NCBI GenBank assembly: GCA_035651955.1
Contig: DASRES010000085.1
Location: forward strand, 1-64,000
Reading direction: 5' to 3'
Source of the DNA: Acidimicrobiia bacterium
GTDB lineage: Bacteria; Actinomycetota; Acidimicrobiia; IMCC26256; JAMXLJ01
DNA length: 64,000 nt
Positions 1 through 64,000 of this stretch are shown piece by piece. A program made the translations under genes and the position numbers. A model generated the notes under the pieces. It did not search any database and was not told the origin of the DNA. It saw nothing but the letters and a program-made list of their open reading frames with translations. Every line of letters begins with the position of its first letter. The first letter of the stretch is position 1.

Positions 1-1563
1 AATCGTCCCGGCGTTCGTGACGGCGAGCTTGCGCGCGCCCTCGCGGCCGCGGATCACGCCGGCGGTGCGATCCCAGACGATCCGCGGCCGCAGCTCGGCG
101 AACTCGTCGGACGGGTAACGGCCGGCGAGCAGGTCGAGCACCGCGACGAACGCGTCGTGCGACAGGTCCGCGAAGTTGGCCGCGCGTCGCACCAGCGCGT
201 AGAGCGCGTCGACGTCCCACTCGTCGAGCCCGCACGCGGCGACGAGCTGCTGCGCGAGCACGTCGACCGGGTTGCGCGGGTAGCGCGTCTCCTCGATCGC
301 GCCGTCGCGCATGCGCCGGACGACGACCGCGGCCTCGAGCAGGTCGCCGCGGTACTTGGGGAACACCTTGCCGCGGCTCGGCTCGCCCACCTGGTGGCCC
401 GCGCGACCGATGCGCTGCAGCCCGCGTGCGACGGAGCCCGGTGACTCGACCTGCACGACGAGGTCGACCGTCCCCATGTCGATGCCGAGCTCGAGCGAGC
501 TCGTCGCGACGAGCGCGCGCAGGCGGCCTGCCTTCAGGTCGTCCTCGATCAGCAGCCGCTGCTCGCGTGCGAGCGATCCGTGGTGCGCCTTCACCAGCTC
601 GGGCTTCCCGGAGCCGTCACCACACCCCGCGAGCTCGTTGAGCTGTGCGGCGAGCCGCTCCGCGAGACGGCGCGCGTTCACGAAGACGAGCGTCGTGCGG
701 TGCTCGAGGATCAGCTCGAGCAGACGCGGATGGACGTGTGGCCAGATGCTCGCCCGCGCCGGTGGCGCAGCAGCCGAGCCGCCGGGCTGCTCGGTCGGCG
801 GCAGCTGCGTGCCGAGCGCGCCCATGTCCTCGACGGGCACGACGACCTCGACGTCGAGCGGCTTCCGCGTTCCCGCGTCGACGACGGTGACCGGACGGGG
901 CGCGCCGTCACCGCCGAAGCCGCCGAGGAAGCGGGCGATCTCGTCGAGCGGGCGTTGCGTCGCGGACAGACCGATGCGCTGGGGTGCCCGTTCGGTCAGC
1001 TCCTCGAGTCGCTCGAGCGAGAGCGCGAGGTGCGCGCCGCGCTTCGTGCCCGCGACCGCGTGGATCTCGTCGACGATGACGGTCGTGACCGAGCGCAGCG
1101 TGTCGCGCGCGCGCGACGTCAGCATGAGGTAGAGCGACTCGGGCGTCGTGATCAGGATGTCGGGTGGCTTGCGGAGCAATGACTGGCGCTCCGGCGACGG
1201 CGTGTCCCCGGTGCGCATCGCGACGGTCACGTCGGACAGGCGCGTCCCGCTGCGCTCCGCGGCGAGCCGGATCCCGGCGAGCGGTGCGCGCAAGTTCTTC
1301 TCCACGTCGACCGCGAGCGCCTTCAGCGGCGAGACGTAGAGCACCCGCGTCCGCTGCTTGTCGGGCGGCGTCGGCTCGGTGGCGAGCCGGTCGATCGCCC
1401 AGAGGAACGCCGCGACCGTCTTGCCCGAGCCCGTCGGGGCGAGGATCAGCGTGTGATCGCCGGCCGCGATCGCGGGCCAGCCCTGCTCCTGCGCGGGTGT
1501 CGGCGCGGGGAAGCTGGTCGAGAACCACTCGCGGACGGCGGGCGAGAACCGGTCGAGCGCCAT
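1..1563 (-). CDS. lhr: Lhr-type DEAD/DEAH helicase, 3' end cut off
   Basis: A large ATP-dependent helicase of the Lhr family, superfamily 2 DNA/RNA unwinding enzymes with roles in DNA repair. Only the first 521 residues are inside the window; family members usually have about 1500. Visible motifs in order are Walker A APTGSGKT (residues 42-49), the motif II box VDEIHAV, motif III LSATQRP, and in the second RecA lobe ATSSLELGIDMG followed by QRIGRAGH, the motif VI arginine finger region typical of Lhr. The ATG at 1563 is chosen because the Q-motif-like start FSPAVREWF follows at once and a TANNNT box ends 7 nt upstream, suggesting a leaderless mRNA. The frame stays open to the window edge. The helicase identity is secure. 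The complete domain set cannot be seen. Confidence 0.93.
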   Translation of the reverse strand, partial: MALDRFSPAVREWFSTSFPAPTPAQEQGWPAIAAGDHTLILAPTGSGKTVAAFLWAIDRLATEPTPPDKQRTRVLYVSPLKALAVDVEKNLRAPLAGIRLAAERSGTRLSDVTVAMRTGDTPSPERQSLLRKPPDILITTPESLYLMLTSRARDTLRSVTTVIVDEIHAVAGTKRGAHLALSLERLEELTERAPQRIGLSATQRPLDEIARFLGGFGGDGAPRPVTVVDAGTRKPLDVEVVVPVEDMGALGTQLPPTEQPGGSAAAPPARASIWPHVHPRLLELILEHRTTLVFVNARRLAERLAAQLNELAGCGDGSGKPELVKAHHGSLAREQRLLIEDDLKAGRLRALVATSSLELGIDMGTVDLVVQVESPGSVARGLQRIGRAGHQVGEPSRGKVFPKYRGDLLEAAVVVRRMRDGAIEETRYPRNPVDVLAQQLVAACGLDEWDVDALYALVRRAANFADLSHDAFVAVLDLLAGRYPSDEFAELRPRIVWDRTAGVIRGREGARKLAVTNAGTI

Positions 1564-1570
1564 CGAGCCG

Positions 1571-1576
1571 AGGGTA
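1571..1576 (-). promoter_or_regulatory. -10 box TACCCT of lhr (leaderless type)
   Basis: TACCCT on the minus strand ends exactly 7 nt before the lhr ATG, the spacing at which transcription would begin at the start codon. No ribosome binding site lies between. The pattern repeats at many genes in the window. Confidence 0.5.
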
Positions 1577-1596
1577 CCGGAGGGGTACGACGATCA

Positions 1597-1643
1597 TTCT
1601 GTGAAGCGTGACGGCCGGTACGTGGCCGTCACGCTTCACAGAA
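1597..1643. terminator. 20-bp perfect hairpin between amidase and lhr
   Basis: Arms 1597-1616 and 1624-1643 are perfect reverse complements of 20 bases around a 7-nt loop. The hairpin lies just after the stop of the amidase gene and ahead of lhr on the same strand, as expected of a terminator for the amidase. No clear run of T follows on the minus strand. Confidence 0.7.
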
Positions 1644-1654
1644 CGGGGGCCGGG

Positions 1655-3100
1655 TCAGGCGTGGACGACCGGTCGCCGGTCGGCCCACGGGCGGGCCCGC
1701 TCGAGCTGGCCCGCGACGCGCAGCAGGAGGTCCTCGCGGTTCGCGTCGGCGACGAGCTGCACGCCGATCGGCAGGTTCGACGCCGAGAAGTACAGCGGCA
1801 CCGACATCGCGGGCTGGCCGGTCACGTTGAACGGCGCGGTGTACGCCGCGAACGGCACCGCGCGCGCCGCGGCGCGGAACAGGTCGTCGGCGTCGCGCAC
1901 CACGAGGTCACCGAGCTCGGGCGGCGGCTCCGCGAGCGTCGGCGTGAGCAGCAGGTCGAACCCGTCGTCCGTCCACCACACCGCCATGCGCCGCGTCCAT
2001 GCGTGCATCGCGTTGATCGCGGCCGCGTACTGCGCGCCGGTGGTCGCCGCACCGAGGTCGCGGTACATCCACGTGATCGGTTCGACGTCGACCTGGGTCA
2101 CCTCGCGCCCGGCGCGACGCGCGATCTCGTCGAGGTCGGCGACGACGTTCGTCGAGAAGATCGTCATGAAGATCGACATGACGTCCTCCTCGAGCGCGGC
2201 CGGCGACGCTTCCTCCACCGTGTGACCGAGCGACTCGAGCAGCCGCGCCGCGTCCTCCGCCGCGGCGACGCACTCCGCATCCGTCGCTGCCATCGCGCCC
2301 GCGTTCGTGCGGACACCGATCCGCAACGGCGGCGGATCGCTCTGGACCTCCTCGAGGAACGGTCGGGCGGGCGGCGGCGCGGCGTACGGGTCGCCGGGCA
2401 TGCGGCCCGCGAGCGTGTCCAGGACCGCGGCGCTGTCGCGGACCGACCGCGTCACCACGTGCCGCACGACCATGCCCGCCCATGCCTCGCCCTGGTCGGG
2501 CCCGAGCGACACGCGACCGCGCGACGGCTTCAGCCCGAACAGTCCGCACGCGCTCGACGGGATGCGGATCGAGCCGCCGCCGTCGCCCGCGTGCGCGACC
2601 GGGACCATGCCGCTCGCGACCGCGGCCGCCGACCCGCCGCTGGAGCCGCCGGGACCGCGGGACGTGTCCCACGGGTTGTGCGTCGGGCCGTACGCGAGCG
2701 GCTCGGTCGTCGGCTGCAGGCCGAGCTCGGGAGTGTTCGTCTTCCCGATCACGACGAACCCGGCGGCCCGGAGCTTCGCGACGAGGTACGAGTCGTGGTC
2801 GTCGACCCAGTTCGTCTCCTTCAGCAGCTTGTTGCCCCAGTGGCACGGGTCGCCCTGCGTCGCGGCGTCGAGGTCCTTCACGAGGACAGGGACGCCTCGG
2901 AACGGGCCCTCCGCGAGCGGCCCGTCGGCTTCCTCGCGGGCCTGCTCGAAGCGCGTGTGGATGACGGCGTTGAGCTCGCCGTTGAGCTTCTCGACCCGCG
3001 CGATCGCGGCGTCGACGAGCTCCGCCGGTGACGCGGTTCCGCTGCGCACGAGCTCGGCCTGCGCGGTCGCGTCGAGGAAGGCCAGTTCCTGGTCGGTCAT
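1655..3100 (-). CDS. Amidase signature enzyme
   Basis: A 481-residue amidase-signature hydrolase that would cleave carboxamide or similar C-N bonds in the cytoplasm; GatA, fatty-acid amide hydrolase and 6-aminohexanoate cyclic dimer hydrolase share this fold. The Ser-cisSer-Lys triad is visible as Lys75 in PVLVKDL, the glycine/serine loop GGSSGGS around residues 151-157, and Ser177 in DGGGSIRIP. The reading frame stays open upstream, but the ATG at 3100 is preferred because the family-like N-terminus starts there and a TACGGT box ends 7 nt before it. No gatB or gatC is adjacent, so a tRNA amidotransferase role is unlikely. The substrate cannot be read from the sequence. Confidence 0.9.
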
Positions 3101-3107
3101 GCGGTGC

Positions 3108-3113
3108 ACCGTA
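3108..3113 (-). promoter_or_regulatory. -10 box TACGGT of the amidase gene
   Basis: TACGGT ends 7 nt before the ATG at 3100, consistent with a leaderless transcript. It supports the short start over upstream in-frame alternatives. Confidence 0.5.
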
Positions 3114-3224
3114 GGCCGCCTGCGCGTGTGGGCCAAGACGGCGTTTCCGGCTCGGCGTCGCGGGGGTAGTGCGCGCTCGCCAACCACGTGTGGAGCGCAC
3201 CGACCACGACCCGCGCGAGACGAC

Positions 3225-4076
3225 ATGACCGCAGTGCTCAGCCTTCCCGATCTGCCCGCGTTCACGAGCCCGACGCCCGCGGCGGACTCCCAACCGCTGG
3301 CGACGCGAGTCGCCCACGCGCTGCGCGCAGGCGGCCCCGTACCCGTCGCGTTGCTCGGAGCTGCCGCGCACGACGAGCGTGACGGGCTGATCGCGCTGCT
3401 CACGCTCCAGGACGCCGGTCGCCGCGCCGCGCGCAACGACGCGACGCAGACCGTCAGCCCGATCCTGCGCGCGGTCCGCGGGCGGCTCGAACGCGACCTC
3501 GTCGAGACGCTCGGGGCGGGACGGTCGCGCCGGGCGGGCGATCCGGTCTCGACACTGCGCGTGATCGCGAACGCGGGCGCGCTGCCCGACGTCTACCGCT
3601 GGGTCGCGTCGAGCGCGTCGTGGCGCGAGCTCGTCGCGTTCCTCGCGATCGAGCACGTCACGAGCGCGGCCGATCCCGACGGTGACGGAGCGTCGATCGC
3701 AACGCTCTCCAGGGACGACATGCCGACTGACGCGCTCCGCATCCTCGCGCTCGACGGCATGCTGACGGCCGACGCGCGCCGTGATGGCGAGTGCACCGGC
3801 GCGCGCGCCGTCACGATCCTCCGCCGACCCGCGCGGTCGCGGCAGGTCGTCGCGGCCCTGCGCCGGCTTCGTGCGCCCGCGGCCGTGCTGCCGTACCACT
3901 GGCGGCACGCCCGTTGCGACCCGCGCGTCGCGCAGCGACGGGTCGCCGAAGAGGTGGCTCCGCTCGCGAGCTCGGCCGCGGCCACGCAAGCGGTCGTGCG
4001 CGGCGCACGGTGGCGTGACGCGGCCGAGCGCCGCCTCTTCGCCGAGCTCGGGTCGCGGTTCTCCGCGACGCGCTGA
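3225..4076 (+). CDS. Unrecognised cytoplasmic protein
   Basis: A 283-residue protein with no family I can name. It is rich in Ala, Arg and Leu, has no signal peptide or membrane segment, and looks largely helical. An acidic stretch near residues 150-175 contains DPDGDG. Codon use has the strong G/C third-position bias of its neighbours, which argues for a real gene. The ATG at 3225 opens the recognisably biased region, although the frame stays open far upstream, antisense to the amidase. The gene is flanked by minus-strand genes on both sides and seems to be a single transcription unit. The two convergent stops at 4076 and 4089 leave 12 nt between the genes, so no separate terminator is visible. 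Confidence 0.6.
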
Positions 4077-4088
4077 CCGCCGCGCGCG

Positions 4089-5093
4089 TCACCAGCCGCG
4101 GAGGTCGACCTCCCAGGTGTCGACGACGTCGTCGCCGTCGACCAGGTGCATGCGCTCGTGGTACGCGACCGTCGGGTCGATGTGCGCCGGCCACACCCGC
4201 ACGCGGTCGCCGACGCTCACCGGCACGCCGCCCTCGTCGACGTCGAACGTGACGTGCTCGTCCGAGCAGTACCACACGGTCGCACCGGTGATCGTCGGAT
4301 CGCCGTGGTCCATGCCGAGCGCCTTGAGCCCGCAGTCGGCGACCGCCCAGCCGGGCGACACCGAGATGACCGTCGCGAGGACCGACAGCGCGGGGCGGAA
4401 CGGTTGCTGCTCGAGCTTCGCATACGCGCCGTCCATCAGCGCGTAGGAGCCGGCCTGGATCTCGGTCGCCCACGTGTTGACGTCGTACGTTCCCGTGCCG
4501 CCCGCCGACACCACGTCACCGCCGACGTCGGCGTGCGCCTTGAGCAGCAGCGCCATGCACGCCTCGGTCTGCTCGACACGTGACGCGCGCGACTCGACGC
4601 CGACAACATGACCCTCGTAGCCCATCACGCCGCGCACCTCGAGACCGCGCGACCGCGCGAGCGCGGCGAGACGTCCCGCGTCGGCCGGGTCGCAGCCGCA
4701 CCGCGGCAGCCCGACGTTCACGTCGACGACCACCTCGCGGATGCCGTTTCGTGCCGCCGCGTCGATCGTCGCCTCGGAGTCGACCGCGACCGTCACGCGC
4801 GCGTGCAACGCCGCGAGCATCGCGAGACGCCCGTCGTCGACGACCTCGTTCGCGAGCAGCAGGTCGTCGCCGAGACCGGCGTTTGCCATGCCGGCGACCT
4901 CACGTGGCGTCGCGCACGTGAAGTTCGCGTGACCGTGCTCCCGTTGGCGACGGGCGAGTGCGGTGCACTTGTGCGCCTTGACGTGCGGTCGCAGGCGAGC
5001 GCCCGGCAGCGCCGCGCTCATCGTCGCGAGGTTGTGCTCGAGCGCGCCGACGTCGACGACGAGCGCGGGTGTGGACAGCTCGGAGACCTTCAT
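4089..5093 (-). CDS. D-threonine aldolase / DSD1-like PLP enzyme
   Basis: A 334-residue fold-type III PLP enzyme of the alanine-racemase N-terminal class, related to D-threonine aldolase and D-serine dehydratase. The start TPALVVD, the PLP-lysine loop RPHVKAHK (Lys39 the likely Schiff base) and the glycine-rich phosphate loop SAGGTGTYD are visible. Near the C-terminus His304-Ile-Asp306 in WPAHIDPT fits the His-x-Asp metal pair of D-threonine aldolases rather than the His-x-Cys pair of eukaryotic D-serine dehydratases. It should therefore be a divalent-metal enzyme that cleaves D-3-hydroxy amino acids. ATGs at 5105 and 5093 are both possible. The second fits the family N-terminus better. No catabolic partner gene is adjacent. 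Confidence 0.82.
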   Translation of the reverse strand: MKVSELSTPALVVDVGALEHNLATMSAALPGARLRPHVKAHKCTALARRQREHGHANFTCATPREVAGMANAGLGDDLLLANEVVDDGRLAMLAALHARVTVAVDSEATIDAAARNGIREVVVDVNVGLPRCGCDPADAGRLAALARSRGLEVRGVMGYEGHVVGVESRASRVEQTEACMALLLKAHADVGGDVVSAGGTGTYDVNTWATEIQAGSYALMDGAYAKLEQQPFRPALSVLATVISVSPGWAVADCGLKALGMDHGDPTITGATVWYCSDEHVTFDVDEGGVPVSVGDRVRVWPAHIDPTVAYHERMHLVDGDDVVDTWEVDLRGW

Positions 5094-5123
5094 CACCGCG
5101 AGCATGTCACCCGCGCCGCTGCG

Positions 5124-5165
5124 TTGGTACACAAGTCGCGGTCAGAGGCGCGACTTGTGTACCAA
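5124..5165. terminator. 17-bp perfect hairpin downstream of sigma gene
   Basis: Arms 5124-5140 and 5149-5165 pair perfectly over 17 bases around an 8-nt loop. The element lies between the 3' end of the minus-strand sigma gene and the aldolase start. It would terminate the rsbW-sigma operon and insulate the aldolase gene. No T tract follows. Confidence 0.65.
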
Positions 5166-5170
5166 CCGGG

Positions 5171-5222
5171 CCGGTGGGCGCAACCGCGCCGGTGGGCGCG
5201 CCGGGCCGGTGGGTGCGCCGGG
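5171..5222. repeat. Three short tandem units in the sigma-aldolase gap
   Basis: The core CCGGTGGGYGC recurs with starts at 5171, 5189 and 5206, a period of 17-18 bp. It lies just past the sigma gene stop and beside the hairpin. The units are slightly degenerate. Function is unknown. Confidence 0.6.
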
Positions 5223-5228
5223 TCCCGG

Positions 5229-6002
5229 TTACACGCGCTCGTCGGCCTCGATCTGGTCGCGCAGACGGGTCAACGTGCGCGCCAGGAGCCGCGACACGTG
5301 CATCTGGCTCATCTCGAGCCGGGCCGCGATCTGCGACTGCGTCAGCCCGTCGCGGAACCGCAGGACGACGATCGCGCGCTCGCGTTGCGGCAACGTTTCC
5401 AGCAGCGCGCTCACGAGCATCCGGTGCTCGACACGCTCCATGCCCGGCTCGACGCGGCCCATCGCGTCGAGCGGCGCGAGCGAGTCGTCGTCGTCGTTCG
5501 GGGCGTCGATCGACGACGCCGTGAACGCGCGGTTCGCCTCCATCGCCTCGATCACCGCCTCCTCGGGGAGACCGGTGTCGTGCGAGATCTCGGTGATCGT
5601 GGGCGCCCGCCCGAGCCGCTGGGTCAGTGGACCGAGCGCCTTCGTCACCTCGAGCACGTGCTCCTGCAGCTGACGCGGCATCCGCACCGACCAGCCCGCG
5701 TCGCGGAAGTGGCGCTTCAGCTCGCCGAGGATCGTCGGCGTCGCGAACGTGCTGAACGCGAGCCCACGCTCGGGCTCGAAGCGTTCGACCGCCTTCAGCA
5801 GGCCGAGGAGCGCGACCTGGGTGAGGTCGTCCTGGCGCTCGCTCCGGCCCGCGAACCGCCGCGCGAGGTGCTCGGCGAGCGGCAGGTGACGCTCGACGAG
5901 GACGTTGCGCAGCGCGCGGTCACCCGTGCGGCGGTACTCGATGAACTCCCGCCGGAGCTCGTCGGCCGGCTGCGTCGAGACGTGCGCCTGGTCGACGCTC
6001 AT
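5229..6002 (-). CDS. Sigma-F/B/G-type alternative sigma factor (copy 1)
   Basis: A 257-residue group 3 sigma factor of the stress/sporulation (SigB/SigF/SigG) type. Region 2 shows DDLTQVALLGLLKAVERF and FSTFATPTILGELKRHFRD, region 3 follows, and region 4 ends with the helix-turn-helix GLTQSQIAARLEMSQMHVSR. The ATG at 6002 overlaps the upstream anti-sigma stop by 4 nt (ATGA), so the pair is translationally coupled. A near-identical gene order on the opposite strand at 7.0-8.2 kb shows that the module is duplicated. Its activity should be held in check by the adjacent anti-sigma factor and released by STAS antagonists such as those at 9.5-10.4 kb. Confidence 0.92.
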   Translation of the reverse strand: MSVDQAHVSTQPADELRREFIEYRRTGDRALRNVLVERHLPLAEHLARRFAGRSERQDDLTQVALLGLLKAVERFEPERGLAFSTFATPTILGELKRHFRDAGWSVRMPRQLQEHVLEVTKALGPLTQRLGRAPTITEISHDTGLPEEAVIEAMEANRAFTASSIDAPNDDDDSLAPLDAMGRVEPGMERVEHRMLVSALLETLPQRERAIVVLRFRDGLTQSQIAARLEMSQMHVSRLLARTLTRLRDQIEADERV

Positions 6003-6394
6003 CCCGACGTCGTGGCGTCCTGTGCGGTGCCGCGCTTCAGGAGGCGGAAGCAGCGCGCGCCGTCCTGCTGTCCGAGCTCGTGCTCGTCGACGACCGCCGC
6101 CACGATCGTGCGCGACAGCTCGCTCTGCGCGGGTGTCGCACCGTTCGACGGCGCGGGACACGATCCGCGCACGGCCACCGCGCCGGGATGGATCTGGTAC
6201 ACGAGCGTCAACGGCGCGTTCGCACCTTCCTCGCCCATCACCGCGAAGCACAGCTCGTCGACCGCGATGCGCAGGTCGTCGATCTCCTCGTACGTGAGGC
6301 CGACCCTGCTCGCCGCGTCGGCCGCCGCCATGCGGGCGAGCCGGAGGAAGTCCGGCGTGCCCGGAATGGTGAGGACGATCTCGGTCGGCTCCAT
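5999..6394 (-). CDS. UsfX/RsbW-like anti-sigma factor (copy 1)
   Basis: A 131-residue GHKL/HATPase-fold anti-sigma factor encoded directly ahead of its sigma factor with a 4-nt overlap. The helix DDLRIAVDELCFAVMG matches the N-box helix of mycobacterial UsfX/RsbW (family pattern LRLAVDEVC), but the Asn that normally coordinates Mg-ATP in RsbW and SpoIIAB is absent and no DxGxG G1 box is visible. It probably binds the sigma factor, while kinase activity is doubtful. The ATG at 6394 begins the conserved fold; the frame stays open upstream to 6493. A 26-bp palindrome lies about 55 bp upstream of the start. Confidence 0.82.
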   Translation of the reverse strand: MEPTEIVLTIPGTPDFLRLARMAAADAASRVGLTYEEIDDLRIAVDELCFAVMGEEGANAPLTLVYQIHPGAVAVRGSCPAPSNGATPAQSELSRTIVAAVVDEHELGQQDGARCFRLLKRGTAQDATTSG

Positions 6395-6448
6395 GTCGTG
6401 GACCCCGCTTGTCGCGCCGTCGTGGTCGGTCCCTGCCGAGTCACGCAC

Positions 6449-6474
6449 GTTGCTGCCGTGCGCACGGCGGCAAC
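6449..6474. promoter_or_regulatory. 26-bp near-perfect palindrome ahead of sigma operon 1
   Basis: The sequence runs from GTTGC to GCAAC with one mismatched pair and a GCGC centre. It sits about 55 bp upstream of the anti-sigma start at 6394 and resembles a dimeric repressor site. No regulator gene adjoins it. Confidence 0.4.
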
Positions 6475-6674
6475 GATCGCGGCTCCCCATCATGCCTCCC
6501 CGGACGCGCCGGACACACGCCCGGGGGGAAGGTGCTCACGCGATGACGCGCAAGCCTCGGGCGCGAGGCGCGCGACGCAGTGCCGCGCCCGGCGGCGCGG
6601 TCGCTCGCGAGCGGCCCGGCGACCGGGCGCGGACACGGGGCAGGGACGTGCCCGGCCCGGACCGCCGGGGAAGG

Positions 6675-6878
6675 TCAGGGCAGCCGGCCTTCGCCCTTCT
6701 GGTTCGCGCCCCGCTCGGTCATGTCCTTCTCGTGCTCGCTGACCGACGGGTCGAGCTCGTTGGAGTCGGCCGCCTTCTCCTCTTCGGCGGTCGGCACCTG
6801 CGGTGCACCGGCCTGCGCGCGCGCTTCGCGCGCCTCTTCGTCACGGGTCGCGCCACTGGGTCTGGTCCTGTCGGCCAT
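6675..6878 (-). CDS. Small acidic hydrophilic protein
   Basis: A 67-residue, highly charged, Glu/Ala-rich protein without cysteine, membrane segment or signal peptide; it is probably disordered. The middle reads PTAEEEKAAD, a composition I associate with short uncharacterised actinobacterial proteins. A good ribosome binding site (GGAGGTGTC before ATG) sets the start. A sigma-F/B-type promoter match lies 33 nt upstream, and the gene stands between the two divergent sigma modules, so a general-stress role is inferred. The 280-nt stretch between its stop and the anti-sigma gene at 6394 holds GC-rich short palindromes and no gene I can support. Confidence 0.65.
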   Translation of the reverse strand: MADRTRPSGATRDEEAREARAQAGAPQVPTAEEEKAADSNELDPSVSEHEKDMTERGANQKGEGRLP

Positions 6879-6910
6879 GACACCTCCGAGTAGGTCTGGG
6901 TCTTCGGGTG

Positions 6911-6936
6911 GTACCCGAAGCCGGCCGTCGGCAACC
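6911..6936 (-). promoter_or_regulatory. Sigma-F/B-type promoter of the small acidic gene
   Basis: On the minus strand GGTTG (6936-6932), a 15-nt spacer and GGGTAC (6916-6911) match the actinobacterial sigma-F/B pattern GNNT or GTTT, N14-17, GGGTA. The start codon at 6878 lies about 26 nt past the expected transcription start. Confidence 0.55.
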
Positions 6937-6978
6937 GATCCGGACGCACCGGCGGGCCGTCCGCCGGACGGGTTTCAC

Positions 6979-7004
6979 GCTTGGAGCCCCGCCTGCGTGG
7001 GTAC
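6979..7004 (+). promoter_or_regulatory. Sigma-F/B-type promoter of sigma operon 2
   Basis: GCTT (6979-6982), a 16-nt spacer and GGGTAC (6999-7004) fit the Streptomyces sigma-B pattern GNNT-N14-16-GGGTAY. It would drive the anti-sigma/sigma operon starting at 7040, implying autoregulation. Confidence 0.5.
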
Positions 7005-7039
7005 CCGAGGTAGTGCCGCGCCGCCGTTGGAACGGAGCC

Positions 7040-7444
7040 ATGGCCGAGACCCAGTGCGTCGACCGTGTCGTACAACTCGTGCTCCCTCCGGGCGACCATC
7101 ACCTTCGTACCGCGCGGCTGGTCGCCGCAGACGTCGCGACACGGGCCGGGCTCGACTGTGACGAGACGGACGACGTGCGCATCGCGGTCGACGAGATCTG
7201 TCACGCGCTGCTCCGGAGCGGGAGCGGCCCGCTGTGCTTCTCGTTCACCGGTGACCCCGAGCGGGGCGTGTCCGTCAGCGCGTCCATCCAGGGGGCGCGT
7301 GGCGCGGTGACCGACGACGCGACCGCCTTCGCGATGACCGTGCTGGAGTGGGTGGCGGACTCCTTCGACGTCGCGGTCGACGGTGGCGAGCTCCGGTTCG
7401 TGTTGAGCAAGCGCCACGCGCAGGGGGCCGGGTGCAGGAGATGA
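7040..7444 (+). CDS. UsfX/RsbW-like anti-sigma factor (copy 2)
   Basis: A 134-residue HATPase-fold anti-sigma factor paralogous to the one at 5999-6394. The helix DDVRIAVDEICHALLRSG is close to the mycobacterial UsfX sequence and again lacks the catalytic Asn and a DxGxG box, so it is likely a binder without strong kinase activity. The gene begins the plus-strand module and overlaps the sigma gene by 4 nt. The ATG at 7040 follows GGAGCC. A sigma-F/B-type promoter match lies 36 nt upstream, in keeping with a self-amplifying stress operon. Its partner should be the sigma factor at 7441. Confidence 0.82.
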   Translation: MAETQCVDRVVQLVLPPGDHHLRTARLVAADVATRAGLDCDETDDVRIAVDEICHALLRSGSGPLCFSFTGDPERGVSVSASIQGARGAVTDDATAFAMTVLEWVADSFDVAVDGGELRFVLSKRHAQGAGCRR

Positions 7445-8199
7445 GCCTCGACGCGCGCGACGAGGTCCACGAGCGCTTCGTCGAGTACCGCCGGACCGGG
7501 AGCCGGCGCCTGCGCGACGCGCTCGTGGAGGAGCACGTCGGTCTGGCCGAGTACCTCGCCCGCCGGTTCGCGGACCGCGGTGAGTCGTTCGACGATCTGC
7601 GCCAGGTCGCGCTCGTCGGGCTGTTGAAGGCGGTCGAACGCTTCGAGCCCGATCGCGGGCTGCGGTTCTCCACGTTCGCGACGCCGACGATCGTCGGCGA
7701 GCTGAAGCGCCACTTCCGCGACCGCGGCTGGGCGTTGCGCGTCCCTCGTCGCGTGCAGGAGCTCCACCTGCAGCTCGTCAAGGTCGTGGGCACGCTGAGC
7801 CAGGAGCTGGGCCGGTCGCCGACGCCCGACGAGATCGCGCGGCGCACGGGCACGCGCGTCGAGGACGTGCTCGAGGCGATGGAGGCCGGCGGCGTGTACC
7901 GGCTCGCGTCGCTCGACGCCGCGCTCGCCAACGAAGAGCGCAGCTCGCTCGACCTCTCCGCGCGCCTCGGCGAGGACGAGACCGAGTTCGAAGGCGTCGA
8001 GCAGCGCGAGGAGCTTGCCGGCCTGCTGTCGAACCTGCCGCCCCGTGAGCGCCGGATCGTGTACTTGCGGTTCTTCGACGGGCTCACGCAGTCGGAGATC
8101 GCGAACGAGGTGGGCATCAGCCAGATGCACGTCTCGCGCCTCCTGACGAAGAGCCTCGAGAGCCTCCGCAGCGCGGCGCTCGCCGGCTCCGAGCCGTGA
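7441..8199 (+). CDS. Sigma-F/B/G-type alternative sigma factor (copy 2)
   Basis: A 252-residue sigma factor with the same architecture as copy 1. It has the region 2 motif FSTFATPTIVGELKRHFRD, a region 3 helix with LGRSPTPDEIARRTG, and the region 4 helix-turn-helix GLTQSEIANEVGISQMHVSR. The ATG at 7441 overlaps the anti-sigma stop, and the next gene starts with a GTG overlapping this stop, so three proteins are made from one coupled mRNA. The conserved order anti-sigma, sigma in both copies points to duplication of the whole pair followed by divergence. Confidence 0.92.
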   Translation: MSLDARDEVHERFVEYRRTGSRRLRDALVEEHVGLAEYLARRFADRGESFDDLRQVALVGLLKAVERFEPDRGLRFSTFATPTIVGELKRHFRDRGWALRVPRRVQELHLQLVKVVGTLSQELGRSPTPDEIARRTGTRVEDVLEAMEAGGVYRLASLDAALANEERSSLDLSARLGEDETEFEGVEQREELAGLLSNLPPRERRIVYLRFFDGLTQSEIANEVGISQMHVSRLLTKSLESLRSAALAGSEP

Positions 8200-8618
8200 C
8201 CGTGTCCGGCAGCCAGGCGACGACGCCGCCGTCGTCGGACGACACCGTCGCGACGGTCCTCCCGCCGGTGCCGCCGAGCGTGTCCGCGGCACGGCGCTTC
8301 GTCGCCGCCGCGCTGCGGCGCCACCACACGGTGCCCGAGGTGATCGACACCGCGTGCCTGTTGACGAGCGAGCTCGTGACGAACGCGCTCGTGCACGCGC
8401 GGTCACGCGTGAAGCTCACCGTGTCCGTCCTCGGCCGGCGTGTGCGCGTCGAGGTCGGCGACGCGAGCGAGGCCCAGCCCCGTCCACGCGCGATGGTCGA
8501 CGACGCGACCACGGGCCGCGGGCTGCACATCGTCGAGGCGATGGCGACACGGTGGGGCTCCTCGGCGACGGCCGACGGCAAGCGCGTCTGGTTCGAGCTC
8601 GAGGGCGTCGGCGGGTAG
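8196..8618 (+). CDS. HATPase protein kinase of RsbW type with intact N box
   Basis: A 140-residue HATPase_c_2 protein. Unlike the two UsfX-like anti-sigma factors, it keeps the catalytic features: the N box SELVTNALVHA with its Asn, the G1-like VEVGDAS and the G2 loop TTGRGLHIVEAM. Proteins of this type phosphorylate the serine of STAS antagonists. The GTG start overlaps the sigma stop by 4 nt, and the first 20 or so residues are Ser/Thr/Pro-rich and probably unstructured. I infer that it supplies the kinase activity missing from the anti-sigma proteins, acting on STAS proteins such as those encoded at 9540 and 10011. This partner assignment is inference from position. Confidence 0.85.
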   Translation: MTVSGSQATTPPSSDDTVATVLPPVPPSVSAARRFVAAALRRHHTVPEVIDTACLLTSELVTNALVHARSRVKLTVSVLGRRVRVEVGDASEAQPRPRAMVDDATTGRGLHIVEAMATRWGSSATADGKRVWFELEGVGG

Positions 8619-8692
8619 CTCGGGGACGGCGTCGCTAACATCCGCGATCCGACTTCGGCGCGCACGGCAGGGCGCCGGCAGGGAGGTCGCCG

Positions 8693-9406
8693 ATGGCTGC
8701 CGACGACGACCGGCTCAACGAGAGCCTCGACGCGCTGTCGAAGCTGCTCCTGTCCGACGAGCCGCTCGATGCCGCGCTCGCGCGCGTCACCGAGCTCGCG
8801 ATCGCGAGCGTTCCCGTCTGCGACGCCGCCGACGTGACGCTCATCACCGAGGACGGCCCGCGCGCCCGCGTGCGCAGCGACCCCGACGGTCCCGGTCTCG
8901 ACGAGGTCCAGCTGCAGGCGGGCGAGGGACCCACCATCGAGGCCGTCGCGACGTGCGAGCCGGTGCACGTGCCGTCGACGCGTACGGCCACGCGCTGGTC
9001 GACGTTCGCGCAGGCCGCGGCCGAGGTCGGGCTCGCCAGCTGTCTGGTCGCGCCCATGCTCGTCCGGGGTCAGTGCATCGGCGCGCTCAACCTCTACAGC
9101 CGCAAGGAGGACGTGTTCGGCCCGCGCGACGAGCGGGCCGCCGTGCTCGTCGCGTCGCAGGCGGCGGTCGTCCTCGCGAACGCCCAGCTCCACCAGGCGT
9201 GCGTCGATCTGACGGGCCAGCTCGAGGAGGCGCTCGGTTCCCGCGCGGTGATCGACCAGGCCAAGGGCGTCCTCATGGAGCGCCGACGGTGCAGCGCCGA
9301 GGAGGCGTTCGAGGAGCTCCGCCGCCGATCCCAGCACGAGAACCGCAAGGTCCGGGAGCTGGCCCAGGACCTCGTCGACGAGGTCTCCGGCCGGGCCGAT
9401 CGGTAG
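8693..9406 (+). CDS. GAF-ANTAR signalling protein (antiterminator type)
   Basis: A 237-residue protein with an N-terminal GAF sensor domain (about residues 20-165) and a C-terminal ANTAR RNA-binding domain (about 170-232). The GAF part contains LQAGEGPTIEAV and GALNLYSR; the ANTAR helix bundle contains SRAVIDQAKGVLMERRRCS, a hallmark of the family. ANTAR proteins bind paired hairpins in nascent mRNA and prevent termination. The ATG at 8693 follows GGGAGGTCGCCG. A TAACAT box about 50 nt upstream could be its -10. The gene lies between the HATPase gene and two STAS genes, so it probably belongs to the same stress network. Its RNA target is not visible. Confidence 0.92.
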   Translation: MAADDDRLNESLDALSKLLLSDEPLDAALARVTELAIASVPVCDAADVTLITEDGPRARVRSDPDGPGLDEVQLQAGEGPTIEAVATCEPVHVPSTRTATRWSTFAQAAAEVGLASCLVAPMLVRGQCIGALNLYSRKEDVFGPRDERAAVLVASQAAVVLANAQLHQACVDLTGQLEEALGSRAVIDQAKGVLMERRRCSAEEAFEELRRRSQHENRKVRELAQDLVDEVSGRADR

Positions 9407-9539
9407 ATCTTGGAGATCACCCCGCGTCACGCGCGAGAATGTGGGCCCGCGGTTGAGCAGCCAGCCGCCTCTGCCGGCCGGCGACCCCCGCGCTCCCGCG
9501 GCGCCGGCGGCGCCGGTTGTTGGGCGCGAGGAGGATCGC

Positions 9540-9890
9540 TTGACCGACGTCGATGGTCCGCGGCTGGGTGAGGGGCCCGCCGAGTTCCGGTGCGAGATCG
9601 TGCACGAGACGGACCGCGTCGCCGTGTGCGTCGGGGGTGACGTCGACATGGCGACCGCGCCGCAGGTCGCGGACGCGCTGGCGCAAGCCGCGACGACGAC
9701 GCCGCCCACCGACGTGGTCGTGGACCTCGCCGCGTGCACGTTCCTCGACTCGAGCGGCCTCTCGGCGCTCCTCGAGGGCGCGCGAGCGGCACGTGCCGCG
9801 GGACGCGGCTACGCAATCCGCGGTGCCAACGAACAGATCGTCCGCCTCGTCGAGCTGACCAGCCTCACGGACGAGCTCCCGTTCGAGTAG
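9540..9890 (+). CDS. STAS-domain anti-anti-sigma factor 1
   Basis: A 116-residue STAS protein with the core FLDSSGLSALLEGARAA; the first Ser of DSSGL is the site phosphorylated by RsbW-type kinases. When dephosphorylated, such proteins bind the anti-sigma factor and free the sigma factor. The TTG at 9540 is chosen because GAGGAGGA lies at proper distance before it; an in-frame GTG at 9441 would add 33 Pro/Ala-rich residues outside the domain. The gene follows the GAF-ANTAR gene after 133 nt. No sigma-F/B promoter was found directly upstream. Confidence 0.85.
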   Translation: MTDVDGPRLGEGPAEFRCEIVHETDRVAVCVGGDVDMATAPQVADALAQAATTTPPTDVVVDLAACTFLDSSGLSALLEGARAARAAGRGYAIRGANEQIVRLVELTSLTDELPFE

Positions 9891-9917
9891 CGGGGGCGCG
9901 GAGCGGGGCGGGGAGAC

Positions 9918-9943
9918 GGTTTCCGCCCCCGGGCGGCGGGTAC
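9918..9943 (+). promoter_or_regulatory. Sigma-F/B-type promoter of STAS gene 2
   Basis: GGTTT (9918-9922), a 15-nt spacer and GGGTAC (9938-9943) are an exact match to the mycobacterial sigma-F consensus GGTTT-N15-GGGTA. The start codon lies 68 nt downstream. This is the best promoter match in the window. Confidence 0.7.
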
Positions 9944-10010
9944 GCTCCCGGGCCGGGCAGTGGACGTCGTCGTCGCGCGCGTCCACGTGCCGCGAGCCTG
10001 GAGGAGCGAG

Positions 10011-10355
10011 ATGGTCAACACGCCCGAGCCCCGCATCGCGGCCGACGCGCAAGCGGAGTTCACACGCCGCGGGACGCCCGAGGCACCCGAGCTCGCGATC
10101 CGGGGCGAGGTGGACGTCTCGACGTCCGCGGCACTGCGCGACGAGCTGTACGGGATCGTCGACGGCGGGGCCCGGCGGGTCGTCGTCGACTGCAGCGAGA
10201 TGGACTTCATCGACTCGTCCGGGCTCGGTGTGCTCGTCGGCGCGCTGAAGCGCGTCCGCGAGAAGGACGGCGAGCTCGTGCTCAAGTCGCTGAACCCGTC
10301 CGCCCGCAAGGTGTTCGAGATCACCGGGCTCACGAAGCTCTTCACCATCGAGTAG
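10011..10355 (+). CDS. STAS-domain anti-anti-sigma factor 2
   Basis: A 114-residue STAS protein with MDFIDSSGLGVLVGALKR, containing the phosphorylatable serine, and the typical C-terminal ITGLTKLF. The ATG at 10011 follows GGAGGAGCGAG, an ideal ribosome binding site; the frame stays open to 9960 without further domain content. A consensus sigma-F-type promoter precedes it, giving a positive feedback design in which active sigma factor makes more of its own antagonist-of-antagonist. It and STAS 1 may serve the two sigma modules separately. Which anti-sigma each binds is unknown. Confidence 0.9.
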   Translation: MVNTPEPRIAADAQAEFTRRGTPEAPELAIRGEVDVSTSAALRDELYGIVDGGARRVVVDCSEMDFIDSSGLGVLVGALKRVREKDGELVLKSLNPSARKVFEITGLTKLFTIE

Positions 10356-10380
10356 CGGCGCGGGGCGCGCCGGTCGCGGG

Positions 10381-11358
10381 CTAGACGGGCTCGCGAACGA
10401 CCTCGGCCGGGTCCTTGTCGTCGCGCAGGCCTGCGTAGCGCGGGTGGCGGAGGATCCCCGCCTGCGTCCACTCGTGGAATCGCACCTCCACGACGAGGAC
10501 GGGCTCGACGAAACGCGCGTCTTTGAGGCGCGGGAGGTCGACGAACGGAGCGGTCGCCCGCGCGTGCCGGGCGACGAGCGCCTCGAGGCGCGCTCGCGTC
10601 GCCTCGTCGATCCCCGACCCGACGCGGCCCGCGTAGTGGAGCCGGTGCTCGTCGTCGTAGTAGCCGACGAGCAGCGATCCGAGGTGCGTCTCGAGCCGGC
10701 CGGTGCCGGGCAGCCACCCGCCGACGACGAGCTCCTGGCTGTGGTCGACCTTGGTCTTGCGCCATGCCGGTGAGCGGCGCCCCGCCTCGTAGCGACTGTC
10801 GAGCCGCTTCGCGACGACACCTTCCAGCCCGAGCGCGGTCGCCGCGTCGCGCACCGCGGCGCCGTCGCCGGTGTGCGCGGGTGGCGTCTGCCAGTGCGGC
10901 GACGCCAGCCCGAGCGCGTGGAGCAGCGCGCGCCGCTCCGTGTACGGGAGGTCCGTGACGAGACGGCCGTCGAGCCACAGCACGTCGAACAGCATCAGTA
11001 CGACGGGCACGCGCGCGGCGAGGCGCGCCGCGACGTCGACGGACGCGACGTTCATCCGCTGCTGCAGCACCTCGAAGCTCGGACGCCCCGTGGTGTCGAC
11101 GGCAACGATCTCGCCGTCGAGCAGCGCGCCGCCGCCGACCTTCCCCGCGAGGCCATGGAGCTCGGGGTACCGGTCGCCGACGTCGTTGCCGCGTCGGGAC
11201 GTGATCCGGACCCGGTCGTCGGTCACGGCGACGAGGGCGCGCACGCCGTCCCATTTCATCTCGAACGACCAGTGCGCGTCGTCGGTCGGCAGCGGTCCGG
11301 GCGTCGCGAGCATCGGCAGGACGTGCTCCGGCATCGGGACGCGGCCCGCGGGTGTCAC
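10381..11358 (-). CDS. ATP-dependent DNA ligase (LigC/LigD-ligase type)
   Basis: A 325-residue ATP-dependent DNA ligase with an adenylation domain and an OB-fold domain. Motif I is EMKWDGVRA, with the lysine that receives AMP. LLDGEIV (motif III), GLEGVVAKRLDSRYEAGRRS (motif IV region) and WRKTKV (motif V) follow, and the OB-fold carries HYAGRVGSG. The size fits stand-alone ligases related to the LigD ligase domain, which act in end joining and gap repair. No Ku gene or LigD polymerase is seen nearby. The GTG at 11358 is supported by a TACGGT box ending 6 nt before it; the ATG at 11334 is an alternative. Confidence 0.92.
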   Translation of the reverse strand: MTPAGRVPMPEHVLPMLATPGPLPTDDAHWSFEMKWDGVRALVAVTDDRVRITSRRGNDVGDRYPELHGLAGKVGGGALLDGEIVAVDTTGRPSFEVLQQRMNVASVDVAARLAARVPVVLMLFDVLWLDGRLVTDLPYTERRALLHALGLASPHWQTPPAHTGDGAAVRDAATALGLEGVVAKRLDSRYEAGRRSPAWRKTKVDHSQELVVGGWLPGTGRLETHLGSLLVGYYDDEHRLHYAGRVGSGIDEATRARLEALVARHARATAPFVDLPRLKDARFVEPVLVVEVRFHEWTQAGILRHPRYAGLRDDKDPAEVVREPV

Positions 11359-11364
11359 CGGCCC

Positions 11365-11370
11365 ACCGTA
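11365..11370 (-). promoter_or_regulatory. -10 box TACGGT of the ligase gene
   Basis: TACGGT ends 6 nt before the GTG start at 11358. The spacing fits a leaderless transcript and favours this GTG. Confidence 0.45.
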
Positions 11371-11395
11371 GTGGCACGCGCGCAGCGTGAACTCG

Positions 11396-11423
11396 GGTGT
11401 CGAACCGTCCCGTGCGGGGGTAC
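11396..11423 (+). promoter_or_regulatory. Sigma-F/B-like promoter of the membrane stress protein
   Basis: GGTGT (11396-11400), a 17-nt spacer and GGGTAC (11418-11423) resemble the sigma-F/B pattern. The downstream gene starts 40 nt later. The -35 part is weaker than at 9918. Confidence 0.4.
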
Positions 11424-11462
11424 GCGCGCAACGAGACGAGAGCGAGCGAGGAAGGTACGACC

Positions 11463-12023
11463 ATGCGGACCCGTCACCATGCGATGGCCGGGGTTCCCGA
11501 CGTGGCAGCGCGCTTCGCCGACATGCCGCACGCCCGGGCCGCGATCGAGGCGCTCGAGAACAGTGGCGTCGACGGCGACGACATCGTCCTCACCGGCACG
11601 CGCGCGCTCGAGGCCGAAGCGGCGCCGACCAAGACGGCGGCGGACAGCCGCGCGGTGACCCACGTGTTGGTGCGCACGCTGCGGGCGATCGTGCTGTGGG
11701 CCGTGGCCGGCATCGCGGTCGGGCTCGCGGTCGGCGCGATCATCCTGTGGATCAGCGGGTCGTGGAACGCGCCCGCGTGGCTGTGGGTCTTCGGGATCCT
11801 GGGCGCGTTCCTCGGCGGGACGCTGGGCGGGATGATCGGCGCGGAGCGGTCGATCAGCGACTCCGATGCCTGGAACCTGACGTTCCAGGACGTCAGTGAC
11901 GGCGGCGTCTGGGTCGGTGTGCGCGTCCGCGACGAGAAGCGCGCCGAGAGCGCGCTGGCCGTCATGCAGCGCGCCGACCCGATCGCGGTGCGCGTCGACC
12001 TGCGTGACCGCGACTCCGCCTGA
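11463..12023 (+). CDS. Two-pass membrane protein, stress-protein-like
   Basis: A 186-residue protein with a soluble N-terminal part of about 80 residues containing HARAAIEALENSGVDGDDI, a pattern seen in flavin-free general-stress and DUF1269-like domains. Two close hydrophobic segments follow at about 88-108 and 113-135. The second carries glycine repeats (GILGAFLGGTLGGMIGAE) and a soluble tail follows. The ATG at 11463 has GAGGAAGG upstream. A sigma-F/B-like promoter 40 nt upstream makes a stress role plausible. The exact family is uncertain. Its stop is 2 nt from the convergent menE stop. Confidence 0.65.
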   Translation: MRTRHHAMAGVPDVAARFADMPHARAAIEALENSGVDGDDIVLTGTRALEAEAAPTKTAADSRAVTHVLVRTLRAIVLWAVAGIAVGLAVGAIILWISGSWNAPAWLWVFGILGAFLGGTLGGMIGAERSISDSDAWNLTFQDVSDGGVWVGVRVRDEKRAESALAVMQRADPIAVRVDLRDRDSA

Positions 12024-12025
12024 CG

Positions 12026-13210
12026 TCACGCGCGCGAGCGCAGGAGCCCGCGCCGCGGCTTGCCGCTCGCCGTACGGGGGATGGAAGCCGCGAACCTGAG
12101 CTCACGAGGGAGCTCCGCCGCGCTCAGCTCGTCGCGCGCGAACGCGCGCAGCTCGTCGAGCGTCGGCAGCCCGTTCGCGTCGGCGGGCACGACGTGCGCG
12201 ACGACGCGCTCGCCCCATTCCGCATCCGGCGCCCCGGTGACGCAGACGTCCGCGACACGGGGGTGGCGCGCGAGGACGCGCTCGACGCTCGTCGGGCTGA
12301 CGTTGACGCCGCCGGTGATCACGAGATCGCGGCGGCGGTCGACGACGCGCAGCGTCCCGTCGTCGGCGCGCTCGCCGACGTCCCCGGTCCGGAGCCAGCC
12401 GTCCGTCGTGAACGCGTCACGGGTCGCGTCCGGGTCGCGGTGATAGCCGCGCATCACCACCGGACCCCGGACCTGGATCTCACCGTCCGGCGCGATGCGC
12501 ACGTCGACGCCCGGCAGCGCGTGCCCGTCGTGGACGCAGCCTCCACCCGTCTCCGTCATGCCGTACGTGGTCGCGACGTGCGCGCCACGTGCCGTCGCTC
12601 GCGCGACGAGCTCACGTGGGATCGGGCCCCCACCGAGCAGCGCGACGCGGAAGTGGTCGACGGGTGCGCCCGCGTCGAGCAGTCGCGTCAGCATCGTCGC
12701 CACGACCGAGACGAGCGTCGCACCTTCGTGCTCCGGTGACGCGCCGACCGCGTCGACGTCGAACGCCTCGTGGACCACGAGCGGCAGGTCGTGTGTACGC
12801 GCGCGGGCCACGATCGCGAGCCCCGCGACGTGGTGCACGGGCACGCAGCACAACCAGCGGTCGTCGGGTTCGCGCCCGATCGCCGTGTGCACCGCGCGCG
12901 CCGAGGCCGAGAGCGCGTCGTGGTCGAGTTGCACGGCGCGCGGCGTGCCCGTCGTCCCCGAGGTGGCGAGCACCGCGCCGACGCCGGCCGGGACCGGTTC
13001 GCCCCGGTCGGGCACCGGGCGCGTGCCGTCGCCGTCGTCCACGTGCGTCGGCCGGAGCACGGCGAGACGCGCGGCCACGGCCGCCCCCGGGGCGCCGGGG
13101 TCGAGGGGCGCGACGGCGTCGCCCCGGTCCCAGGCCCGGGTGATCGCGTCGACGGCCCGGGCGCCCCGGGCCGGCACCGCGACCAGGTTCGCTTCGTCGG
13201 CCGCCGGCAT
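12026..13210 (-). CDS. menE: o-Succinylbenzoate-CoA ligase MenE
   Basis: A 394-residue acyl-adenylate-forming enzyme that activates o-succinylbenzoate with ATP and CoA in menaquinone synthesis. The AMP-binding loop [12 protein letters not shown], the adenine loop [11 protein letters not shown], the [11 protein letters not shown] hinge region and the C-terminal catalytic lysine motif [10 protein letters not shown] are all present. The short length, lacking the large N-terminal part of acetate or fatty-acid ligases, is typical of MenE. The ATG at 13210 is backed by a TACCGT box ending 8 nt before it; the frame stays open to 13321 but would overlap the menB start. It is divergent from menB, placing two pathway genes back to back. 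Confidence 0.88.
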
Positions 13211-13217
13211 CGCCCGG

Positions 13218-13224
13218 TACGGTA
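13218..13224. promoter_or_regulatory. Bidirectional -10 region between menE and menB
   Basis: TACCGT on the minus strand (13224-13219) ends 8 nt before menE. The same bases read TACGGT on the plus strand (13218-13223), about 95 nt ahead of menB. One short palindromic region may therefore set transcription in both directions. Confidence 0.4.
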
Positions 13225-13319
13225 ACCGTTGGAGCGCCCGCTCCCAGAGTCGCACTCCCAGGGTCGCGGCTCGCTCGACGACCGGCGTGCAGGCGCCGGC
13301 CCGGCTCGCAGGAGGTGCC

Positions 13320-14168
13320 ATGGCGGCGAACCCGATCCGGCCCGCGCTCGACTGGAAGCCGTGGGGCGACGACCTCGGCTACACCGACATCCGTCTCGAG
13401 CAGGCCGAGGGCATCGCGAAGATCACGATCGACCGGCCCGAGGTGCGCAACGCGTTCCGGCCCCGCACGCTGTTCGAGCTGCAGGACGCGTTCGAGCGGG
13501 CCCGCAACGACGCCGAGGTCGGCGTGATCGTCCTCACCGGCGAGGGTCCCGACGCGTTCTGCTCGGGTGGGGACCAGCGCATCCGCGGCGACGACGGCTA
13601 CGTCGGCGACGACGGCGTCGGCCGGTTGAACGTCCTCGACCTGCAGATCCAGATCCGCCGGCTCCCCAAGCCCGTCGTCGCGATGGTGGCCGGATACGCG
13701 GTCGGCGGCGGCCACGTGCTCCACGTCGTGTGCGACCTGACCATCGCCGCCGACAACGCGCGCTTCGGCCAGACCGGGCCGAAGGTCGGCTCGTTCGACG
13801 GTGGATACGGGTCGGGCCTGCTCGCGCGCTCCGTCGGTCAGAAGAAGGCCCGCGAGATCTGGTTCCTGTGCGAGCAGTACGACGCGCAGACCGCCGCCGA
13901 CATGGGACTCGTCAACAAGGTCGTCCCGCTCGCCGAGCTCGAGGAGCAGACGGTCGCGTGGTGCCGGCGCATGCTGACCCACAGCCCGATCGCGCTGCGC
14001 ATGCTGAAGGCGGGTCTCAACGCGGCCGACGACGGGCTCGCCGGCATCCAGCAGCTCGCGGGCGATGCGACGATGCTCTTCTACATGACCGAGGAGGCGC
14101 AGGAGGGCAAGCGCGCCTACCTCGAGAAGCGAAAGCCGGACTTCGGGCGCTTTCCCAAGCGCCCGTAG
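13320..14168 (+). CDS. menB: 1,4-Dihydroxy-2-naphthoyl-CoA synthase MenB
   Basis: A 282-residue crotonase-fold enzyme closing the second aromatic ring of DHNA-CoA. The signature [15 protein letters not shown], the oxyanion region [16 protein letters not shown] and the active-site segment [15 protein letters not shown] mark MenB among crotonases. At the position of the catalytic Asp185 of the M. tuberculosis enzyme this protein has Gly, as in the E. coli type that uses bicarbonate as base. The ATG at 13320 follows AGGAGGTGCC, a strong ribosome binding site. It begins the plus-strand run menB, menA, menC. Confidence 0.95.
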
Positions 14169-14195
14169 TCCGATGTCTTCTCGCTCACTCACTGC

Positions 14196-14214
14196 GGGCC
14201 GGGATACCCGGCCC
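14196..14214. terminator. Short GC hairpin between menB and menA
   Basis: GGGCCGGG and CCCGGCCC (8-bp stem, 3-nt loop) lie 28 nt after the menB stop. There is no T tract. It may attenuate rather than end transcription into menA. Confidence 0.4.
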
Positions 14215-14273
14215 TCGGGCATTCGTTCGCTGGCGAGCGACCTGCGCTCCTCCGTCGCTCCGGTCGCCGCACC

Positions 14274-15143
14274 ATGAATCGCGCATCAATTTGGATTGCC
14301 GGCGCCCGGCCGCGGACGCTGGTGATCTCGATCACGCCGGTGTTGGTGGGGACGGCGGCGGCGTCGATCGACGGCCCGACGATCTGGTGGCGCGCGCTCG
14401 CGGCGCTCGTCGTCGCGGTCGCGCTGCAGGTCGGCGTGAACTACGCGAACGACTACTCCGACGGCGTCCGCGGCACCGATCGCGAGCGGCGCGGGCCGCT
14501 CCGCCTCACCGCGTCGGGTCTCGCGTCGCCCACCGCGGTGAAGCGCGCCGCGGCGATCGCGTTCACGCTCGCCGCGGTCGTCGGACTCGTCGTGTCGATC
14601 GTCGTGTCGCCGTGGCTGCTGCTCGTCGGCGCAGCCGCGATCGCGGCTGCCGTGCTGTACACGGGCGGTCCGCGGCCGTACGGATACGAAGGCCTGGGCG
14701 AGGTCTCGGTGCTCGTGTTCTTCGGCTTCGTCGCGACCGCTGGCTCCGCGTTCGTGCAGTTGCACGACATCCCCGCCGTGGCGTGGTGGGGATCGCTCGC
14801 GATGGGGCTGCCGGCGTGCGCGATCTTGCTGGCGAACAACGTCCGCGACGTCACGACCGACGTCGAGGCGGGGAAGCGCACGCTCGCGGTGCGCATCGGC
14901 GCCGTCAACGCGCGTCGGTTGTTCGTCGCGTGCATCGCGGGCGCGTTCGTCGCGGTCCTCGCCGTCGGCGTGTCCCATCCGCTGGCGCTGCTCGGCCTGC
15001 TCGCGATCCCGTTCGCGCTCGGTCCGTGTCGGCTCGTCCTGACGCGAGCAGACCCGCCCGGTCTCGTCGCCGCGCTCGTCGCGACGACACGCTTGCAACT
15101 CGTGCTCGGAGTCCTGCTGACGGTGGGTCTGGCGCTGTCGTGA
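14274..15143 (+). CDS. menA: DHNA polyprenyltransferase MenA
   Basis: A 289-residue integral membrane prenyltransferase of the UbiA superfamily that attaches the polyprenyl tail to 1,4-dihydroxy-2-naphthoate. The first Asp-rich motif is NYANDYSDGVRGTD and the second is NNVRDVTTDVEAGKRTLAV; these bind the Mg-diphosphate of the prenyl donor. About eight hydrophobic helices follow from the early ITPVLVGTAAA. The ATG at 14274 opens the conserved IWIAGARPRTL; no good ribosome binding site is visible. The stop overlaps the menC start, so the two are coupled. Confidence 0.93.
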   Translation: MNRASIWIAGARPRTLVISITPVLVGTAAASIDGPTIWWRALAALVVAVALQVGVNYANDYSDGVRGTDRERRGPLRLTASGLASPTAVKRAAAIAFTLAAVVGLVVSIVVSPWLLLVGAAAIAAAVLYTGGPRPYGYEGLGEVSVLVFFGFVATAGSAFVQLHDIPAVAWWGSLAMGLPACAILLANNVRDVTTDVEAGKRTLAVRIGAVNARRLFVACIAGAFVAVLAVGVSHPLALLGLLAIPFALGPCRLVLTRADPPGLVAALVATTRLQLVLGVLLTVGLALS

Positions 15144-15979
15144 ACGTGCACCGGCTGCGTCTCGGCGGGCGCGACGTCACGCTGCTGCACGGCCCGGCCG
15201 GCTGGGGTGAGTGCTCGCCGTTGCCGGGATACCCGTGCCCCGAGCGAGCCGCGTGGGCCGCGGCCGAGGAGGCCGCGTGCGGGGGCAGGCCCCGCGCCGT
15301 GCGCGACGAGGTCCCCGTGAACGCGCTCGTCGGTGACGGCCCGCTGCCCGCTCCCGGTTCGCTGGCCGGGTTCGCGTGCGTGAAGGTGAAGGTCGGTCGT
15401 CGCGATCCGCGCGAAGACCTGGACCGCCTCGCGGCGGTGCGCAACGCGGTGGATGCGTCGACGCGGCTGCGCGTCGACGCCAACGGTGCGTGGGACGTGC
15501 ACACAGCGGTCGACGCGCTGACGCGGATGGCCGCGTACGACCTCGAGCTCGCGGAGCAGCCGGTCGCGTCGCTCGACGACCTCGCGCGGGTTCGTGCGCG
15601 CGTTCCGGTCGCGATCGCGGCCGACGAGTGCGTTCGCGACGTCGACGACGCGCGCCGCGTCCGGAGGCTGGACGCGGCTGATGCGGTCGTGCTCAAGGTG
15701 CAGCCCCTCGGCGGAGTCCGCAACGCGCTGCGCGTCGCCGAGGCAGCCGGCGTCCCCGCGATCGTCACGTCGATGATGGAGACGTCGATCGGCATCGCGG
15801 CAGGCGTCGCGCTGGCGTGCGCACTCCCGGAGCTGCCCTACGCGTGCGGCTTGGCGACGGCGTTGCTGCTGGACGAGGACGTCGTCGCCGACCGGCTGGT
15901 TCCGCACGACGGCGTCATCCGGCCGCGGCCACTCGCACCCGATCCCGACCTGCTGGCGCGCTACGAGGTCACCCGGTGA
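15140..15979 (+). CDS. menC: o-Succinylbenzoate synthase MenC (short form)
   Basis: A 279-residue enolase-superfamily enzyme dehydrating SHCHC to o-succinylbenzoate. The catalytic set is visible: KVKVG (second Lys of the KxK pair), metal ligands in RVDANGAW, LAEQP and AADEC, and the opposite lysine in VVLKVQPLGG. The protein is shorter than usual (about 320) because the N-terminal capping domain is condensed to about 90 residues, though GWGECSPLPGY is kept. The GTG at 15140 overlaps the menA stop. The 3' end overlaps the convergent menH gene by 19 nt. Confidence 0.88.
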   Translation: MNVHRLRLGGRDVTLLHGPAGWGECSPLPGYPCPERAAWAAAEEAACGGRPRAVRDEVPVNALVGDGPLPAPGSLAGFACVKVKVGRRDPREDLDRLAAVRNAVDASTRLRVDANGAWDVHTAVDALTRMAAYDLELAEQPVASLDDLARVRARVPVAIAADECVRDVDDARRVRRLDAADAVVLKVQPLGGVRNALRVAEAAGVPAIVTSMMETSIGIAAGVALACALPELPYACGLATALLLDEDVVADRLVPHDGVIRPRPLAPDPDLLARYEVTR

Positions 15980-16656
15980 CGCAGTCGCTCCGCCATCGCG
16001 CGTGCGGCATCCGGTTCCTGCAGGTGCAGCGCGTGGCCGGTGCCGCCAACGACGGTCAGGCGCGCGTTCGTGCCGATCGCGCGCGCCATGTCGCGGCTGA
16101 TGCCGACGTACTTGTCGTCGAGCGCGCCGGCGGCGAGCTCGACCGGCACGGTGAGCTCGCGGAGGCGGTCCCAGACGGGCTCCTGCGCACCCTGGCCGAG
16201 CACGCGCAGCTGGTGCGTCAGTCGCTCGGCCGTGTTCGACGCCCGGCGGGCGTCGGTGCCGGCTTCGTCGGCGGCGAGCGTCGCGAACATCGGCTGCGCG
16301 AGCCAGCGGTCGAGGAACACGTCGACGCCGTCGCGCTCGACGTCGCGCGCGAGCTCGTCGTCGGCGTCGCGACGTGCCGCCCGCTCGCGGTCGTCCGCGA
16401 TGCCCGGCGACGCGCTGACGAGGCCGAGCCCGGCGACGACGTCGGGCCGGTCCAGCGCGAGGCGCAGCGCGAGCCGTCCGCCCATCGAGTAGCCGACGTA
16501 GATCGCGCGGCCGCCCGCGTCGCCGATCGCGTGCGCAGTCGCGACGAAGTCGAGCCCGTCGGGGACGTCGAGCGCGACCGTGTCGTCGAGCCCCTGCCGG
16601 ACGCGATCCCACGAGCTCGCGGGCTGCGTGAAGCCGGGTACGAACACGATCCGCAC
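15961..16656 (-). CDS. menH: SHCHC synthase-like alpha/beta hydrolase MenH
   Basis: A 231-residue alpha/beta-hydrolase fold protein with the nucleophile elbow YVGYSMGGRLAL, late acid region AGALDDKYV and catalytic His in VGGTGHALHLQEP. This fits MenH, which eliminates pyruvate from SEPHCHC. Its place between menC and menD makes this assignment strong. The GTG at 16656 precedes RIVFVPGFTQ; its distance to the divergent menD ATG is only 14 bp, so the menD promoter must lie inside this gene. The opposite orientation to its pathway neighbours is unusual. Confidence 0.85.
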   Translation of the reverse strand: MRIVFVPGFTQPASSWDRVRQGLDDTVALDVPDGLDFVATAHAIGDAGGRAIYVGYSMGGRLALRLALDRPDVVAGLGLVSASPGIADDRERAARRDADDELARDVERDGVDVFLDRWLAQPMFATLAADEAGTDARRASNTAERLTHQLRVLGQGAQEPVWDRLRELTVPVELAAGALDDKYVGISRDMARAIGTNARLTVVGGTGHALHLQEPDAARAMAERLRHRVTS

Positions 16657-16663
16657 CGGGGCA

Positions 16664-16689
16664 TGTTCGCATGACCCGTGATGCGAACA
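16664..16689. promoter_or_regulatory. 9-bp inverted repeat across the menD start codon
   Basis: Arms TGTTCGCAT (16664-16672) and ATGCGAACA (16681-16689) are perfect complements around 8 nt. The left arm contains the first two bases of the menD ATG. It could be an operator or an RNA hairpin masking the start. Confidence 0.45.
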
Positions 16690-18380
16690 CCGCGTTCGCG
16701 CGTGCCGTCGTCGACGAGTGGGCCCGCGCCGGCGTCACCGACGCTTGCGTCGCGCCCGGCTCACGCTCGACGCCGCTCGCGCTCGCACTTGCGGGCGACG
16801 GGCGCGTTCGCGTGCACATCCATCTCGACGAGCGCAGCGCGTCGTTCTTCGCGCTCGGTCTCGCGAAGGCAACCGGTCGACCGGCCGTCGTGCTGTGCAC
16901 GTCCGGTACGGCGGCGGCGAACTTCCACCCGGCCGTCGTCGAGGCGCACCACGGCGGCGTCCCGCTCGTCGTCTGCACGGCCGACCGCCCGTTCGAGCTG
17001 CGCGACACCGGCGCCGGTCAGACGATCGACCAGGTGAGCCTGTACGGCAACGCGGTTCGTTGGTCGGTCGACGTCGAGGCACCCGCGGACGCGCCGGCTC
17101 CGGTCACGCGCGCGTGGCGAGCCGTCGCGGCGCGCGCGGTCACGGAGGCGACCGGCACGCGGCCCGGCCCGGTGCACGTGAACGTCGCGTTCCGCGAGCC
17201 GCTCGTGCCGACTGGCCAGCCGCTCGTCGACGTCCCGCCGCGGACGGGCGGTGAGCCGTGGACCCGCGTGTCCCGCGGTGCCGTCGGGCCACCGGCGGCC
17301 GTCGTCGACGGCCTCGTGCGGGTCGAGCGCGGGATGATCGTCGCGGGCTGGGGCGCCGAGCTCGACGCGCGCGTGCTCGATCGCCTCGCGGCCGCGCTGG
17401 GCTGGCCCGTGCTCGCCGATCCGATCTCGAACCTGCGCACCGGCACGCACGCGGTCTCGACGTACGAGGCCCTCGTGCGCGCCGGGTTCGGGGACAACCA
17501 CCGCCCGGACGTCGTGCTCCGCTTCGGCGCGCCGCTCACGAGCAAGATGACCACGACGTGGCTCCACGAGAGCGGCGCGCGGCACGTCGTGGTGCACGCC
17601 GCGGGCGGCGCCTGGCTCGATCCGTACCGTGACGCCGACGAGATCGTCGCGTGCGACCCGACCGCGCTCGCGGGCGCGCTCGCAGAGCGCGTCGGGCGCG
17701 AACGTTCGCGGTGGTGCGACGAGTGGCTGCACGCTGAGCTCGTCGCGCGGCGCGCGCTCGCCGACCTCCTCGACGCGTCGCAGGACGTGTTCGAGGGTCG
17801 TGTCGCGCGTGACGTCGTCGCTGCGGTGCCCGAGGGTGGCAACGTCGTGGTCGCGTCGAGCATGCCCGTGCGCGACGTCGAGGCGTTCGCCGCGCCGCGC
17901 ACCGGTGTCCGCTTCTTCGCGAACCGCGGTGTCAACGGGATCGACGGGTTCGTGTCGACCGCGCTCGGGATCGCCGCGGGTTCGCCTGGGCACCCGACGG
18001 TGGCGCTCGCTGGCGATCTCTGCTTCCTGCACGACGCCAACGGTCTGCTCGGCGCGGCGCGCCGCGAGCTGGATGCCGTCTTCGTCGTGCTCGACAACGA
18101 CGGCGGCGGCATCTTCTCGTTCCTGCCCCAGGCCGACGGCCGCACCCACTTCGAGGAGCTGTTCGCCACGCCGCAGCACGTCGACCTCGCCGCCCTCGCC
18201 GCCGTGCACGGCATCCCGGCGAGCCGCGTCGACAAGGCGGCCGACGTGGTGCCGGCCCTCGACGACGCGATCGCGCGTCGCGGCGTCCACGTCGTGATCG
18301 CGACGAGCGACCGCGAGGAGAACGTCGCTCGCCACCGCGCCGCCTGGGACGCGGTCACCCAAGCGCTTCATGCGTCGTGA
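16671..18380 (+). CDS. menD: SEPHCHC synthase MenD
   Basis: A 569-residue thiamine-diphosphate enzyme that adds the succinyl-semialdehyde unit from 2-oxoglutarate to isochorismate, the first committed step to menaquinone. N-terminal APGSRSTPLALAL, the conserved Glu in LDERSASFFALGLAK, CTSGTAAANFHPAV, and the C-terminal FANRGVNGIDGFVSTALG with GDLCFLHDANGL (TPP/Mg site) identify MenD. The length fits the family. The ATG at 16671 is the only start retaining the N-terminus. It lies within a 9-bp inverted repeat, and no TANNNT box stands close. Its stop codon is inside the left arm of a 17-bp hairpin. Confidence 0.95.
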   Translation: MTRDANTAFARAVVDEWARAGVTDACVAPGSRSTPLALALAGDGRVRVHIHLDERSASFFALGLAKATGRPAVVLCTSGTAAANFHPAVVEAHHGGVPLVVCTADRPFELRDTGAGQTIDQVSLYGNAVRWSVDVEAPADAPAPVTRAWRAVAARAVTEATGTRPGPVHVNVAFREPLVPTGQPLVDVPPRTGGEPWTRVSRGAVGPPAAVVDGLVRVERGMIVAGWGAELDARVLDRLAAALGWPVLADPISNLRTGTHAVSTYEALVRAGFGDNHRPDVVLRFGAPLTSKMTTTWLHESGARHVVVHAAGGAWLDPYRDADEIVACDPTALAGALAERVGRERSRWCDEWLHAELVARRALADLLDASQDVFEGRVARDVVAAVPEGGNVVVASSMPVRDVEAFAAPRTGVRFFANRGVNGIDGFVSTALGIAAGSPGHPTVALAGDLCFLHDANGLLGAARRELDAVFVVLDNDGGGIFSFLPQADGRTHFEELFATPQHVDLAALAAVHGIPASRVDKAADVVPALDDAIARRGVHVVIATSDREENVARHRAAWDAVTQALHAS

Positions 18381-18411
18381 AACCGCGCATGGGACGGTTT
18401 CACGACGCATG
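18369..18411. terminator. 17-bp perfect hairpin containing the menD stop
   Basis: Arms 18369-18385 and 18395-18411 pair perfectly over 17 bases with a 9-nt loop. The menD TGA (18378-18380) is in the left arm, so terminating ribosomes would cover the hairpin. No T run follows. Confidence 0.65.
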
Positions 18412-18426
18412 GAGGCGGATCCGGCG

Positions 18427-18491
18427 CTCGAGTGTCAGGAGTCCGGGTTTCTTGCCGATGGTTTCGGGAGGCTCGGGTAGCGACACTCGAG
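18427..18491. repeat. 10-bp inverted repeat enclosing 45 nt
   Basis: CTCGAGTGTC (18427-18436) and GACACTCGAG (18482-18491) are perfect complements. The right arm shares TAGCGACACTC with the hairpin at 18854-18900. It lies just before the small membrane ORF. Confidence 0.5.
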
Positions 18492-18501
18492 GCGACCAGC
18501 T

Positions 18502-18777
18502 GTGCTCGTTGCGATCATCACGTACTCCGTCGCGGTCCTCGTGGCGGCAGTCTGCCTGCGTGACATGTTCACCGGGCCGCGCGTCGCGTGGCGGGCGGCG
18601 CGCAATGGCCGCCGGTTCTGGGCCGCCGTCGTGCTCGCGGCCGCCGCGGTCGGCGGGGGCGCGGGTGCGTGCCTTGCCGGTCCCGCCTACTTCCCGAGCC
18701 GGGATCGCTCTGAAGCGAAGCACGCGGCCAGGGGGCAAGCGCTCCTGACGTCCCAGCGAGCCGAGAACCGACGATGA
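18502..18777 (+). CDS. Possible small two-pass membrane protein
   Basis: A 91-residue reading frame starting with GTG. Hydrophobic segments lie at about residues 2-18 and 40-62 with a basic loop between them (RVAWRAARNGRRF), giving a plausible hairpin membrane protein with a charged tail. I see no family match and no strong ribosome binding site. Codon bias is moderate. It sits in a 530-nt space between menD and the convergent isochorismate synthase gene, a space otherwise filled by hairpins. It could be real or a chance frame in GC-rich DNA. Confidence 0.4.
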   Translation: MLVAIITYSVAVLVAAVCLRDMFTGPRVAWRAARNGRRFWAAVVLAAAAVGGGAGACLAGPAYFPSRDRSEAKHAARGQALLTSQRAENRR

Positions 18778-18853
18778 GGATGCACCTCGGCCGTTTCGGT
18801 CCTTGGTGCCGACTCGTCGCGCCGATCCGCCAGTTCCGGCGCAATGCACGCGC

Positions 18854-18900
18854 TTCATGCGTCGCTGAACGTCGGATAGCGACACTCAACGACGCATGAA
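18854..18900. terminator. Interrupted hairpin after isochorismate synthase
   Basis: Outer arms TTCATGCGTCG (18854-18864) and CGACGCATGAA (18890-18900) pair over 11 bases; a 3-bp and a 4-bp inner stem continue to a 5-nt loop. It lies 8 nt beyond the minus-strand stop at 18908 and can serve both convergent genes. Confidence 0.6.
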
Positions 18901-18907
18901 CGACGGG

Positions 18908-20098
18908 TCAGGGTGTGACGAGGACGCGCAGCATCGGTGCGAGCTTCGACTCCGTCTCGGCCCACTCGGCGTCCGGGTCGGAGCCCGCCACGATGCCGGC
19001 GCCCGCGATGAGGCGCGCCCGGCGACGATCGACGATCGCGCCGCGCAACGCGACCGCCCACTCGCCGTCGCCGTTCGCGTCGACCCAGCCGACCGGCCCC
19101 GCGTAGCAGCCGCGGTCGAAGCCCTCGACCGCGTCGATGAACGCCAGCGCCGCGTCGCGCGGCGCTCCCGCGACGGCCGGCGTCGGTGACAGCGCGAGCG
19201 CGAGATCGAGCGCGCTCGGCGCGGGCGGTCGGAGGCGGCCCTCGATCGTCGTCGCCAGGTGCGTGACGTCGGCGAGCCGGACGAGTTGCGGCCCGGAGAC
19301 CTCGAGCTCGTCGCAACGACGGCCGAGCACGTCCACGACGTCGTCTGCCACGACGGCGTGCTCGTGCCTGTCCTTGCGGGACGAGGCCAGCGCGCCGTCG
19401 CCGTCGGCGCGCGGCGTCGTGCCGGCCAGTGGGCGCGCGTTCACCGCGGCGCCGTGCCGGGCGACCAGCAGCTCCGGGCTCGCGCCGACGAGCGCGCCCG
19501 CCGCGTGGACGAAGCAGCCGGGCTGCGACGCGAGCAGACGCGCGATCACGTCACGCCGCGAGAACGGCTGGTCGGCCTCGACGACGACCTCGCGTGCGAG
19601 GACGACCTTCTCGATGTCGCCGCACTCGATCGCCCGCAGCGCGGCGAGGACGTTCGCGCACCAGCGCGCCCGCGACTGCACGGACGACACGAGGAACCGG
19701 CCCGGTCCGGGCCTCGCGCCCGGGTCGTCGACGCGCCCACCGCGCTCGGTACCACCGGCAGCCGAGATCTCGGTGAGCCAGGCGGTCCCGTCGGCGCCTC
19801 GGGTGACGACTCGGGCCGGCACGACGAGCTGGCGCGGCGCGCGCGGGTGGAACGGCAGCGCACCGAACGCGATCGGACCACGACCGGTCGGACCGGCGGC
19901 GTCGTCACGCTCGATCGCCGCCAGGAACGACTCGACCTCGGCCGCGTCGAGCGTCGCGACCATGCCCGCGGTGACGATCGCCGCGCCGTCGTGGAACCAC
20001 GCGAACCCGTCGTTGCCGAGCTCGTCCAGGAGCGGACGGGTCAACGCGACAGGCCGCGTCATCGCGACGAGGCGCGTGCCGTGCGCGAGCGTCGTCAC
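18908..20098 (-). CDS. menF: Isochorismate synthase (MenF/EntC type)
   Basis: A 396-residue chorismate-binding enzyme converting chorismate to isochorismate. Signature parts are KVVLAREVVVEAD with the catalytic-base lysine region, GASPELLVARHG, ARPLAGTTPR, YAGPVGWVDANGDGEW and the C-terminal AGAGIVAGSDPDAEWAETESK. The general acid and Mg-binding glutamates lie in these blocks. Placement one gene away from menD and overlapping menG supports the menaquinone role over siderophore synthesis, although an EntS-like exporter lies 4 kb away. The start at 20098 overlaps the menG stop by 4 nt, so MerR, menG and this gene form one minus-strand operon. Confidence 0.9.
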   Translation of the reverse strand: MTTLAHGTRLVAMTRPVALTRPLLDELGNDGFAWFHDGAAIVTAGMVATLDAAEVESFLAAIERDDAAGPTGRGPIAFGALPFHPRAPRQLVVPARVVTRGADGTAWLTEISAAGGTERGGRVDDPGARPGPGRFLVSSVQSRARWCANVLAALRAIECGDIEKVVLAREVVVEADQPFSRRDVIARLLASQPGCFVHAAGALVGASPELLVARHGAAVNARPLAGTTPRADGDGALASSRKDRHEHAVVADDVVDVLGRRCDELEVSGPQLVRLADVTHLATTIEGRLRPPAPSALDLALALSPTPAVAGAPRDAALAFIDAVEGFDRGCYAGPVGWVDANGDGEWAVALRGAIVDRRRARLIAGAGIVAGSDPDAEWAETESKLAPMLRVLVTP

Positions 20099-20796
20099 GA
20101 GCCCGGCCTGCGCGTGCCGGACAGCAGCTGCACGGCGCCGGCCATGCGCGTCGTCCGCGCGACGGACTCGAACCCCGCGTCGCGCAGCCGCGACACGAGC
20201 TCGTCGCCGTCGGGCAGGTAGGCCGTCGACGCCGGGAGGTACCGGTAGGCGTCGACCTCACCCGACAACCGGCCACCGATCCACGGCACGATCCGCCGGA
20301 ACCACAGGTCGTGACCCGCCCGCGCGAACGCGTTGGCGGGGACGGAGGCGTCGACCGCCACGAACCGTCCGCCGGCGCGCAGCACGCGCGCGCACTCGGC
20401 GAAGAACGGCTCGAGCGCGACGAGGTTGCGGAGCGCGAACCCGCACACGACGCCGTCCACAGCGCCGTCGCGCACCGCCATCGCGAGCGCGTCGCCGCGC
20501 ACGAGCGGACCGCACCCGCGCGCGGTCGCGAGCATCCCGGCCGAGAGGTCGACGCCGACGGGCCGGTGCTTTGCGTTCCCGAGCTCGCGGCACAGGTCGC
20601 CCGTCCCGCACGCGACATCGAGCACGACGGATGCGGGCGGCAACGCGAGCGCGCGCACCACGTCACGTCGCCACTTGCGGTCCTGACCGAGGGAGATCAC
20701 ACGGTTGACGCGCTCGTAGCTCGGCGCGACGCGGTCGAACATCTCCTCGACCCACGCGCGCTTCTCGTCGCCGCGCGGGAGCGCTACGCGGGCCAC
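20095..20796 (-). CDS. menG: Demethylmenaquinone methyltransferase MenG/UbiE
   Basis: A 233-residue class I SAM methyltransferase for the last step of menaquinone synthesis, methylating C2 of the naphthoquinone ring. The SAM loop VLDVACGTGDLC, the family start MFDRVAPSYERVNRVISLGQDRKWRR in two overlapping motifs, and FALRNLVALEPFF are clear UbiE/MenG hallmarks. It overlaps the upstream MerR gene by 13 nt and the downstream isochorismate synthase gene by 4 nt, implying one coupled transcript. The methylated quinone suits the menaquinone pathway encoded around it. Confidence 0.93.
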   Translation of the reverse strand: MARVALPRGDEKRAWVEEMFDRVAPSYERVNRVISLGQDRKWRRDVVRALALPPASVVLDVACGTGDLCRELGNAKHRPVGVDLSAGMLATARGCGPLVRGDALAMAVRDGAVDGVVCGFALRNLVALEPFFAECARVLRAGGRFVAVDASVPANAFARAGHDLWFRRIVPWIGGRLSGEVDAYRYLPASTAYLPDGDELVSRLRDAGFESVARTTRMAGAVQLLSGTRRPGS

Positions 20797-21596
20797 ACGA
20801 TCTCCAGACGGCGCGTCGCCTCGGCCTGCGCGGCCGCGACCTCGGTCGGTTCGCCCACTCGCTCCAGGTGCTCCTCGGCGACGTTGAGCAGCACGCGACG
20901 GAAGTGGTGCGCGACGAGCGCCGTCACCGACGGGAGGAGGACACGGAACGCGTCGACGAGCCGCTGCGCCTTCTCGTCGTCGCTCGCGTCCGAGTCGCGC
21001 ACGCGCGCGCGGACGTGCGCGTCGAACAGCGCGACGGCCTCCTCCGCGACGGCACGCGTTGCCTCGTGGTGGCGGCGCGCGAGACCGAGCAGCTCGGGCA
21101 GCGGCAGACCCACCTCGAGGAGCTTCAGCCCCTCCCGCACGATCGCGACGTCGGCCGGCGTGAAGCGAGGCTCGTCGTCGAGGACGCGCGGCACGAGCAG
21201 CCCTTCGCGCACGACCGCGTCGATCAACGGGCGCGGCACACCCGAACGCGCGGCGACGTCGTCGAGGGTGAGGAACTCCTCCGGCTCCGCCGACGCGTCG
21301 TCGCGGTCACCGGCGTCGACGACCGCGGCCGCGAGCGGGACGTCCGCGGGCGCGAGCTCGCCGTCGAGCAGCCGGCGGATCAGCGTGAGCGAGAAGCCGC
21401 GCTGCTGCAGCTCGCGGATGCGGGTCAGCCGTTCGACGTGCTCGCCGCCGTACCAGCCGATGCGTCCCTCGCGCTCCGGCGGCGGGAGGAGCCGGCGCTT
21501 CTGGTAGAAGCGCACGGTGTCGACGGACACGCCGGCCCGCTGGGCGAGCTCCTCGACGCGCAGTCGGCGCGGGTCGGTCGCTTCTCCGGAGACCAC
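20784..21596 (-). CDS. MerR-family regulator with two MerR-like domains
   Basis: A 270-residue transcription regulator. The first winged-helix domain (residues about 12-80) is classic MerR: LRVEELAQRAGVSVDTVRFYQKRRLLPPP, seen in overlapping parts. A second, weaker MerR-like domain follows at about 106-170 with LTLDDVAARSGVPRPLIDAV and FTPADVAIV. The C-terminal helices may bind a ligand. The GTG start is supported by a TACAAT box ending 6 nt before it. A near-palindrome lies in the promoter spacer, the usual MerR operator position. As first gene of the menG/menF operon it may control quinone supply. Confidence 0.88.
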   Translation of the reverse strand: MVSGEATDPRRLRVEELAQRAGVSVDTVRFYQKRRLLPPPEREGRIGWYGGEHVERLTRIRELQQRGFSLTLIRRLLDGELAPADVPLAAAVVDAGDRDDASAEPEEFLTLDDVAARSGVPRPLIDAVVREGLLVPRVLDDEPRFTPADVAIVREGLKLLEVGLPLPELLGLARRHHEATRAVAEEAVALFDAHVRARVRDSDASDDEKAQRLVDAFRVLLPSVTALVAHHFRRVLLNVAEEHLERVGEPTEVAAAQAEATRRLEIVWPA

Positions 21597-21602
21597 GCGC
21601 CG

Positions 21603-21622
21603 ATTGTAGGAGTGATCGCTCC
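21603..21622 (-). promoter_or_regulatory. MerR-operon -10 box and operator-like palindrome
   Basis: TACAAT (21608-21603, minus strand) ends 6 nt before the GTG. Immediately upstream GGAGTGATCGCTCC (21609-21622) is palindromic except for one pair. MerR proteins bind between -35 and -10, exactly where this lies. Confidence 0.5.
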
Positions 21623-21671
21623 CGTCCTCGGGATCGCGAGGCGCCGTCCCGCGACCGCGACTGCGGGCGGG

Positions 21672-21677
21672 TAGCGT
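21672..21677 (+). promoter_or_regulatory. -10 box TAGCGT of the DUF4328 gene
   Basis: TAGCGT ends 8 nt before the ATG at 21686, the spacing of a leaderless start. Confidence 0.4.
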
Positions 21678-21685
21678 CGACCGCC

Positions 21686-22576
21686 ATGACGTCGACCTCG
21701 GGGTTCGGGGGCGCCGAACCCGTCGAGGGGACGCCCGGCTGGTTCCCCGACCCGTGGGGCACCGAGAAGCTGCGCTGGTGGGACGGCCGCGCCTGGACGC
21801 CGCACCTCTACCCGCCGGCGGAGTCCTCGCCGTCGGGCACCGTCGGCTCGGCCACGCCGGCGGGGACGGCGGGCGGCACGGGCACGAACGGGGCGGCGGG
21901 CGTCGACCGCTCGACGGGCTGGCCGGGCGGGGCCTCGGCGAGCGGGTCCCACGGCGCCGTCACCGGTGAGGTGCGGCTGGCGCCGATGCGGTCGAGCGCG
22001 CACTGGGCGAGCCTGGCGATGCTGTGGGCGGGTCCGCTCCAGGCCCTGTACTACGTCGCGTTCGGGTTCCAGGCCCGCTGGTACGCCGACCACTTCTCGG
22101 ACTTCCGCGCCGGGCGCACGCCGACGCTCACCGGAACCGCGGCGAGCGTCGCACCGGTGCTGCAGTTCGCGTCGCTCGCCGTGCTCGCCGCGGGCGTGAT
22201 CTTCCTCGTGTGGATGTACCGCTCAGCCGACCTCGCCCGGCTGCTCGGGATCCCGGCCCGACGGACGCCCGCGCTCGCCGCGTGCTCGTTCATCATCCCG
22301 ATCCTCAACCTCTGGTGGCCGTACCAGTCCACGTGCGACCTGCTCCCCCCGGGGCACCGCGGCCGCCACGTCGTCGCCCGCTGGTGGGCGCTCTACCTCG
22401 TCAGCACGCTGTCGTTCATCGTGGTCGTGGCGAGCGGGTTCGGTCCGAGCTGGCTGACCGCCGCGGTCGTCGCCGTCGTCGCGATCGTCACGCTCGCCGC
22501 CGCGACCGCAGCCCGTCTCGTGATCCACGTCGTGCTCGACGCGCACGAGTCGATCGTGTCGTCGGCGTCGCACTAG
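21686..22576 (+). CDS. DUF2510-DUF4328 membrane protein
   Basis: A 296-residue protein. The N-terminal DUF2510 module has PGWFPDPWGTEKLRWWDG and WTPHLYPP, a small Trp-rich domain found at the N-termini of many actinobacterial membrane proteins. After a Gly/Ser/Thr-rich linker (about residues 48-95) come about five hydrophobic segments in a DUF4328-like region with WMYRSADLARLLG and IPILNLWWPYQ. Function is unknown. The convergent crotonase stop is 4 nt away. A TANNNT box supports the ATG at 21686. Confidence 0.85.
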   Translation: MTSTSGFGGAEPVEGTPGWFPDPWGTEKLRWWDGRAWTPHLYPPAESSPSGTVGSATPAGTAGGTGTNGAAGVDRSTGWPGGASASGSHGAVTGEVRLAPMRSSAHWASLAMLWAGPLQALYYVAFGFQARWYADHFSDFRAGRTPTLTGTAASVAPVLQFASLAVLAAGVIFLVWMYRSADLARLLGIPARRTPALAACSFIIPILNLWWPYQSTCDLLPPGHRGRHVVARWWALYLVSTLSFIVVVASGFGPSWLTAAVVAVVAIVTLAAATAARLVIHVVLDAHESIVSSASH

Positions 22577-22580
22577 CCGC

Positions 22581-23342
22581 TCACTCGCTCCAGTTCGGGT
22601 CGCGCTTCTCGGAGAACGCGGTCGCGCCCTCGATCGCGTCCGGTCGGCGGAACACCTCGATCGCGAGCTCGTTGCTGCGCTTCCACGCGTCGGCCTCTGG
22701 GAGGTCGAGCGCCTCGCGCACCATGCGTCGTGCATTGAGCACCGCGAGCTGCGGGTGACCCGCGATGCGCTCCGCGATCGCGACTGCCTCGTCGACGACC
22801 CGGTCGCGCGGGACGACACGGTTCGCGAGCCCGACCGTGTACGCGCGTTGCGCGTCGATCGTGTCGCCCGTCAGCGCGAGCTCCATCGCGAGCGGGAGCG
22901 CGACGCGCTTCGGCAGGCGGATCAGTCCGCCGGCGGCCGCGAACAGCCCGCGCTTGACCTCGGGGATCCCGAACACGGCCTCGTCGGCCGCGACGACGAT
23001 GTCGCACGCGAGGACGATCTCGAATCCACCCGCGACCGCGGGCCCGTTGACCGCCGCGATGACCGGCTTGGGGAAGTCTCGGTGCGTGAACCCCGCGAAG
23101 CCACCGCGCTTCGTCGCGACCTCGCCGCCGCCACCGCGCGAGACGGCCTTGAGGTCGGCACCCGCGCAGAAGGTGGGCCCTGCGCCGGTGACGACGACGA
23201 CGCGCACGTCGTCGTCGCGCTCGAGCTCGTCGAGCGTCGATTCCATCGCCTCGGCGACCTCACCGTTGACGGCGTTGCGCGCGTCGGGCCGGTTGATCGT
23301 GACGACCGCCGTCCGGCCCCGCCGCTCAAGCTCGATCACCAT
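22581..23342 (-). CDS. Enoyl-CoA hydratase/isomerase family protein
   Basis: A 253-residue crotonase. The oxyanion-hole segments FCAGADLKAV and GPAVAGGFEIVLACD, plus the catalytic region FGIPEVKRGLFAAAGG, are present, with one Glu in the PEVKRG position. The order suits a short-chain enoyl-CoA hydratase; an isomerase role is possible. The ATG at 23342 has GGAGGACCGGCG upstream. It has no beta-oxidation neighbours. Acyl-CoA dehydrogenase and ligase genes appear elsewhere in the window. Confidence 0.9.
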   Translation of the reverse strand: MVIELERRGRTAVVTINRPDARNAVNGEVAEAMESTLDELERDDDVRVVVVTGAGPTFCAGADLKAVSRGGGGEVATKRGGFAGFTHRDFPKPVIAAVNGPAVAGGFEIVLACDIVVAADEAVFGIPEVKRGLFAAAGGLIRLPKRVALPLAMELALTGDTIDAQRAYTVGLANRVVPRDRVVDEAVAIAERIAGHPQLAVLNARRMVREALDLPEADAWKRSNELAIEVFRRPDAIEGATAFSEKRDPNWSE

Positions 23343-23453
23343 CGCCGGTCCTCCGTGCCGTCCGCGTCCGGGCGTAGGACGGTACCGGCGAAGGGGCGCG
23401 CGGTGACAACGCCCCCCGGTGGGCAGACTGTGACGCGAACGAGGAGGTCGACC

Positions 23454-23888
23454 GTGGCCACACAGCTCGAGACCCAGCCCCGCCCCGCAGTCGCGACGCC
23501 GGACCGGACACGGCCCGACACGCGGCAGTGGCTGTGCGAGCGGATCGACGGTCGCGTGGCCGCCGGCGTCGGCATCGCGTGGTACGTGCTGTTCGGGATC
23601 GCGCAGGCGATCGAGCCGGCGCCGGCGAACCCGAACGCGGTTCCGGCGTGGATCGAGAGCGCGATCTCCGTCGTGTTCCTCGCCACGCTCGCCGTCATGT
23701 TGCCCGGGCTGATCGCGCGGCGTCGCTGGGGACTGCTCGCGTCGCTCGGCGCGGCCGTCGTGTTCGTCGCGGCGACGATCGCGTGCCCGACGACCGGTCA
23801 CCACGAGTTCGGTCTGTGGTGGCTCGGTGAGATGGCGTGCGCGGCGGCGCTGCTCGGGATCAGCGTCGCGACGCTCAGGCGGGCGTGA
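23454..23888 (+). CDS. Small multi-pass membrane protein of unknown role
   Basis: A 144-residue protein with a Thr/Pro/Arg-rich N-terminal tail of about 35 residues, then four hydrophobic helices (about 42-58, 74-92, 97-115, 123-140). I do not recognise the family. The GTG at 23454 is chosen because GAGGAGGTCGACC precedes it. The 3' end overlaps the convergent MFS gene by 14 nt. It is divergent from the crotonase gene. Confidence 0.7.
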   Translation: MATQLETQPRPAVATPDRTRPDTRQWLCERIDGRVAAGVGIAWYVLFGIAQAIEPAPANPNAVPAWIESAISVVFLATLAVMLPGLIARRRWGLLASLGAAVVFVAATIACPTTGHHEFGLWWLGEMACAAALLGISVATLRRA

Positions 23889-25197
23889 CCGCGTCGCCTG
23901 TCGCGGTCTCGGTCGCCGGGACGGGCGTGTCGGTGATCGACGTCGTCTCGTCGTCGAGGCGCGCGAGCCAGGCGCGCGCGGTCATGCGCAACGCGACGAC
24001 GGCGACGAGGAACAGCGCGGCCGCGCCGATCGTCGTCTCGCGCAGACCCACACCGTCGCCGAGCGCTCCCTGAGCGATCGTCCCGATCGGGTAGAGGATC
24101 CCGAGGAGCGCCATCAGCAGGCTGAGGACGCGACCGCGGATGTAGGTCGGCGTGCGCAGCTGCGCGATCGTCGTACAGCTCGAGAGCACACCGAGGTACA
24201 GGAACCCGACGAACGCGATGCCGAGCACGCCGAGCCACAACGACGGCGCGCTCGCGTAGCCGACGAGCGCGAACGGCAGCAGCGTCGCGGCGCCGAGCAA
24301 CGTGCGCCGGTTCCCGAGGCGTGCGTGCAGCGGGCCCAGGGCGAGCCCCATGACGACCGCGCCGATGCCCTGCGCGGTCACGAGCGCGGCGGTTCCCGTC
24401 GTCGCGTCGTGGAACACCTTGTCGCCGAACGCGGGGACCAGCGCGATGAACGGCGCGGCGAGGAACGCGGCGAACCCGAGCACCGCGAACGCGACACGGA
24501 GTCCGGGGTCGTCGTTGCCGAAGCGCACACCGGCGCGGATCGACTGCAGCAGCGGCGCATGCCCCTCCGGCTCGGGTGGCGGCAGCCGCAGCGACAGCAG
24601 GACGAAGATCACGGCGAAGAACGAGATCGTGTTGATCGTGAACGCCGACGCGTAGCTCCCCGCGGCGATGACGACGCCCGCGAGCGCGGGCCCGATCACG
24701 CGTCCGAGGTTCCACTGCGCTGACGACAGCGCGACCGCGCCCGCGAGGTCCTCCACCGGCACGAGGTCGGGCAGGAGCGCTTGGTACGCGGGGAACCCGA
24801 TCGCGTTCGCGCAGCCCGACAGGAACACGATGAGCACGACGATCCCGGGCGCCGGCTTGCCGAATGCCGCGAGCGCGGCCAGCGTCCCGGCGAGCGCGGT
24901 CTGCACGCTCGTCGTCGTGAGGAGCAGCAGCCGCCGGGGGACGCGGTCCGCGAGCGCGCCGCCGATCGGCCCGAGCAAGCCGTTCGGCGCGAACCCGGCC
25001 GCGAGCACGAGGCCGCTCCACGTCGCCTTGTTCGTGCTCGTCTGCACGAGGATCCCGACCGCGACCGTCTCCATCCACGTGCCGATGTTCGACGTGAACG
25101 CGCCGCTCCACAGCAGCGCGAACGGCCGGTGACGCAGGGGCGAGAGCGAACGGGGGAGCGCGGCGATGCCGCGACCGTAGGTGATGACACCGGGCAC
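23875..25197 (-). CDS. MFS exporter (EntS/MFS_3-like)
   Basis: A 440-residue major facilitator transporter with about 12 transmembrane helices. The start region SPLRHRPFALLWSGAFTSNIGTWM and the loop GALADRVPRRLLL (the A-motif between helices 2 and 3) resemble the MFS_3 group, which contains the enterobactin exporter EntS and macrolide exporters. Substrate unknown. The GTG at 25197 is chosen because it keeps the N-terminal amphipathic part; a slightly later start is possible. The promoter region is shared with the divergent quinol oxidase gene and contains a 6-bp inverted repeat. Confidence 0.88.
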   Translation of the reverse strand: MPGVITYGRGIAALPRSLSPLRHRPFALLWSGAFTSNIGTWMETVAVGILVQTSTNKATWSGLVLAAGFAPNGLLGPIGGALADRVPRRLLLLTTTSVQTALAGTLAALAAFGKPAPGIVVLIVFLSGCANAIGFPAYQALLPDLVPVEDLAGAVALSSAQWNLGRVIGPALAGVVIAAGSYASAFTINTISFFAVIFVLLSLRLPPPEPEGHAPLLQSIRAGVRFGNDDPGLRVAFAVLGFAAFLAAPFIALVPAFGDKVFHDATTGTAALVTAQGIGAVVMGLALGPLHARLGNRRTLLGAATLLPFALVGYASAPSLWLGVLGIAFVGFLYLGVLSSCTTIAQLRTPTYIRGRVLSLLMALLGILYPIGTIAQGALGDGVGLRETTIGAAALFLVAVVALRMTARAWLARLDDETTSITDTPVPATETATGDAVTPA

Positions 25198-25201
25198 ATG
25201 A

Positions 25202-25217
25202 CGCGGGTTCTCCCGCG
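25202..25217. promoter_or_regulatory. Inverted repeat between MFS and oxidase genes
   Basis: CGCGGG (25202-25207) and CCCGCG (25212-25217) flank TTCT. The site lies in the 47-bp divergent gap and could bind one regulator for both genes. Short GC palindromes are common here, so this is weak. Confidence 0.3.
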
Positions 25218-25232
25218 CGCGACGACGGTCGG

Positions 25233-25238
25233 TATGGT
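25233..25238 (+). promoter_or_regulatory. -10 box TATGGT of the quinol oxidase gene
   Basis: TATGGT ends 6 nt before the ATG at 25245. It is among the better -10 matches in the window and implies a leaderless mRNA. Confidence 0.5.
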
Positions 25239-25244
25239 CGAAAC

Positions 25245-25904
25245 ATGCTCGTCGAGCGCACGTCCGCCGAGCTGCGCGAGGAGCAGGCCCGGACGCTCGC
25301 GACGCCCCGGCGCCGCTACGGCCCTCCGGCCCGGCTCCTGTTCGCCCTGCTCGACCTCTTCTACGGCCGGCCTCGCACGCTCTCGAAGTTCAAGGTCCTC
25401 GAGGTCATCGCCCGCGTGCCGTACCAGGCGTGGGAGAACGTCGCGTACGTCGCGGTCACGCACCGCTACTCGAAGCCGGAGTTCGCGCGCCGGATCTTCG
25501 AGCGCGTCGCCGAGAGCCGCGTCCAGCAGGACAACGAGCAGTGGCACCTGCTGATCCTCGAGGAGCTCGTCGACGAGCAGCCCGGCCGCGAGCCGTTCGT
25601 GCGGTACCGACTCCTGCCCCAGCTGCTCGCGTTCGTCTACTACCAGCTGTCGTGGCTTCTCTACGTCGTGAAGCCGGCATGGAGCTACCTCCTGAACGCC
25701 GACTTCGAGGACCACGCCGAGCACGAGTACGCGCTGTTCGTCCGCGAGAACACGAGCCTCGAGGCCCGGCGTTACGACGGGCTCTTCGCCGACGACTACG
25801 GCCACTTCGAGTCGCTCGGCGACCTCTTCCGCCAGATCTCGCTCGACGAGCGGGTCCACAAGGAGGAGAGCCTCGCTCGGGCCGCGGAGCCCCGGTTCAA
25901 GTAA
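25245..25904 (+). CDS. Alternative-oxidase-type di-iron quinol oxidase
   Basis: A 219-residue protein that keeps the complete di-iron ligand set of alternative oxidase (AOX) and plastid terminal oxidase. Visible are Glu53 in KVLEVIARVP (compare LETVAAVP), Glu98 and His101 in DNEQWHL, Glu155 in FEDHAEHEY, and Glu202 and His205 in LDERVHKEE. Tyr162, seven residues after Glu155, matches the redox tyrosine of AOX. Hydrophobic stretches around 122-150 would bind the membrane surface. The predicted reaction is quinol oxidation with oxygen to water, without proton pumping. In this genomic setting the quinol should be menaquinol, whereas known AOX enzymes use ubiquinol or plastoquinol. The start is set by the ATG and a TATGGT box 6 nt upstream. 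Confidence 0.85.
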   Translation: MLVERTSAELREEQARTLATPRRRYGPPARLLFALLDLFYGRPRTLSKFKVLEVIARVPYQAWENVAYVAVTHRYSKPEFARRIFERVAESRVQQDNEQWHLLILEELVDEQPGREPFVRYRLLPQLLAFVYYQLSWLLYVVKPAWSYLLNADFEDHAEHEYALFVRENTSLEARRYDGLFADDYGHFESLGDLFRQISLDERVHKEESLARAAEPRFK

Positions 25905-25979
25905 TTCTCAGGCGAGTGCCGCATCGAGCGGTCGCTCGCCTTACTCGCCGTTCAGCTTCGTACGTCACACTGGGAGGCC

Positions 25980-26654
25980 ATGCGGATCCTGGTCGTGGAC
26001 GACGAGCCGGCCGTGCGGCGGGCGGTCGAGCGCGCGCTGCACCTCGAGGGCTACGAGGTCGGCGTCGCGGCCGACGGCAACGAGGCGCTGCAGCAGCTCG
26101 CGGTGACGCCGGCCGACGCGGTCGTCCTCGACGTCATGATGCCCAAGGTCGACGGCATCGAGGTCTGCGAACGGCTGCGCCAGGCGGGTGATCCCGTGCC
26201 GATCCTGCTGCTGACGGCCCGCGACCGCGTCTCCGACCGCGTGACGGGTCTCGACGCCGGCGCCGACGACTACCTCGTCAAGCCGTTCGCGCTCGAGGAG
26301 CTCCTCGCGCGCCTCCGTGCGCTGCTGCGCCGGACGGGCGGACCGGGTGAGGACGCGGTCCTCCGCTTCGAGGACCTGTCGCTCGACCCCGAGACGCGCG
26401 ACGTCTACCGCGGCGAGCGTCGCATCGAGCTCACGCGCACGGAGTTCCTCCTGCTCGAGCTCCTGCTGCGCAACGCGCGGAAGGTCCTGACCCGTGAGGT
26501 GATCTTCGACCGCGTGTGGGGATACGACTTCGGGTACAACTCGAACTCGCTGGAGGTCTACATCGGGTACTTGCGCCGCAAGACCGAGGCCGGAGGTGAG
26601 CCGCGGCTGATCCACACCGTGCGCGGTGTGGGCTACGTGCTGCGGGAACCGTGA
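25980..26654 (+). CDS. OmpR/MprA-like response regulator
   Basis: A 224-residue response regulator. The receiver domain has the acidic pair in VVDDEP, phosphoacceptor Asp in [12 protein letters not shown], Thr in LLLTARD and Lys in YLVKPFAL. The C-terminal winged helix has [18 protein letters not shown] and [12 protein letters not shown]. Order and sequence resemble mycobacterial MprA, an envelope-stress regulator. The ATG at 25980 follows GGGAGGCC. The sensor gene overlaps by 4 nt. Whether it controls the oxidase just upstream is unknown; the 75-nt gap holds only an imperfect GC hairpin. Confidence 0.93.
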
Positions 26655-28171
26655 GCGTGTTCCGTCGCGGCACGCGCGACGCCGACGCCGTGCTCGGCGA
26701 CGAGGACCTCACGCCGCTCGACCCGGACGCGCCGGACGCCGTTCCCCCCGCGGAGCCGGTCGATGCCACACCGTCGAAGCGCCGCGCCTTGAGCTTCCGG
26801 ACGCGCGTCGCGCTCCTGGCGGCGGCCGCGGTCGCGGTCGCGGTCGTCCTCGCGTCGGCGGTCGCGTACTTCGAGGTCCGTCACCAGCTCTATGTGCAGG
26901 TCGACAACACGCTCCGTCAGCCTCAGCGGGTCGAGACGGACGGTTTCGACGGAGGGTTCTTCGGTCCGCGGCTGCCCCCCGGGGAGCAGCGCTTCGTGCA
27001 GGTGATCCGCACCGACGGCACGACGGCTCGTCCGGCGGATCAGCCCGCGCTTCCCGTCAGCGCACGCGACCGCGCCGTCGCAGCCGGTCAGCACGAGTAC
27101 GTGATCGAGAGCGTGCACATCGACGGTGTCCACATGCGGATGATCACGACGGAGCCCGCGGGCGGGGATCCGACGGTCGCCGCCGTCCAGATCGCGCGGT
27201 CGCTGACCGAGGCCGACAACACGCTCGGCCATCTCCGCATCGTGCTGCTCCTCGTCGCCGCGGGCGGTGTCGTGATCGCGGCCGGGTTGGGGCTCGTGGT
27301 GGCGCGCAGCGCGCTGCGGCCCGTGAAGCGGTTGACGGACGCGGCCGAGCACGTCGCGGAGACCCAGGACCTCGGGGCGTCGATCCCCGTCGACCGCAGC
27401 GACGAGCTGGGCCGGCTGGCCGAGAGCTTCAACGAGATGCTCGCCGCGCTCGCGTCGTCGCGCGACCAGCAGCAGCAGCTCGTCGCGGACGCCAGCCACG
27501 AGCTGCGCACGCCGCTCACGAGCCTGCGCACCAACATCGAGGTGCTCGCGCGCGCCCCGAACATCGACCCGTACGAGCGCGAGCGGCTGCTCGCCGACGT
27601 GACCGCGCAGCTCGAGGAGTTCGGCGTCCTCGTCGAGGACCTCGTCGAGCTCGCGCGCGAGGACCGGCCGACCGTCGAGCAGGAGATGGTCGACGTCCGC
27701 CTCGACGAGGTCGTCACGCACGCGGTCAACCGCGCCCGCCGGCATGCACCGGCGCTCGTGTTCGAGGCGTCGACCGCTCCGTGCCTGGTCCGCGGTCAGC
27801 GACAGATGCTCGAGCGCGCGCTCACGAACCTGCTCGACAACGCGAGCAAGTGGAGCCCCGACGGTGCGCACGTCGAGGTCGTGCAGACGGCCGAGGGCGA
27901 GGTCACCGTCCGCGACCACGGGCCGGGCATCGCGCCCGAGCTGCGCGAGAAGGTCTTCGACCGGTTCTACCGGGCGCCGGCCGCCCGGTCGATGCCCGGC
28001 TCGGGGCTCGGCCTGGCGATCGTCCGGCGGGTCGTGGAGGCACACCGCGGGACCGTCGGCGCTGAAGCCGCGCCCGGGGGCGGCACGCTCATGCGGGTCC
28101 GGCTGCCGGTCGTCGACCTCGAGGAGCCGGTACCGGTGGACCTCGAGCCGGAGCCCGTCCGCCGGGCCTGA
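26651..28171 (+). CDS. MprB-like sensor histidine kinase
   Basis: A 506-residue membrane sensor. A 45-residue cytoplasmic lead is followed by a first membrane helix (about 52-75), an extracytoplasmic region of about 110 residues, a second helix (about 197-218), a HAMP domain, and the kinase core. The H box is [14 protein letters not shown], the N box [14 protein letters not shown]1 [14 protein letters not shown], the F box [15 protein letters not shown] and G2 [11 protein letters not shown]. All catalytic boxes are intact. Start at 26651 overlaps the regulator stop (ATGA-type coupling). Confidence 0.93.
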
Positions 28172-28476
28172 GACGGGCCGGCTCTTCGCCCGACCTCAGT
28201 CCGATCTCATCGCTACCTCATCGGCGGTGCCGGAAGATCGAGGCCAGCGTGGCTCGACTGCAGCGTGGCACCGCCGCGCCCGCTGCAGAACGGCTGCGTC
28301 GACGCCCGAGTGTCGGGAGCGAGGGCCGCGGTCCGCCGCCTGCGGTCCCGCTTCCGACCCTCGGGATTGTCGTTTCACGACGCGCTCGCAAGCTCGCCGC
28401 TACGGGCGACCAACAGCTGCTCGCACCCGAGGTGCCTCTCCAGCGCGCGGGCCCGTCGTCGCGCAGGGCGCCCTCC
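28172..28476. other. 305-nt intergenic space with a terminator
   Basis: Between the sensor kinase (+) and the SDR gene (-), which converge. I see no credible gene. It holds a pair of CTCAT boxes 8 nt apart near 28205-28220, the imperfect hairpin at 28305-28365, and a GTCGT/ACGAC palindrome at 28369-28381. Confidence 0.6.
28305..28365. terminator. Long imperfect hairpin between convergent genes
   Basis: CCCGAG (28305-28310) pairs with CTCGGG (28360-28365), and GTCGG, AGCG and CCGC blocks continue the stem with four single mismatches to a short loop. It is suited to end transcription from both sides. Confidence 0.5.
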
Positions 28477-29274
28477 CTAGTGGGTGTGCGCGAACTTGCG
28501 CATGCCGCGCTGGTAGGCGCGCGGGGCGAGCGTGCGGCCGATCGGTGCGAGCAACGGCAGCCACGCCGCGTTGATCTCCATGCGCTCGCCGCCCATCCGC
28601 TCCAGCAGCAGCTCGGACACCTGCTGCTCCGTTCGCCGGACGGGCTTCGGCGGCAGTGACGCGCCCCGCTCCTCGACACCGGCCATGCCCATCGCGGTCG
28701 GGACCCACGCCGGGTACAGCAGGTGGACCTTCACGCCGTGCGGCGCGACCTCGTGCGCGACCGACTCGGAGAACGCCGACACCGCGGCCTTCGTCGCGCA
28801 GTACGCGGACTCGGTGGGCTCGGGCGCGCGGGCGCTGTCGGACGACACGTTGACGACGATCCCCGCCTGCCGGCGGACCATCCCCGGCATCACCGCAAGC
28901 GTGCCTGCGACGGTCGCGAAGTAGTTCGTCTCCATCATCTGCCGGTACCGGTCGAGGCCCGCGGCCTCGGTGCCGACGATCGGCGTCGTGCCCCCGATCC
29001 CCGCGTTGTTCACGAGGACGTCGATGCGACCGTGCTCACGCTCGATGCACGCGAGCTCGTCGCGGAACGCGTCCGTGTCGCTCACGTCGCACACGGACGC
29101 GCCGCTCTCCGGGGACGTCGCGCGCAGCTCGTCCTCCAGCCGGGCGAGCAGGTCCTCGCGACGGGCCATCCCGACGACCACCGCCCCCCGCGCCGCGAGG
29201 TCGAGCGCGATGCGCCTTCCGATCCCCGACGACGCTCCCGTCACGACCGCGATCGACCCGTCGTAGCGCTTCAT
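28477..29274 (-). CDS. Short-chain dehydrogenase/reductase
   Basis: A 265-residue classical SDR. NAD(P) loop VTGASSGIGRRIA, NNAGIGG, catalytic Ser in NVSSDSARA and the pair YCATK are present. MARREDL after the second strand suggests NADP preference. Substrate unknown. The ATG at 29274 follows GGGGTGACGTG; the frame stays open upstream. The TetR gene is 23 nt upstream on the same strand, so both are likely one operon under the operator at 29922-29938. Confidence 0.9.
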   Translation of the reverse strand: MKRYDGSIAVVTGASSGIGRRIALDLAARGAVVVGMARREDLLARLEDELRATSPESGASVCDVSDTDAFRDELACIEREHGRIDVLVNNAGIGGTTPIVGTEAAGLDRYRQMMETNYFATVAGTLAVMPGMVRRQAGIVVNVSSDSARAPEPTESAYCATKAAVSAFSESVAHEVAPHGVKVHLLYPAWVPTAMGMAGVEERGASLPPKPVRRTEQQVSELLLERMGGERMEINAAWLPLLAPIGRTLAPRAYQRGMRKFAHTH

Positions 29275-29297
29275 CACGTCACCCCTTCGCGCGCGGT

Positions 29298-29906
29298 TCA
29301 CGACCCCATCGTGCCCAACGTCGCGCCCACGAGCACGCGGACCGTCCGCGCCGCGGCCGCAGCCGAGCGGCGCTGCCCGCGGCGCAGCGAGTCCCAGGTC
29401 TCCCACGAGGTCGCCACCTCGAGCGCGGAGAGCACGTCGGAACGCCGGCCCCGGCCGAGTGCGGCCAGCTCCGGCTCGAACGTCGTGGCGAGCTGGCGCC
29501 GCAGGTAGCGGGTGACGCCCTCCAGACGGGCTGTGAGCTCGGGCGACCGGTGGGCCACGAGCAGCGACGCCCGCCGGACGGGCGTGACCGTCTCGTAGAA
29601 CCGGGCCCGCTGCTCGACCAGCCCGTCGATCCGGCGGGCGAGCGGCAGCGACGGATCGACCGTCTCCGCGACGAGGGCACGGACCCGCTCCGTCTGGCGG
29701 TCGGCGACGGCCGCGTACAGCGACTCCATGTCCGCGAAGTGCTGGAAGACCGTCCGCAGCGAGAGGCCGGCCCGCTCGGCGATGCGCGGCGCCGTCGGGT
29801 GCACGTCACCCTCGTCGACCAGCTCGAGCAGCGCCTCGACGAGCGCGGTGCGGTTCCGCTCGCCGCGCAGGACGCGTCCGTCGGTGATCGCGCTTGCGTC
29901 GGTCAT
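29298..29906 (-). CDS. TetR-family repressor
   Basis: A 202-residue TetR-type regulator. The N-terminal helix-turn-helix shows TAPRIAERAGLSLRTVFQHF; the C-terminal ligand domain is helical without a recognisable subfamily. The ATG at 29906 is backed by a TATCCT box ending 8 nt before it and by a 17-bp palindrome directly upstream of that box. It is transcribed with the SDR gene and divergent from the DUF1330-sulfatase operon, so it probably represses both units and responds to a substrate or product of these enzymes. Confidence 0.9.
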   Translation of the reverse strand: MTDASAITDGRVLRGERNRTALVEALLELVDEGDVHPTAPRIAERAGLSLRTVFQHFADMESLYAAVADRQTERVRALVAETVDPSLPLARRIDGLVEQRARFYETVTPVRRASLLVAHRSPELTARLEGVTRYLRRQLATTFEPELAALGRGRRSDVLSALEVATSWETWDSLRRGQRRSAAAAARTVRVLVGATLGTMGS

Positions 29907-29914
29907 GGCGCTGG

Positions 29915-29938
29915 AGGATACTCGCACGACGCGTGCGA
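29915..29938 (-). promoter_or_regulatory. TetR promoter with 17-bp operator
   Basis: TATCCT (29920-29915, minus strand) is the -10. Immediately upstream, TCGCACG (29922-29928), a 3-nt spacer and CGTGCGA (29932-29938) form a perfect palindrome. Its place in the promoter fits autorepression, and it lies 35 bp from the divergent DUF1330 start. Confidence 0.65.
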
Positions 29939-29972
29939 CTACTTCCTTCCGCACGGTCAGGGAGGCGATCTG

Positions 29973-30368
29973 ATGCCCCGGATCACACCGAACGCCGAGC
30001 AGTTCCGTGAGCTGGCGACGTCGAGCGAGACGGGCCCCGTGGTGATGCTGAACCTCTTGAAGTTCAAGCCGCGCGCCGACGACGGGAGCTCGAGCGGAGG
30101 CGCGGAGTACGGGCGCTACGGCGACGCCGTCGTCGAGATGATCGAGGAGCGCGGCGGCAAGGTGCTCTGGAACGGGCGTGCCGACCAGGTGCTCATCGGC
30201 GATCCCGACGAGGACTGGGACGCCGTCGTGCTCGTCGAGTACCCGTCGCGCAAGGCGTTCGTCGACATGGTGACGACCGACGAGTACAACGCGGCCCACT
30301 CGCACCGTGAAGGTGGACTCGAGCGCACGATCGTCGTCGCGTGCACGCCGCGGGAGCTCCGGCGGTGA
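29973..30368 (+). CDS. DUF1330 domain protein
   Basis: A 131-residue protein of the DUF1330 ferredoxin-like dimeric alpha/beta barrel group. MLNLLKFKPRA, EYGRYGDAVVEMIEERGG and LVEYPSRKAFVDM are typical segments. The ATG at 29973 follows GGGAGGCGATCTG. The stop overlaps the GTG of the sulfatase, showing tight coupling. Its biochemical role is not known. Related folds act as small monooxygenases or isomerases. Confidence 0.85.
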   Translation: MPRITPNAEQFRELATSSETGPVVMLNLLKFKPRADDGSSSGGAEYGRYGDAVVEMIEERGGKVLWNGRADQVLIGDPDEDWDAVVLVEYPSRKAFVDMVTTDEYNAAHSHREGGLERTIVVACTPRELRR

Positions 30369-31900
30369 GCGCGCGCACGCGCAACATCCTCTTCGTCACG
30401 ACGGATCAGCAGCGCTACGACTCGCTCGGGTGCAACGGCGGGACGATCGCGCGCACGCCGGTCGTCGACGCGCTCGCGCGCGACGGTGTGAACTACCACC
30501 GCGCGCACAACCAGAACGTCGTGTGCATGCCGGCGCGCTCGACGATGATCACCGGCCAGTACCCGCGCACGCACGGCGTCTACGCGAACGGCGTGCCGCT
30601 GCCGGTGGACGCGCCGTCGGTCGCCGGCTACCTGCACGACGTCGCCGGCTACCGCACCGCGCTGGTCGGCAAGGCGCACTTCGAGCCCGCGTTCGACCCC
30701 GGGCACCGGTGGCAGGAGAACCGCCTCGCCGAGGAGGACTCCTACGGTCCGTACCGCGGGTTCGAGCACATGGAGCTCGCGATGCACGGCGCGAAGCCGT
30801 ACTGGTGGCACTATGGCACGTGGTTGCGTGCCAACCATCCGGGCGAGGCGGACGGGTACTACGCGCTCGTCGTGAACGGTGCGCTCAACGACGCACCCGG
30901 TGGTGACACCGGCGCGCCGCAGACGACGCACAACCCGATCCCGCGGGAGCACTACCACACCGACTGGGTCGCCGATCGCACGCTCGCGTGGCTCGACGCG
31001 CTGGACGGCGACGAGCCGTGGTTCGTGTGGATGAGCTTCCCGGATCCGCACCACCCGTGGGACCCGCCGCTCAGCGAGGTGTCACGCGTCGACTGGCGCG
31101 ACCTCGACCTGCCCGAGGGTCACCCCGGCAGCATCGACAAGTGCCGCGAGATCCTCGCCCGCAAGCCGCGGCACTGGCTCGGCTACTTCGACGGCACGTT
31201 CCAGAACCTCGAGGGCGGGCCGACTGCCTTCGTCCCCGCGAACATGACGCACGACCAGGTGCGCGAGGTCAACGCGCTCACGCACGTCGAGAACGAGCTC
31301 ATCGACGAGGCGATCGGTCGTGTGATGGCGCGCATCGGCGAGCGGGGCTGGCTCGACGACACGGACGTCTTCTTCACGACGGACCACGGCGAGCTGCAGG
31401 GCGACTTCGGGCTGCTGTTCAAGGGTGCCTACCACTGCGACGCGCTCATGCGGCTGCCGCTCGTGTGGCGTCCGGCGCCGTCGGCCGGTGTCGCGCCCGC
31501 CGAGGTGCACGAGCCGGTCGGGCAGCTCGACCTCGCGCCGACCTTCTGCGCGATCGCGGGTGTCGACGTCCCCGAGTGGATGCAGGGCGAGCCCCTGCCC
31601 GTCGCGCCGGGCTCGGGACGCGAGCGCGTGATCACCGAGTGGGACAGCCAGTTCGAGCACGTCGACATGCACCTGCGGTCGATCGCGCGCGACGGCTACG
31701 TGTGCACCGTGTACGAGCGGGGCGGCATGTACGACGGGACCGAGGGCGAGCTCTACGACCTGTCCGTCGACCCGTTGCAGTGGGAGAACCGGTGGGACGA
31801 CCCGTCGTGCGCGTCGCTGCGCGCGGACCTCGTCGCCGACCTCCTCGACAACCTCCCCGCACCGCGCGACCCGAAGCTGACGGTGGAAGCGCCGACATAG
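30365..31900 (+). CDS. Type I sulfatase (Cys-type)
   Basis: A 511-residue sulfatase of the alkaline-phosphatase superfamily. The formylglycine site is Cys54 in VVCMPARSTMITGQYP (CxPxR pattern), so a formylglycine-generating enzyme encoded elsewhere is required. Metal and sulfate-binding segments VTTDQQRYD at the start and TTDHGELQGD later are visible. No signal peptide is evident, so it would act in the cytoplasm, as choline-sulfatase-like enzymes do. The GTG at 30365 overlaps the DUF1330 stop; an upstream GTG at 30341 is less likely. The sulfate ester is unknown. Confidence 0.92.
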   Translation: MSARTRNILFVTTDQQRYDSLGCNGGTIARTPVVDALARDGVNYHRAHNQNVVCMPARSTMITGQYPRTHGVYANGVPLPVDAPSVAGYLHDVAGYRTALVGKAHFEPAFDPGHRWQENRLAEEDSYGPYRGFEHMELAMHGAKPYWWHYGTWLRANHPGEADGYYALVVNGALNDAPGGDTGAPQTTHNPIPREHYHTDWVADRTLAWLDALDGDEPWFVWMSFPDPHHPWDPPLSEVSRVDWRDLDLPEGHPGSIDKCREILARKPRHWLGYFDGTFQNLEGGPTAFVPANMTHDQVREVNALTHVENELIDEAIGRVMARIGERGWLDDTDVFFTTDHGELQGDFGLLFKGAYHCDALMRLPLVWRPAPSAGVAPAEVHEPVGQLDLAPTFCAIAGVDVPEWMQGEPLPVAPGSGRERVITEWDSQFEHVDMHLRSIARDGYVCTVYERGGMYDGTEGELYDLSVDPLQWENRWDDPSCASLRADLVADLLDNLPAPRDPKLTVEAPT

Positions 31901-31910
31901 TGCGGACGAA

Positions 31911-31945
31911 GCCCGGCCGTGGGCGGATGCCCGATCCGGCCGGGC
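31911..31945. terminator. 9-bp hairpin between sulfatase and aldolase genes
   Basis: GCCCGGCCG (31911-31919) and CGGCCGGGC (31937-31945) pair perfectly across 17 nt. The element stands between convergent stops at 31900 and 31967. Confidence 0.55.
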
Positions 31946-31966
31946 CCGAGGGAGCCAGCGATATCG

Positions 31967-33139
31967 CTAGTCCATCGGGACGTTGCGGACGATCCGGCCG
32001 TCGATGCGCTCGAAGATCTCGTCGAGGGTCGGGCCGGTGATCGTGAGCCCGTGGTTGCGCTGGCCGACGACCGCGTGCGACGGGTCGGGGTCGGCACGCA
32101 CGAGATCGGCGACCGCGTCCGCGAGCTCGAGCGTCCCGCACGGGTAGTTGATCTCGGTCGCGCGCACGCCGTCCATCCACGCGTGGACGTGCAGGATCGC
32201 GCCGACGTCGGGATGCTCGCGGTAGATCTTCCAGTGCTCGATCGCGTCGACCGACACGCGTCGCGGCGTGACGTTCGGCGGCACCGACAGCACCATCGCG
32301 CCGAGCCGGGGGTCGTACCCGCGCACGAGCAGCACGTGCTCGCCGACGACGCGCAGGTCGCCCTTGTCGACGCCGCTCGCGCTCATCCAGAACGCCGGGC
32401 CCGTCGCGCTCGACTCGACCGGGTCGCCCCGGAAGCGCGCGCTGACGTTGCCGTAGCTCAGCCCGCCGATCCCGTACAGCAGCTTCACGTGGCGCAGATC
32501 GCGCGGCGGCAGGATCTCCTCGATCGGGAACGCCGCCGGCAGCAGGTCGAGTGCCGCGAGACGCTCACCCGCGCGGCGGATCTGGCGAGTCTGCTCGTCG
32601 CCGTCCCACAGCTCGATGGGCAGGTCGTCGACGAACTCGTTGGCGATCACGAGCCGCGACATCGCGAGCGGCTCGACGCGCGCGAAGACGCGTTCGAAGA
32701 ACGCGGGCTCGTCGGCGCCGTCACGCTCGCGCACCGTGTAGGTCCCCTGCTCGAGGGTCACGAAGTGCGCGGCGCGCCCGTCCGGGCCGTCGCTCAGGAG
32801 GACGGCGACGTTGGCCAGCGCGCGCACGAGGACGGGATAGCCCGCGCGCAGCACGTCGTCCGGCGGCGCGGCGAGCGGCATGATCGCGACGACGAACGTC
32901 GGTGCCGCTTTGCGGCGATACGGCCGCGGCTTGGCGGGATCGACGTGGTGCAGCACGACGTGGACGTCGGGACCCGGCTCCGGGCACTCGCGGTAGCCCG
33001 CGTCGAGCATCCGTGCACGCAGACCTTCGGCGAACCACTTCGACAGCGGCTCGCCCGCGTCGCCGTTCCAGGCGAAGGTCCGGTCGTGCGCGGCGACCTC
33101 CACGTCGCCGCTCGCGGTCGGTCCGGCATCGATCGTCAT
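31967..33139 (-). CDS. Class II aldolase/adducin protein with extra N-terminal domain
   Basis: A 390-residue protein. The C-terminal half (about residues 215-390) is a class II aldolase/adducin fold with SYGNVSARF, FWMSASGVDKGDL, the metal His pair in AILHVHAWMDG and a third His in GQRNHGLTI, so Zn-dependent aldolase or dehydratase chemistry is likely. The N-terminal 210 residues form a domain I do not recognise, with VHVVLHHVDPAKPRPYRRK and a strand/helix look. The ATG at 33139 follows AAAGGGGGCGC. Convergent to the sulfatase gene. The fusion is unusual and the substrate unknown. Confidence 0.8.
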   Translation of the reverse strand: MTIDAGPTASGDVEVAAHDRTFAWNGDAGEPLSKWFAEGLRARMLDAGYRECPEPGPDVHVVLHHVDPAKPRPYRRKAAPTFVVAIMPLAAPPDDVLRAGYPVLVRALANVAVLLSDGPDGRAAHFVTLEQGTYTVRERDGADEPAFFERVFARVEPLAMSRLVIANEFVDDLPIELWDGDEQTRQIRRAGERLAALDLLPAAFPIEEILPPRDLRHVKLLYGIGGLSYGNVSARFRGDPVESSATGPAFWMSASGVDKGDLRVVGEHVLLVRGYDPRLGAMVLSVPPNVTPRRVSVDAIEHWKIYREHPDVGAILHVHAWMDGVRATEINYPCGTLELADAVADLVRADPDPSHAVVGQRNHGLTITGPTLDEIFERIDGRIVRNVPMD

Positions 33140-33262
33140 TGCGCCCCCTTTGCTGTACCCACCCAGGCTAGGAAAGAACATCCAGGCGTCGATACGGTGG
33201 CCGGTGTGCGCGACGACGTGCAGCCCTGGCCGGACGGCCGGGAGGGCGGAGCCGAGAGAGCC

Positions 33263-33811
33263 ATGGACATGCTGGACACGGCCGGCGACCAGGTCCTCGA
33301 GACGCCGCGGCTGCAGCTCCGGCCGCTCACGTCGGGTGACCTCGACGTCGTCGTGCGGATCCACACCGACCCGGAGCTGATGCGTCACATCCACCGCGGC
33401 GTCCCCCACACGGAGGACGAGTGCATCGTCGACCTGGCCCGCGCGCTCACGCACTGGCGTGACCACGGGTGCGGCCCCTTCGTCGTGACGAACCGCGACG
33501 GTGATCTCGTCGGCACGGTCGGGTTCGCGACACCCGAGTGGCTCCCGGAGGTGATGCCGGCGCGTGACGTCGGGTGGACGATCGTGCAGCGCCACCAGGG
33601 TCACGGCTACGCGACGGAGGCCGCGCGTGCCGTGATCGACTGGTACTTCGGGACGGCCGGCGACGACCGTCTGCTCGGCATCCACAACTCCGACAACCCC
33701 CGCTCCGGAGCCGTGATGCGGCGCCTCGGCATGCGGTGGTGGCGCCGGACGGCGCATCCGACGCTGGGGTTCCCGCTCGAGGTGTGGGAGACGACGCGCA
33801 CCGAGTGGTGA
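33263..33811 (+). CDS. GNAT N-acetyltransferase (RimJ/RimL-like)
   Basis: A 182-residue acetyltransferase. ETPRLQLRPLTSGDLD at the start, DVGWTIVQRHQGHGYATEAARAV (acetyl-CoA loop, given here in overlapping parts) and NPRSGAVMRRLGM at the end are typical of the RimJ/RimL type that modifies N-termini or small amines. The ATG at 33263 is chosen since the recognisable domain starts about 12 residues later. Divergent from the aldolase gene with 123 nt between them. Confidence 0.88.
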   Translation: MDMLDTAGDQVLETPRLQLRPLTSGDLDVVVRIHTDPELMRHIHRGVPHTEDECIVDLARALTHWRDHGCGPFVVTNRDGDLVGTVGFATPEWLPEVMPARDVGWTIVQRHQGHGYATEAARAVIDWYFGTAGDDRLLGIHNSDNPRSGAVMRRLGMRWWRRTAHPTLGFPLEVWETTRTEW

Positions 33812-33821
33812 CGCGCCCGCG

Positions 33822-35171
33822 TCAGCCGCGCGCGGGCTGTTGCAGCGTGGACGCGTACGGGACGAGCAGCGGGAGCAGCTCGAACCCCGGGTCGAGCTGC
33901 TCGGCGACGCCTTCGCACGTCATGACCGTCTTGAGCAGCAGCGCGAGCTCGTGCGGCAGTCGCAGGTGGTGACGGCGCACGACGGCGAGCATGTCGCCGA
34001 GCAGTGAGCGGATCTCGAGCTCCGCGAGCGGCTTGTCGCCGTAGTTGACGAGGAACTCCGCGAGATCGTCGCGCAGGGGTCGAGCGTCGTCGGCCGATGG
34101 CGCGACGCCGAGCTCGGCCATCGCCGCGGCGAGCGCGTCGGCATCCATGCCGACGAGCGCGACGAGCACCTTCCCGAGCGACTGGCGCGTGCTCGTGCCG
34201 ACGCGCCCGACCATGCCGTAGTCGACGAGCGCGACCGTTCCGTCCGGTTCGACGAACACGTTGCCTGGATGGGGGTCGGCGTGGAAGAACCCGTGCACGA
34301 ACACCATCTGGAGGTACACGTCGCAGAACCGGCGGGCGACCGCGGCGCGGTCGATCCCGTCTGCGTCGAGGCCGTCGACGTCGGTGATCTTGCGGCCGTC
34401 GATGCGCTCGAGCGTGAGCACCTCGGTCGTCGTGTGGTCCCAGTGGACGACGGGCACGTGCACGAGCCCGGTCGACGCGAGCTCGCGACGGATGTGGTCC
34501 GCGCTCTCGCCCTCGCGGCGGTAGTCGAGCTCGCCGCGCAGCGTCGTCGCGAACTCCTGCGCCAGCCCGACCGGGTCGTAGCGCGCCGCCAGCGACCACC
34601 GTCGTTGCGCGACCTCCGCGAGACGCGTGATCAGATCGAGGTCCTCGTCGACGATGTCGGTGATGCGCGGTCTCCGTACCTTCACCGCGACACGCGCGCC
34701 GTCGTGCAGCACGGCACCGTGCACCTGCCCGATCGACGCCGCCGCGATCGGCTCGCGCTCGAACGACGCGAACGCCTGGTCGACGGGGCGGCCGAGCGCC
34801 CGCTTCACGGTGCGGGCGACAGTCGTGTACGCGACGGGCGGGGCGGCGTCCTGCAGCCGCGTGAGCTCGTTCTCGTACGCGGGCGGGACGAGATCGGCGC
34901 GCGTCGACAGCAGCTGCCCGAGCTTGACGAACGTCGGGCCGAGGTCCTCCAGGGCCTCGCGGAGGTGCTCGGGCCCGGCGGTCTCGGCGTCCGTGTGGTC
35001 GTGACGCCGGACGAGGTGCTCGAGCCCGACGACGTCGACGAGGTACCCGAGGCCGTGGCGAGCGAGCACGCGCGCGATCCGCGCCGCGCGCTTGGTCGGA
35101 GACAGAGCGGAGGCGTGGTCGGAGACCGGGACGCCGGAGCGGTGTCGACCCGGCCGGCTCGTGTCCTTCAT
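33822..35171 (-). CDS. ABC1/UbiB-type atypical kinase
   Basis: A 449-residue ABC1 (UbiB/AarF/COQ8) family protein, an atypical kinase-like ATPase tied to isoprenoid-lipid handling. The family KxGQ motif is FVKLGQLLSTRADLVPP, the Ala-rich loop AAASIGQVH replaces the glycine-rich loop, VAVKVRRP carries the ATP lysine, HADPHPGN the catalytic loop and VDYGMVG the metal Asp. No terminal membrane helices are clear. UbiB supports ubiquinone synthesis in proteobacteria. Here the window encodes menaquinone synthesis, so a role in menaquinone or lipid traffic is inference. It follows xseB with a 4-nt overlap. Confidence 0.9.
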   Translation of the reverse strand: MKDTSRPGRHRSGVPVSDHASALSPTKRAARIARVLARHGLGYLVDVVGLEHLVRRHDHTDAETAGPEHLREALEDLGPTFVKLGQLLSTRADLVPPAYENELTRLQDAAPPVAYTTVARTVKRALGRPVDQAFASFEREPIAAASIGQVHGAVLHDGARVAVKVRRPRITDIVDEDLDLITRLAEVAQRRWSLAARYDPVGLAQEFATTLRGELDYRREGESADHIRRELASTGLVHVPVVHWDHTTTEVLTLERIDGRKITDVDGLDADGIDRAAVARRFCDVYLQMVFVHGFFHADPHPGNVFVEPDGTVALVDYGMVGRVGTSTRQSLGKVLVALVGMDADALAAAMAELGVAPSADDARPLRDDLAEFLVNYGDKPLAELEIRSLLGDMLAVVRRHHLRLPHELALLLKTVMTCEGVAEQLDPGFELLPLLVPYASTLQQPARG

Positions 35172-35404
35172 TCGCCGTCGTCGTCGGGCGCGGCGGCCTG
35201 CTCGAGGCGGGGTGCGAGACGCTCGACCCGCGCCTGCGCGTCGTGGATGCGCCGCTTCAGCTCGGTGACGAGCGCGGTCGCGCGCTCGAGACGCTCGGCC
35301 ACGACGTCGACGTCGACGTCGTCCGCTTCCAGCTCGCGCACGATGTCGTCGAGCTCGGCGAGCGCGTCGCGGTAGGCGAGCTCCTCGGGCGGCATCGCGG
35401 TCAT
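35168..35404 (-). CDS. xseB: Exodeoxyribonuclease VII small subunit
   Basis: A 78-residue helical protein with AYRDALAELDDIVRELEADDVDVD and the C-terminal coiled region of XseB, given in short: LDDIVRELE is the family core. With XseA it forms the nuclease that degrades single-stranded DNA to oligonucleotides. It overlaps xseA and the UbiB-like gene by 4 nt on each side, so the set is one operon. Length is normal. Confidence 0.92.
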   Translation of the reverse strand: MTAMPPEELAYRDALAELDDIVRELEADDVDVDVVAERLERATALVTELKRRIHDAQARVERLAPRLEQAAAPDDDGE

Positions 35405-36753
35405 CGCGCGCTCTGCTCGACGCGCGATCGCACCGCGCCCTGCGACAGGCGGGTCACGAGCTCGTCACCCGGCTGCAGCGTCGCGGCGTCGCGCACGAGG
35501 GTGCCGTCGGCTCGCCGCGTCAGGCTGAACCCTCTCCGGAGGATGCGTGACGGGTCGGCGCCGTCGAGGACCGCGTGGCGCCGGTCGAGCTCCGCGAGCG
35601 CGACGCGCAACGCCGCGACGGATCGCGCGCGCGCCTCGCTCGCGTACGCGTCGACCCTTGCCGACGCGCGGATCAGCGTGCTCGTCGCGGCGTGCTCGAC
35701 CCGGAGTGCCTCGTGCGCAGCTCGCGTGGCTTCTGTTCGCAACGCGCGTCGTGCCGCGACGTGCGCGCGCTCCTCGTGGAGGTGCACCCCGTGGCCGGCC
35801 GCCGCGAGGCGGTCGCGGACCGACGCGGTCACGCGCTGGGCCCGGTCGGTGACGGCGGCGGCCGCGGCACGTACCTCGTGCACGAGGCCGTGCGCCGCTG
35901 CCGTCGGCGTCGCGAAGCACCGGTGCGCGAGCTCGTCGGTTACGGTCCGGTCGTCCGTGTGGCCGATGCCGGCCCACACGGGAACCGGGCAGGTCGCGAC
36001 CGCACGCGCGACCCGCTCGTCGTCGAACGCGGCGAGATCGGCCTGGCTGCCTCCGCCGCGGACGAGGACGACGACGTCGAGGGCGGCGCCGCGCGCGTGC
36101 GCGGTGGACAGTGCGCGCACCGCACCCGCGATCGACACGGATGCCTGCGGGCCCTGCACCGTTGCGGCCGCGACCTCCACGTGGAACGAGAAGCCCGACG
36201 ACGCGAGCACGCCGCAGAAGTCGGCCTCCCCCTGCGTCCCCGGCGCCGCGACGAGGCCGACGTGCAACGGCAGCGGCGAGAGCTCGAGCGCGCGGTTCGC
36301 GTCCCACAAACCCTCCGCTCTGAGCGCCGTGCAGAGCTCCGCGCGCGCGAGGGCGAGGCGGCCGACGAGCGCGTCGACGTCGACGTCCTCCACCGTCAAC
36401 GCGAGCTGGCCGCCGTCCCAGACGTCGACGCGCGCGGCGACGCGGACCTCGCAGCCCTCGGTCAGCGCGACACCGGCGCGCTGGAGCCGTCGTCGGACGC
36501 GCGGCCACGTCGTCGACCAGCACACCGCCCGCAGCGTGGCGTCGCGCCCCCGACGCCCGCGTCCCGGATCGCAGAGTGTGAGGAAGAGATGGCCGCTGCG
36601 CGGGTTCTCCTTCAGGTCGCGAACCGTCCCGCGCACCCACACCCGACGCCCGAAGCGCGGTGCGAGGAGCCGCCGCACCGCGGAGTGGATCTCGCCGACG
36701 GTGAGCGTCGGGTCGGGCTCCGGACCGAGGTCGAGCTCGAGGCTGGTGTTCAA
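35401..36753 (-). CDS. xseA: Exodeoxyribonuclease VII large subunit
   Basis: A 450-residue XseA. The N-terminal OB-fold has VWVRGTVRDLKENPRSGHLF; the catalytic region has VLVRGGGSQADLAAFDDE, VWAGIGHTDDRTVTD and ATPTAAAHGLV, followed by long helices and the C-terminal LRRGFSLTRRADG. The start is a TTG at 36753 whose last bases overlap the TGA of the cupin gene, as no ATG or GTG precedes the OB-fold. Coupling of a DNA-repair gene to an enzyme gene through a TTG is odd but follows directly from the sequence. Confidence 0.9.
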   Translation of the reverse strand: MNTSLELDLGPEPDPTLTVGEIHSAVRRLLAPRFGRRVWVRGTVRDLKENPRSGHLFLTLCDPGRGRRGRDATLRAVCWSTTWPRVRRRLQRAGVALTEGCEVRVAARVDVWDGGQLALTVEDVDVDALVGRLALARAELCTALRAEGLWDANRALELSPLPLHVGLVAAPGTQGEADFCGVLASSGFSFHVEVAAATVQGPQASVSIAGAVRALSTAHARGAALDVVVLVRGGGSQADLAAFDDERVARAVATCPVPVWAGIGHTDDRTVTDELAHRCFATPTAAAHGLVHEVRAAAAAVTDRAQRVTASVRDRLAAAGHGVHLHEERAHVAARRALRTEATRAAHEALRVEHAATSTLIRASARVDAYASEARARSVAALRVALAELDRRHAVLDGADPSRILRRGFSLTRRADGTLVRDAATLQPGDELVTRLSQGAVRSRVEQSAR

Positions 36754-37211
36754 CCGACGAGCACGTTCGGGCGCGGCAGTCCCGCGGCCTCGCACAGCGC
36801 GTAGTACGCGGCGAGCGTGCCCGCGCCGTCGGTGACGCTCTCGACGTTGCCGTCCGCGTCGAGGTTCAGGTTGGCGCCGTACATCTGGAACCAGACGCGG
36901 GTGTCGTCCTCGATGCACTGCAAGGTGTGCACGGATCCCGCGGGCTCGTAGAGGAACGACCCCGCGCGGTTGACGTAGTCGTACTCCTTGTACTTCCACG
37001 CGCCCGCGGTCGTGTACCCGTACACCGGCCCGGTGTGGCGGTGCGTCTGCACCTCGAAGCCGGCCTGGAACACGTTCTCGACGATCCAGAGCCCCTCCTG
37101 CTCCTTCACCTGGATCACCTTGAGGAGGTTGCCGCCCCCGATCTCGACGAAGGGCAGCTCGTCGGCACCGATGTGGACGGCGGTGGGCGCCGCCTCGGCG
37201 AACGTCGTCAT
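36750..37211 (-). CDS. Cupin, 2,4'-dihydroxyacetophenone-dioxygenase-like
   Basis: A 153-residue single-domain cupin. Metal-binding first motif is VQTHRHTGPVYGYTTAG and the second is YEPAGSVHTLQ. Layout and sequence match proteins annotated as 2,4'-dihydroxyacetophenone dioxygenase family, which cleave an aliphatic C-C bond with Fe(II) and oxygen; many relatives have no proven reaction. The ATG at 37211 has GGGACTCCC upstream. Three perfect 22-bp direct repeats lie directly before the gene, suggesting strong specific regulation. The stop overlaps the xseA TTG. Confidence 0.82.
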   Translation of the reverse strand: MTTFAEAAPTAVHIGADELPFVEIGGGNLLKVIQVKEQEGLWIVENVFQAGFEVQTHRHTGPVYGYTTAGAWKYKEYDYVNRAGSFLYEPAGSVHTLQCIEDDTRVWFQMYGANLNLDADGNVESVTDGAGTLAAYYALCEAAGLPRPNVLVG

Positions 37212-37224
37212 CGGGAGTCCCTTT

Positions 37225-37287
37225 CTCTCGGCAAGCGCTTCGCGTCCTCTCGGCAAGCGCTTCGCACACTCTCGGCAAGCGCTTCGC
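37225..37287. repeat. Three 22-bp direct repeats with palindromic core
   Basis: CTCTCGGCAAGCGCTTCGC occurs at 37225, 37247 and 37269 with an exact 22-bp period, followed by a degenerate fourth piece. The centre AAGCGCTT is palindromic and resembles LacI-family operators. Two DNA turns separate the sites, so bound dimers would line up on one face upstream of the cupin gene. Confidence 0.85.
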
Positions 37288-37464
37288 GCGCTTTGCGCAA
37301 ACTCGGCGCGGCGATGCTTGCGCGCGTCGCTCGGCCTCGCGACGGTACCCGAACCCTCGGGGCAGGCGGCCGGGACCTACGATGACGGGTCACGGTTCGG
37401 TAGGGCAGGGGCTCGCCGTGCCGATCCACCCCGATCTGCGCCCACCATGATCGAAGGGGATCGC

Positions 37465-38610
37465 ATGACCTCGCACGCCCGACGTGTCGTCGTCGCGGTT
37501 GCCGCCGCGGTCGCGCTCGCGTCCTGCATGGGGAGCCACCCCTCGGCCCGCCCGCGGGCATCCTCGCCACCGACACCGCGCGCGACGGTGCCACTCCTGC
37601 AGGGGACGAGTCGCGCGGCGGCCGGTCCGCCCGTGTACGTGCACTACTACCTCTGGTGGACCGCGCAGCACTGGAGGGACAAGCTCGGCGCGGCGTACCC
37701 GATCGGCGCGAACCCGCTCCCGCTGCCCGGCGCGATGGGCGCGAACGGCTGCACCGCGACCGTCCGGTACCCGGGCGCCTCGATCGTCGACGTCCCCGCC
37801 GAGGGTCTCTACGACCAGGGCGACCCGGCGACGTTCGACCGGCACATCGCGATGGCCGCGGCCGCCGGCATCCGCGGGTTCGTCGTCGCCTGGCAGGGAA
37901 CGGGCGCCGCACAGCAGTCGCCGTCGGCGTCGGGGTACGACTCGCGTCTCGACCTGCTCGTGAAGCGCGTCGACGCGTACAACGCGACGCACGCGCAGCA
38001 CTTCAACCTCGCGCTCGGCATGTCCGCGTTCGGCGACTACCACCGTGCGTCGCCCGCGCTCGTGAACGACCTGACGTACTTCGCGAACCGCTACGGCAGC
38101 GACCCCGCGTTCGCGAACGACTTCTCCCCGCGCCCGCTCGTCATGATCCTCGACAGCCGCAAGTACACGGGGAGCCAGGTCAGCGACGTCGCCGGCGCGG
38201 TCGGGACCCGTCTCCTGCTCATCAGCGACGACACCGACTCCACGTGGTCACGTGACGGCCGCTACTTCGCGGGCGCGAGCTGGTACTGGTCGTCGCAGAA
38301 CCCGTACGACAACCCGCGTTCGGGGACGCAGCTGCGGAACCTCGCGTCGCAGGTCCACGCGGCGGGCAAGCTCTGGTTCGCGCCGTTCGCTCCCGGCTTC
38401 GACGCCGCCTTGAACGGGCATGCCGCGTGCACGCCGCGCGACGGGACCAGCACGCTGCAGAAGCTGTGGCAGGTCAACCGTCAGAGCCGGCCCGACGCGT
38501 GGTTCGGGATCAGCTGGAACGAGTTCGTCGAGAACACCTACATCGAGCCGTCCGTCGCGTACGGTAGCTCGACGCTCGACGCGCTCCACCAGCTGATCGC
38601 GCAGCAGTAG
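37465..38610 (+). CDS. Secreted lipoprotein, GH99/GH71-like glycosidase fold
   Basis: A 381-residue exported protein. A signal peptide with lipobox LASC (Cys21) ends at a Pro/Ser/Thr-rich linker. The mature part starts VYVHYYLWW and contains GFVVAWQG, LVMILDSRKY, GASWYWSSQNPYDN and WFGISWNEFVENTYIEPS, a Trp/Tyr-rich TIM-barrel pattern like GH99 and GH71 glycan hydrolases. The ending WNEFVENTYIEP is typical of these families. The substrate would be an extracellular glycan. The ATG at 37465 has AAGGGGATCGC before it. A perfect 22-bp hairpin follows the stop. Confidence 0.7.
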   Translation: MTSHARRVVVAVAAAVALASCMGSHPSARPRASSPPTPRATVPLLQGTSRAAAGPPVYVHYYLWWTAQHWRDKLGAAYPIGANPLPLPGAMGANGCTATVRYPGASIVDVPAEGLYDQGDPATFDRHIAMAAAAGIRGFVVAWQGTGAAQQSPSASGYDSRLDLLVKRVDAYNATHAQHFNLALGMSAFGDYHRASPALVNDLTYFANRYGSDPAFANDFSPRPLVMILDSRKYTGSQVSDVAGAVGTRLLLISDDTDSTWSRDGRYFAGASWYWSSQNPYDNPRSGTQLRNLASQVHAAGKLWFAPFAPGFDAALNGHAACTPRDGTSTLQKLWQVNRQSRPDAWFGISWNEFVENTYIEPSVAYGSSTLDALHQLIAQQ

Positions 38611-38619
38611 CCACGCGCG

Positions 38620-38664
38620 AGATGCGGCACTGACGTACGGAATCCGTACGTCAGTGCCGCATCT
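38620..38664. terminator. 22-bp perfect hairpin between convergent genes
   Basis: Arms 38620-38641 and 38643-38664 are perfect reverse complements of 22 bases around one base, followed by TTT on the plus strand. This is the strongest palindrome in the window, placed between the glycosidase-like gene and the cell-wall amidase gene. Confidence 0.8.
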
Positions 38665-38684
38665 TTGCGCGGGTGCGCCGCGGG

Positions 38685-39563
38685 TCAGCGACCGGCCACG
38701 AACGCCGCGAAGCCGTCCGCGAGCGCGACGGCCTCGCGTTGGCGGAACGCGGGGTCCTCGAGCAGCGCGGCGTCGGTCGCGTTGCGCATGTTGCCCGTCT
38801 CGAAGAGCACCTTCGGGACGTTCGACAGGTTGAGCCCGCCGAAGTCCCGTCGCTCGACGAGCCCGTTCGAACCGAGGTACGTGCTCGTCGGCATCCCGGT
38901 GGCGACGAACGCGTCGCGCAGGTCGACCCCCAGCCGCTTCGACGCCGCGTAGATGTCGTCGGTGTAGCCGGGGATCAGCGCGGGCGTGTTGACGTGGAAG
39001 CCGCGGCCGTTCGGCGGCCCGCCGTCCGCGTGGATCGAGATCGCGGCGTCCGCGTGGGCCTGGTTGCCGATCGCCGCGCGTGTGTCGATGCACGGTCCCC
39101 AGCCGTCGTTCGTGGTGCGCGTCATCACGACGTGCGCGCCGCGCGCGACGAGGACGTCGCGCAGGCGGAGGGCGACGTCGAGGTTGTACGCGGACTCGGT
39201 GTAACCGTCGGGCGTCTCGGTCCCGGTGTTGTCGCACGCGCGCGTCTGTGTGCCGATGAAGATCGGTCTCGCGATCTCCGCCGCGTGCGCGCCGTTCGCA
39301 CCGTTGTGGCCGGGGTCGATCGCGATCGTCTTCCCGGCGAGCGACCCGGACGCGGCCGGCGCGGGGTTCGTGCGCGTCGTCGTCGAGGGCGCGCGATTGG
39401 CCGTCGTCGCCGGTGCGGTCGTCGTCGTGCTCGTGGACGCGGTCGTCGTCGTGGTGGTCGCCGACGTGCTGGTCCGCGCCGTCCGGTGCTCACCGCTCCC
39501 ACCGCCGCAGGCCGCCGCCGCGAACGCGAGCGCGAGGAGCACGAGGACGGCGCCGCGCCGCAT
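38685..39563 (-). CDS. N-acetylmuramoyl-L-alanine amidase lipoprotein
   Basis: A 292-residue Amidase_3 enzyme that cleaves the bond between muramic acid and the stem peptide in the cell wall. The lipobox AAAC (Cys19) anchors it outside the membrane. A Thr-rich linker of about 45 residues follows. Zn ligands appear in IAIDPGHNG, a Glu in the middle and AISIHADGG; the catalytic Glu is in VLFETGNMRN. The ATG at 39563 is preferred because a typical signal peptide starts there, although the frame is open to 39785. It is divergent from the TauD-type gene, with a hairpin in the gap. Confidence 0.9.
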   Translation of the reverse strand: MRRGAVLVLLALAFAAAACGGGSGEHRTARTSTSATTTTTTASTSTTTTAPATTANRAPSTTTRTNPAPAASGSLAGKTIAIDPGHNGANGAHAAEIARPIFIGTQTRACDNTGTETPDGYTESAYNLDVALRLRDVLVARGAHVVMTRTTNDGWGPCIDTRAAIGNQAHADAAISIHADGGPPNGRGFHVNTPALIPGYTDDIYAASKRLGVDLRDAFVATGMPTSTYLGSNGLVERRDFGGLNLSNVPKVLFETGNMRNATDAALLEDPAFRQREAVALADGFAAFVAGR

Positions 39564-39598
39564 CGCACGACCGTACCCGCGCGCGAACCCCGACCTCC

Positions 39599-39633
39599 GG
39601 GAGACGAGCGGTCCTGGGCCCCGCTCGTCTCCC
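39599..39633. promoter_or_regulatory. 13-bp hairpin in a divergent promoter region
   Basis: GGGAGACGAGCGG (39599-39611) and CCGCTCGTCTCCC (39621-39633) pair perfectly with a 9-nt loop. It lies between divergent genes starting at 39563 and 39706, so it is not a normal terminator; operator or leader structure are possibilities. Confidence 0.45.
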
Positions 39634-39705
39634 AAAGGTCGCTCGGGGACGCCTGTCCCTCCTCGCGTGCGAAGATGACGGTCCGTCAGGAAGCGGGAGG
39701 ATGAC

Positions 39706-40686
39706 ATGAGCGCGAAGGTTCCGGACCACCACGGCACGGGGCCCGTGAGCGTTGGGTTCGACGTGCGCCCGCTCGCCGGGAACATCGGCGCCGAGATCGT
39801 CGGCGTCGACCTGACGCAGCCGCTCGACGACGAGGTGGTCGCGTCGATCCGTGCGACCCTGCTGCGGTGGAAGGTCGTGTTCTTCCGGGATCAGCACCTC
39901 ACGCAAGAACAGCACATCGCGTTCGGTCGCCGCTTCGGTGACGTGACGCCCGCGCACCCGACGCTGCCCGCCGCGTTCCCGGACCACCCCGAGATCCTCC
40001 TCCTCGACAACGAGCAGTTCGCCAGGCAGGAGAAGAAGGCGCCCACGTCCGGGACGGACGACGGCTTGCCACGCCCTCCGTCGCTCAGCATCGAGAGCCG
40101 CTGGCACACCGACGTCACGTTCGTGCCGAACCCGCCGATGGGGTCGATCCTGCGCGGTGTGGTCGTCCCCCCGTACGGGGGCGACACGCAGTGGACCAAC
40201 CTCGCGGTCGCGTACGAGCGGTTGTCGGAGCCGATCAAGACGATGATCGATTCGTTGCACGCGGTGCACCAGAACGCGTTGCCCGTCGCGCGCGGCGAGC
40301 TGTCGCCGCAGCTGCAGCAGCAGTTCCAGTCCCAGGACCTGCGCGCGGTGCATCCCGTCGTGCGCGTCCATCCCGAGACGGGCGAGCGGTCGCTGTTCGT
40401 GAACCCGAACTTCACGAGCCACGTCCAGGAGCTGTCACGGCAGGAGAGCCGTCATCTGCTCGCGATGCTCTACGAGCACATGACGAACCCCGAGTTCACG
40501 TGCCGGTTCCGGTGGGAGCCGGACAGCATCGCCTTCTGGGACAACCGCGCGACCGCGCACCTCGTGCCGACGGACGTGCCGAAGGGTCAGCGACGCTCGA
40601 TGCAGCGCATCACGCTCGCGGGTGACGTGCCGATGGGGCCCGACGGATTCGAGTCGCGCGCGCTCGCCGGCATGGCGTTCGCCTGA
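39706..40686 (+). CDS. TauD/TfdA-type Fe(II)/2-oxoglutarate dioxygenase
   Basis: A 326-residue oxygenase. The facial triad is His134 and Asp136 in RWHTDVTF with His285 in RATAHLVP. The 2-oxoglutarate-binding Arg follows in RRSMQRITL. The start IGAEIVGVDLTQPLDD and VVFFRDQHL are family landmarks. Such enzymes hydroxylate taurine, alkyl sulfates, herbicides or other small acids. The nearby sulfatase is 5 kb away and not in the same operon, so a sulfur role is only possible. The ATG at 39706 has GGGAGGATGAC upstream. Confidence 0.92.
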   Translation: MSAKVPDHHGTGPVSVGFDVRPLAGNIGAEIVGVDLTQPLDDEVVASIRATLLRWKVVFFRDQHLTQEQHIAFGRRFGDVTPAHPTLPAAFPDHPEILLLDNEQFARQEKKAPTSGTDDGLPRPPSLSIESRWHTDVTFVPNPPMGSILRGVVVPPYGGDTQWTNLAVAYERLSEPIKTMIDSLHAVHQNALPVARGELSPQLQQQFQSQDLRAVHPVVRVHPETGERSLFVNPNFTSHVQELSRQESRHLLAMLYEHMTNPEFTCRFRWEPDSIAFWDNRATAHLVPTDVPKGQRRSMQRITLAGDVPMGPDGFESRALAGMAFA

Positions 40687-40703
40687 CGCGGCGCGAGCCG
40701 CGC

Positions 40704-41864
40704 TCAGTACGACTTCGGCAACCCGAGCGACTGGTTCGCGACGAAGTTCAGGACCATCTCGCGGCTGACGGGCGCGATGCGCAGCAGTCGGACCATGCCC
40801 CAGAGGTCGGCGAGGCCGTACTCGGTCGCCATCCCGTTGCCGCCGTGCGTCTGGATGGCGGCGTCGAGCGCGTGCAGGCCCGCCTCTGCCGCGGCGAACT
40901 TCGCCATGTTCGCGGCCTCTCCCGCGACGACGCGGTCGCGCTCGTGGTCGTGCGCCCACGCGGCCTTCATCGTCATGAGGCGAGCGAGCTCCACCTCGAT
41001 CTTCGCCTCGGCCAGCGGGTGCGCGATGCCCTGGTGGCAGCCGATCGGCACGCCCCACACCTGGCGCTCGTTCGCGTACCGCGACGCGCGCTCGAGCGCG
41101 TACCGTCCGATGCCGACGCAGATCGACGCGCTCATGATCCGCTCGGGGTTGAGACCGCTGAACACCTGGCGCAGCCCGTCGCCCTCGGTCCCGAGCAGGC
41201 GATCGGCCGGCACCTCGACGTCGTCGAAGAAGAGCTGGTACTGCTTCTCGGGCGCCGCGATCTCGACCGGGATCGCGGTGGCCTCGAGCCCGGGCGCGTC
41301 GGTGTCGACGACGAGCAGCGACAGGCGGCCCCGGCCGCTCGCCTCGTCGGTGCTCGTCCGGACCACGACCACCATCCACGGTGCCTCGTCCACGCCGGAG
41401 ATGAACGTCTTGGTCCCCCGCACGCGGTACACGTCGCCGTCGCGCACGGCGGTGGTCGCGATGTTGTGACTGTTCGACCCCGCGTCCGGTTCCGTGATCG
41501 CGAAGACCATCTTCGTGCCGGTCGCCAGGTCCGGGAGCCATCGCTGCTTCTGCGCGTCGTTCCCGAAGTTCTTGATCAGCTCGGCGGAGATCGCGGCCGA
41601 CACGAGGATCAGAAGCAGCGGGCAGCCCTGCGCGGCGACCTCCTCGCAGACGACCTGCAGCTCGCCCATGCCACCGCCGCCTCCGCCGTACTGCTCGGGG
41701 AGGTGGACGCCGAGGAACCCCGGCTCGGCGATCGCATCCCAGAGCTCGGTCGTGCGGCCGCCGGTCCGCGCCTGGCGGGCGTAGTACTCGTGCCCGTATG
41801 ACGCGGCGATGTCGCGGACCGCGTGCCGCAGCATCGTGCGCTCGTCGCTCTCGGCGAACTCCAT
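40704..41864 (-). CDS. Acyl-CoA dehydrogenase
   Basis: A 386-residue FAD-dependent acyl-CoA dehydrogenase. FAITEPDAGSNSHN and VRGTKTFISGV are the FAD/substrate signature; FAAAEAGLHALDAAIQTHGGNGM carries the second signature in overlapping parts. I cannot place the catalytic Glu with certainty, so the acyl chain type is open. The ATG at 41864 is backed by a TAACGT box ending 8 nt upstream. The convergent TauD-type gene ends 17 nt away. Electrons would pass to ETF and on to the quinone pool. Confidence 0.92.
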   Translation of the reverse strand: MEFAESDERTMLRHAVRDIAASYGHEYYARQARTGGRTTELWDAIAEPGFLGVHLPEQYGGGGGGMGELQVVCEEVAAQGCPLLLILVSAAISAELIKNFGNDAQKQRWLPDLATGTKMVFAITEPDAGSNSHNIATTAVRDGDVYRVRGTKTFISGVDEAPWMVVVVRTSTDEASGRGRLSLLVVDTDAPGLEATAIPVEIAAPEKQYQLFFDDVEVPADRLLGTEGDGLRQVFSGLNPERIMSASICVGIGRYALERASRYANERQVWGVPIGCHQGIAHPLAEAKIEVELARLMTMKAAWAHDHERDRVVAGEAANMAKFAAAEAGLHALDAAIQTHGGNGMATEYGLADLWGMVRLLRIAPVSREMVLNFVANQSLGLPKSY

Positions 41865-41872
41865 CGCCGCCG

Positions 41873-41878
41873 ACGTTA
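41873..41878 (-). promoter_or_regulatory. -10 box TAACGT of acyl-CoA dehydrogenase
   Basis: TAACGT on the minus strand ends 8 nt before the ATG at 41864, the leaderless spacing seen at other genes here. Confidence 0.45.
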
Positions 41879-41976
41879 ACCGGCCTCTCGGCGTCCGACG
41901 CCCGCGATGACACCGCACCGGTCAGCGCGCGTATACCGTCCGTGCGCGTCCTCGTCACCTCGCCTCGGGAGCGCCG

Positions 41977-42492
41977 GTGCGGTCGTTCATCATCTTCTGT
42001 GCGCAGTACCTGATCGCGATCGCCGGCGTGGCCGCGCTCGGTGTCGTCGTCTACCGGCTGCGCGGCGCGTCACGGCGTCGCATCGTGTCGTACGTCGTCA
42101 TGGTCGTTCTCATCTTCGGCATCAGCTTCGTCGTCGCGCGGATCGCGTCGGCCGTGTACCACGATCCCCGACCGTTCGTCGTCGAGCACAAGAAGCCGTA
42201 CATCTCGCACCCGGCCGACAACGGCTTCCCGTCCGACCACGCGCTGCTCGCCGCGGCGTTCGTCGCCGCGGTCGCGCTCGTCGACGTCTGGCTCGCGGTC
42301 CCGTTCGTCGTGCTCGCGGGCTTGGTGGACTGGGGCCGCGTCGCGAGCCGCCTGCACCACGTGACCGACGTCGTCGGCAGCACGGTGATCGTCGCGGTCG
42401 TGACGCTCGTGGTCGTCGCCGTCGCGGCGGCGGGTGACGCGCGGGGATGGTGGCGGACGCGCGACGAGCTCGATCCCGCCGAACGCACTTAG
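41977..42492 (+). CDS. PAP2-family phosphatase (BcrC-like)
   Basis: A 171-residue integral membrane phosphatase. The PAP2 motifs are HDPRPF, GFPSDHALLAAA (PSxH in the form PSDH) and SRLHHVTDVVGS, with about five membrane helices. Size and motifs suit undecaprenyl-diphosphate phosphatases of the BcrC type, which recycle the cell-wall lipid carrier; other lipid phosphates are possible. The first motif has Arg in place of the usual Lys upstream of RP. The GTG at 41977 starts the first helix. The stop overlaps the convergent small gene by 4 nt. Confidence 0.82.
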   Translation: MRSFIIFCAQYLIAIAGVAALGVVVYRLRGASRRRIVSYVVMVVLIFGISFVVARIASAVYHDPRPFVVEHKKPYISHPADNGFPSDHALLAAAFVAAVALVDVWLAVPFVVLAGLVDWGRVASRLHHVTDVVGSTVIVAVVTLVVVAVAAAGDARGWWRTRDELDPAERT

Positions 42493-42695
42493 CGCGCGGC
42501 GCGCCGACGGGCGGCGCCGCGCCAGACGGTCAGCGTGACGACGATCGCCGTCCCGACGAGCACGACCCACGCGGTCGCGTCGCGAGGCACGAGCGCGCCG
42601 GCGATCAGCACGACGGCGACGCCGACCGCCGACGTCCAGTCGTCGCCGACGACGAAGTCGTACCAGAAGCGCAGGAACCGCGCGACGTTCGTCAC
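42489..42695 (-). CDS. Small two-pass membrane protein
   Basis: A 68-residue protein with RFLRFWYDFVVGDDW at the start, two hydrophobic helices (about 20-36 and 41-58) and a strongly basic end RGAARRRAAR. The GTG overlaps the stop of the COG4280-like gene by 4 nt, so both are made together. I do not recognise a function; it may be a subunit of its upstream membrane partner. Confidence 0.7.
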   Translation of the reverse strand: MTNVARFLRFWYDFVVGDDWTSAVGVAVVLIAGALVPRDATAWVVLVGTAIVVTLTVWRGAARRRAAR

Positions 42696-43444
42696 GGCAC
42701 GACCTCGCCACCGATCCGGCTCCGGGCACCGCGGCCGCGCAACGCGCCGACGAGGCCGAGCGCGAACAGCGCGACGACGGCGATGACCGGGAGGAGCGAC
42801 GCGTCTCCGCCCGGCCAGTGCCCGCCCAGGCCCTCGGTGGACCAGAACACGCCGAAGCTCGTGAGCATGACGCCGACGACGAACTTCATCGAGTTCTCGG
42901 GGACGCGCGTCAGCGGGCGGTGCAACCACACGCCGACGCCGCCGACGACGACCAGGGCGAGGAGCGCGCCGGCCGACGCGGTGAGGACGCTGCCGTGCGC
43001 CCCGCCGACGGTGAGCACGATGAACGCCACCTCGAGGCCCTCGAGGAACACGCCCTTGAACGCGAGGGTGGCCGCGTAGGCGTCCAGCGCCCCGGTCGGG
43101 CGCGCCGCTTCGCTCGCCTCGCGCACCTCCGTTTCGTAGATCCCCGCCTCGTCGTGGAGTGCGAGCACGCCGCTGGCGCGCAGGACGGCCTTGCGAAGCC
43201 ACTGCAAGCCGAAGACGAGCAGCAGTCCGCCGACGACGACGCGCAACGTCGAGATCGGCACCTGCACGAGGGCGGGACCGAGCGCGCCGACGACGACCAC
43301 GAGCGCGCCCGTCGCGCCGGCGACGCCGACCATCGTGGACCGCCACCCACGCGTCACGCCGACGGCGAGCACGATCGTCAACGCCTCCACCATCTCGACC
43401 GCGCTCGCGAGGAACGCGACGAGCACGAGGACGGCGGTCGACAT
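42692..43444 (-). CDS. COG4280-like membrane protein with two ExxE helices
   Basis: A 250-residue polytopic membrane protein of about seven helices. Two helices carry a similar acidic motif, SAVEMVEALTIVLAVG and FLEGLEVAFIVLTVGG, recalling the REGLE motif of FTR1 iron permeases and the internal-repeat design of cation transporters. I place it with the uncharacterised COG4280 group from these features; cation transport is inference. The ATG at 43444 starts the first helix. It is followed by a coupled 68-residue membrane protein. Confidence 0.7.
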   Translation of the reverse strand: MSTAVLVLVAFLASAVEMVEALTIVLAVGVTRGWRSTMVGVAGATGALVVVVGALGPALVQVPISTLRVVVGGLLLVFGLQWLRKAVLRASGVLALHDEAGIYETEVREASEAARPTGALDAYAATLAFKGVFLEGLEVAFIVLTVGGAHGSVLTASAGALLALVVVGGVGVWLHRPLTRVPENSMKFVVGVMLTSFGVFWSTEGLGGHWPGGDASLLPVIAVVALFALGLVGALRGRGARSRIGGEVVP

Positions 43445-43569
43445 GGCGTCGAGTCTCGCATCTCGGCCGAGCCGAGCGCGCGACGGCAAATGTTCGGTCA
43501 ACGGTGCGTCGCACGCGTTGTCGGATGCCGTGGCCGTCGGCTACCCAGGGGGCGGGTCAGGAGGCAGGC

Positions 43570-44271
43570 GTGGTGAGGGCGATCGGGCGGGTGCGGCGCG
43601 TGGTGGGTGTCGGCATCGCCGTGGCCGCGGTCGCGGCCGGCGCGATCGTGCTCGGCGGGTGCGGTGGCGGGTCGTCGCACGCGTCGGGGTCGACCACGAG
43701 CATGCCCGCACAGCTCATCGGACGGTTCCCCGCCGGTGTCGCGTCGCTGTCGTGGCACGCGAACGGCAGCTCGCTCACGGGGACGATGACCGTCGCCGAG
43801 ACGACGCCGTCGAGCCCGCTGAACCTCGTCCGGCAGCGCACGAACGTGACCGGCTCGCTCCACGGCAGTGACGTGAGCCTCGACCCCGGCAGTGGCGCCG
43901 AGCCGTGGACCGGGACGCTCGACGGCACGACGCTCACCTTGACGTGGTCGCCCAACGCGACGGGCAACGTCACCACGATCTTCACGCCCGGAAGTGACGC
44001 GAACTTCACCGCCGACGTGCAGTCGTACCAGCACGACGTCAATGCCGCGCAACAGGCGGCTGCCGCGTCGCTCGCGCAGCAGGCGCAGAAGCAGGCGGCG
44101 GCGAATGCCGCCGCGCAGGCTCGCCTCGCCGCGCACGACGCCCAGGTCGCCGCGATGCAGGCCGCGCACCAGGCCAAGGTCGATGCGCAGCGGCAGAAGT
44201 ACGACGCCGCGGCCGCGCACGCGGCGGCGGAGCGGGCCGCGCAGGCGAAGGCGGCCGCGCACCACCCGTGA
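43570..44271 (+). CDS. Lipoprotein with Ala/Gln-rich coiled tail
   Basis: A 233-residue exported protein. The lipobox is LGGC (Cys31). A beta-rich domain of about 130 residues has Thr/Ser repeats such as GSLTGTMTVAET-like strands, and the last 85 residues are an Ala/Gln-rich charged helix, probably a coiled coil, ending in AAAHHP. No family is recognised. CAGGAGGCAGGC precedes the GTG at 43570, with a second GTG one codon later. It is divergent from the COG4280-like gene. Confidence 0.7.
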   Translation: MVRAIGRVRRVVGVGIAVAAVAAGAIVLGGCGGGSSHASGSTTSMPAQLIGRFPAGVASLSWHANGSSLTGTMTVAETTPSSPLNLVRQRTNVTGSLHGSDVSLDPGSGAEPWTGTLDGTTLTLTWSPNATGNVTTIFTPGSDANFTADVQSYQHDVNAAQQAAAASLAQQAQKQAAANAAAQARLAAHDAQVAAMQAAHQAKVDAQRQKYDAAAAHAAAERAAQAKAAAHHP

Positions 44272-44340
44272 CCCCGGCCGCACCTGGGCGATTTACCCTC
44301 CGATGGCGTGTCATTGACCGGGGCGTTGCGGGCCCGTCGG

Positions 44341-44346
44341 TACCGT
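44341..44346 (+). promoter_or_regulatory. -10 box TACCGT of the MptB-like gene
   Basis: TACCGT ends 7 nt before the GTG at 44354, consistent with leaderless expression of the four-gene run that follows. Confidence 0.5.
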
Positions 44347-44353
44347 CCCGCGG

Positions 44354-45778
44354 GTGACGGCCTCCACACCGCAACTCGTGCGGTCGAGGGCGCCGCGCAC
44401 GGTCCTCCTCGTGGGTTGCGTCGTCGCGACCGCCATCCCGATCGCGACGCCGACCCTCGTCCCGCCGACGGGTCAGGTGTTCCTCGTCGTCGCGGCGACG
44501 CTCGCGGCGGTCGCGTACGCGGTCCTCGAGGGCCGCGACTCGCGCCTCGGCCTCGCACCCTTGGTCGTCGCGGTCGGCGCGCTGCTGGCCGTCTCCGTCG
44601 TGGCTCCGCCGCGCGGCTCCCACGACATCTGGTCGTACGTGATGTACGGACGGATCGCGTCGGTCCACCACGCCAATCCGTACGTCACGTTGCCGGCCGC
44701 GTTCCCACATGACCCGTTCGTGACGCGGGTCGCGTCCGGATGGCGGCACACGCCGTCCGTCTACGGCGCGACGTTCACGGCGTACTCGGCCGCGGTCACG
44801 TGGCTCGCCGGCGGTTCGGCGCTCGGTGCCCGGCTGGCGTTCCAGGGTCTCGCCGCCGGCGCGGTCGTCGCCGCGCTCGTTCTGCTCTGGCGCCGCTACC
44901 GCCGGCCCGCGGTCGTCGCGATGCTGGGTCTGCAGCCCGTCGTGTGGATCAGCGTCGTCAACAACGGGCACAACGACGCGGTCGTCGGTCTCGCCATCCT
45001 CGTCGGCGCGCTGTTGCTCGCGACGGGTCACGTTCGTGTCGCGGCCGTCGCGCTCGCGCTGGCCGCGACCGTGAAGCTCACCGCGGCGCTCGCGGTCGTC
45101 GGCGGTGCGATCTGGCTGTGGCGCCGCGAAGGGACGCGCGTCGCGACGGTCTTCTCGTCGATCGCGGCGGTCGTCGTCGCCGCGGCATACGCGCCCGTCG
45201 TCGCGACGAACCTGGGCGCGCTGTCGGGTGCGGACCATCGCGTCAGCCGAGGCTCGTCGTGGAACCCCTCGCTGCACTGGTTCGTGTCCGCCGCCGGTGG
45301 CCGGCACCTCCTCGCGGGTCTGACGCGCGCGCAGGCGCTGTCGACGCTCACCGTCGCGGCACTGGTCGTCGTCGCCGTCGCGGCCGTCGTGCTCGCGATG
45401 AAGCGGTCGTCCTCGCGTGACGCGTCCGGGAGCGTCGGCTCCGCGACCGCGGCATACCTGTTCGGCGGGTCGTACGTGCTCCCGTGGTACTCGCTGTGGG
45501 TGCTCCCCACGGCAGCCGCGCGCGATCGCTCGTGGACGACGTGGGTCATCGCGATCCAAGCCGGCGTCCTCGCCGCGATCTACCAGATGCCACAGACGCC
45601 GACGGGCGCCGCGCTCGACGGCGATCTGCGCTTCGTCCTCACCCGCGTCGCGCCGATCCTGTTGCTCGTCGCGTTCGTGGTCACGTTCGTCGTCGAGAGC
45701 ACCCGGACAGCACCGCGCGGGCCGGACCGCGTTTTCGCGTACGCGCCGTTGCCGCGCGGTGACCGGGTGGTGGCGTGA
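44354..45778 (+). CDS. MptB-like polyprenol-phosphate mannosyltransferase
   Basis: A 474-residue GT-C glycosyltransferase with about 12 membrane helices. The first extracytoplasmic loop has SHDIWSYVMYGRI and HHANPYVTLP, with the acidic catalytic residue typical of MptA/MptB; NNGHNDAVVGLA and ATVKLTAAL are further landmarks. Such enzymes use polyprenyl-phosphate-mannose to extend alpha-1,6-mannan in the actinobacterial envelope. The GTG start follows a TACCGT box by 7 nt. The next gene's GTG overlaps this stop, opening an operon with a SRPBCC-like protein and a two-component system. Confidence 0.82.
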   Translation: MTASTPQLVRSRAPRTVLLVGCVVATAIPIATPTLVPPTGQVFLVVAATLAAVAYAVLEGRDSRLGLAPLVVAVGALLAVSVVAPPRGSHDIWSYVMYGRIASVHHANPYVTLPAAFPHDPFVTRVASGWRHTPSVYGATFTAYSAAVTWLAGGSALGARLAFQGLAAGAVVAALVLLWRRYRRPAVVAMLGLQPVVWISVVNNGHNDAVVGLAILVGALLLATGHVRVAAVALALAATVKLTAALAVVGGAIWLWRREGTRVATVFSSIAAVVVAAAYAPVVATNLGALSGADHRVSRGSSWNPSLHWFVSAAGGRHLLAGLTRAQALSTLTVAALVVVAVAAVVLAMKRSSSRDASGSVGSATAAYLFGGSYVLPWYSLWVLPTAAARDRSWTTWVIAIQAGVLAAIYQMPQTPTGAALDGDLRFVLTRVAPILLLVAFVVTFVVESTRTAPRGPDRVFAYAPLPRGDRVVA

Positions 45779-46332
45779 CGTTGGGGCGCGTCGCAGAGAC
45801 GCGCGATCAGACCATCGTCGTCGACGCCCCGGTCTCCGAGGTCTTCACGCGCGTGTTCGACGTCGGCGCGCGGAAGGTGTGGAGCGGCACCGTCGGGCGC
45901 GTGCAGCTCCTGCGCGAGCTCGATCCCGACGTCCGCAGCTGGAGCGTCGAGCGGCGGATCCTCGCCCGCCGGATCGCGGTCGTCTACCACGTGTCGACGA
46001 GCTCCGCCGCGGTCTCCACGAACACGACGCCCGCGACGTCCGCGGCGATGCCGGAGAGGTGTGTGGAGGTACGCGTCAGCATCGACGGCAGCGGTGTCGT
46101 GGCGCGCTACGAGCTGACCGAGATCCCCGGCGGGACGTCCGTGCACATCACCGCGGCCGAGTTCTGCCGGGGCGGGCGGCCGTCGCGGCGGGTCGCGATG
46201 AAGCTCCACCGCCTGGCCCGGCTGCTCGAGCGGGACGACGAGATGCTCCTCGGTCCGCCGGGACCGGCGAGCCGGTCGCAGACGGGTGACGTGTCGCCCC
46301 GGCCCGGGACCCGGCACAATCATCGGAGATGA
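45775..46332 (+). CDS. SRPBCC-like protein
   Basis: A 185-residue protein with the START/SRPBCC pattern: QTIVVDAPVSEVFTRVFDV at the start, a central beta-sheet, and a long C-terminal helix (VAMKLHRLARLLERDDE) closing a hydrophobic cavity. The final 25 residues are Pro/Arg-rich and probably disordered. It would bind a lipid or hydrophobic ligand. Start and stop overlap the neighbours by 4 nt each, so it may serve the mannosyltransferase or the regulator. Confidence 0.65.
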   Translation: MTLGRVAETRDQTIVVDAPVSEVFTRVFDVGARKVWSGTVGRVQLLRELDPDVRSWSVERRILARRIAVVYHVSTSSAAVSTNTTPATSAAMPERCVEVRVSIDGSGVVARYELTEIPGGTSVHITAAEFCRGGRPSRRVAMKLHRLARLLERDDEMLLGPPGPASRSQTGDVSPRPGTRHNHRR

Positions 46333-47066
46333 CGGTCCGGATGCACGAGGAACCGCAGCCGACCGACGCGGGCCGGGTCCTGCTCGTCGAGGACGACACC
46401 GCGATCGCGGACGGGCTCGCGCGCGCGTTGCGCAGCCAGGGCTACGCGGTCGCGGTCGCGTCGACCGCGGCCGACGCGCTCGCCGCCGGCGGCGTGTCGC
46501 CCCCCGACCTCGTGCTGCTCGACCTCGGGCTCCCGGACGCCGACGGCGTGGACGTGTGCCGTCGCCTGCGGCGTGACCACCCGAGCCTGCCGATCGTCAT
46601 CCTCACCGCGCGCACGGACGAGGTAGACGTCGTCGTCGGCCTCGACGCGGGCGCGAACGACTACGTGAGCAAGCCGTTCCGCCTCGCGGAGCTTCTCGCG
46701 CGCGTGCGCGCGCACCTGCGGCACGTCAGCGCGCTCGGGGAGCCCCGTCGGGTCGCGTCGGCGGGAAACGTCGTGCTCGACTTCGACGCGCACCGCGCGT
46801 TCGTCGACGGCGAGGAGGTCGAGCTGCGGCGCAAGGAGTTCGAGCTGCTGTCGTTGCTCGTCGCGGAGCCGGGTCAGCTCCTCACGCGTGAGCGGATCAT
46901 GCGCGAGGTGTGGGACGACAACTGGTGGGGCTCGACGAAGACGCTCGACATGCACATCTCGGCGTTGCGCCGCAAGATCACCTCGCCCGAGCGCGACGCG
47001 CGCGTGTCGATCACGACGATCCGGGGAGTCGGCTTCCGCCTCGACGTCGAGCCGGATAGCGAGTGA
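46329..47066 (+). CDS. OmpR-family response regulator
   Basis: A 245-residue response regulator. The receiver domain has LLVEDDTAIADG, phosphoacceptor Asp in VLLDLGLPDADG, ILTARTDE and YVSKPFRL; the winged helix has KEFELLSLLVAEPGQLLTRE and TIRGVGFRLD. It follows the SRPBCC gene with an ATGA overlap. The cognate kinase starts 127 nt later, displaced by a 65-bp tandem duplication; the same-family pair at 25980 overlaps directly. Confidence 0.93.
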   Translation: MTVRMHEEPQPTDAGRVLLVEDDTAIADGLARALRSQGYAVAVASTAADALAAGGVSPPDLVLLDLGLPDADGVDVCRRLRRDHPSLPIVILTARTDEVDVVVGLDAGANDYVSKPFRLAELLARVRAHLRHVSALGEPRRVASAGNVVLDFDAHRAFVDGEEVELRRKEFELLSLLVAEPGQLLTRERIMREVWDDNWWGSTKTLDMHISALRRKITSPERDARVSITTIRGVGFRLDVEPDSE

Positions 47067-47193
47067 CGACTGTGCGTGACGAGGCGGAGCCGTGCCCGGA
47101 GGGCGGGACGGCGCAGCCGAGTGAGCCATGACGACTGTGCGTGACGAGGCGGAGCCGTGCCCGGAGGGCGGGACGGCGCAGCCGAGTGAGCCA
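47064..47193. repeat. Perfect 65-bp tandem duplication
   Basis: Bases 47064-47128 and 47129-47193 are identical. The first unit begins with the response-regulator TGA, and the second ends with the first base of the kinase ATG. The duplication creates a frame at 47128-47196 (22 residues, starting MTTVRDEAEP) whose stop overlaps the kinase start. Perfect identity suggests a recent event. Confidence 0.95.
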
Positions 47194-48554
47194 TGACTCG
47201 TCGCATCACGACCGCGATCGTCTCAGTCGTGATCGTGGTCGTGGTCCTGTTCGGCACGCCGCTCGCGATCGCGGTGCGGCGGCTGTACCACGACAGCGAG
47301 CTCGACAAGCTGGAGCGCAAGGCCGCCGCGGCGACGCGCCAGGTCCCCGACTCGGTGCTCACGCACCACGCGCCGATCCGTCTGCGCGCGCCGCACGGGG
47401 TGAAGCTCGCCGTCTACGACCCGAGCGGCGTGCGCATCGCGGGTGAGGGCCCGCTGCACGCGGACGGTGCCGTGCTGAGCGCGTTGCACGGTCGTGACGT
47501 CGACCGGACGGGAAGCGGGCAGCTCGTCAGCGCGGTCCCGATCGAGAACGACGCGACCGTGATCGCCGTCATGCGCGCCGCGACGTCCGACGCGGCGATG
47601 CAGTGGCGCATCCACCGGGCCTGGCTGCTGATGGGCGCCCTTGCGGTCGTCACGATCGCGATCGGCATGGTCGTCGCGCGGCGGCGCGCGCGGCACGTCG
47701 CGGCACCGCTCGACGAGCTCGCCGCGGCTGCGCAACGCGTGGGCGAAGGCGACTTCTCCGTCCACTTCGCGCGCGCGGGCATCGAGGAGCTCGACCGTCT
47801 CGCCGAGGTGCTCGAGCACAGCACGCAGCGTCTGGAGGAACTGCTGGTGCGTGAGCGGACGTTCAGCCGCAACGCGTCCCACCAGTTGCGCACGCCGCTC
47901 GCCGCCCTCCGCGTGCAACTCGAGGGCGCGCTGTTGCAGGGCACGGACGACGACGAGACGCTGCTCGAGGCGATCGTGCAGATCGACCGGCTCGAGGCGA
48001 CGATCGAGGACCTCCTGTCGCTCGCGCGTGGTGCGGGTGTCGCGACGAGGCTCGACGTCGACGCGCTCCTCGGCGACATCGCGCGCACCTGGGGCCCACC
48101 GCTCGCCGCCGCGGGCCGCAACCTGGAGATGCGCGTCGACGAGGGTCTGCCCGACGTGCGCGCCGAGCAGGGCGCGATCCGTCAGATCCTCGACGTGCTC
48201 GTGTCCAACGCGCTCGAGCATGGCGCGGGTGACGTGGGCGTGCGGGCGCGACGTGTGGGCGACGGGCTCGCGCTCGACGTCGCCGACGAGGGGCCCGGGA
48301 CGAGCGCGGCGTCGCTGCGCCAGGTCCAGCATCGCGAGCCCGCGTCGGTGCACAAGGGCGGGCACAAGGGCATCGGGATGAGCATCGCCTACGCGCTCGC
48401 CGAGACCCAGGGGGCGCGCATCGTGCTCGACCACGACGGGCCGCGTCCGATCTTCAGCGTCGTCCTGGCGGGGAGTGCGCGCCCCACGCCGCGTGTGCAG
48501 CCGGACGACGAGCAGCCCGAGGAGCCCCGCGCGCGACCAGCCAGCTCGTTCTGA
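47193..48554 (+). CDS. Sensor histidine kinase
   Basis: A 453-residue membrane kinase. A first membrane helix (about 8-28), an extracytoplasmic domain of about 110 residues, a second helix (about 143-163) and a HAMP linker lead to the H box FSRNASHQLRTPLAALR. N box ILDVLVSNALEHG and G1 DVADEGPG are present; G2 GIGMSIAYALAETQG is close to normal, while the F box is weak. It is the partner of the regulator at 46329. Its stop (TGA) directly abuts the convergent EamA stop, so no terminator separates them. Confidence 0.9.
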   Translation: MTRRITTAIVSVVIVVVVLFGTPLAIAVRRLYHDSELDKLERKAAAATRQVPDSVLTHHAPIRLRAPHGVKLAVYDPSGVRIAGEGPLHADGAVLSALHGRDVDRTGSGQLVSAVPIENDATVIAVMRAATSDAAMQWRIHRAWLLMGALAVVTIAIGMVVARRRARHVAAPLDELAAAAQRVGEGDFSVHFARAGIEELDRLAEVLEHSTQRLEELLVRERTFSRNASHQLRTPLAALRVQLEGALLQGTDDDETLLEAIVQIDRLEATIEDLLSLARGAGVATRLDVDALLGDIARTWGPPLAAAGRNLEMRVDEGLPDVRAEQGAIRQILDVLVSNALEHGAGDVGVRARRVGDGLALDVADEGPGTSAASLRQVQHREPASVHKGGHKGIGMSIAYALAETQGARIVLDHDGPRPIFSVVLAGSARPTPRVQPDDEQPEEPRARPASSF

Positions 48555-49517
48555 TCAGGCGGGCGCGAGCGGGTCGGGCGTCTCCTGCTCGACGCGTTCG
48601 AGCGACTGGTCGCGCACCATGGCGACGAGGACCGCCACGACCACGAGCGAACCGACGATCTCGACCGCGCCCAGTGCCTCCCCGAACAGCATCCACGCGG
48701 CCACCGCGACGAGCGGAGGCTCGGCGAGGAGCAGGGGCGCGGAGACCGATGCCGGCACGTACCGGTGGGCCCACACCATCAGGCAGTGCGCGGTCGTCCC
48801 GGTCGTCATGGTGCACGCCGCGAACCCGACGGCCGCGGCGGGCAACGCGAGCCCGCCCGCGGTGATCACCGCGACGGGCGTCAGCAGGACCGCGGCCGTC
48901 CCGAGGACGCCGAGCATGAACGCGATCGGGTCGACGGCGAAGCGGGCCCGCACGGCTCGGCCGTAGAGGAACCAGCCCGCGTTCAGCACGAGGCTCACCA
49001 CCGCGACGAGATCGCCGGCGAGGCTCCACGTCCCGCTGCCCGACGCGGCGCTCGCGACGACGATCGTGCCCGCGATCGCGACCGACGCCATCAGGTACTG
49101 GCGGACGGTGACGCGCTCCGCGAGGAACGAAGCGGCGAACGCCATGACGATCACCGGTTGCAACGACGTGATCAGCGTGACGTCGAGCAGCCGCGTGAGG
49201 TCGATCGCGGCGAACGCGGTCGCGGCGGACGACGCGAAGAACGCGCCCCCTCCCACCAGGACGAGGATCCACCGCGATCGGCTGACGCCGCGGGGGACGA
49301 CGATGCTCGTCGTGTCGCGCCGACGGCGGAGCACGACGAGCGCGTACAGCGGCGGCAACGCGAACCACAGACGCCACGTCGTGAAGACGACGGCGTCCGC
49401 GTGCGCGGCCCGCACGAACAGCGTCGATGCCGACCAGCCGACGACCGCGAGGAGCACCGCACCGAGCGCACCCACGCGCGTGGCGGCGCGCGAACGTCGC
49501 GCCGCGACACGAACCAT
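48555..49517 (-). CDS. EamA/DMT-family transporter
   Basis: A 320-residue drug/metabolite exporter with ten predicted helices in two EamA repeats. WSASTLFVRAAHADAVVFTTWR opens the first repeat (seen in overlapping parts); SLQPVIVMAFAASFLAERV and LLLAEPPLVAVAAWMLFGEAL are the paired repeat ends. Substrate unknown. The ATG at 49517 is supported by a TAGCGT box ending 7 nt before it. Confidence 0.85.
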   Translation of the reverse strand: MVRVAARRSRAATRVGALGAVLLAVVGWSASTLFVRAAHADAVVFTTWRLWFALPPLYALVVLRRRRDTTSIVVPRGVSRSRWILVLVGGGAFFASSAATAFAAIDLTRLLDVTLITSLQPVIVMAFAASFLAERVTVRQYLMASVAIAGTIVVASAASGSGTWSLAGDLVAVVSLVLNAGWFLYGRAVRARFAVDPIAFMLGVLGTAAVLLTPVAVITAGGLALPAAAVGFAACTMTTGTTAHCLMVWAHRYVPASVSAPLLLAEPPLVAVAAWMLFGEALGAVEIVGSLVVVAVLVAMVRDQSLERVEQETPDPLAPA

Positions 49518-49524
49518 GTGGCGG

Positions 49525-49530
49525 ACGCTA
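49525..49530 (-). promoter_or_regulatory. -10 box TAGCGT of the EamA gene
   Basis: TAGCGT ends 7 nt before the ATG at 49517, a leaderless-type arrangement. Confidence 0.45.
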
Positions 49531-49570
49531 CCGTGCGCGCTCCGTGACGCGGCCGGGGATTTCGGTGGCG

Positions 49571-49885
49571 TCAGCTCCAGGTCGACGGCGCGCGCATGTG
49601 CGGCGACGTCACGACCGGTCCGACGTGACCGCGGTCGGCCGCCCGCTCGAGCAACGCGGCCGACGGGTCGGCGCAGTGCATGCACGCACGGCAGCGACAG
49701 TCCGGGTCGGCGACGTCGTGCACCGCGGACAGCACGACCCGGACGTCGTCGTCCCACGTCGCGCTGCACCCGCGCGTCGCGCAGAGCTCGCGCAGCCGGT
49801 CCTCGCCGGGTTGGACGAACGCGTGCCTGCGCCGTTGCCAACGCTGGCAGCGCTCGCACACGCCGACATCGTCAGCATGGTGCAT
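49571..49885 (-). CDS. Small Cys-rich, probable zinc-ribbon protein
   Basis: A 104-residue protein with paired cysteines: CERC near the start, CATRGC in the middle and CRCRACMHC in the second half, plus several His. This suggests one or two zinc-ribbon-like or redox metal sites. It has no signal peptide. Codon use shows the same third-position bias as real neighbours, unlike overlapping frames. The start is the ATG at 49885 before HHADDVG, although the frame stays open to 49972. It lies 108 nt after the FAD oxidoreductase on the same strand. Family not recognised. Confidence 0.6.
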   Translation of the reverse strand: MHHADDVGVCERCQRWQRRRHAFVQPGEDRLRELCATRGCSATWDDDVRVVLSAVHDVADPDCRCRACMHCADPSAALLERAADRGHVGPVVTSPHMRAPSTWS

Positions 49886-49993
49886 CTGGTGTTCCCCACG
49901 GAGCCCCGTGCCCGTCGCCCCCACCGCACCACTGTTCCCGCCCGGAGCCCGGTGCATGCCTGGCCAGCGCATTCGGTGACGGGGCCGGTGCCG

Positions 49994-51571
49994 TCAGACG
50001 CCCCGGGTGACCAACCCCCGGACGGCCTGGCGGCGTGCGCCCCAGATCGCGGCCCGTGCCGCGTTGGCGCCGGGTGCGCCGTTCACGCTCCCGCCCGGGT
50101 GCGCCGACGCGGACCCGAGATACAGGCCCCGCACGGGGGTCTCGGCCCGCCCGAACCCCGGGACCGGTCGGAACACGAGCTGCTGGTGGAGCTGCATCGT
50201 GCCGCCGCCGATCGCCCCGCCGACCAGGTTCGCGTCCTCGTCGGCGAAGCTCGGTGGTGCCGTCACGTGCCGGCCCCGCACGAGCGAGCGGAACCCGGGC
50301 GCCAGCCGCTCGATCTCGTTCTCGACCCGGTCCGCGAACGTCTCGACCTCGTCGCGGTCCCAGCGTCCGGTGATCGTGCCGCCCGCGTCGCCCCGCACGT
50401 CCTGCGGGACGTGCGTGTACGCCCACGCGGTCTCCTTGCCGGGGGGATGGCGCGTGGGGTCCGCGAGGCTCTGCTGGCCGAGGAGGAGGAACGGACGCTC
50501 GGGCACGAGTCCGCGCACCAGCTGGCTCGCGACGACCGTCAGCGCGTCCACGCTGTCGACGATGTGCACGGTTCCGGCTCGCCGAGCCTCCGGCTGCATC
50601 CACGGGATCGGTCCGTCGAGGTTCCAGTCGACCTTGAAGGTCGCGGAGTCCCACTGGAAATTCTCGAGCTGGCGCACGAGCCATGCCGGGAGGTGCGCCT
50701 CACCGACGAGACGCTGATAGAGGTGGGGCGCGGCGACGTCGGCGACGACCGCGCGGCGTGCCGCGACCTCGTCGTCCGCGGTACGGACCGCGACGGCGCG
50801 TCCGTCGCGCACGACGACGCGCTCGACACGCGTGTTGCAGACGACGTCGCCGCCGTGCGCCCGCAGCCGCGCGACGAGCGCGTCGGTCAGGCGTTGCGCG
50901 CCGCCCTCGGGAACGGGCCAGCCGAGCTCCTGACCGAGGCTGCACAGGAGGAAGCCGAAGAAGCCCGAGATCGCGGATTCCGGCGCGAGGTCGGCGTGCA
51001 GCGCGGCGGCGGCGAGGAGATGGCGGGCCGGTTCGCCGCCGAACGTCTCCTGCCCCAGACGGCGGACGGGGAGCAGCGCGAACCGAGCCAGCTCGACGAG
51101 CTCGCGCGGCGGACGGGCCAGCAGACGGGGCAACGCGCGTACTGGTGGGAACGGACGGAACAGCGCACCGAGCAACGGCTCGCGCAACCGCTCCCAGAGC
51201 CCGTACAGACGGGCCCACGCCTCGCCGTCGCCGGGATGCGTCGCCTCGAGCGACGCCACCGTGCACGCGAGATCACGCGAGAGCGTGGGGCACGCGTCGA
51301 GCGTCGGGTGCGCGAGCACGAGCGGCGCGTGGCGCCACCGGACGCCGTGCTCCTCGAGGCGCAGCGATCGCATGACCGGCGAGGCGACGGCCATCGGGTA
51401 GAACGCGCTGCATCGGTCGTTGACGAAGCCCGGCTCGATCAGCTCCGCCGAGCGGACCGCGCCGCCCGGTGTCGGCTCGGCCTCGAGCACCACCACCCGC
51501 CAGCCCCGCTCGGCGAGCAGGTTCGCGGCGACGAGCCCGTTGTGCCCGGCTCCGATGACGACGGCGTCCAC
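49994..51571 (-). CDS. Phytoene-desaturase-like FAD oxidoreductase
   Basis: A 525-residue flavoprotein of the CrtI/phytoene dehydrogenase and FAD-dependent amine oxidase clan. The N-terminal dinucleotide fold is VVIGAGHNGLVAANLLAERG, followed by LEAEPTPGGAVRS; the C-terminal FAD motif is GLYLGSASAHPGGSVNGAPG. No carotenoid genes are near, so it belongs to the broad NAD(P)/FAD-dependent oxidoreductase group with unknown substrate. The GTG at 51571 begins directly with the Rossmann strand. Confidence 0.88.
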   Translation of the reverse strand: MDAVVIGAGHNGLVAANLLAERGWRVVVLEAEPTPGGAVRSAELIEPGFVNDRCSAFYPMAVASPVMRSLRLEEHGVRWRHAPLVLAHPTLDACPTLSRDLACTVASLEATHPGDGEAWARLYGLWERLREPLLGALFRPFPPVRALPRLLARPPRELVELARFALLPVRRLGQETFGGEPARHLLAAAALHADLAPESAISGFFGFLLCSLGQELGWPVPEGGAQRLTDALVARLRAHGGDVVCNTRVERVVVRDGRAVAVRTADDEVAARRAVVADVAAPHLYQRLVGEAHLPAWLVRQLENFQWDSATFKVDWNLDGPIPWMQPEARRAGTVHIVDSVDALTVVASQLVRGLVPERPFLLLGQQSLADPTRHPPGKETAWAYTHVPQDVRGDAGGTITGRWDRDEVETFADRVENEIERLAPGFRSLVRGRHVTAPPSFADEDANLVGGAIGGGTMQLHQQLVFRPVPGFGRAETPVRGLYLGSASAHPGGSVNGAPGANAARAAIWGARRQAVRGLVTRGV

Positions 51572-51642
51572 CGCCCCAGCCTTCCCGATCGGCCGCAGTC
51601 CGCGACATCTCGGCGGGACCTCTCGCTCGGCCGGCGTTCGAC

Positions 51643-51672
51643 TTCGCAGAGTCTAACAAGAGCGTTATACTC
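51643..51672 (+). promoter_or_regulatory. Housekeeping-type promoter with overlapping operator
   Basis: TTCGCA (51643-51648), 17 nt and TATACT (51666-51671) fit the sigma-70 pattern. GAGTCTAAC (51649-51657) and GTTATACTC (51664-51672) form an inverted repeat matching at 8 of 9 positions and covering spacer and -10, so a dimeric repressor would block polymerase. Confidence 0.6.
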
Positions 51673-51701
51673 GGCGGTGTCGAGCGACGGACCGAGGAAG
51701 C

Positions 51702-52886
51702 ATGCCCCGCACGGACCGGACGGCGAAGGTCAACCCCTACTGCGCGGGTGCCGGCACGCAACCGCCGCTGCTCGCCGGTCGGTCCCGCCAGCTCGCCATG
51801 ATCGACCACCTCGCCAACCAGTTCGAGGGCCGACGGTCGGCCGAGAGCATCGTGTGGAGCGGGCTGCGGGGCATGGGCAAGACCGTCCTCCTGCAGGCCG
51901 CGCTCCAGCGCTTCCGCGACCGCGGCTGGCTCGCCGGGTACCACGAGGTCCGTCGCGAGGCCGGGCTCGGCGCGTCGGTCGCGTCGGTGCTCATCCAGGG
52001 CAACGCCGTGCTCGGGCGGTCGAAGCTGGCGAGGGCGCTGGCGTGGCTGCGCGAGGTGATCGGGTCGACGAGCGTGTCGACGACCGTCGGCGACGTGACC
52101 GTGCAACTCGGCCTACGCGGGTCGGGCGGGACGCGCACCACGGCCCTGCCGGAGGACGCGCTCGACGCGCTGTTCGTCCGTCTCGGCGAGGCCGCGGCCG
52201 ACGCGGGCGTCGGTGCGGTGTTCCTCTTCGACGAGCTGCAGCTCATCGCGCGCGGCGACCTCTCGGCGCTGCTGCACGCGGCGAACGCGTCCGAGGACCT
52301 TCCGGTCGCGTTCGTCGCCGCGGGCCTACCCGACCTTCCCAGCGCGATGGCGGCGGCCGGGTCGTATGCCGAGCGCCTGTACTTCGACCGCGTCGACTGG
52401 TTGTCGGACGGGGACGTCACCGAGGCGCTCGTCGTCCCGGCCGCCGAGTTCGACGTGACCTACGAGCCGGACGCGATCACCGCGCTCGTCGGTCACATCG
52501 CGTCGTACCCGTACTTCGCGCAGCTCTACGGCGAGGAGACGTGGAAGGCCGCGGGGACGCCGTCGGACCGGCCCGGGACGGTGATCACCGCGGAGCACGT
52601 CGCGGCCGCGGTCGAGCCCGCGACGCGCCGGCTCGAGGAGGGCCTCTACCGCATCCGCTGGGAGAAGGCGAGCGAGGCCGAGCGCGGCTACCTCGTCGCG
52701 ATGGCCGGGCTGGGCGACGACCGGGTCGGCTCGGGTGACGTCGCGCGCGCGCTCGGCAAGCGCGCGCGTGACGTGTCGGCGCTGCGCGACCGGCTGATGC
52801 AGAAGGGCATCGTGTACGCGCCCGCCCACAACGTCGTGGCGTTCACCGTGCCCGGCTTCGCGTCGTTCGTCCGCCGGCACGCCTGA
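51702..52886 (+). CDS. AAA-family ATPase with C-terminal winged helix
   Basis: A 394-residue P-loop ATPase of the AAA_16/Orc1-Cdc6-like group. Walker A is WSGLRGMGKTVLL, Walker B VFLFDELQLI, and a sensor-1-like FVAAGLPDL follows. The last 80 residues look like a winged helix with GSGDVARALGKRARDVSALR. It stands alone with its own strong promoter and a possible operator. Related proteins occur as orphan ATPases in actinobacteria and in some mobile elements; no integrase or toxin is adjacent. The ATG at 51702 follows GAGGAAGC. Confidence 0.82.
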   Translation: MPRTDRTAKVNPYCAGAGTQPPLLAGRSRQLAMIDHLANQFEGRRSAESIVWSGLRGMGKTVLLQAALQRFRDRGWLAGYHEVRREAGLGASVASVLIQGNAVLGRSKLARALAWLREVIGSTSVSTTVGDVTVQLGLRGSGGTRTTALPEDALDALFVRLGEAAADAGVGAVFLFDELQLIARGDLSALLHAANASEDLPVAFVAAGLPDLPSAMAAAGSYAERLYFDRVDWLSDGDVTEALVVPAAEFDVTYEPDAITALVGHIASYPYFAQLYGEETWKAAGTPSDRPGTVITAEHVAAAVEPATRRLEEGLYRIRWEKASEAERGYLVAMAGLGDDRVGSGDVARALGKRARDVSALRDRLMQKGIVYAPAHNVVAFTVPGFASFVRRHA

Positions 52887-52937
52887 GCGAGCTCCGTTCA
52901 GGTTTGGTGCCGGTGGCCCGGCGGGAACGGGCGGGCC

Positions 52938-53867
52938 ATGCCGACGAACCGGATCGACATCGACGCGCCGCCCGAGAAGGTGTGGCGCGTGCTGATCGAT
53001 CCGACTCGGTACGCACAGTGGGTCGTCGGGACACGGCGGATCCGCGACGTCGATCCGTCGTGGCCGGCCCGTCGCGCGCGTTTCCACCACGCGCTTGGTC
53101 TCCCCGCGCTCGAGCTGCACGACACGACGTCGATCGTCGACATGGACGCTCCGCGGCGTCTCGAGCTCGAGGTCCGGTTCCGGCCCGCCGGCCTCGCGCG
53201 TGTCGTGCTGTCTTTGCGACGGCTCGAGGGCGACCGAACCCGGCTGACGATGCGCGAGGACTCGGTCCGGAGCCCCGTGCCGATCGTCCGGCCGCCCGTC
53301 GTCGAGCCGGTGCTCGCCGTGCGCAACTGGTGGTCGCTGCGCCGTCTCGCGCGCATCGTCGCGCTGACAGGAGGAGCCGTGAACCGAAACGGCATCGGCT
53401 CGGCGCTCGCGCGCGGCGCGCTGGCGGGCACCGCGGGGAAGGCGGCGCTCGACACGGCGACGTATCTCGACATGCTCGTGCGCGGCCGGCCGAGGAGCGA
53501 CATGCCGTCGGAGATGGCGGGCCGGTTCGCGTCCCGCGCCGGGCTGGACAACGCATTCGACCCCGACACTGCACAAGGCGGCGCGCGACGTGAGTCGCTC
53601 GGCGCGCTGCTCGGCACGGCGACGGGCGTCGGTGTCGGCGTCGCGTACGCGGTCGTGACGCGCGGTCGCGGCTTCGCGCGGATCCCGTTCGCCGGCCTCA
53701 CGCTCGCTGCGGGTGCGATGGTCGCGGGCAACGCGAGTGCTGTCGTGGAAGGGCTGACGCACCCGAGCGACTGGGGTGTGGTCGGGTGGCTGTCCGACGT
53801 CGTCCCGCACCTCGCGTTCGGCTTCGCGACGGCTGCCGTGTTCGACGCGCTGACGCCGAGGAGCTGA
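52938..53867 (+). CDS. SRPBCC domain fused to a membrane domain
   Basis: A 309-residue protein. Residues 1-145 are a SRPBCC lipid-binding-like domain (RIDIDAPPEKVWRVLIDPTRYAQWV, seen in overlapping parts; LRRLEGDRTRLTMRED). Residues about 155-309 form a membrane region with glycine-rich helices such as GALLGTATGVGVGVAYAVVTRG and HLAFGFATAAVFDAL. AGGAGGAGCC stands directly before an in-frame GTG at 53379 (codon 148), so the membrane part may also be made alone, or two genes have fused. The gene follows the ATPase by 51 nt. Confidence 0.7.
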   Translation: MPTNRIDIDAPPEKVWRVLIDPTRYAQWVVGTRRIRDVDPSWPARRARFHHALGLPALELHDTTSIVDMDAPRRLELEVRFRPAGLARVVLSLRRLEGDRTRLTMREDSVRSPVPIVRPPVVEPVLAVRNWWSLRRLARIVALTGGAVNRNGIGSALARGALAGTAGKAALDTATYLDMLVRGRPRSDMPSEMAGRFASRAGLDNAFDPDTAQGGARRESLGALLGTATGVGVGVAYAVVTRGRGFARIPFAGLTLAAGAMVAGNASAVVEGLTHPSDWGVVGWLSDVVPHLAFGFATAAVFDALTPRS

Positions 53868-53952
53868 GCGCGCGCGTCGTCACGGGTGGTGGCGGTTTGC
53901 CCTGCGTTGGCGCTCCGTTGGGCTCGCTCGTACCCGGAGTTCCGTAGGTTTC

Positions 53953-55161
53953 GTGCGCGTGTCCCGCGGTTCACGTGCCGTTCCCGACGCGCGCCGGCTC
54001 CCCGCCATGCCGGGCTGGGTGGTCCTCCCGCTCCGGGCGTTCCTCGGTGTGACGTTCACGTTCGCAGGGCTGCAGAAGCTCGCGGACCACAACTACTTCG
54101 ACTCGTCGTCGCCTTCGTCGGTGCAGGCGCAGATGCGCTCGTACGCGCGCACGAGCCCGATCCACGGCGTCGTCACGTTCGCGAGTCACCACGCGTTCGT
54201 CGTCGGACTGCTGATCGCGCTCGGCGAGCTCGCGGTCGGGATCGGCACGCTGCTCGGGCTGTGGACGCGCATCGCGGCGGTCGGCGGGATGCTGCTCTCG
54301 CTGTCGTTCCTACTCACCGCGAGCTGGCACTCCCATCCCTACTACCTCGGTCCCGACATCGTGTTCCTGTTCGCGTGGACGCCGCTCGTCGTCGCGGGCG
54401 CGGGTGACGTGCTCGCGCTCGATGGCGTGCTCGCGGCTCGGGCGCGCCGTCAGATGCGGTTGCCTGCCGCCGGCCCTGTCGCGATCGAGTTCGCCGTGGT
54501 GCGCCGGTTGTGCGGTCAGTACGACGACGGCCGTTGTCGCGCGCGTGACATGGCGGTATGCGACCCAGGCGCGTGTCCCGTCCTCGACGCGCAGCCGCGC
54601 CTGCGTCCGGCGACCGCGGAAGAGCTCGACCGGCGCACGTTCCTCGCGAAGTCGTCCGTCGCGTTGCGGGTCGGCGCGGTCGCACTCGGCGTCGGCGGTG
54701 TGACCGCGGCACTCGGCCGCGCGCTCGCACCGTCGTCACGCGACGCGGCACGCGCCGTTCCGCGACTCGGAGGCGCGACGTCGTCGTCCCCGACGACCCC
54801 GGCACCCGCGCCCACCGCCGCGCCCCCGACGACGGCAACCGCGCCGCCGCATCCGGCCGGCACCGCGATCGGCCCCGCGTCCGCCGTCCCCGTCGGTGGC
54901 GCGGCGTCGTTCACCGACCCGCGCACAGGCGGACCCGCGTACGTCGTGCAACCGGCGAGCGGTCAGTTCGTCGCGTTCAGCGCAGTGTGCACGCACCAGG
55001 GCTGCACGGTCGACGCGCCATCGAGCGGTCGGTTCCACTGCCCGTGTCACGGAGCCGTGTTCGACGCGCGCAGCGGCGCGGTGCTGCAAGGGCCCGCCCG
55101 CCGTCCGCTGCCCACGGTTCCCGTCCAGGCCGGCGGCGACGGCCTGCTCTACGTCACCTGA
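53953..55161 (+). CDS. DoxD/DoxX-Rieske fusion protein
   Basis: A 402-residue fusion. Residues about 20-165 are a four-helix DoxD/DoxX membrane domain (LRAFLGVTFTFAGLQKLAD). A Cys-bearing linker follows, then a Tat-like second signal DRRTFLAKSS (Arg227-Arg228) with a hydrophobic stretch, a Pro/Thr-rich linker, and a C-terminal Rieske [2Fe-2S] domain with ligands Cys346, His348, Cys363 and His366 (CTHQGC and CPCHG) and the stabilising Cys351-Cys365 pair. It should be a membrane redox protein, possibly donating to or taking electrons from quinone or thiosulfate-type substrates. The GTG at 53953 is the best start. Confidence 0.85.
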   Translation: MRVSRGSRAVPDARRLPAMPGWVVLPLRAFLGVTFTFAGLQKLADHNYFDSSSPSSVQAQMRSYARTSPIHGVVTFASHHAFVVGLLIALGELAVGIGTLLGLWTRIAAVGGMLLSLSFLLTASWHSHPYYLGPDIVFLFAWTPLVVAGAGDVLALDGVLAARARRQMRLPAAGPVAIEFAVVRRLCGQYDDGRCRARDMAVCDPGACPVLDAQPRLRPATAEELDRRTFLAKSSVALRVGAVALGVGGVTAALGRALAPSSRDAARAVPRLGGATSSSPTTPAPAPTAAPPTTATAPPHPAGTAIGPASAVPVGGAASFTDPRTGGPAYVVQPASGQFVAFSAVCTHQGCTVDAPSSGRFHCPCHGAVFDARSGAVLQGPARRPLPTVPVQAGGDGLLYVT

Positions 55162-55434
55162 TCCGCCGGCGAGCTCCGGGGATGCCGAGATCGGACCTTG
55201 CGTCGCGTGGCTCACTCGGCGTCGTCGCCGAACTGCGGCAGGTCGTCCTGCATCGCACACCACAGCTTCCAGATCCGGAGCAGTCGCGTCACACCGAGTC
55301 CAACGGGCGGGCGGGGCGCCGCGTGCCGCGTGGCCCGGTGACCCGCGGCACCACTCGGCCACGCTTCGGGAGACTTCGCAACCGGCCGGCACTGCTCGTG
55401 GTCGTGCGGGATGCGAGCGGTGAGGAACCGACCC
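55162..55434. other. 273-nt space without a supported gene
   Basis: Between the DoxD-Rieske gene and the PPOX-fold gene. On the minus strand, 55212-55292 holds a 26-codon frame beginning GTG with sequence VTRLLRIWKLWC; its codon bias is good but it is too short and lacks a clear start signal. No strong hairpin was found. Confidence 0.5.
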
Positions 55435-55830
55435 ATGACGGCCATCCCGAAGACGCACGAGTACCTCCTCGACGCGCAGGTCGCGACGCTCGCCACGGTG
55501 GGGCCGGACGGGCGCCCCCAGGTGTCCGAGGTGTGGTTCCTCGCTGAGGACGGCTCGGTCCGCATCTCGCTCAACACGAGTCGCCAGAAGACGAAGAACC
55601 TCGCGCGCACGTCGGCGTGCAGCCTCCTGATCCTCGACCTCGCCGACCCGTACCGGTATCTCGAGTTGCGCGGCGACGCGCGGGTCGAGCCGGGCGACGA
55701 CTACGTGTTCGCGGACAAGGTCGGCGCGAAGTACGGCGCCGACCTCCGTGAGCACGACCCGCCCGGCCAGTCGCGCGTCGTCGTGACGATCGAGCCGGTG
55801 CGCGTCGACGCCGTCGACATGAGCGCCTGA
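55435..55830 (+). CDS. PPOX-class flavin/F420-dependent oxidoreductase
   Basis: A 131-residue split-barrel protein of the pyridoxamine-phosphate-oxidase-like class. VATLATVGPDGRPQVSEVWF and the basic region TSRQKTKNLARTSACSLL are typical of actinobacterial F420- or FMN-binding members; LELRGDARVEPG follows. The exact cofactor cannot be fixed from the sequence. The ATG at 55435 begins the usual PKTHEYLLD-like start. Its stop lies at the edge of a hairpin shared with the convergent stress-protein pseudogene. Confidence 0.85.
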   Translation: MTAIPKTHEYLLDAQVATLATVGPDGRPQVSEVWFLAEDGSVRISLNTSRQKTKNLARTSACSLLILDLADPYRYLELRGDARVEPGDDYVFADKVGAKYGADLREHDPPGQSRVVVTIEPVRVDAVDMSA

Positions 55831-55871
55831 CGGCTCGCCGGCGAAATGCTGACGCCGGTCAGCGAGCCGTC
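55829..55871. terminator. Bidirectional hairpin between PPOX gene and pseudogene
   Basis: GACGGCTCGC (55829-55838) pairs with GCGAGCCGTC (55862-55871); a further CGGC/GCCG stem lies inside. The PPOX stop enters the left side, and the ancestral stop of the stress protein (55859-55861) falls inside, which supports the reconstruction of that gene. Confidence 0.6.
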
Positions 55872-56719
55872 GGCGTGACGACCCACCGGGCACGGCGCGT
55901 GTTGCGCGACCTGACGGCTGACCGAGCCGAGCACCCAGCCGGCGAACGGGCCGAGTCCACGTGACCCCAGGACGACGCGCTGCGCGTGCTGCGCGGCGCC
56001 GAGGATCACCGCCGCGGGTGAACCGAACGCGACCGTGCGCTTCACGTCGGTGACGGTCGTCGCCGCCGCGGGTGCGATCGACTTCTCGATCGCCGAGCGC
56101 GCGACGTCCTCGAACGGCGCGGGGTTCAGCGGCGTGGCGGCCATGCGTTCGTACGAGACGACCGGGAACGTCCACGCGCCCACGATCTCGACCGACGCGT
56201 CGTGCAGCGTCGCGGTCTCGTAGGCCCACTGCAGCGCCGCGGTCGCCTCGGCGGCCCCGTCGACTGCGACGACGATGCGACGCACCGGGTCGGTGGCCTC
56301 GTGACCCTCGCGCACGATCGCGACCGGGCACGCGGCGTGCTCGAGGCACGCCGTGGTGACCGAGCCGAGCAGGAGACCGCGGAACTCGCCAGCCCGCGCG
56401 ATCCGAGCACGAGGAGCGCCGACCCGCGTGCCGCCTAGAGGAGCGCGGGTGCAGCTCGACCGGCGACGACCTCGGGGCGCACCGCGTGGGCGTCGTCGCC
56501 GAGCGCGTCGTGGAGGATGCGATCGAGGTCCGTGCCGATCTCGTCTCGCGCGTCGTCCGGATCGACGCGCTCGCCCGCGTTGCCGCCGTGCGTGTCCGAC
56601 GAACCGGTGGCGAGGACGGCCCGCAGGTCCCACCCGCGTCGCCGTGCCTCGCGGGACGCCCAGCGCAGCGCGGCGATCGAGCTCTCGGAGCCGTCGACGC
56701 CCGCCACGATCTCGTCCAT
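55859..56719 (-). pseudogene. Decayed tandem universal stress protein
   Basis: Reading on the minus strand from ATG 56719 gives a Usp domain (MDEIVAGVDGSESSIAALRW) broken by TAG at 56437-56435 where GAG (Glu) fits the family. The same frame then continues as AARGSALLVLGSRGL. One G is missing in the run at about 56389-56390, after which the next frame reads GEFRGLLLGSVTTACLEHA and a complete second Usp domain with VLGSRGLGPFAGWVLGSVS. An extra G at 55882-55884 shifts the end; removing it restores CPVVVTPTAR and a stop at 55859. Both ATP loops (GSRG-x9-GS) are otherwise intact. Three lesions point to a pseudogene; sequencing or assembly error is the alternative. Confidence 0.8.
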
Positions 56720-56853
56720 GCGTCACCACCGGTGAGACGACGCGTGCCGTCCGCGGGTGCAACGTCTCGATCCTCACCGTTCCCCGTCGCGAGCCGGTGC
56801 GAACCGGAAGCCGCGCCGTCCGGTCTCGGAGCAGGGCGACGCCGTCACGCCGT

Positions 56854-56859
56854 TACCCT
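56854..56859 (+). promoter_or_regulatory. -10 box TACCCT of the flavin reductase gene
   Basis: TACCCT ends 6 nt before the ATG at 56866 and supports that start. Confidence 0.5.
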
Positions 56860-56865
56860 CGCGCG

Positions 56866-57408
56866 ATGCCCGTCCAGGAAGGTCCGGTCGGCCCCTTCCC
56901 CGAAGGCGTCGATCCCGCCGAGTACGACAAGCTCCGGCGGCGCGTGCTGTGGAAGATGCCGAGCGGCCTGTACGTCGTCGGTGCGCGCGACGGCGACCGG
57001 CGCAACGCGATGACGCTGAGCTGGGCGACGCAGGTCGGCTTCGATCCCAAGCTCGTGGCCGTCAGCATCGAGAAGGCCGCGTTCACGCACGAGCTCGTCA
57101 GGGCCGGGCGCGTGTTCGCGCTCAACATCCTCGCCCGCGAGGACCGGGCGATCGTCCGCAAGTTCACCAAGCCCGTCGAGGTCGACGTCGAGGCGTGCAT
57201 GCTCAACGGGTTCCCGTTCCACGACGGCGCGACCGGCGCGCCGGTGCTCGACCAGGCGGTCGCGGTGGTCGAGTGCGAGGTCCGCGAGGAGATCGACGCC
57301 GGCCGCCACACCCTGTTCCTCGGCGAGGTCGTGACGAGCGCGTTCCAGCAGGACGAGGACACCGATGTCCTCCGCATGGAGGACACCCGCATGAGCTACG
57401 GCGGCTGA
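56866..57408 (+). CDS. Flavin-reductase-like FMN-binding protein
   Basis: A 180-residue split-barrel flavoprotein. RRVLWKMPSGLYVVGARDG and RRNAMTLSWATQVGFDPKLVAV match the flavin reductase family (first strand and FMN loop); HTLFLGEVVTSAF is the conserved end region with the His and dimer strand. Members supply reduced flavin to monooxygenases or act directly on substrates. The frame stays open upstream, but the ATG at 56866 with a TACCCT box 6 nt away marks the real start. The GDT1 gene follows after 16 nt, so a two-gene unit is likely. Confidence 0.88.
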   Translation: MPVQEGPVGPFPEGVDPAEYDKLRRRVLWKMPSGLYVVGARDGDRRNAMTLSWATQVGFDPKLVAVSIEKAAFTHELVRAGRVFALNILAREDRAIVRKFTKPVEVDVEACMLNGFPFHDGATGAPVLDQAVAVVECEVREEIDAGRHTLFLGEVVTSAFQQDEDTDVLRMEDTRMSYGG

Positions 57409-57424
57409 CGGGAAGCACGGGTCC

Positions 57425-58012
57425 GTGCACCTCGGCGTCGTCGCCGCCGTCTTCCCGCTCGTGTTCGTCGGTGAGCTGCCCGACAAGACGATGTTCGCGT
57501 CGCTCGTGCTCAGCTCACGCGGCCGCGCGCTGCCTGTGTGGATCGGCGCGGCGGCCGCGTTCGTCGTCCACGTCGCGATCGCCGTCAGCGTCGGTGTCGC
57601 GATCTTCTCGGTCCTCCCGCACCGGGCGGTCGACGCGGTCGTCGCCGTGTTGTTCGGGATCGGCGCGGTGCTCGCGTTCGCGATCTCCGAGGAGACCGAG
57701 GAGCGCGAGGCCGAGGAGATGGCGCGCGCGACCACGACGCGCCGCATGGTCCTCACCGCGTTCGTCGTCGTGTTCCTGGCTGAGTGGGGCGACCTCACCC
57801 AGGTGCTGACGGCCGACCTCGCCGCGCGCTACCACTCGCCGTTCAGCGTCGGCCTGGGATCGACGCTCGCGCTCTGGGCTGTCGCGGCCATCGCCGTCGC
57901 GGGCGGCCAAGGCCTGCTCCGCTACCTGCCCGTGAAGGTCGTCCGCCGCGTGACGGGCCTCGTGCTCGTCGTGCTGACGATCGTCGCGGCCGTTGCCGCG
58001 ATCCGCGGGTGA
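57425..58012 (+). CDS. GDT1/TMEM165 (UPF0016) cation exporter
   Basis: A 195-residue six-helix membrane protein of the GDT1/UPF0016 family. The two internal repeats carry the ExGD-type motif: FVGELPDKTMFASL and FLAEWGDLTQVLT. Bacterial relatives (MneA, Mnx-like) export Mn2+, and eukaryotic ones move Mn2+ or Ca2+. A Glu-rich cytoplasmic loop (EETEEREAEE) lies between the halves. The first motif has Pro in place of the usual Gly of EGD, a known variation. The GTG at 57425 starts the first helix. A hairpin follows the stop. Confidence 0.9.
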   Translation: MHLGVVAAVFPLVFVGELPDKTMFASLVLSSRGRALPVWIGAAAAFVVHVAIAVSVGVAIFSVLPHRAVDAVVAVLFGIGAVLAFAISEETEEREAEEMARATTTRRMVLTAFVVVFLAEWGDLTQVLTADLAARYHSPFSVGLGSTLALWAVAAIAVAGGQGLLRYLPVKVVRRVTGLVLVVLTIVAAVAAIRG

Positions 58013-58030
58013 GCGCGACCGGACGGAGAA

Positions 58031-58060
58031 CGGGGCGGACGCTCTCCGGCGCCCGCCCCG
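58031..58060. terminator. GC hairpin after the GDT1 gene
   Basis: CGGGGCGG (58031-58038) and CCGCCCCG (58053-58060) form an 8-bp stem 18 nt past the stop. No T tract follows. Confidence 0.45.
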
Positions 58061-58143
58061 CGTGCATACCCACCCGAAACTCGTGACGCGGTCATCTTCG
58101 GGGTCGCGAGTCGCGCCGGGCAGGGTCGCACGGTCCGCGATCG

Positions 58144-58182
58144 CCGGGACCTAGGTCCCGGACCGGATCGCAGGCGTACGCT
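58144..58182 (+). promoter_or_regulatory. 18-bp perfect palindrome and -10 of the UbiA-like gene
   Basis: CCGGGACCTAGGTCCCGG (58144-58161) is a perfect palindrome over the expected -35 region. TACGCT (58177-58182) ends 7 nt before the ATG at 58190. A repressor dimer there would block a leaderless promoter. Confidence 0.5.
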
Positions 58183-58189
58183 CTGGCGC

Positions 58190-59212
58190 ATGGCGGACGT
58201 CACAGCACCCGCGCAGCGGCCGAGCTACGTGCGCAACTGGGCCTACGTCCTGCGCACGACGAACCCGCCCGAGGGCCACGTCGACCCGGTGTCGCGCTGG
58301 CTGGTCCTGACCCGGGCCGCGGTGCTCCCCATGACGATCACCGCCGCGCTCGTCGCGGGGCTGCTCGCGTGGTGGCTGCAGCCACACGACGTGAGCGTCG
58401 GCTGGTGGCTGCTCGCGAGCGGCGGGATCGTGCTCGCGCACGTCGCCAACAACCTGATGAACGACCTCTTCGACCTCGAGGTCGGCACCGACTCCGCCCA
58501 ATATCCGCGCGCGCTGTACGCGCCGCATCCCGTGCTCTCGGGGATGATCACGCGCCGCGGGCTCGGTCTCGCCGCGCTCGCCGTCAACGTCGTCGACCTC
58601 GCGATCCTCGTCGTGCTCACGCTCGTGCGCGGATGGCCGATCGTCGGCTTCGCGCTCGGCGGGTTCCTCCTGTCCGCCGCGTACACGGCGCCGCCGTTGC
58701 GGTTGAAGAAGCACGGCCTCGGCGAGCCGACGGTGCTCGTCGTGTGGGGGCCGCTCATGGTCTGCGGGACGTACTACGCGGCGACGGGTCACCTGCCGTG
58801 GGAGATCGTCGCGGCGTCGTTCCCGTACGCGCTGCTGTGCACGACCGTCCTCATGGGCAAGCACATCGACAAGATCCCGTGGGACGCGCCCGACGGGACG
58901 CACACGCTGCCCGTCGTGCTCGGCGAGCGCACCGCACGCCGCGTGACGCAGGGGATGTGCGTCGCGTTCTACGCGCTGGTCGTCGCGCTCGTCGCAGCAC
59001 GCGCGCTGCCGGTGCCGAGCCTGCTGGTGCTCCTCGCGATCCCGCGCCTGGTCCCCGTGTGGCGCGCGCTCGACGAGCCGCGTCCGGAGCAGCCACCGAA
59101 GGGCTGGCCGATCTGGCCGCTGTGGTTCGCGGGGCTGGCCTTCGCGCACACGCGCCGGGCCGGCGCGCTGTTCGTCCTCGGCCTCCTGCTCGGCGTCGTC
59201 ATCGGCTTCTAG
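58190..59212 (+). CDS. Second UbiA-family prenyltransferase
   Basis: A 340-residue membrane prenyltransferase separate from menA. The first Asp motif is NNLMNDLFDLEVGTDS and the second GKHIDKIPWDAPDGTHTLPV; about eight helices are predicted. The aromatic or lipid acceptor is unknown: it could be a second menaquinone-type enzyme, a chlorophyll/heme-type or lipid prenylase. It differs from menA in its N-terminal hydrophilic arm and lacks quinone-pathway neighbours. The next gene starts 5 nt after the stop, so it is co-transcribed with an EamA transporter that might carry its product or precursor. Confidence 0.85.
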   Translation: MADVTAPAQRPSYVRNWAYVLRTTNPPEGHVDPVSRWLVLTRAAVLPMTITAALVAGLLAWWLQPHDVSVGWWLLASGGIVLAHVANNLMNDLFDLEVGTDSAQYPRALYAPHPVLSGMITRRGLGLAALAVNVVDLAILVVLTLVRGWPIVGFALGGFLLSAAYTAPPLRLKKHGLGEPTVLVVWGPLMVCGTYYAATGHLPWEIVAASFPYALLCTTVLMGKHIDKIPWDAPDGTHTLPVVLGERTARRVTQGMCVAFYALVVALVAARALPVPSLLVLLAIPRLVPVWRALDEPRPEQPPKGWPIWPLWFAGLAFAHTRRAGALFVLGLLLGVVIGF

Positions 59213-59217
59213 CGCGC

Positions 59218-60135
59218 ATGAGCACAGCTGTTGCGCCCGCCGTGCGCGCGCGGCGGCGCGCGACGGCGGACTTCGCGATCGCCGGTGGCGGCGCGGTCGT
59301 CTACGGGTCGACCGTGCTGTTCAGCCGGGTCGTGGCGAAGAACGGCCTGGGACCGGTCACCGCCCTCGTCGTGCGGTTCGGGATCGCGGGGATCCTGTTG
59401 CTGTGCGTGCTCGCAGCGCGGCGCAGACCGCTGCTCCCGCCGGAGGGTGAGCGCGTCCGCGCCGTGTCGCTCGGGTTCCTCTACGTGTGCGAGTCGACGT
59501 GCTTCTTCCTCGCGCTCGAGCACGGCACCGCGGGTGCGGTCACGCTCCTGTTCTACGTGTACCCGGCCGTCGTCACCGCGGTGGAGCTCCTGCTGCGCGC
59601 GATCGCGCCACAGCGATCGGTGTTCGCCGCGATCACGCTGTCCACGGCGGGCGCGGTGGGCGTCGCCGTCGGAGGGGGGAGCGTGTCGATCGCGCCGGTC
59701 GGCATCGCGTTCGCGATGGGCTCGGTCGCGTGCTTCACGTGCTACGCGCTCGCGAGCGCACGCCTGCTGCACCGGACCGACGCGCTCACCGCGGCGGCGT
59801 GGACGGCGATCGGCGCGACCGTCGGGATGCTCGTCGTGGGCGTCGCGTCGGGCCAGTTGCGCGCGCTCGGCCCGAGCCTGCCGCCGTTGCTCGCCAACGG
59901 TGTCGCGACCGCGACCGCATTCACGCTGTTCTTCGTCGCGATCGGGCGGCTCGGCGCCTCGCGTACCTCGGTCGTCATGACGCTCGAGGCGGTGTCGGCC
60001 GTCGTCCTCACCGCGATCTTCCTCGGCGAGGCCGTCCAGCCGCTCGAGGCGCTCGGCGGCGTCGCGGTGCTCGCGGGCGCCGCGATCGCGTCGTTCGCCG
60101 GTCGTCGCCGCGGCGAGATCGCGGACACGCCGTGA
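59218..60135 (+). CDS. EamA/DMT-family transporter
   Basis: A 305-residue ten-helix exporter with two EamA repeats. VYGSTVLFSRVVAKNGLGPVTALVVR (overlapping parts) opens the first, and LEAVSAVVLTAIFLGEAVQPLE ends the second. It starts 5 nt after the UbiA-like stop. Substrate unknown. The ATG at 59218 directly follows AGCGCGC, so translation probably depends on the upstream gene. Confidence 0.85.
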   Translation: MSTAVAPAVRARRRATADFAIAGGGAVVYGSTVLFSRVVAKNGLGPVTALVVRFGIAGILLLCVLAARRRPLLPPEGERVRAVSLGFLYVCESTCFFLALEHGTAGAVTLLFYVYPAVVTAVELLLRAIAPQRSVFAAITLSTAGAVGVAVGGGSVSIAPVGIAFAMGSVACFTCYALASARLLHRTDALTAAAWTAIGATVGMLVVGVASGQLRALGPSLPPLLANGVATATAFTLFFVAIGRLGASRTSVVMTLEAVSAVVLTAIFLGEAVQPLEALGGVAVLAGAAIASFAGRRRGEIADTP

Positions 60136-60192
60136 CAGCCTCCCGTCACGGGGCGAGAATCACCGGTCACCGTGCACAGGGGGAGGGAGCCG

Positions 60193-61830
60193 ATGCTCCG
60201 CAGCACGATGCAGGACCAGCCGCTGTCGATCACGTCGATCCTGCGGCACGGGGAAGCCGTCTACGCGACGAGTGAGGTCGCCACCTTCGAGGGCGACCGC
60301 ATCCGACGCGCGACGTTCGCCGAGGTCGCCGAACGCGCCCGTCGGCTCGCCGTCGCGCTGCGCGGGCTCGGCATCGGCGACGGTGACCGCGTCGGCACGT
60401 TCCAGTGGAACGACCAGGAGCACCTCGAGGCGTACCTCGCGCTGCCGTGCATGGGCGCGGTGCTGCACACGCTCAACATCCGGCTGTTCCCCGAGCAGCT
60501 CACCTACGTCGTCAACCACGCGGAGGACCGGGTCGTCATCGTCGACGACTCGCTCGTGCCGCTGCTCGCGAAGGTCGCGGCCGACCTGAAGACGGTCGAG
60601 CGGTTCGTCGTCGTCGGCGACGGCGACACCGCGCCGCTCAGCGACGCGCGCCCGGACGCCGAGATCGTCCGCTACGACGCGCTGCTCGCCGACGCCGACG
60701 TCACCGGCTTCGAGTGGCCCGACGTCGACGAACGGGCCGCCGCGGCGATGTGCTACACGAGCGGGACGACGGGCAACCCGAAGGGCGTCGTCTACTCGCA
60801 CCGCTCGACGGTGTTGCACTCGATGGCCGCGTGCATGGCCGGCTCACTCGGCATCAGCGAGCGCGACCGCATCCTGCCGATCGTCCCGATGTTCCACGCG
60901 AACGCGTGGGGATTGCCCTACGCGGGATGGATGGCGGGCGCGGACTTCGTCATGCCCACCCGCTTCCTCCAGGCGGAGCCGCTGTGCCGGCTGATCGAAC
61001 AGGAGCGGCCGACGTTCTCGGGCGCGGTGCCGACGATCTGGGCCGACATCCTCCGGTACGCCGACGAGCACCCCGTCGACCTGTCGTCGTTGCGGATGGT
61101 CGCGTGCGGCGGGTCCGCGGTGCCGCGCTCGCTGATGGAGGCGTTCCAGGAACGGCACGGCGTCCGCATCGTGCAGGCGTGGGGCATGACCGAGACGAGC
61201 CCGCTCGCCGCGGTCGCGCTCCCGCCCAAGGGCTCGCCGCCCGAGGAGGAGATGGACTGGCGCGCGAAGACCGGGCGCGTCGTCGCGGGCGTCGAGCTGC
61301 GCATCGTCGGTGACGACGGCGGCGTGCTGCCGTGGGACGGTGAGGCCGTCGGAGAGATCGAGTGCCGCGGGCCGTGGATCACCGGCGAGTACTACCGCGA
61401 CCCGTCGCCCGAGAAGTTCGACGGCGAGTGGCTCCGGACCGGTGACGTCGGCACGGTCGACGAGCGGGGGTTCATCCAGATCACCGACCGCGCGAAGGAC
61501 GTCATCAAGTCGGGCGGCGAGTGGATCTCCTCCGTCGAGCTCGAGGGTCACCTGATGGCGCATCCCGACGTCGTCGAGGCGAGCGTCATCGGCGTGCCCG
61601 ACCCGCGCTGGACGGAGCGGCCGCTCGCATGCGTCGTGCGGTGCGCGGGGTCGCAGGTCACCGCCGACGAGCTGCGCGCGTTCCTCGCCGAGCGCATCGC
61701 GCACTGGCAGCTCCCCGAGCGGTGGGCGTTCATCGACGAGGTCCCGAAGACGAGCGTCGGCAAGTTCGACAAGAAGGTCCTCCGGGCCCGCCACGCCGAG
61801 GGCGCGCTCGTGGTCGAAGAGCTCACCTGA
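60193..61830 (+). CDS. Medium/long-chain acyl-CoA synthetase
   Basis: A 545-residue acyl-adenylate synthetase. P-loop-like [19 protein letters not shown], adenine-site [14 protein letters not shown], the hinge [18 protein letters not shown] and the late [12 protein letters not shown] with the C-terminal [13 protein letters not shown] (catalytic Lys) are complete. The pattern fits fatty-acid CoA ligases of the kind annotated as long-chain fatty-acid-CoA ligase. The ATG at 60193 has GGGAGGGAGCCG upstream. It could feed the acyl-CoA dehydrogenase and crotonase encoded elsewhere in the window. Confidence 0.92.
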
Positions 61831-61839
61831 CCCAAGCCG

Positions 61840-61886
61840 TTTTGTGAAGCCTCAGACACACATCGTGTGGTTGACGCTTCCCAAAA
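61840..61886. terminator. Imperfect hairpin between synthetase and DMT genes
   Basis: TTTTG, GAAGC, TCA and ACAC blocks on the left pair with their complements up to CAAAA at 61882-61886, with single mismatches between and a 3-nt loop. The T and A ends make it a fair bidirectional terminator for the convergent genes. Confidence 0.6.
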
Positions 61887-61968
61887 TGCGGGTGGGCGTG
61901 GCCGCCGTCACATCCCCCAGCAGACCCGCCTCATACACCTCTCATCGGTCGGGGACGACCCTGGTAGC

Positions 61969-62862
61969 TCAGGGAAGTGGCTTCGCGGCGGGCACGTCCA
62001 CGGGCACCGGCGACTCGGTCTTCGACACCTGCGCGGAGCGCACGGCCAGCACCACCACGCCGTAGACCATCGCGGCCACCGAGCAGACGATGAGCACCCA
62101 GTCGAGGATCCCGTGAGCCCCGAGCTCCTCCTTCAGGATCGTCACGCCGATGACGGCGGCGACGATCGGCTCGGCGATCGTCAACGTGGGAAGCGACGCG
62201 GCCAGCTCACCGGCCTGAAACGCGACCTGGTTCACGAGCATCCCCGCGCTCGCGAACGCGGCGAGGCCGTACACCTCCCAGTGCGTGAACAGCGGGACGA
62301 TGCCTTCGGTGAGCAAGTCGACGCTGCTCTTCGTGAGCGCGGACGTGAGCCCATAGCACACGCCCGTCGCGAGCGCGAGCAACGCGGCCCGCATCGCACC
62401 GTGCGTCCGCAGCGACAGCACCGTGCACACGACGCCGATCCCCACGACGATGCCGCCCCACACGATCCAGTCCGCGAGCGGCGCGCGCTCAACTCCACCC
62501 GTCGGCGAGCCGAGGAGGAGGAAGACGGCGAGCCCGGCGCACAGGGTCGATGCAGCGATCCAGTCGTGCGCACCGAGGCGGTAGCCCGACCATGCGGCGG
62601 CGAAGGGAAGGGCGAACAGCAGCCCCGTCACGAGCAGGGGCTGGACGACGAGCAGCGAGCCGGTGCCGAGCGCGGCGGCCTGGAGGCCGAACGCGGCCCA
62701 GTCGGCGCCGTAGCCGAGCAGCCACATCGGTCGTCGGAAGAGATGCCACAAGAGGCCGACGCGCAGGCTTCGGTCGCCCGGAGCCTGTGATGCCGCCCGC
62801 TGTTGCAGCACCGACGCGGTGGCGAACAGCAACGCTGCTGCCAGCGCAAACACGTACTCCAT
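61969..62862 (-). CDS. DMT-superfamily membrane protein (NIPA-like)
   Basis: A 297-residue membrane protein with about nine helices, similar in plan to DMT/NIPA magnesium transporter-like proteins. FATASVLQQRAASQAPG is a typical opening, GTGSLLVVQPLLVTGLLFALP and SLPTLTIAEPIVAAVIGV are paired repeat segments. Substrate not known. The ATG at 62862 starts the first helix. It is divergent from the glycosyltransferase gene with 28 bp between start codons, so both promoters overlap. Confidence 0.8.
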   Translation of the reverse strand: MEYVFALAAALLFATASVLQQRAASQAPGDRSLRVGLLWHLFRRPMWLLGYGADWAAFGLQAAALGTGSLLVVQPLLVTGLLFALPFAAAWSGYRLGAHDWIAASTLCAGLAVFLLLGSPTGGVERAPLADWIVWGGIVVGIGVVCTVLSLRTHGAMRAALLALATGVCYGLTSALTKSSVDLLTEGIVPLFTHWEVYGLAAFASAGMLVNQVAFQAGELAASLPTLTIAEPIVAAVIGVTILKEELGAHGILDWVLIVCSVAAMVYGVVVLAVRSAQVSKTESPVPVDVPAAKPLP

Positions 62863-62872
62863 GACAAGGAAG

Positions 62873-62882
62873 ACGCTAGTGT
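62873..62882. promoter_or_regulatory. Overlapping divergent -10 boxes in a 28-bp gap
   Basis: TAGTGT (62877-62882, plus) ends 8 nt before the GTG at 62891. TAGCGT (62878-62873, minus) ends 10 nt before the ATG at 62862. The two boxes share the bases TA, so polymerases would compete. Confidence 0.5.
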
Positions 62883-62890
62883 CGAACGCC

Positions 62891-64000
62891 GTGCATCGGC
62901 GGGTCCTCATCGTTTCCGCATCGATGGGTGCGGGCCACGACGGCGCCGCGCGCGAGCTCGCGCGCCGTCTCGAGGCGCGCGGTCACACGACGAAGATCGT
63001 CGACTTCCTCGAGATGCCGCCGTTCGGCATCGGGACCCTCGTCAAGTGGTCGTACCAGCTGCAGCTCCGGCTCGCGCCGTGGAGCTACGAGTTCCTGTAC
63101 CGGCTCTGGTACGTGCTGCCGTTCCTGTGGGGTCCGCTCGTCGCGTTCGACACCTGGGTGACGCGCCGCGCGTTCCAGCGCGCGGTCGCCGAGGTCGACC
63201 CCGACGTCGTCGTCACGACGTACTCCCTGTCGGCGCTCGTGCTCGGCCGGATGCGCAAGAAGGGATGGTTGCGCGTCCCGGCCGCGACGTACCTCACCGA
63301 CTTCGCCGCGCACCCGCTGTGGGTCCACCCGTCGATCGACCTGCACATCGCGGTCAGCCCGATCGCGGCCGAGACCGCGCAGCAGCGGACGGGCTCGCCC
63401 GCGCGGGCGCCCGGCCCGCTCGTCAACGAGCGGTTCCGCACCGAGCGTCCCGACCGGCGCATGGCGCGTCGCGCGCTCGGGCTCGCCGACGACGACCGCG
63501 CCGTGCTCGTCGTGGCCGGGTCCTGGGGCGTCGGCGAGGTCGTGTCGACGGTCGAGACCATCAGCTCGAACGGGCGGTACCACCCGATCACGGTGTGCGG
63601 GCGCGACGAGGAGCTGAAGGTCCGCCTCGAGGAGCGCGGCCTCGGCACCGTCATCGGCTGGACGAACGACATGCCGTCGCTCATGGCGGCCGCGGACGTC
63701 CTCGTCGAGAACGCGGGTGGGCTCACCTGCATGGAGGCGTTCGCCGCCGGCCTTCCGGTGATCACGTTCCAGCCGATCCCGGGTCACGGCAAGGACAACG
63801 CCGCGACGATGGCGCGCGCGGGCGTCAACCGCTACGCGGAGGACGCCGACGCGCTGTTCGCCGCGCTCGACGAGCTCGCGGTCCCCGGTGAGGCCCGTGA
63901 CGAGCTGATCGCCCGCGGCCGGGCGCTCTTCGTGGGCGACGCCGCGGACGACGTCGTCGAGCTCGCCGACCACGCCACCCTGCCTGCGGGTGTCAAGCCG
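62891..64000 (+). CDS. MGDG-synthase-like glycosyltransferase, 3' end cut off
   Basis: The first 370 residues of a GT28-type glycolipid synthase, open to the window edge. The N-terminal domain shows VLIVSASMGAGHDGAARELA and VDFLEMPPFGIGTL, typical of diacylglycerol glucosyl/galactosyltransferases; the C-terminal nucleotide-sugar site has VVAGSWGVGEV, VIGWTNDMPSLMAAADVL and ENAGGLTCMEAFAAGLPVI followed by PIPGHGKDNA. It probably adds a sugar to diacylglycerol or a related lipid on the inner membrane face. The GTG start lies 8 nt after a TAGTGT box. Sugar and acceptor are unknown. Confidence 0.85.
   Translation, partial: MHRRVLIVSASMGAGHDGAARELARRLEARGHTTKIVDFLEMPPFGIGTLVKWSYQLQLRLAPWSYEFLYRLWYVLPFLWGPLVAFDTWVTRRAFQRAVAEVDPDVVVTTYSLSALVLGRMRKKGWLRVPAATYLTDFAAHPLWVHPSIDLHIAVSPIAAETAQQRTGSPARAPGPLVNERFRTERPDRRMARRALGLADDDRAVLVVAGSWGVGEVVSTVETISSNGRYHPITVCGRDEELKVRLEERGLGTVIGWTNDMPSLMAAADVLVENAGGLTCMEAFAAGLPVITFQPIPGHGKDNAATMARAGVNRYAEDADALFAALDELAVPGEARDELIARGRALFVGDAADDVVELADHATLPAGVKP

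Follow-up and report, generated by a model that had tools for sequence, protein, structure and literature searches.

The window analysed here, a stretch of 64,000 nucleotides from an Acidimicrobiia bacterium, contains at positions 25245-25904 of the forward strand an open reading frame that starts with ATG, has no internal stops and codes for a protein of 219 amino acids (hereafter the oxidase). Its GC content at codon positions 1, 2 and 3 (0.72, 0.38 and 0.97) is a strong GC3 coding signature, and the opposite strand holds only a stop-free mirror frame, as is usual in high-GC coding DNA. The gene diverges from a major facilitator superfamily (MFS) transporter gene located approximately 48 bp away, and it is followed 75 bp downstream by a response regulator gene that overlaps a sensor histidine kinase gene (Table 1), so arranged that the oxidase gene may be co-transcribed with this two-component pair. 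A scan for promoters and terminators around the oxidase gene found nothing. Genes for menaquinone biosynthesis (coding for MenE, MenB, MenA, MenC, MenH, MenD, isochorismate synthase, and MenG) span positions 12026-20796, approximately 4.4 kb from the oxidase gene, with MerR, DUF4328, and MFS genes in between. The original prediction had counted eight menaquinone genes near the oxidase, and all eight were located, MenB by inspection only.

Table 1. Coordinates of the oxidase gene, its neighbors and the menaquinone biosynthesis genes in the window.
Feature	Position	Strand	Basis
MenE-like (AMP-binding)	12026..13321	-	Pfam AMP-binding and context
MenB-like (crotonase fold)	13320..14168	+	Inspection of the translation of ORF 12495-14168 only
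MenA, DHNA prenyltransferase	14274..15143	+	NCBIfam NF004751, 343.7 bits (cut-off 264); TIGR00751, 241 (cut-off 102)
MenC-like (enolase superfamily)	15140..15979	+	Pfam MR_MLE_C
MenH-like alpha/beta hydrolase	15961..16656	-	TIGR03695, 148 bits, under the equivalog cut-off of 208.6
MenD	16671..18380	+	TIGR00173, 464 bits (cut-off 244); sole copy in the genome
Isochorismate synthase (MenF/EntC type)	18908..20098	-	TIGR00543, 256 bits (cut-off 225)
MenG/UbiE demethylmenaquinone methyltransferase	20095..20796	-	TIGR01934, 169.5 bits (cut-off 158)
MFS transporter	23875..25197	-	Pfam MFS_3/MFS_1
AOX/PTOX-superfamily di-iron oxidase, third branch (219 aa)	25245..25904	+	Pfam PF01786, alignments, AlphaFold2 model and Foldseek to TAO
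OmpR-type response regulator	25980..26654	+	Pfam Response_reg, Trans_reg_C
Sensor histidine kinase	26651..28171	+	Pfam HAMP, HisKA, HATPase_c

The oxidase matched the Pfam family of alternative oxidases (AOX, PF01786) with an E-value of 1.1e-7 and 32.2 bits, above the gathering cut-off of 22.7, and a search of NCBIfam with the same protein returned no family. An AOX-type enzyme had been predicted originally, with a better match to a non-oxidase di-iron family named as the outcome that would speak against it; no such match was found, the profile of COQ7 being silent up to E = 1. Alignment with the trypanosomal AOX (TAO), whose reference sequence matches PDB 3vv9 letter for letter, paired E53, E98, H101, E155, E202, and H205 of the oxidase with TAO E123, E162, H165, E213, E266, and H269, and Y162, located seven residues past the third Glu ligand (E155), with TAO Y220. 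All seven positions had been read correctly from the single sequence as the six AOX ligands and the redox tyrosine, and they are identical in 44 out of 44 aligned relatives; the six di-iron ligands (four Glu and two His, including two ExxH motifs) are invariant in 85 out of 85. Judged from these alignments, the agreement is far beyond chance.

Searches of the PDB by sequence (with the window oxidase) and by profile (with an alignment of 35 members) did not find TAO and gave chance matches only, and because of this a comparison of folds was chosen. An AlphaFold model of the oxidase built with the family alignment (pLDDT 93.6, pTM 0.90) places E53, E98/H101, E155, and E202/H205 within four predicted helices, one ligand group per helix and in the AOX order. 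Foldseek against all solved structures returned 14 matches at E <= 0.001, every one of them a TAO chain (E-values from 1.6e-5 to 1.8e-4, TMq 0.64-0.73); the next match had an E-value of 0.35, and human COQ7 one of 0.65 (TMq 0.40). The comparison with trypanosomal AOX that the original prediction had proposed thus singled out that enzyme. The helices at 27-40 and 118-142, which correspond to the membrane helices of TAO, rank among the most hydrophobic of the oxidase, the latter being less hydrophobic than in TAO (KD 1.05 versus 1.92). Family, ligands, tyrosine, and predicted fold together place the oxidase in the superfamily of AOX and plastoquinol terminal oxidases (PTOX).

A tree was calculated from 44 family members together with PTOX and AOX references. 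The 44 sequences formed one group (SH-aLRT 99), set apart by a stem with a length of 4.99 changes per column and distant from AOX and PTOX. This group did not cluster with AOX and was found on its PTOX side, at a PTOX support of 57 and with saturated branches; since the branch lengths are saturated, the order of AOX, PTOX, and this third branch is unsure. On these sequence data the oxidase appears to belong to a deep and apparently undescribed third branch, and not to be a standard AOX or PTOX. The original assignment therefore holds for the superfamily fold, the ligands, and the tyrosine, and gives way to a separate third branch where standard AOX had been assumed.

The third branch was compared with both known groups. 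AOX, known from mitochondria and Pseudomonadota and represented by TAO (3vv9), has in common with it the fold (Foldseek 1.6e-5, TMq 0.67), all the ligands, the Tyr220 equivalent, and residues L122, A216, and D100, at an identity of 16-21% in the structural alignment. The ligand spacing is 45/57/47 in 42 out of 44 third-branch members, in contrast to 39/51/51 in AOX and 39-41/52/27-69 in PTOX. Four positions of the quinol pocket also differ from TAO: R118 is replaced by K48, R96 by F33, E215 by H157, and T219 by E161. We take a role of these TAO residues in quinol and inhibitor binding to be established from TAO structures. K48, F33, and H157 are fixed in all 44 members, in which the AOX residues Arg96, Arg118, and Glu215 are accordingly absent, and E161 is present in 42. 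PTOX, from cyanobacteria, cyanophages, and plastids, shows 27-33% identity to the oxidase and shares with the third branch the di-iron ligands and the tyrosine, the E-x-H-A-x-x-x-Y motif that includes His157, and a Tyr at the positions of TAO M190 and H206. It differs in having Arg at the position of Lys48, Val/Ile at that of Phe33, and Thr/Ser at that of Glu161, so that from the full PTOX motif E-x-H-A-x-x-T/S-Y the third branch keeps E, H, A, and Y, and has Glu161 for Thr/Ser. By sequence, the third-branch motif is nearer to PTOX than to AOX. The hosts differ as well: known AOX hosts use ubiquinol, whereas third-branch hosts are non-photosynthetic, in contrast to PTOX hosts, and mostly use menaquinone.

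A family scan with one genome per species located 148 related places, 80 of which were fetched. Carriers among these belong to Actinomycetota, Rokubacteria, Omnitrophota, Elusimicrobiota, Myxococcota and other former Deltaproteobacteria, Nitrospirota, Planctomycetota, Kiritimatiellota, and Bdellovibrionota. The original prediction concerned one actinobacterium, where the oxidase is indeed found, but the branch has a patchy distribution across at least nine phyla of bacteria, some of them represented by single metagenome bins in which mis-binning is conceivable, and Nitrospirota and Actinomycetota backed by complete genomes. Nitrospirota carriers include Nitrospira moscoviensis and Candidatus Manganitrophus; the former, Aquihabitans sp. 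G128, and Acidiferrimicrobium are carriers with named strains. Within Actinomycetota, the branch occurs in Acidimicrobiia and several lineages of Actinomycetes, including one of the Mycobacteriaceae, and it is rare in this phylum (five out of 396 genomes in an even sample). The genome of Mycolicibacter sp. MYC098 (L072) carries this mycobacterial member; a review of mycobacterial terminal oxidases names "alternative oxidases" once in passing and AOX by name never (PMC7719681). Mean column identity is 62% among 35 diverse members, and Pfam AOX was above cut-off in seven out of seven whole carrier genomes tested. Among the genomes compared, the closest was the Acidimicrobiia genome nzgw84, with 77.7% identity for the oxidase (75-78%), 61% for MenD, and 63% for the heme-copper oxidase subunit I (COX1). 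No 16S rRNA gene was detected in the assembly; these three proteins support well the placement of the host in Actinomycetota and, probably, in Acidimicrobiia, on a basis of few genes. A much more divergent member from the phylum of the window (L085, in the futalosine-pathway genome G002), with 35% identity to the window oxidase, is possibly an early offshoot of the third branch. Viral carriage was considered and rejected: a profile scan of viral contigs revealed no third-branch member, and the cyanophage matches are ordinary PTOX, one cyanophage PTOX being among the three viral matches to the oxidase.

Analysis of the gene neighborhoods in other carriers did not reveal a conserved linkage of the oxidase with the two-component system, a pairing absent from the other loci, or with men genes, since none of the window's neighbors follows the oxidase elsewhere. 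Because these neighbors are not kept, proximity to the men cluster carries no evidential weight: the cluster on which the original prediction relied is present in the window, but the clustering is not conserved. In Rokubacteria, eight out of 10 loci (L009, L013, L016, L006, L011, L020, L022, and L062; short contigs hide some genes) have the oxidase gene on the same strand beside a formate-dehydrogenase-type set coding for a Mo-oxidoreductase, an FeS protein, NrfD, and FdhD. Two orders were found, either Mo-oxidoreductase, FeS, NrfD, oxidase, and FdhD, or FdhD, oxidase, Mo-oxidoreductase, FeS, and NrfD, and MqnA/D was found in all four tested genomes of Rokubacteria with that operon. NrfD-type subunits link such enzymes to the quinone pool. 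These arrangements suggest a formate-to-menaquinone-to-oxygen module. As gene context, they independently support an oxidase linked to menaquinol, and local removal of O2 would fit them equally well; the eight loci come from a single phylum and hence amount to one or two events in evolution. Outside Rokubacteria, the neighbors of the oxidase were not consistently respiratory. At one Omnitrophota locus (L005:8001-9869), genes for SCO1/SenC and methionine sulfoxide reductase lie directly after the oxidase gene, hinting at a role in oxidative stress.

The quinone type of the host was determined from gene markers. In the host genome (4.1 Mb, 96% complete), which codes for two COX1 subunits, a genome-wide search found MenD and neither the futalosine-pathway MqnA/D, nor UbiG above cut-off, nor COQ7; by these markers it is a menaquinone-only genome, as supposed in the original prediction, which had named ubiquinone genes elsewhere in the genome as a counter-argument. 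If the oxidase is a quinol oxidase, menaquinol would therefore be its natural substrate here. The same markers were scored in 55 carrier genomes. A menaquinone pathway was present in 38, through MenD in 22 and strong MqnA/D in 16, with no overlap. Five genomes, all from Nitrospirota and comprising all the carriers tested from that phylum, had the methyl-plastoquinone methyltransferase MpqE above cut-off and no menaquinone pathway (L032, L064, L067, L071, and L073). UbiG was above cut-off in three, namely two Bdellovibrionota and one marginal case that also has MenD. The two Bdellovibrionota genomes (L063 and L075, from Bacteriovoracaceae and Halobacteriovoraceae) also have a weak COQ7 match and lack MenD and MqnA/D, which makes ubiquinone synthesis possible in them. 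The remaining 10 genomes, many of them incomplete bins, had no clear quinone assignment. By these markers, the third branch is not confined to menaquinone hosts.

Since most carriers make menaquinone, the oxidase probably burns menaquinol with O2 and builds no proton gradient. We consider it likely that the enzyme is a monotopic di-iron member of the AOX/PTOX superfamily, from its third branch, acting as a non-energy-conserving menaquinol:O2 oxidoreductase; iron loading, membrane binding, the quinol substrate, water as product, and the physiological role are what we infer from sequence and model. In the proposed mechanism, helices 27-40 and 118-142 would hold menaquinol between them at the membrane face, and its electrons would pass to the di-iron site formed by E53/E98/H101/E155/E202/H205, where O2 would be reduced to water with Tyr162 as redox partner. 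No proton would be pumped and the two energy-conserving heme-copper oxidases would be bypassed, so that the oxidase may serve as an overflow or O2-removing branch. The altered quinol pocket, the lower hydrophobicity of helix 118-142, the methyl-plastoquinone marker of the Nitrospirota carriers, and the lack of consistently respiratory neighbors outside Rokubacteria count against this reading. Cytochrome bd, the heme-containing and energy-conserving menaquinol oxidase, is a membrane protein without sequence relation to the oxidase; the reaction of menaquinol with O2 would be common to both, while the proteins are unrelated.

Those altered pocket residues would also fit an AOX-fold di-iron enzyme that modifies a quinone or a lipid in the manner of COQ7 and does not oxidize quinols. 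COQ7, a demethoxyubiquinone hydroxylase, resembles the oxidase superfamily in being a four-helix bundle with a di-iron carboxylate site and in acting on quinones, and its profile matched weakly seven out of 35 third-branch members. The best of these matches (6e-4) is nevertheless far poorer than that of Pfam AOX, which matched all 35 members at E <= 0.1 with a best E-value of 3.7e-12; with the decisive fold match to TAO over COQ7 and the invariant AOX tyrosine, this makes an oxygenase improbable. The same chemistry as in the preferred menaquinol oxidase could instead serve to scavenge O2, protecting O2-sensitive enzymes such as the formate-dehydrogenase type of Rokubacteria or limiting oxidative stress, where we have put an overflow valve. 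The position of the oxidase among Mo-oxidoreductase genes in Rokubacteria and the Omnitrophota locus described above argue for such a function, but neighbors of this kind are absent from the window and from the Actinomycetota loci examined, and we regard it as rather unlikely.

How far the third branch is adapted to its substrate is a separate matter. It may be a third AOX subfamily, horizontally spread over at least nine phyla, that constitutes a dedicated, non-energy-conserving oxidase of menaquinol and methyl-plastoquinol with a pocket tuned through Lys48, Phe33, His157, and Glu161, and the chances for and against this seem to us evenly balanced. The methyl-plastoquinone marker in Nitrospirota carriers means that the host's own quinone may be all that decides the substrate. 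The oxidase would then use whichever quinol its host offers (menaquinol, methyl-plastoquinol, or perhaps ubiquinol), without special adaptation to a low potential and with the residue changes reflecting drift in an old lineage; menaquinol would still be the substrate in the host of the window. The mixture of menaquinone, five methyl-plastoquinone-marker, and two ubiquinone-like genomes among the carriers speaks for this, but the fixation of K48, F33, and H157 and the near-fixation of E161 look like constraint and not drift, and we hold it to be quite possible while somewhat doubting it.

A survey from 2025 confined AOX to Alpha-, Beta-, and Gammaproteobacteria (Pseudomonadota) and PTOX to Cyanobacteriota, and built on that distribution its conclusions on the origin of oxygen reductases (PMC7618691). 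Our search of open-licence papers, in which absence is not proof, found no description of the third branch in Nitrospira, Rokubacteria, Actinobacteria, Elusimicrobia, or others, and within this literature neither the branch nor its distribution nor its quinone context appears to have been described; members may be automatically annotated as "alternative oxidase" in databases, and thus the sequences themselves have probably been seen before. A third branch over nine further phyla, consisting mostly of menaquinone users, alters the known distribution of AOX and PTOX, and the carriers with named strains make it directly testable. It would show that AOX/PTOX enzymes are able to accept a lower-potential quinol as substrate. 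If the branch is a dedicated oxidase, it would provide an aerobic branch in bacteria thought to be free of AOX, including Actinomycetota (with one of the Mycobacteriaceae) and nitrite oxidizers (Nitrospira). Heme-free and proton-neutral oxidation of menaquinol, if true, would bear on the tolerance of menaquinone-using aerobes to cyanide, nitric oxide, and over-reduction.
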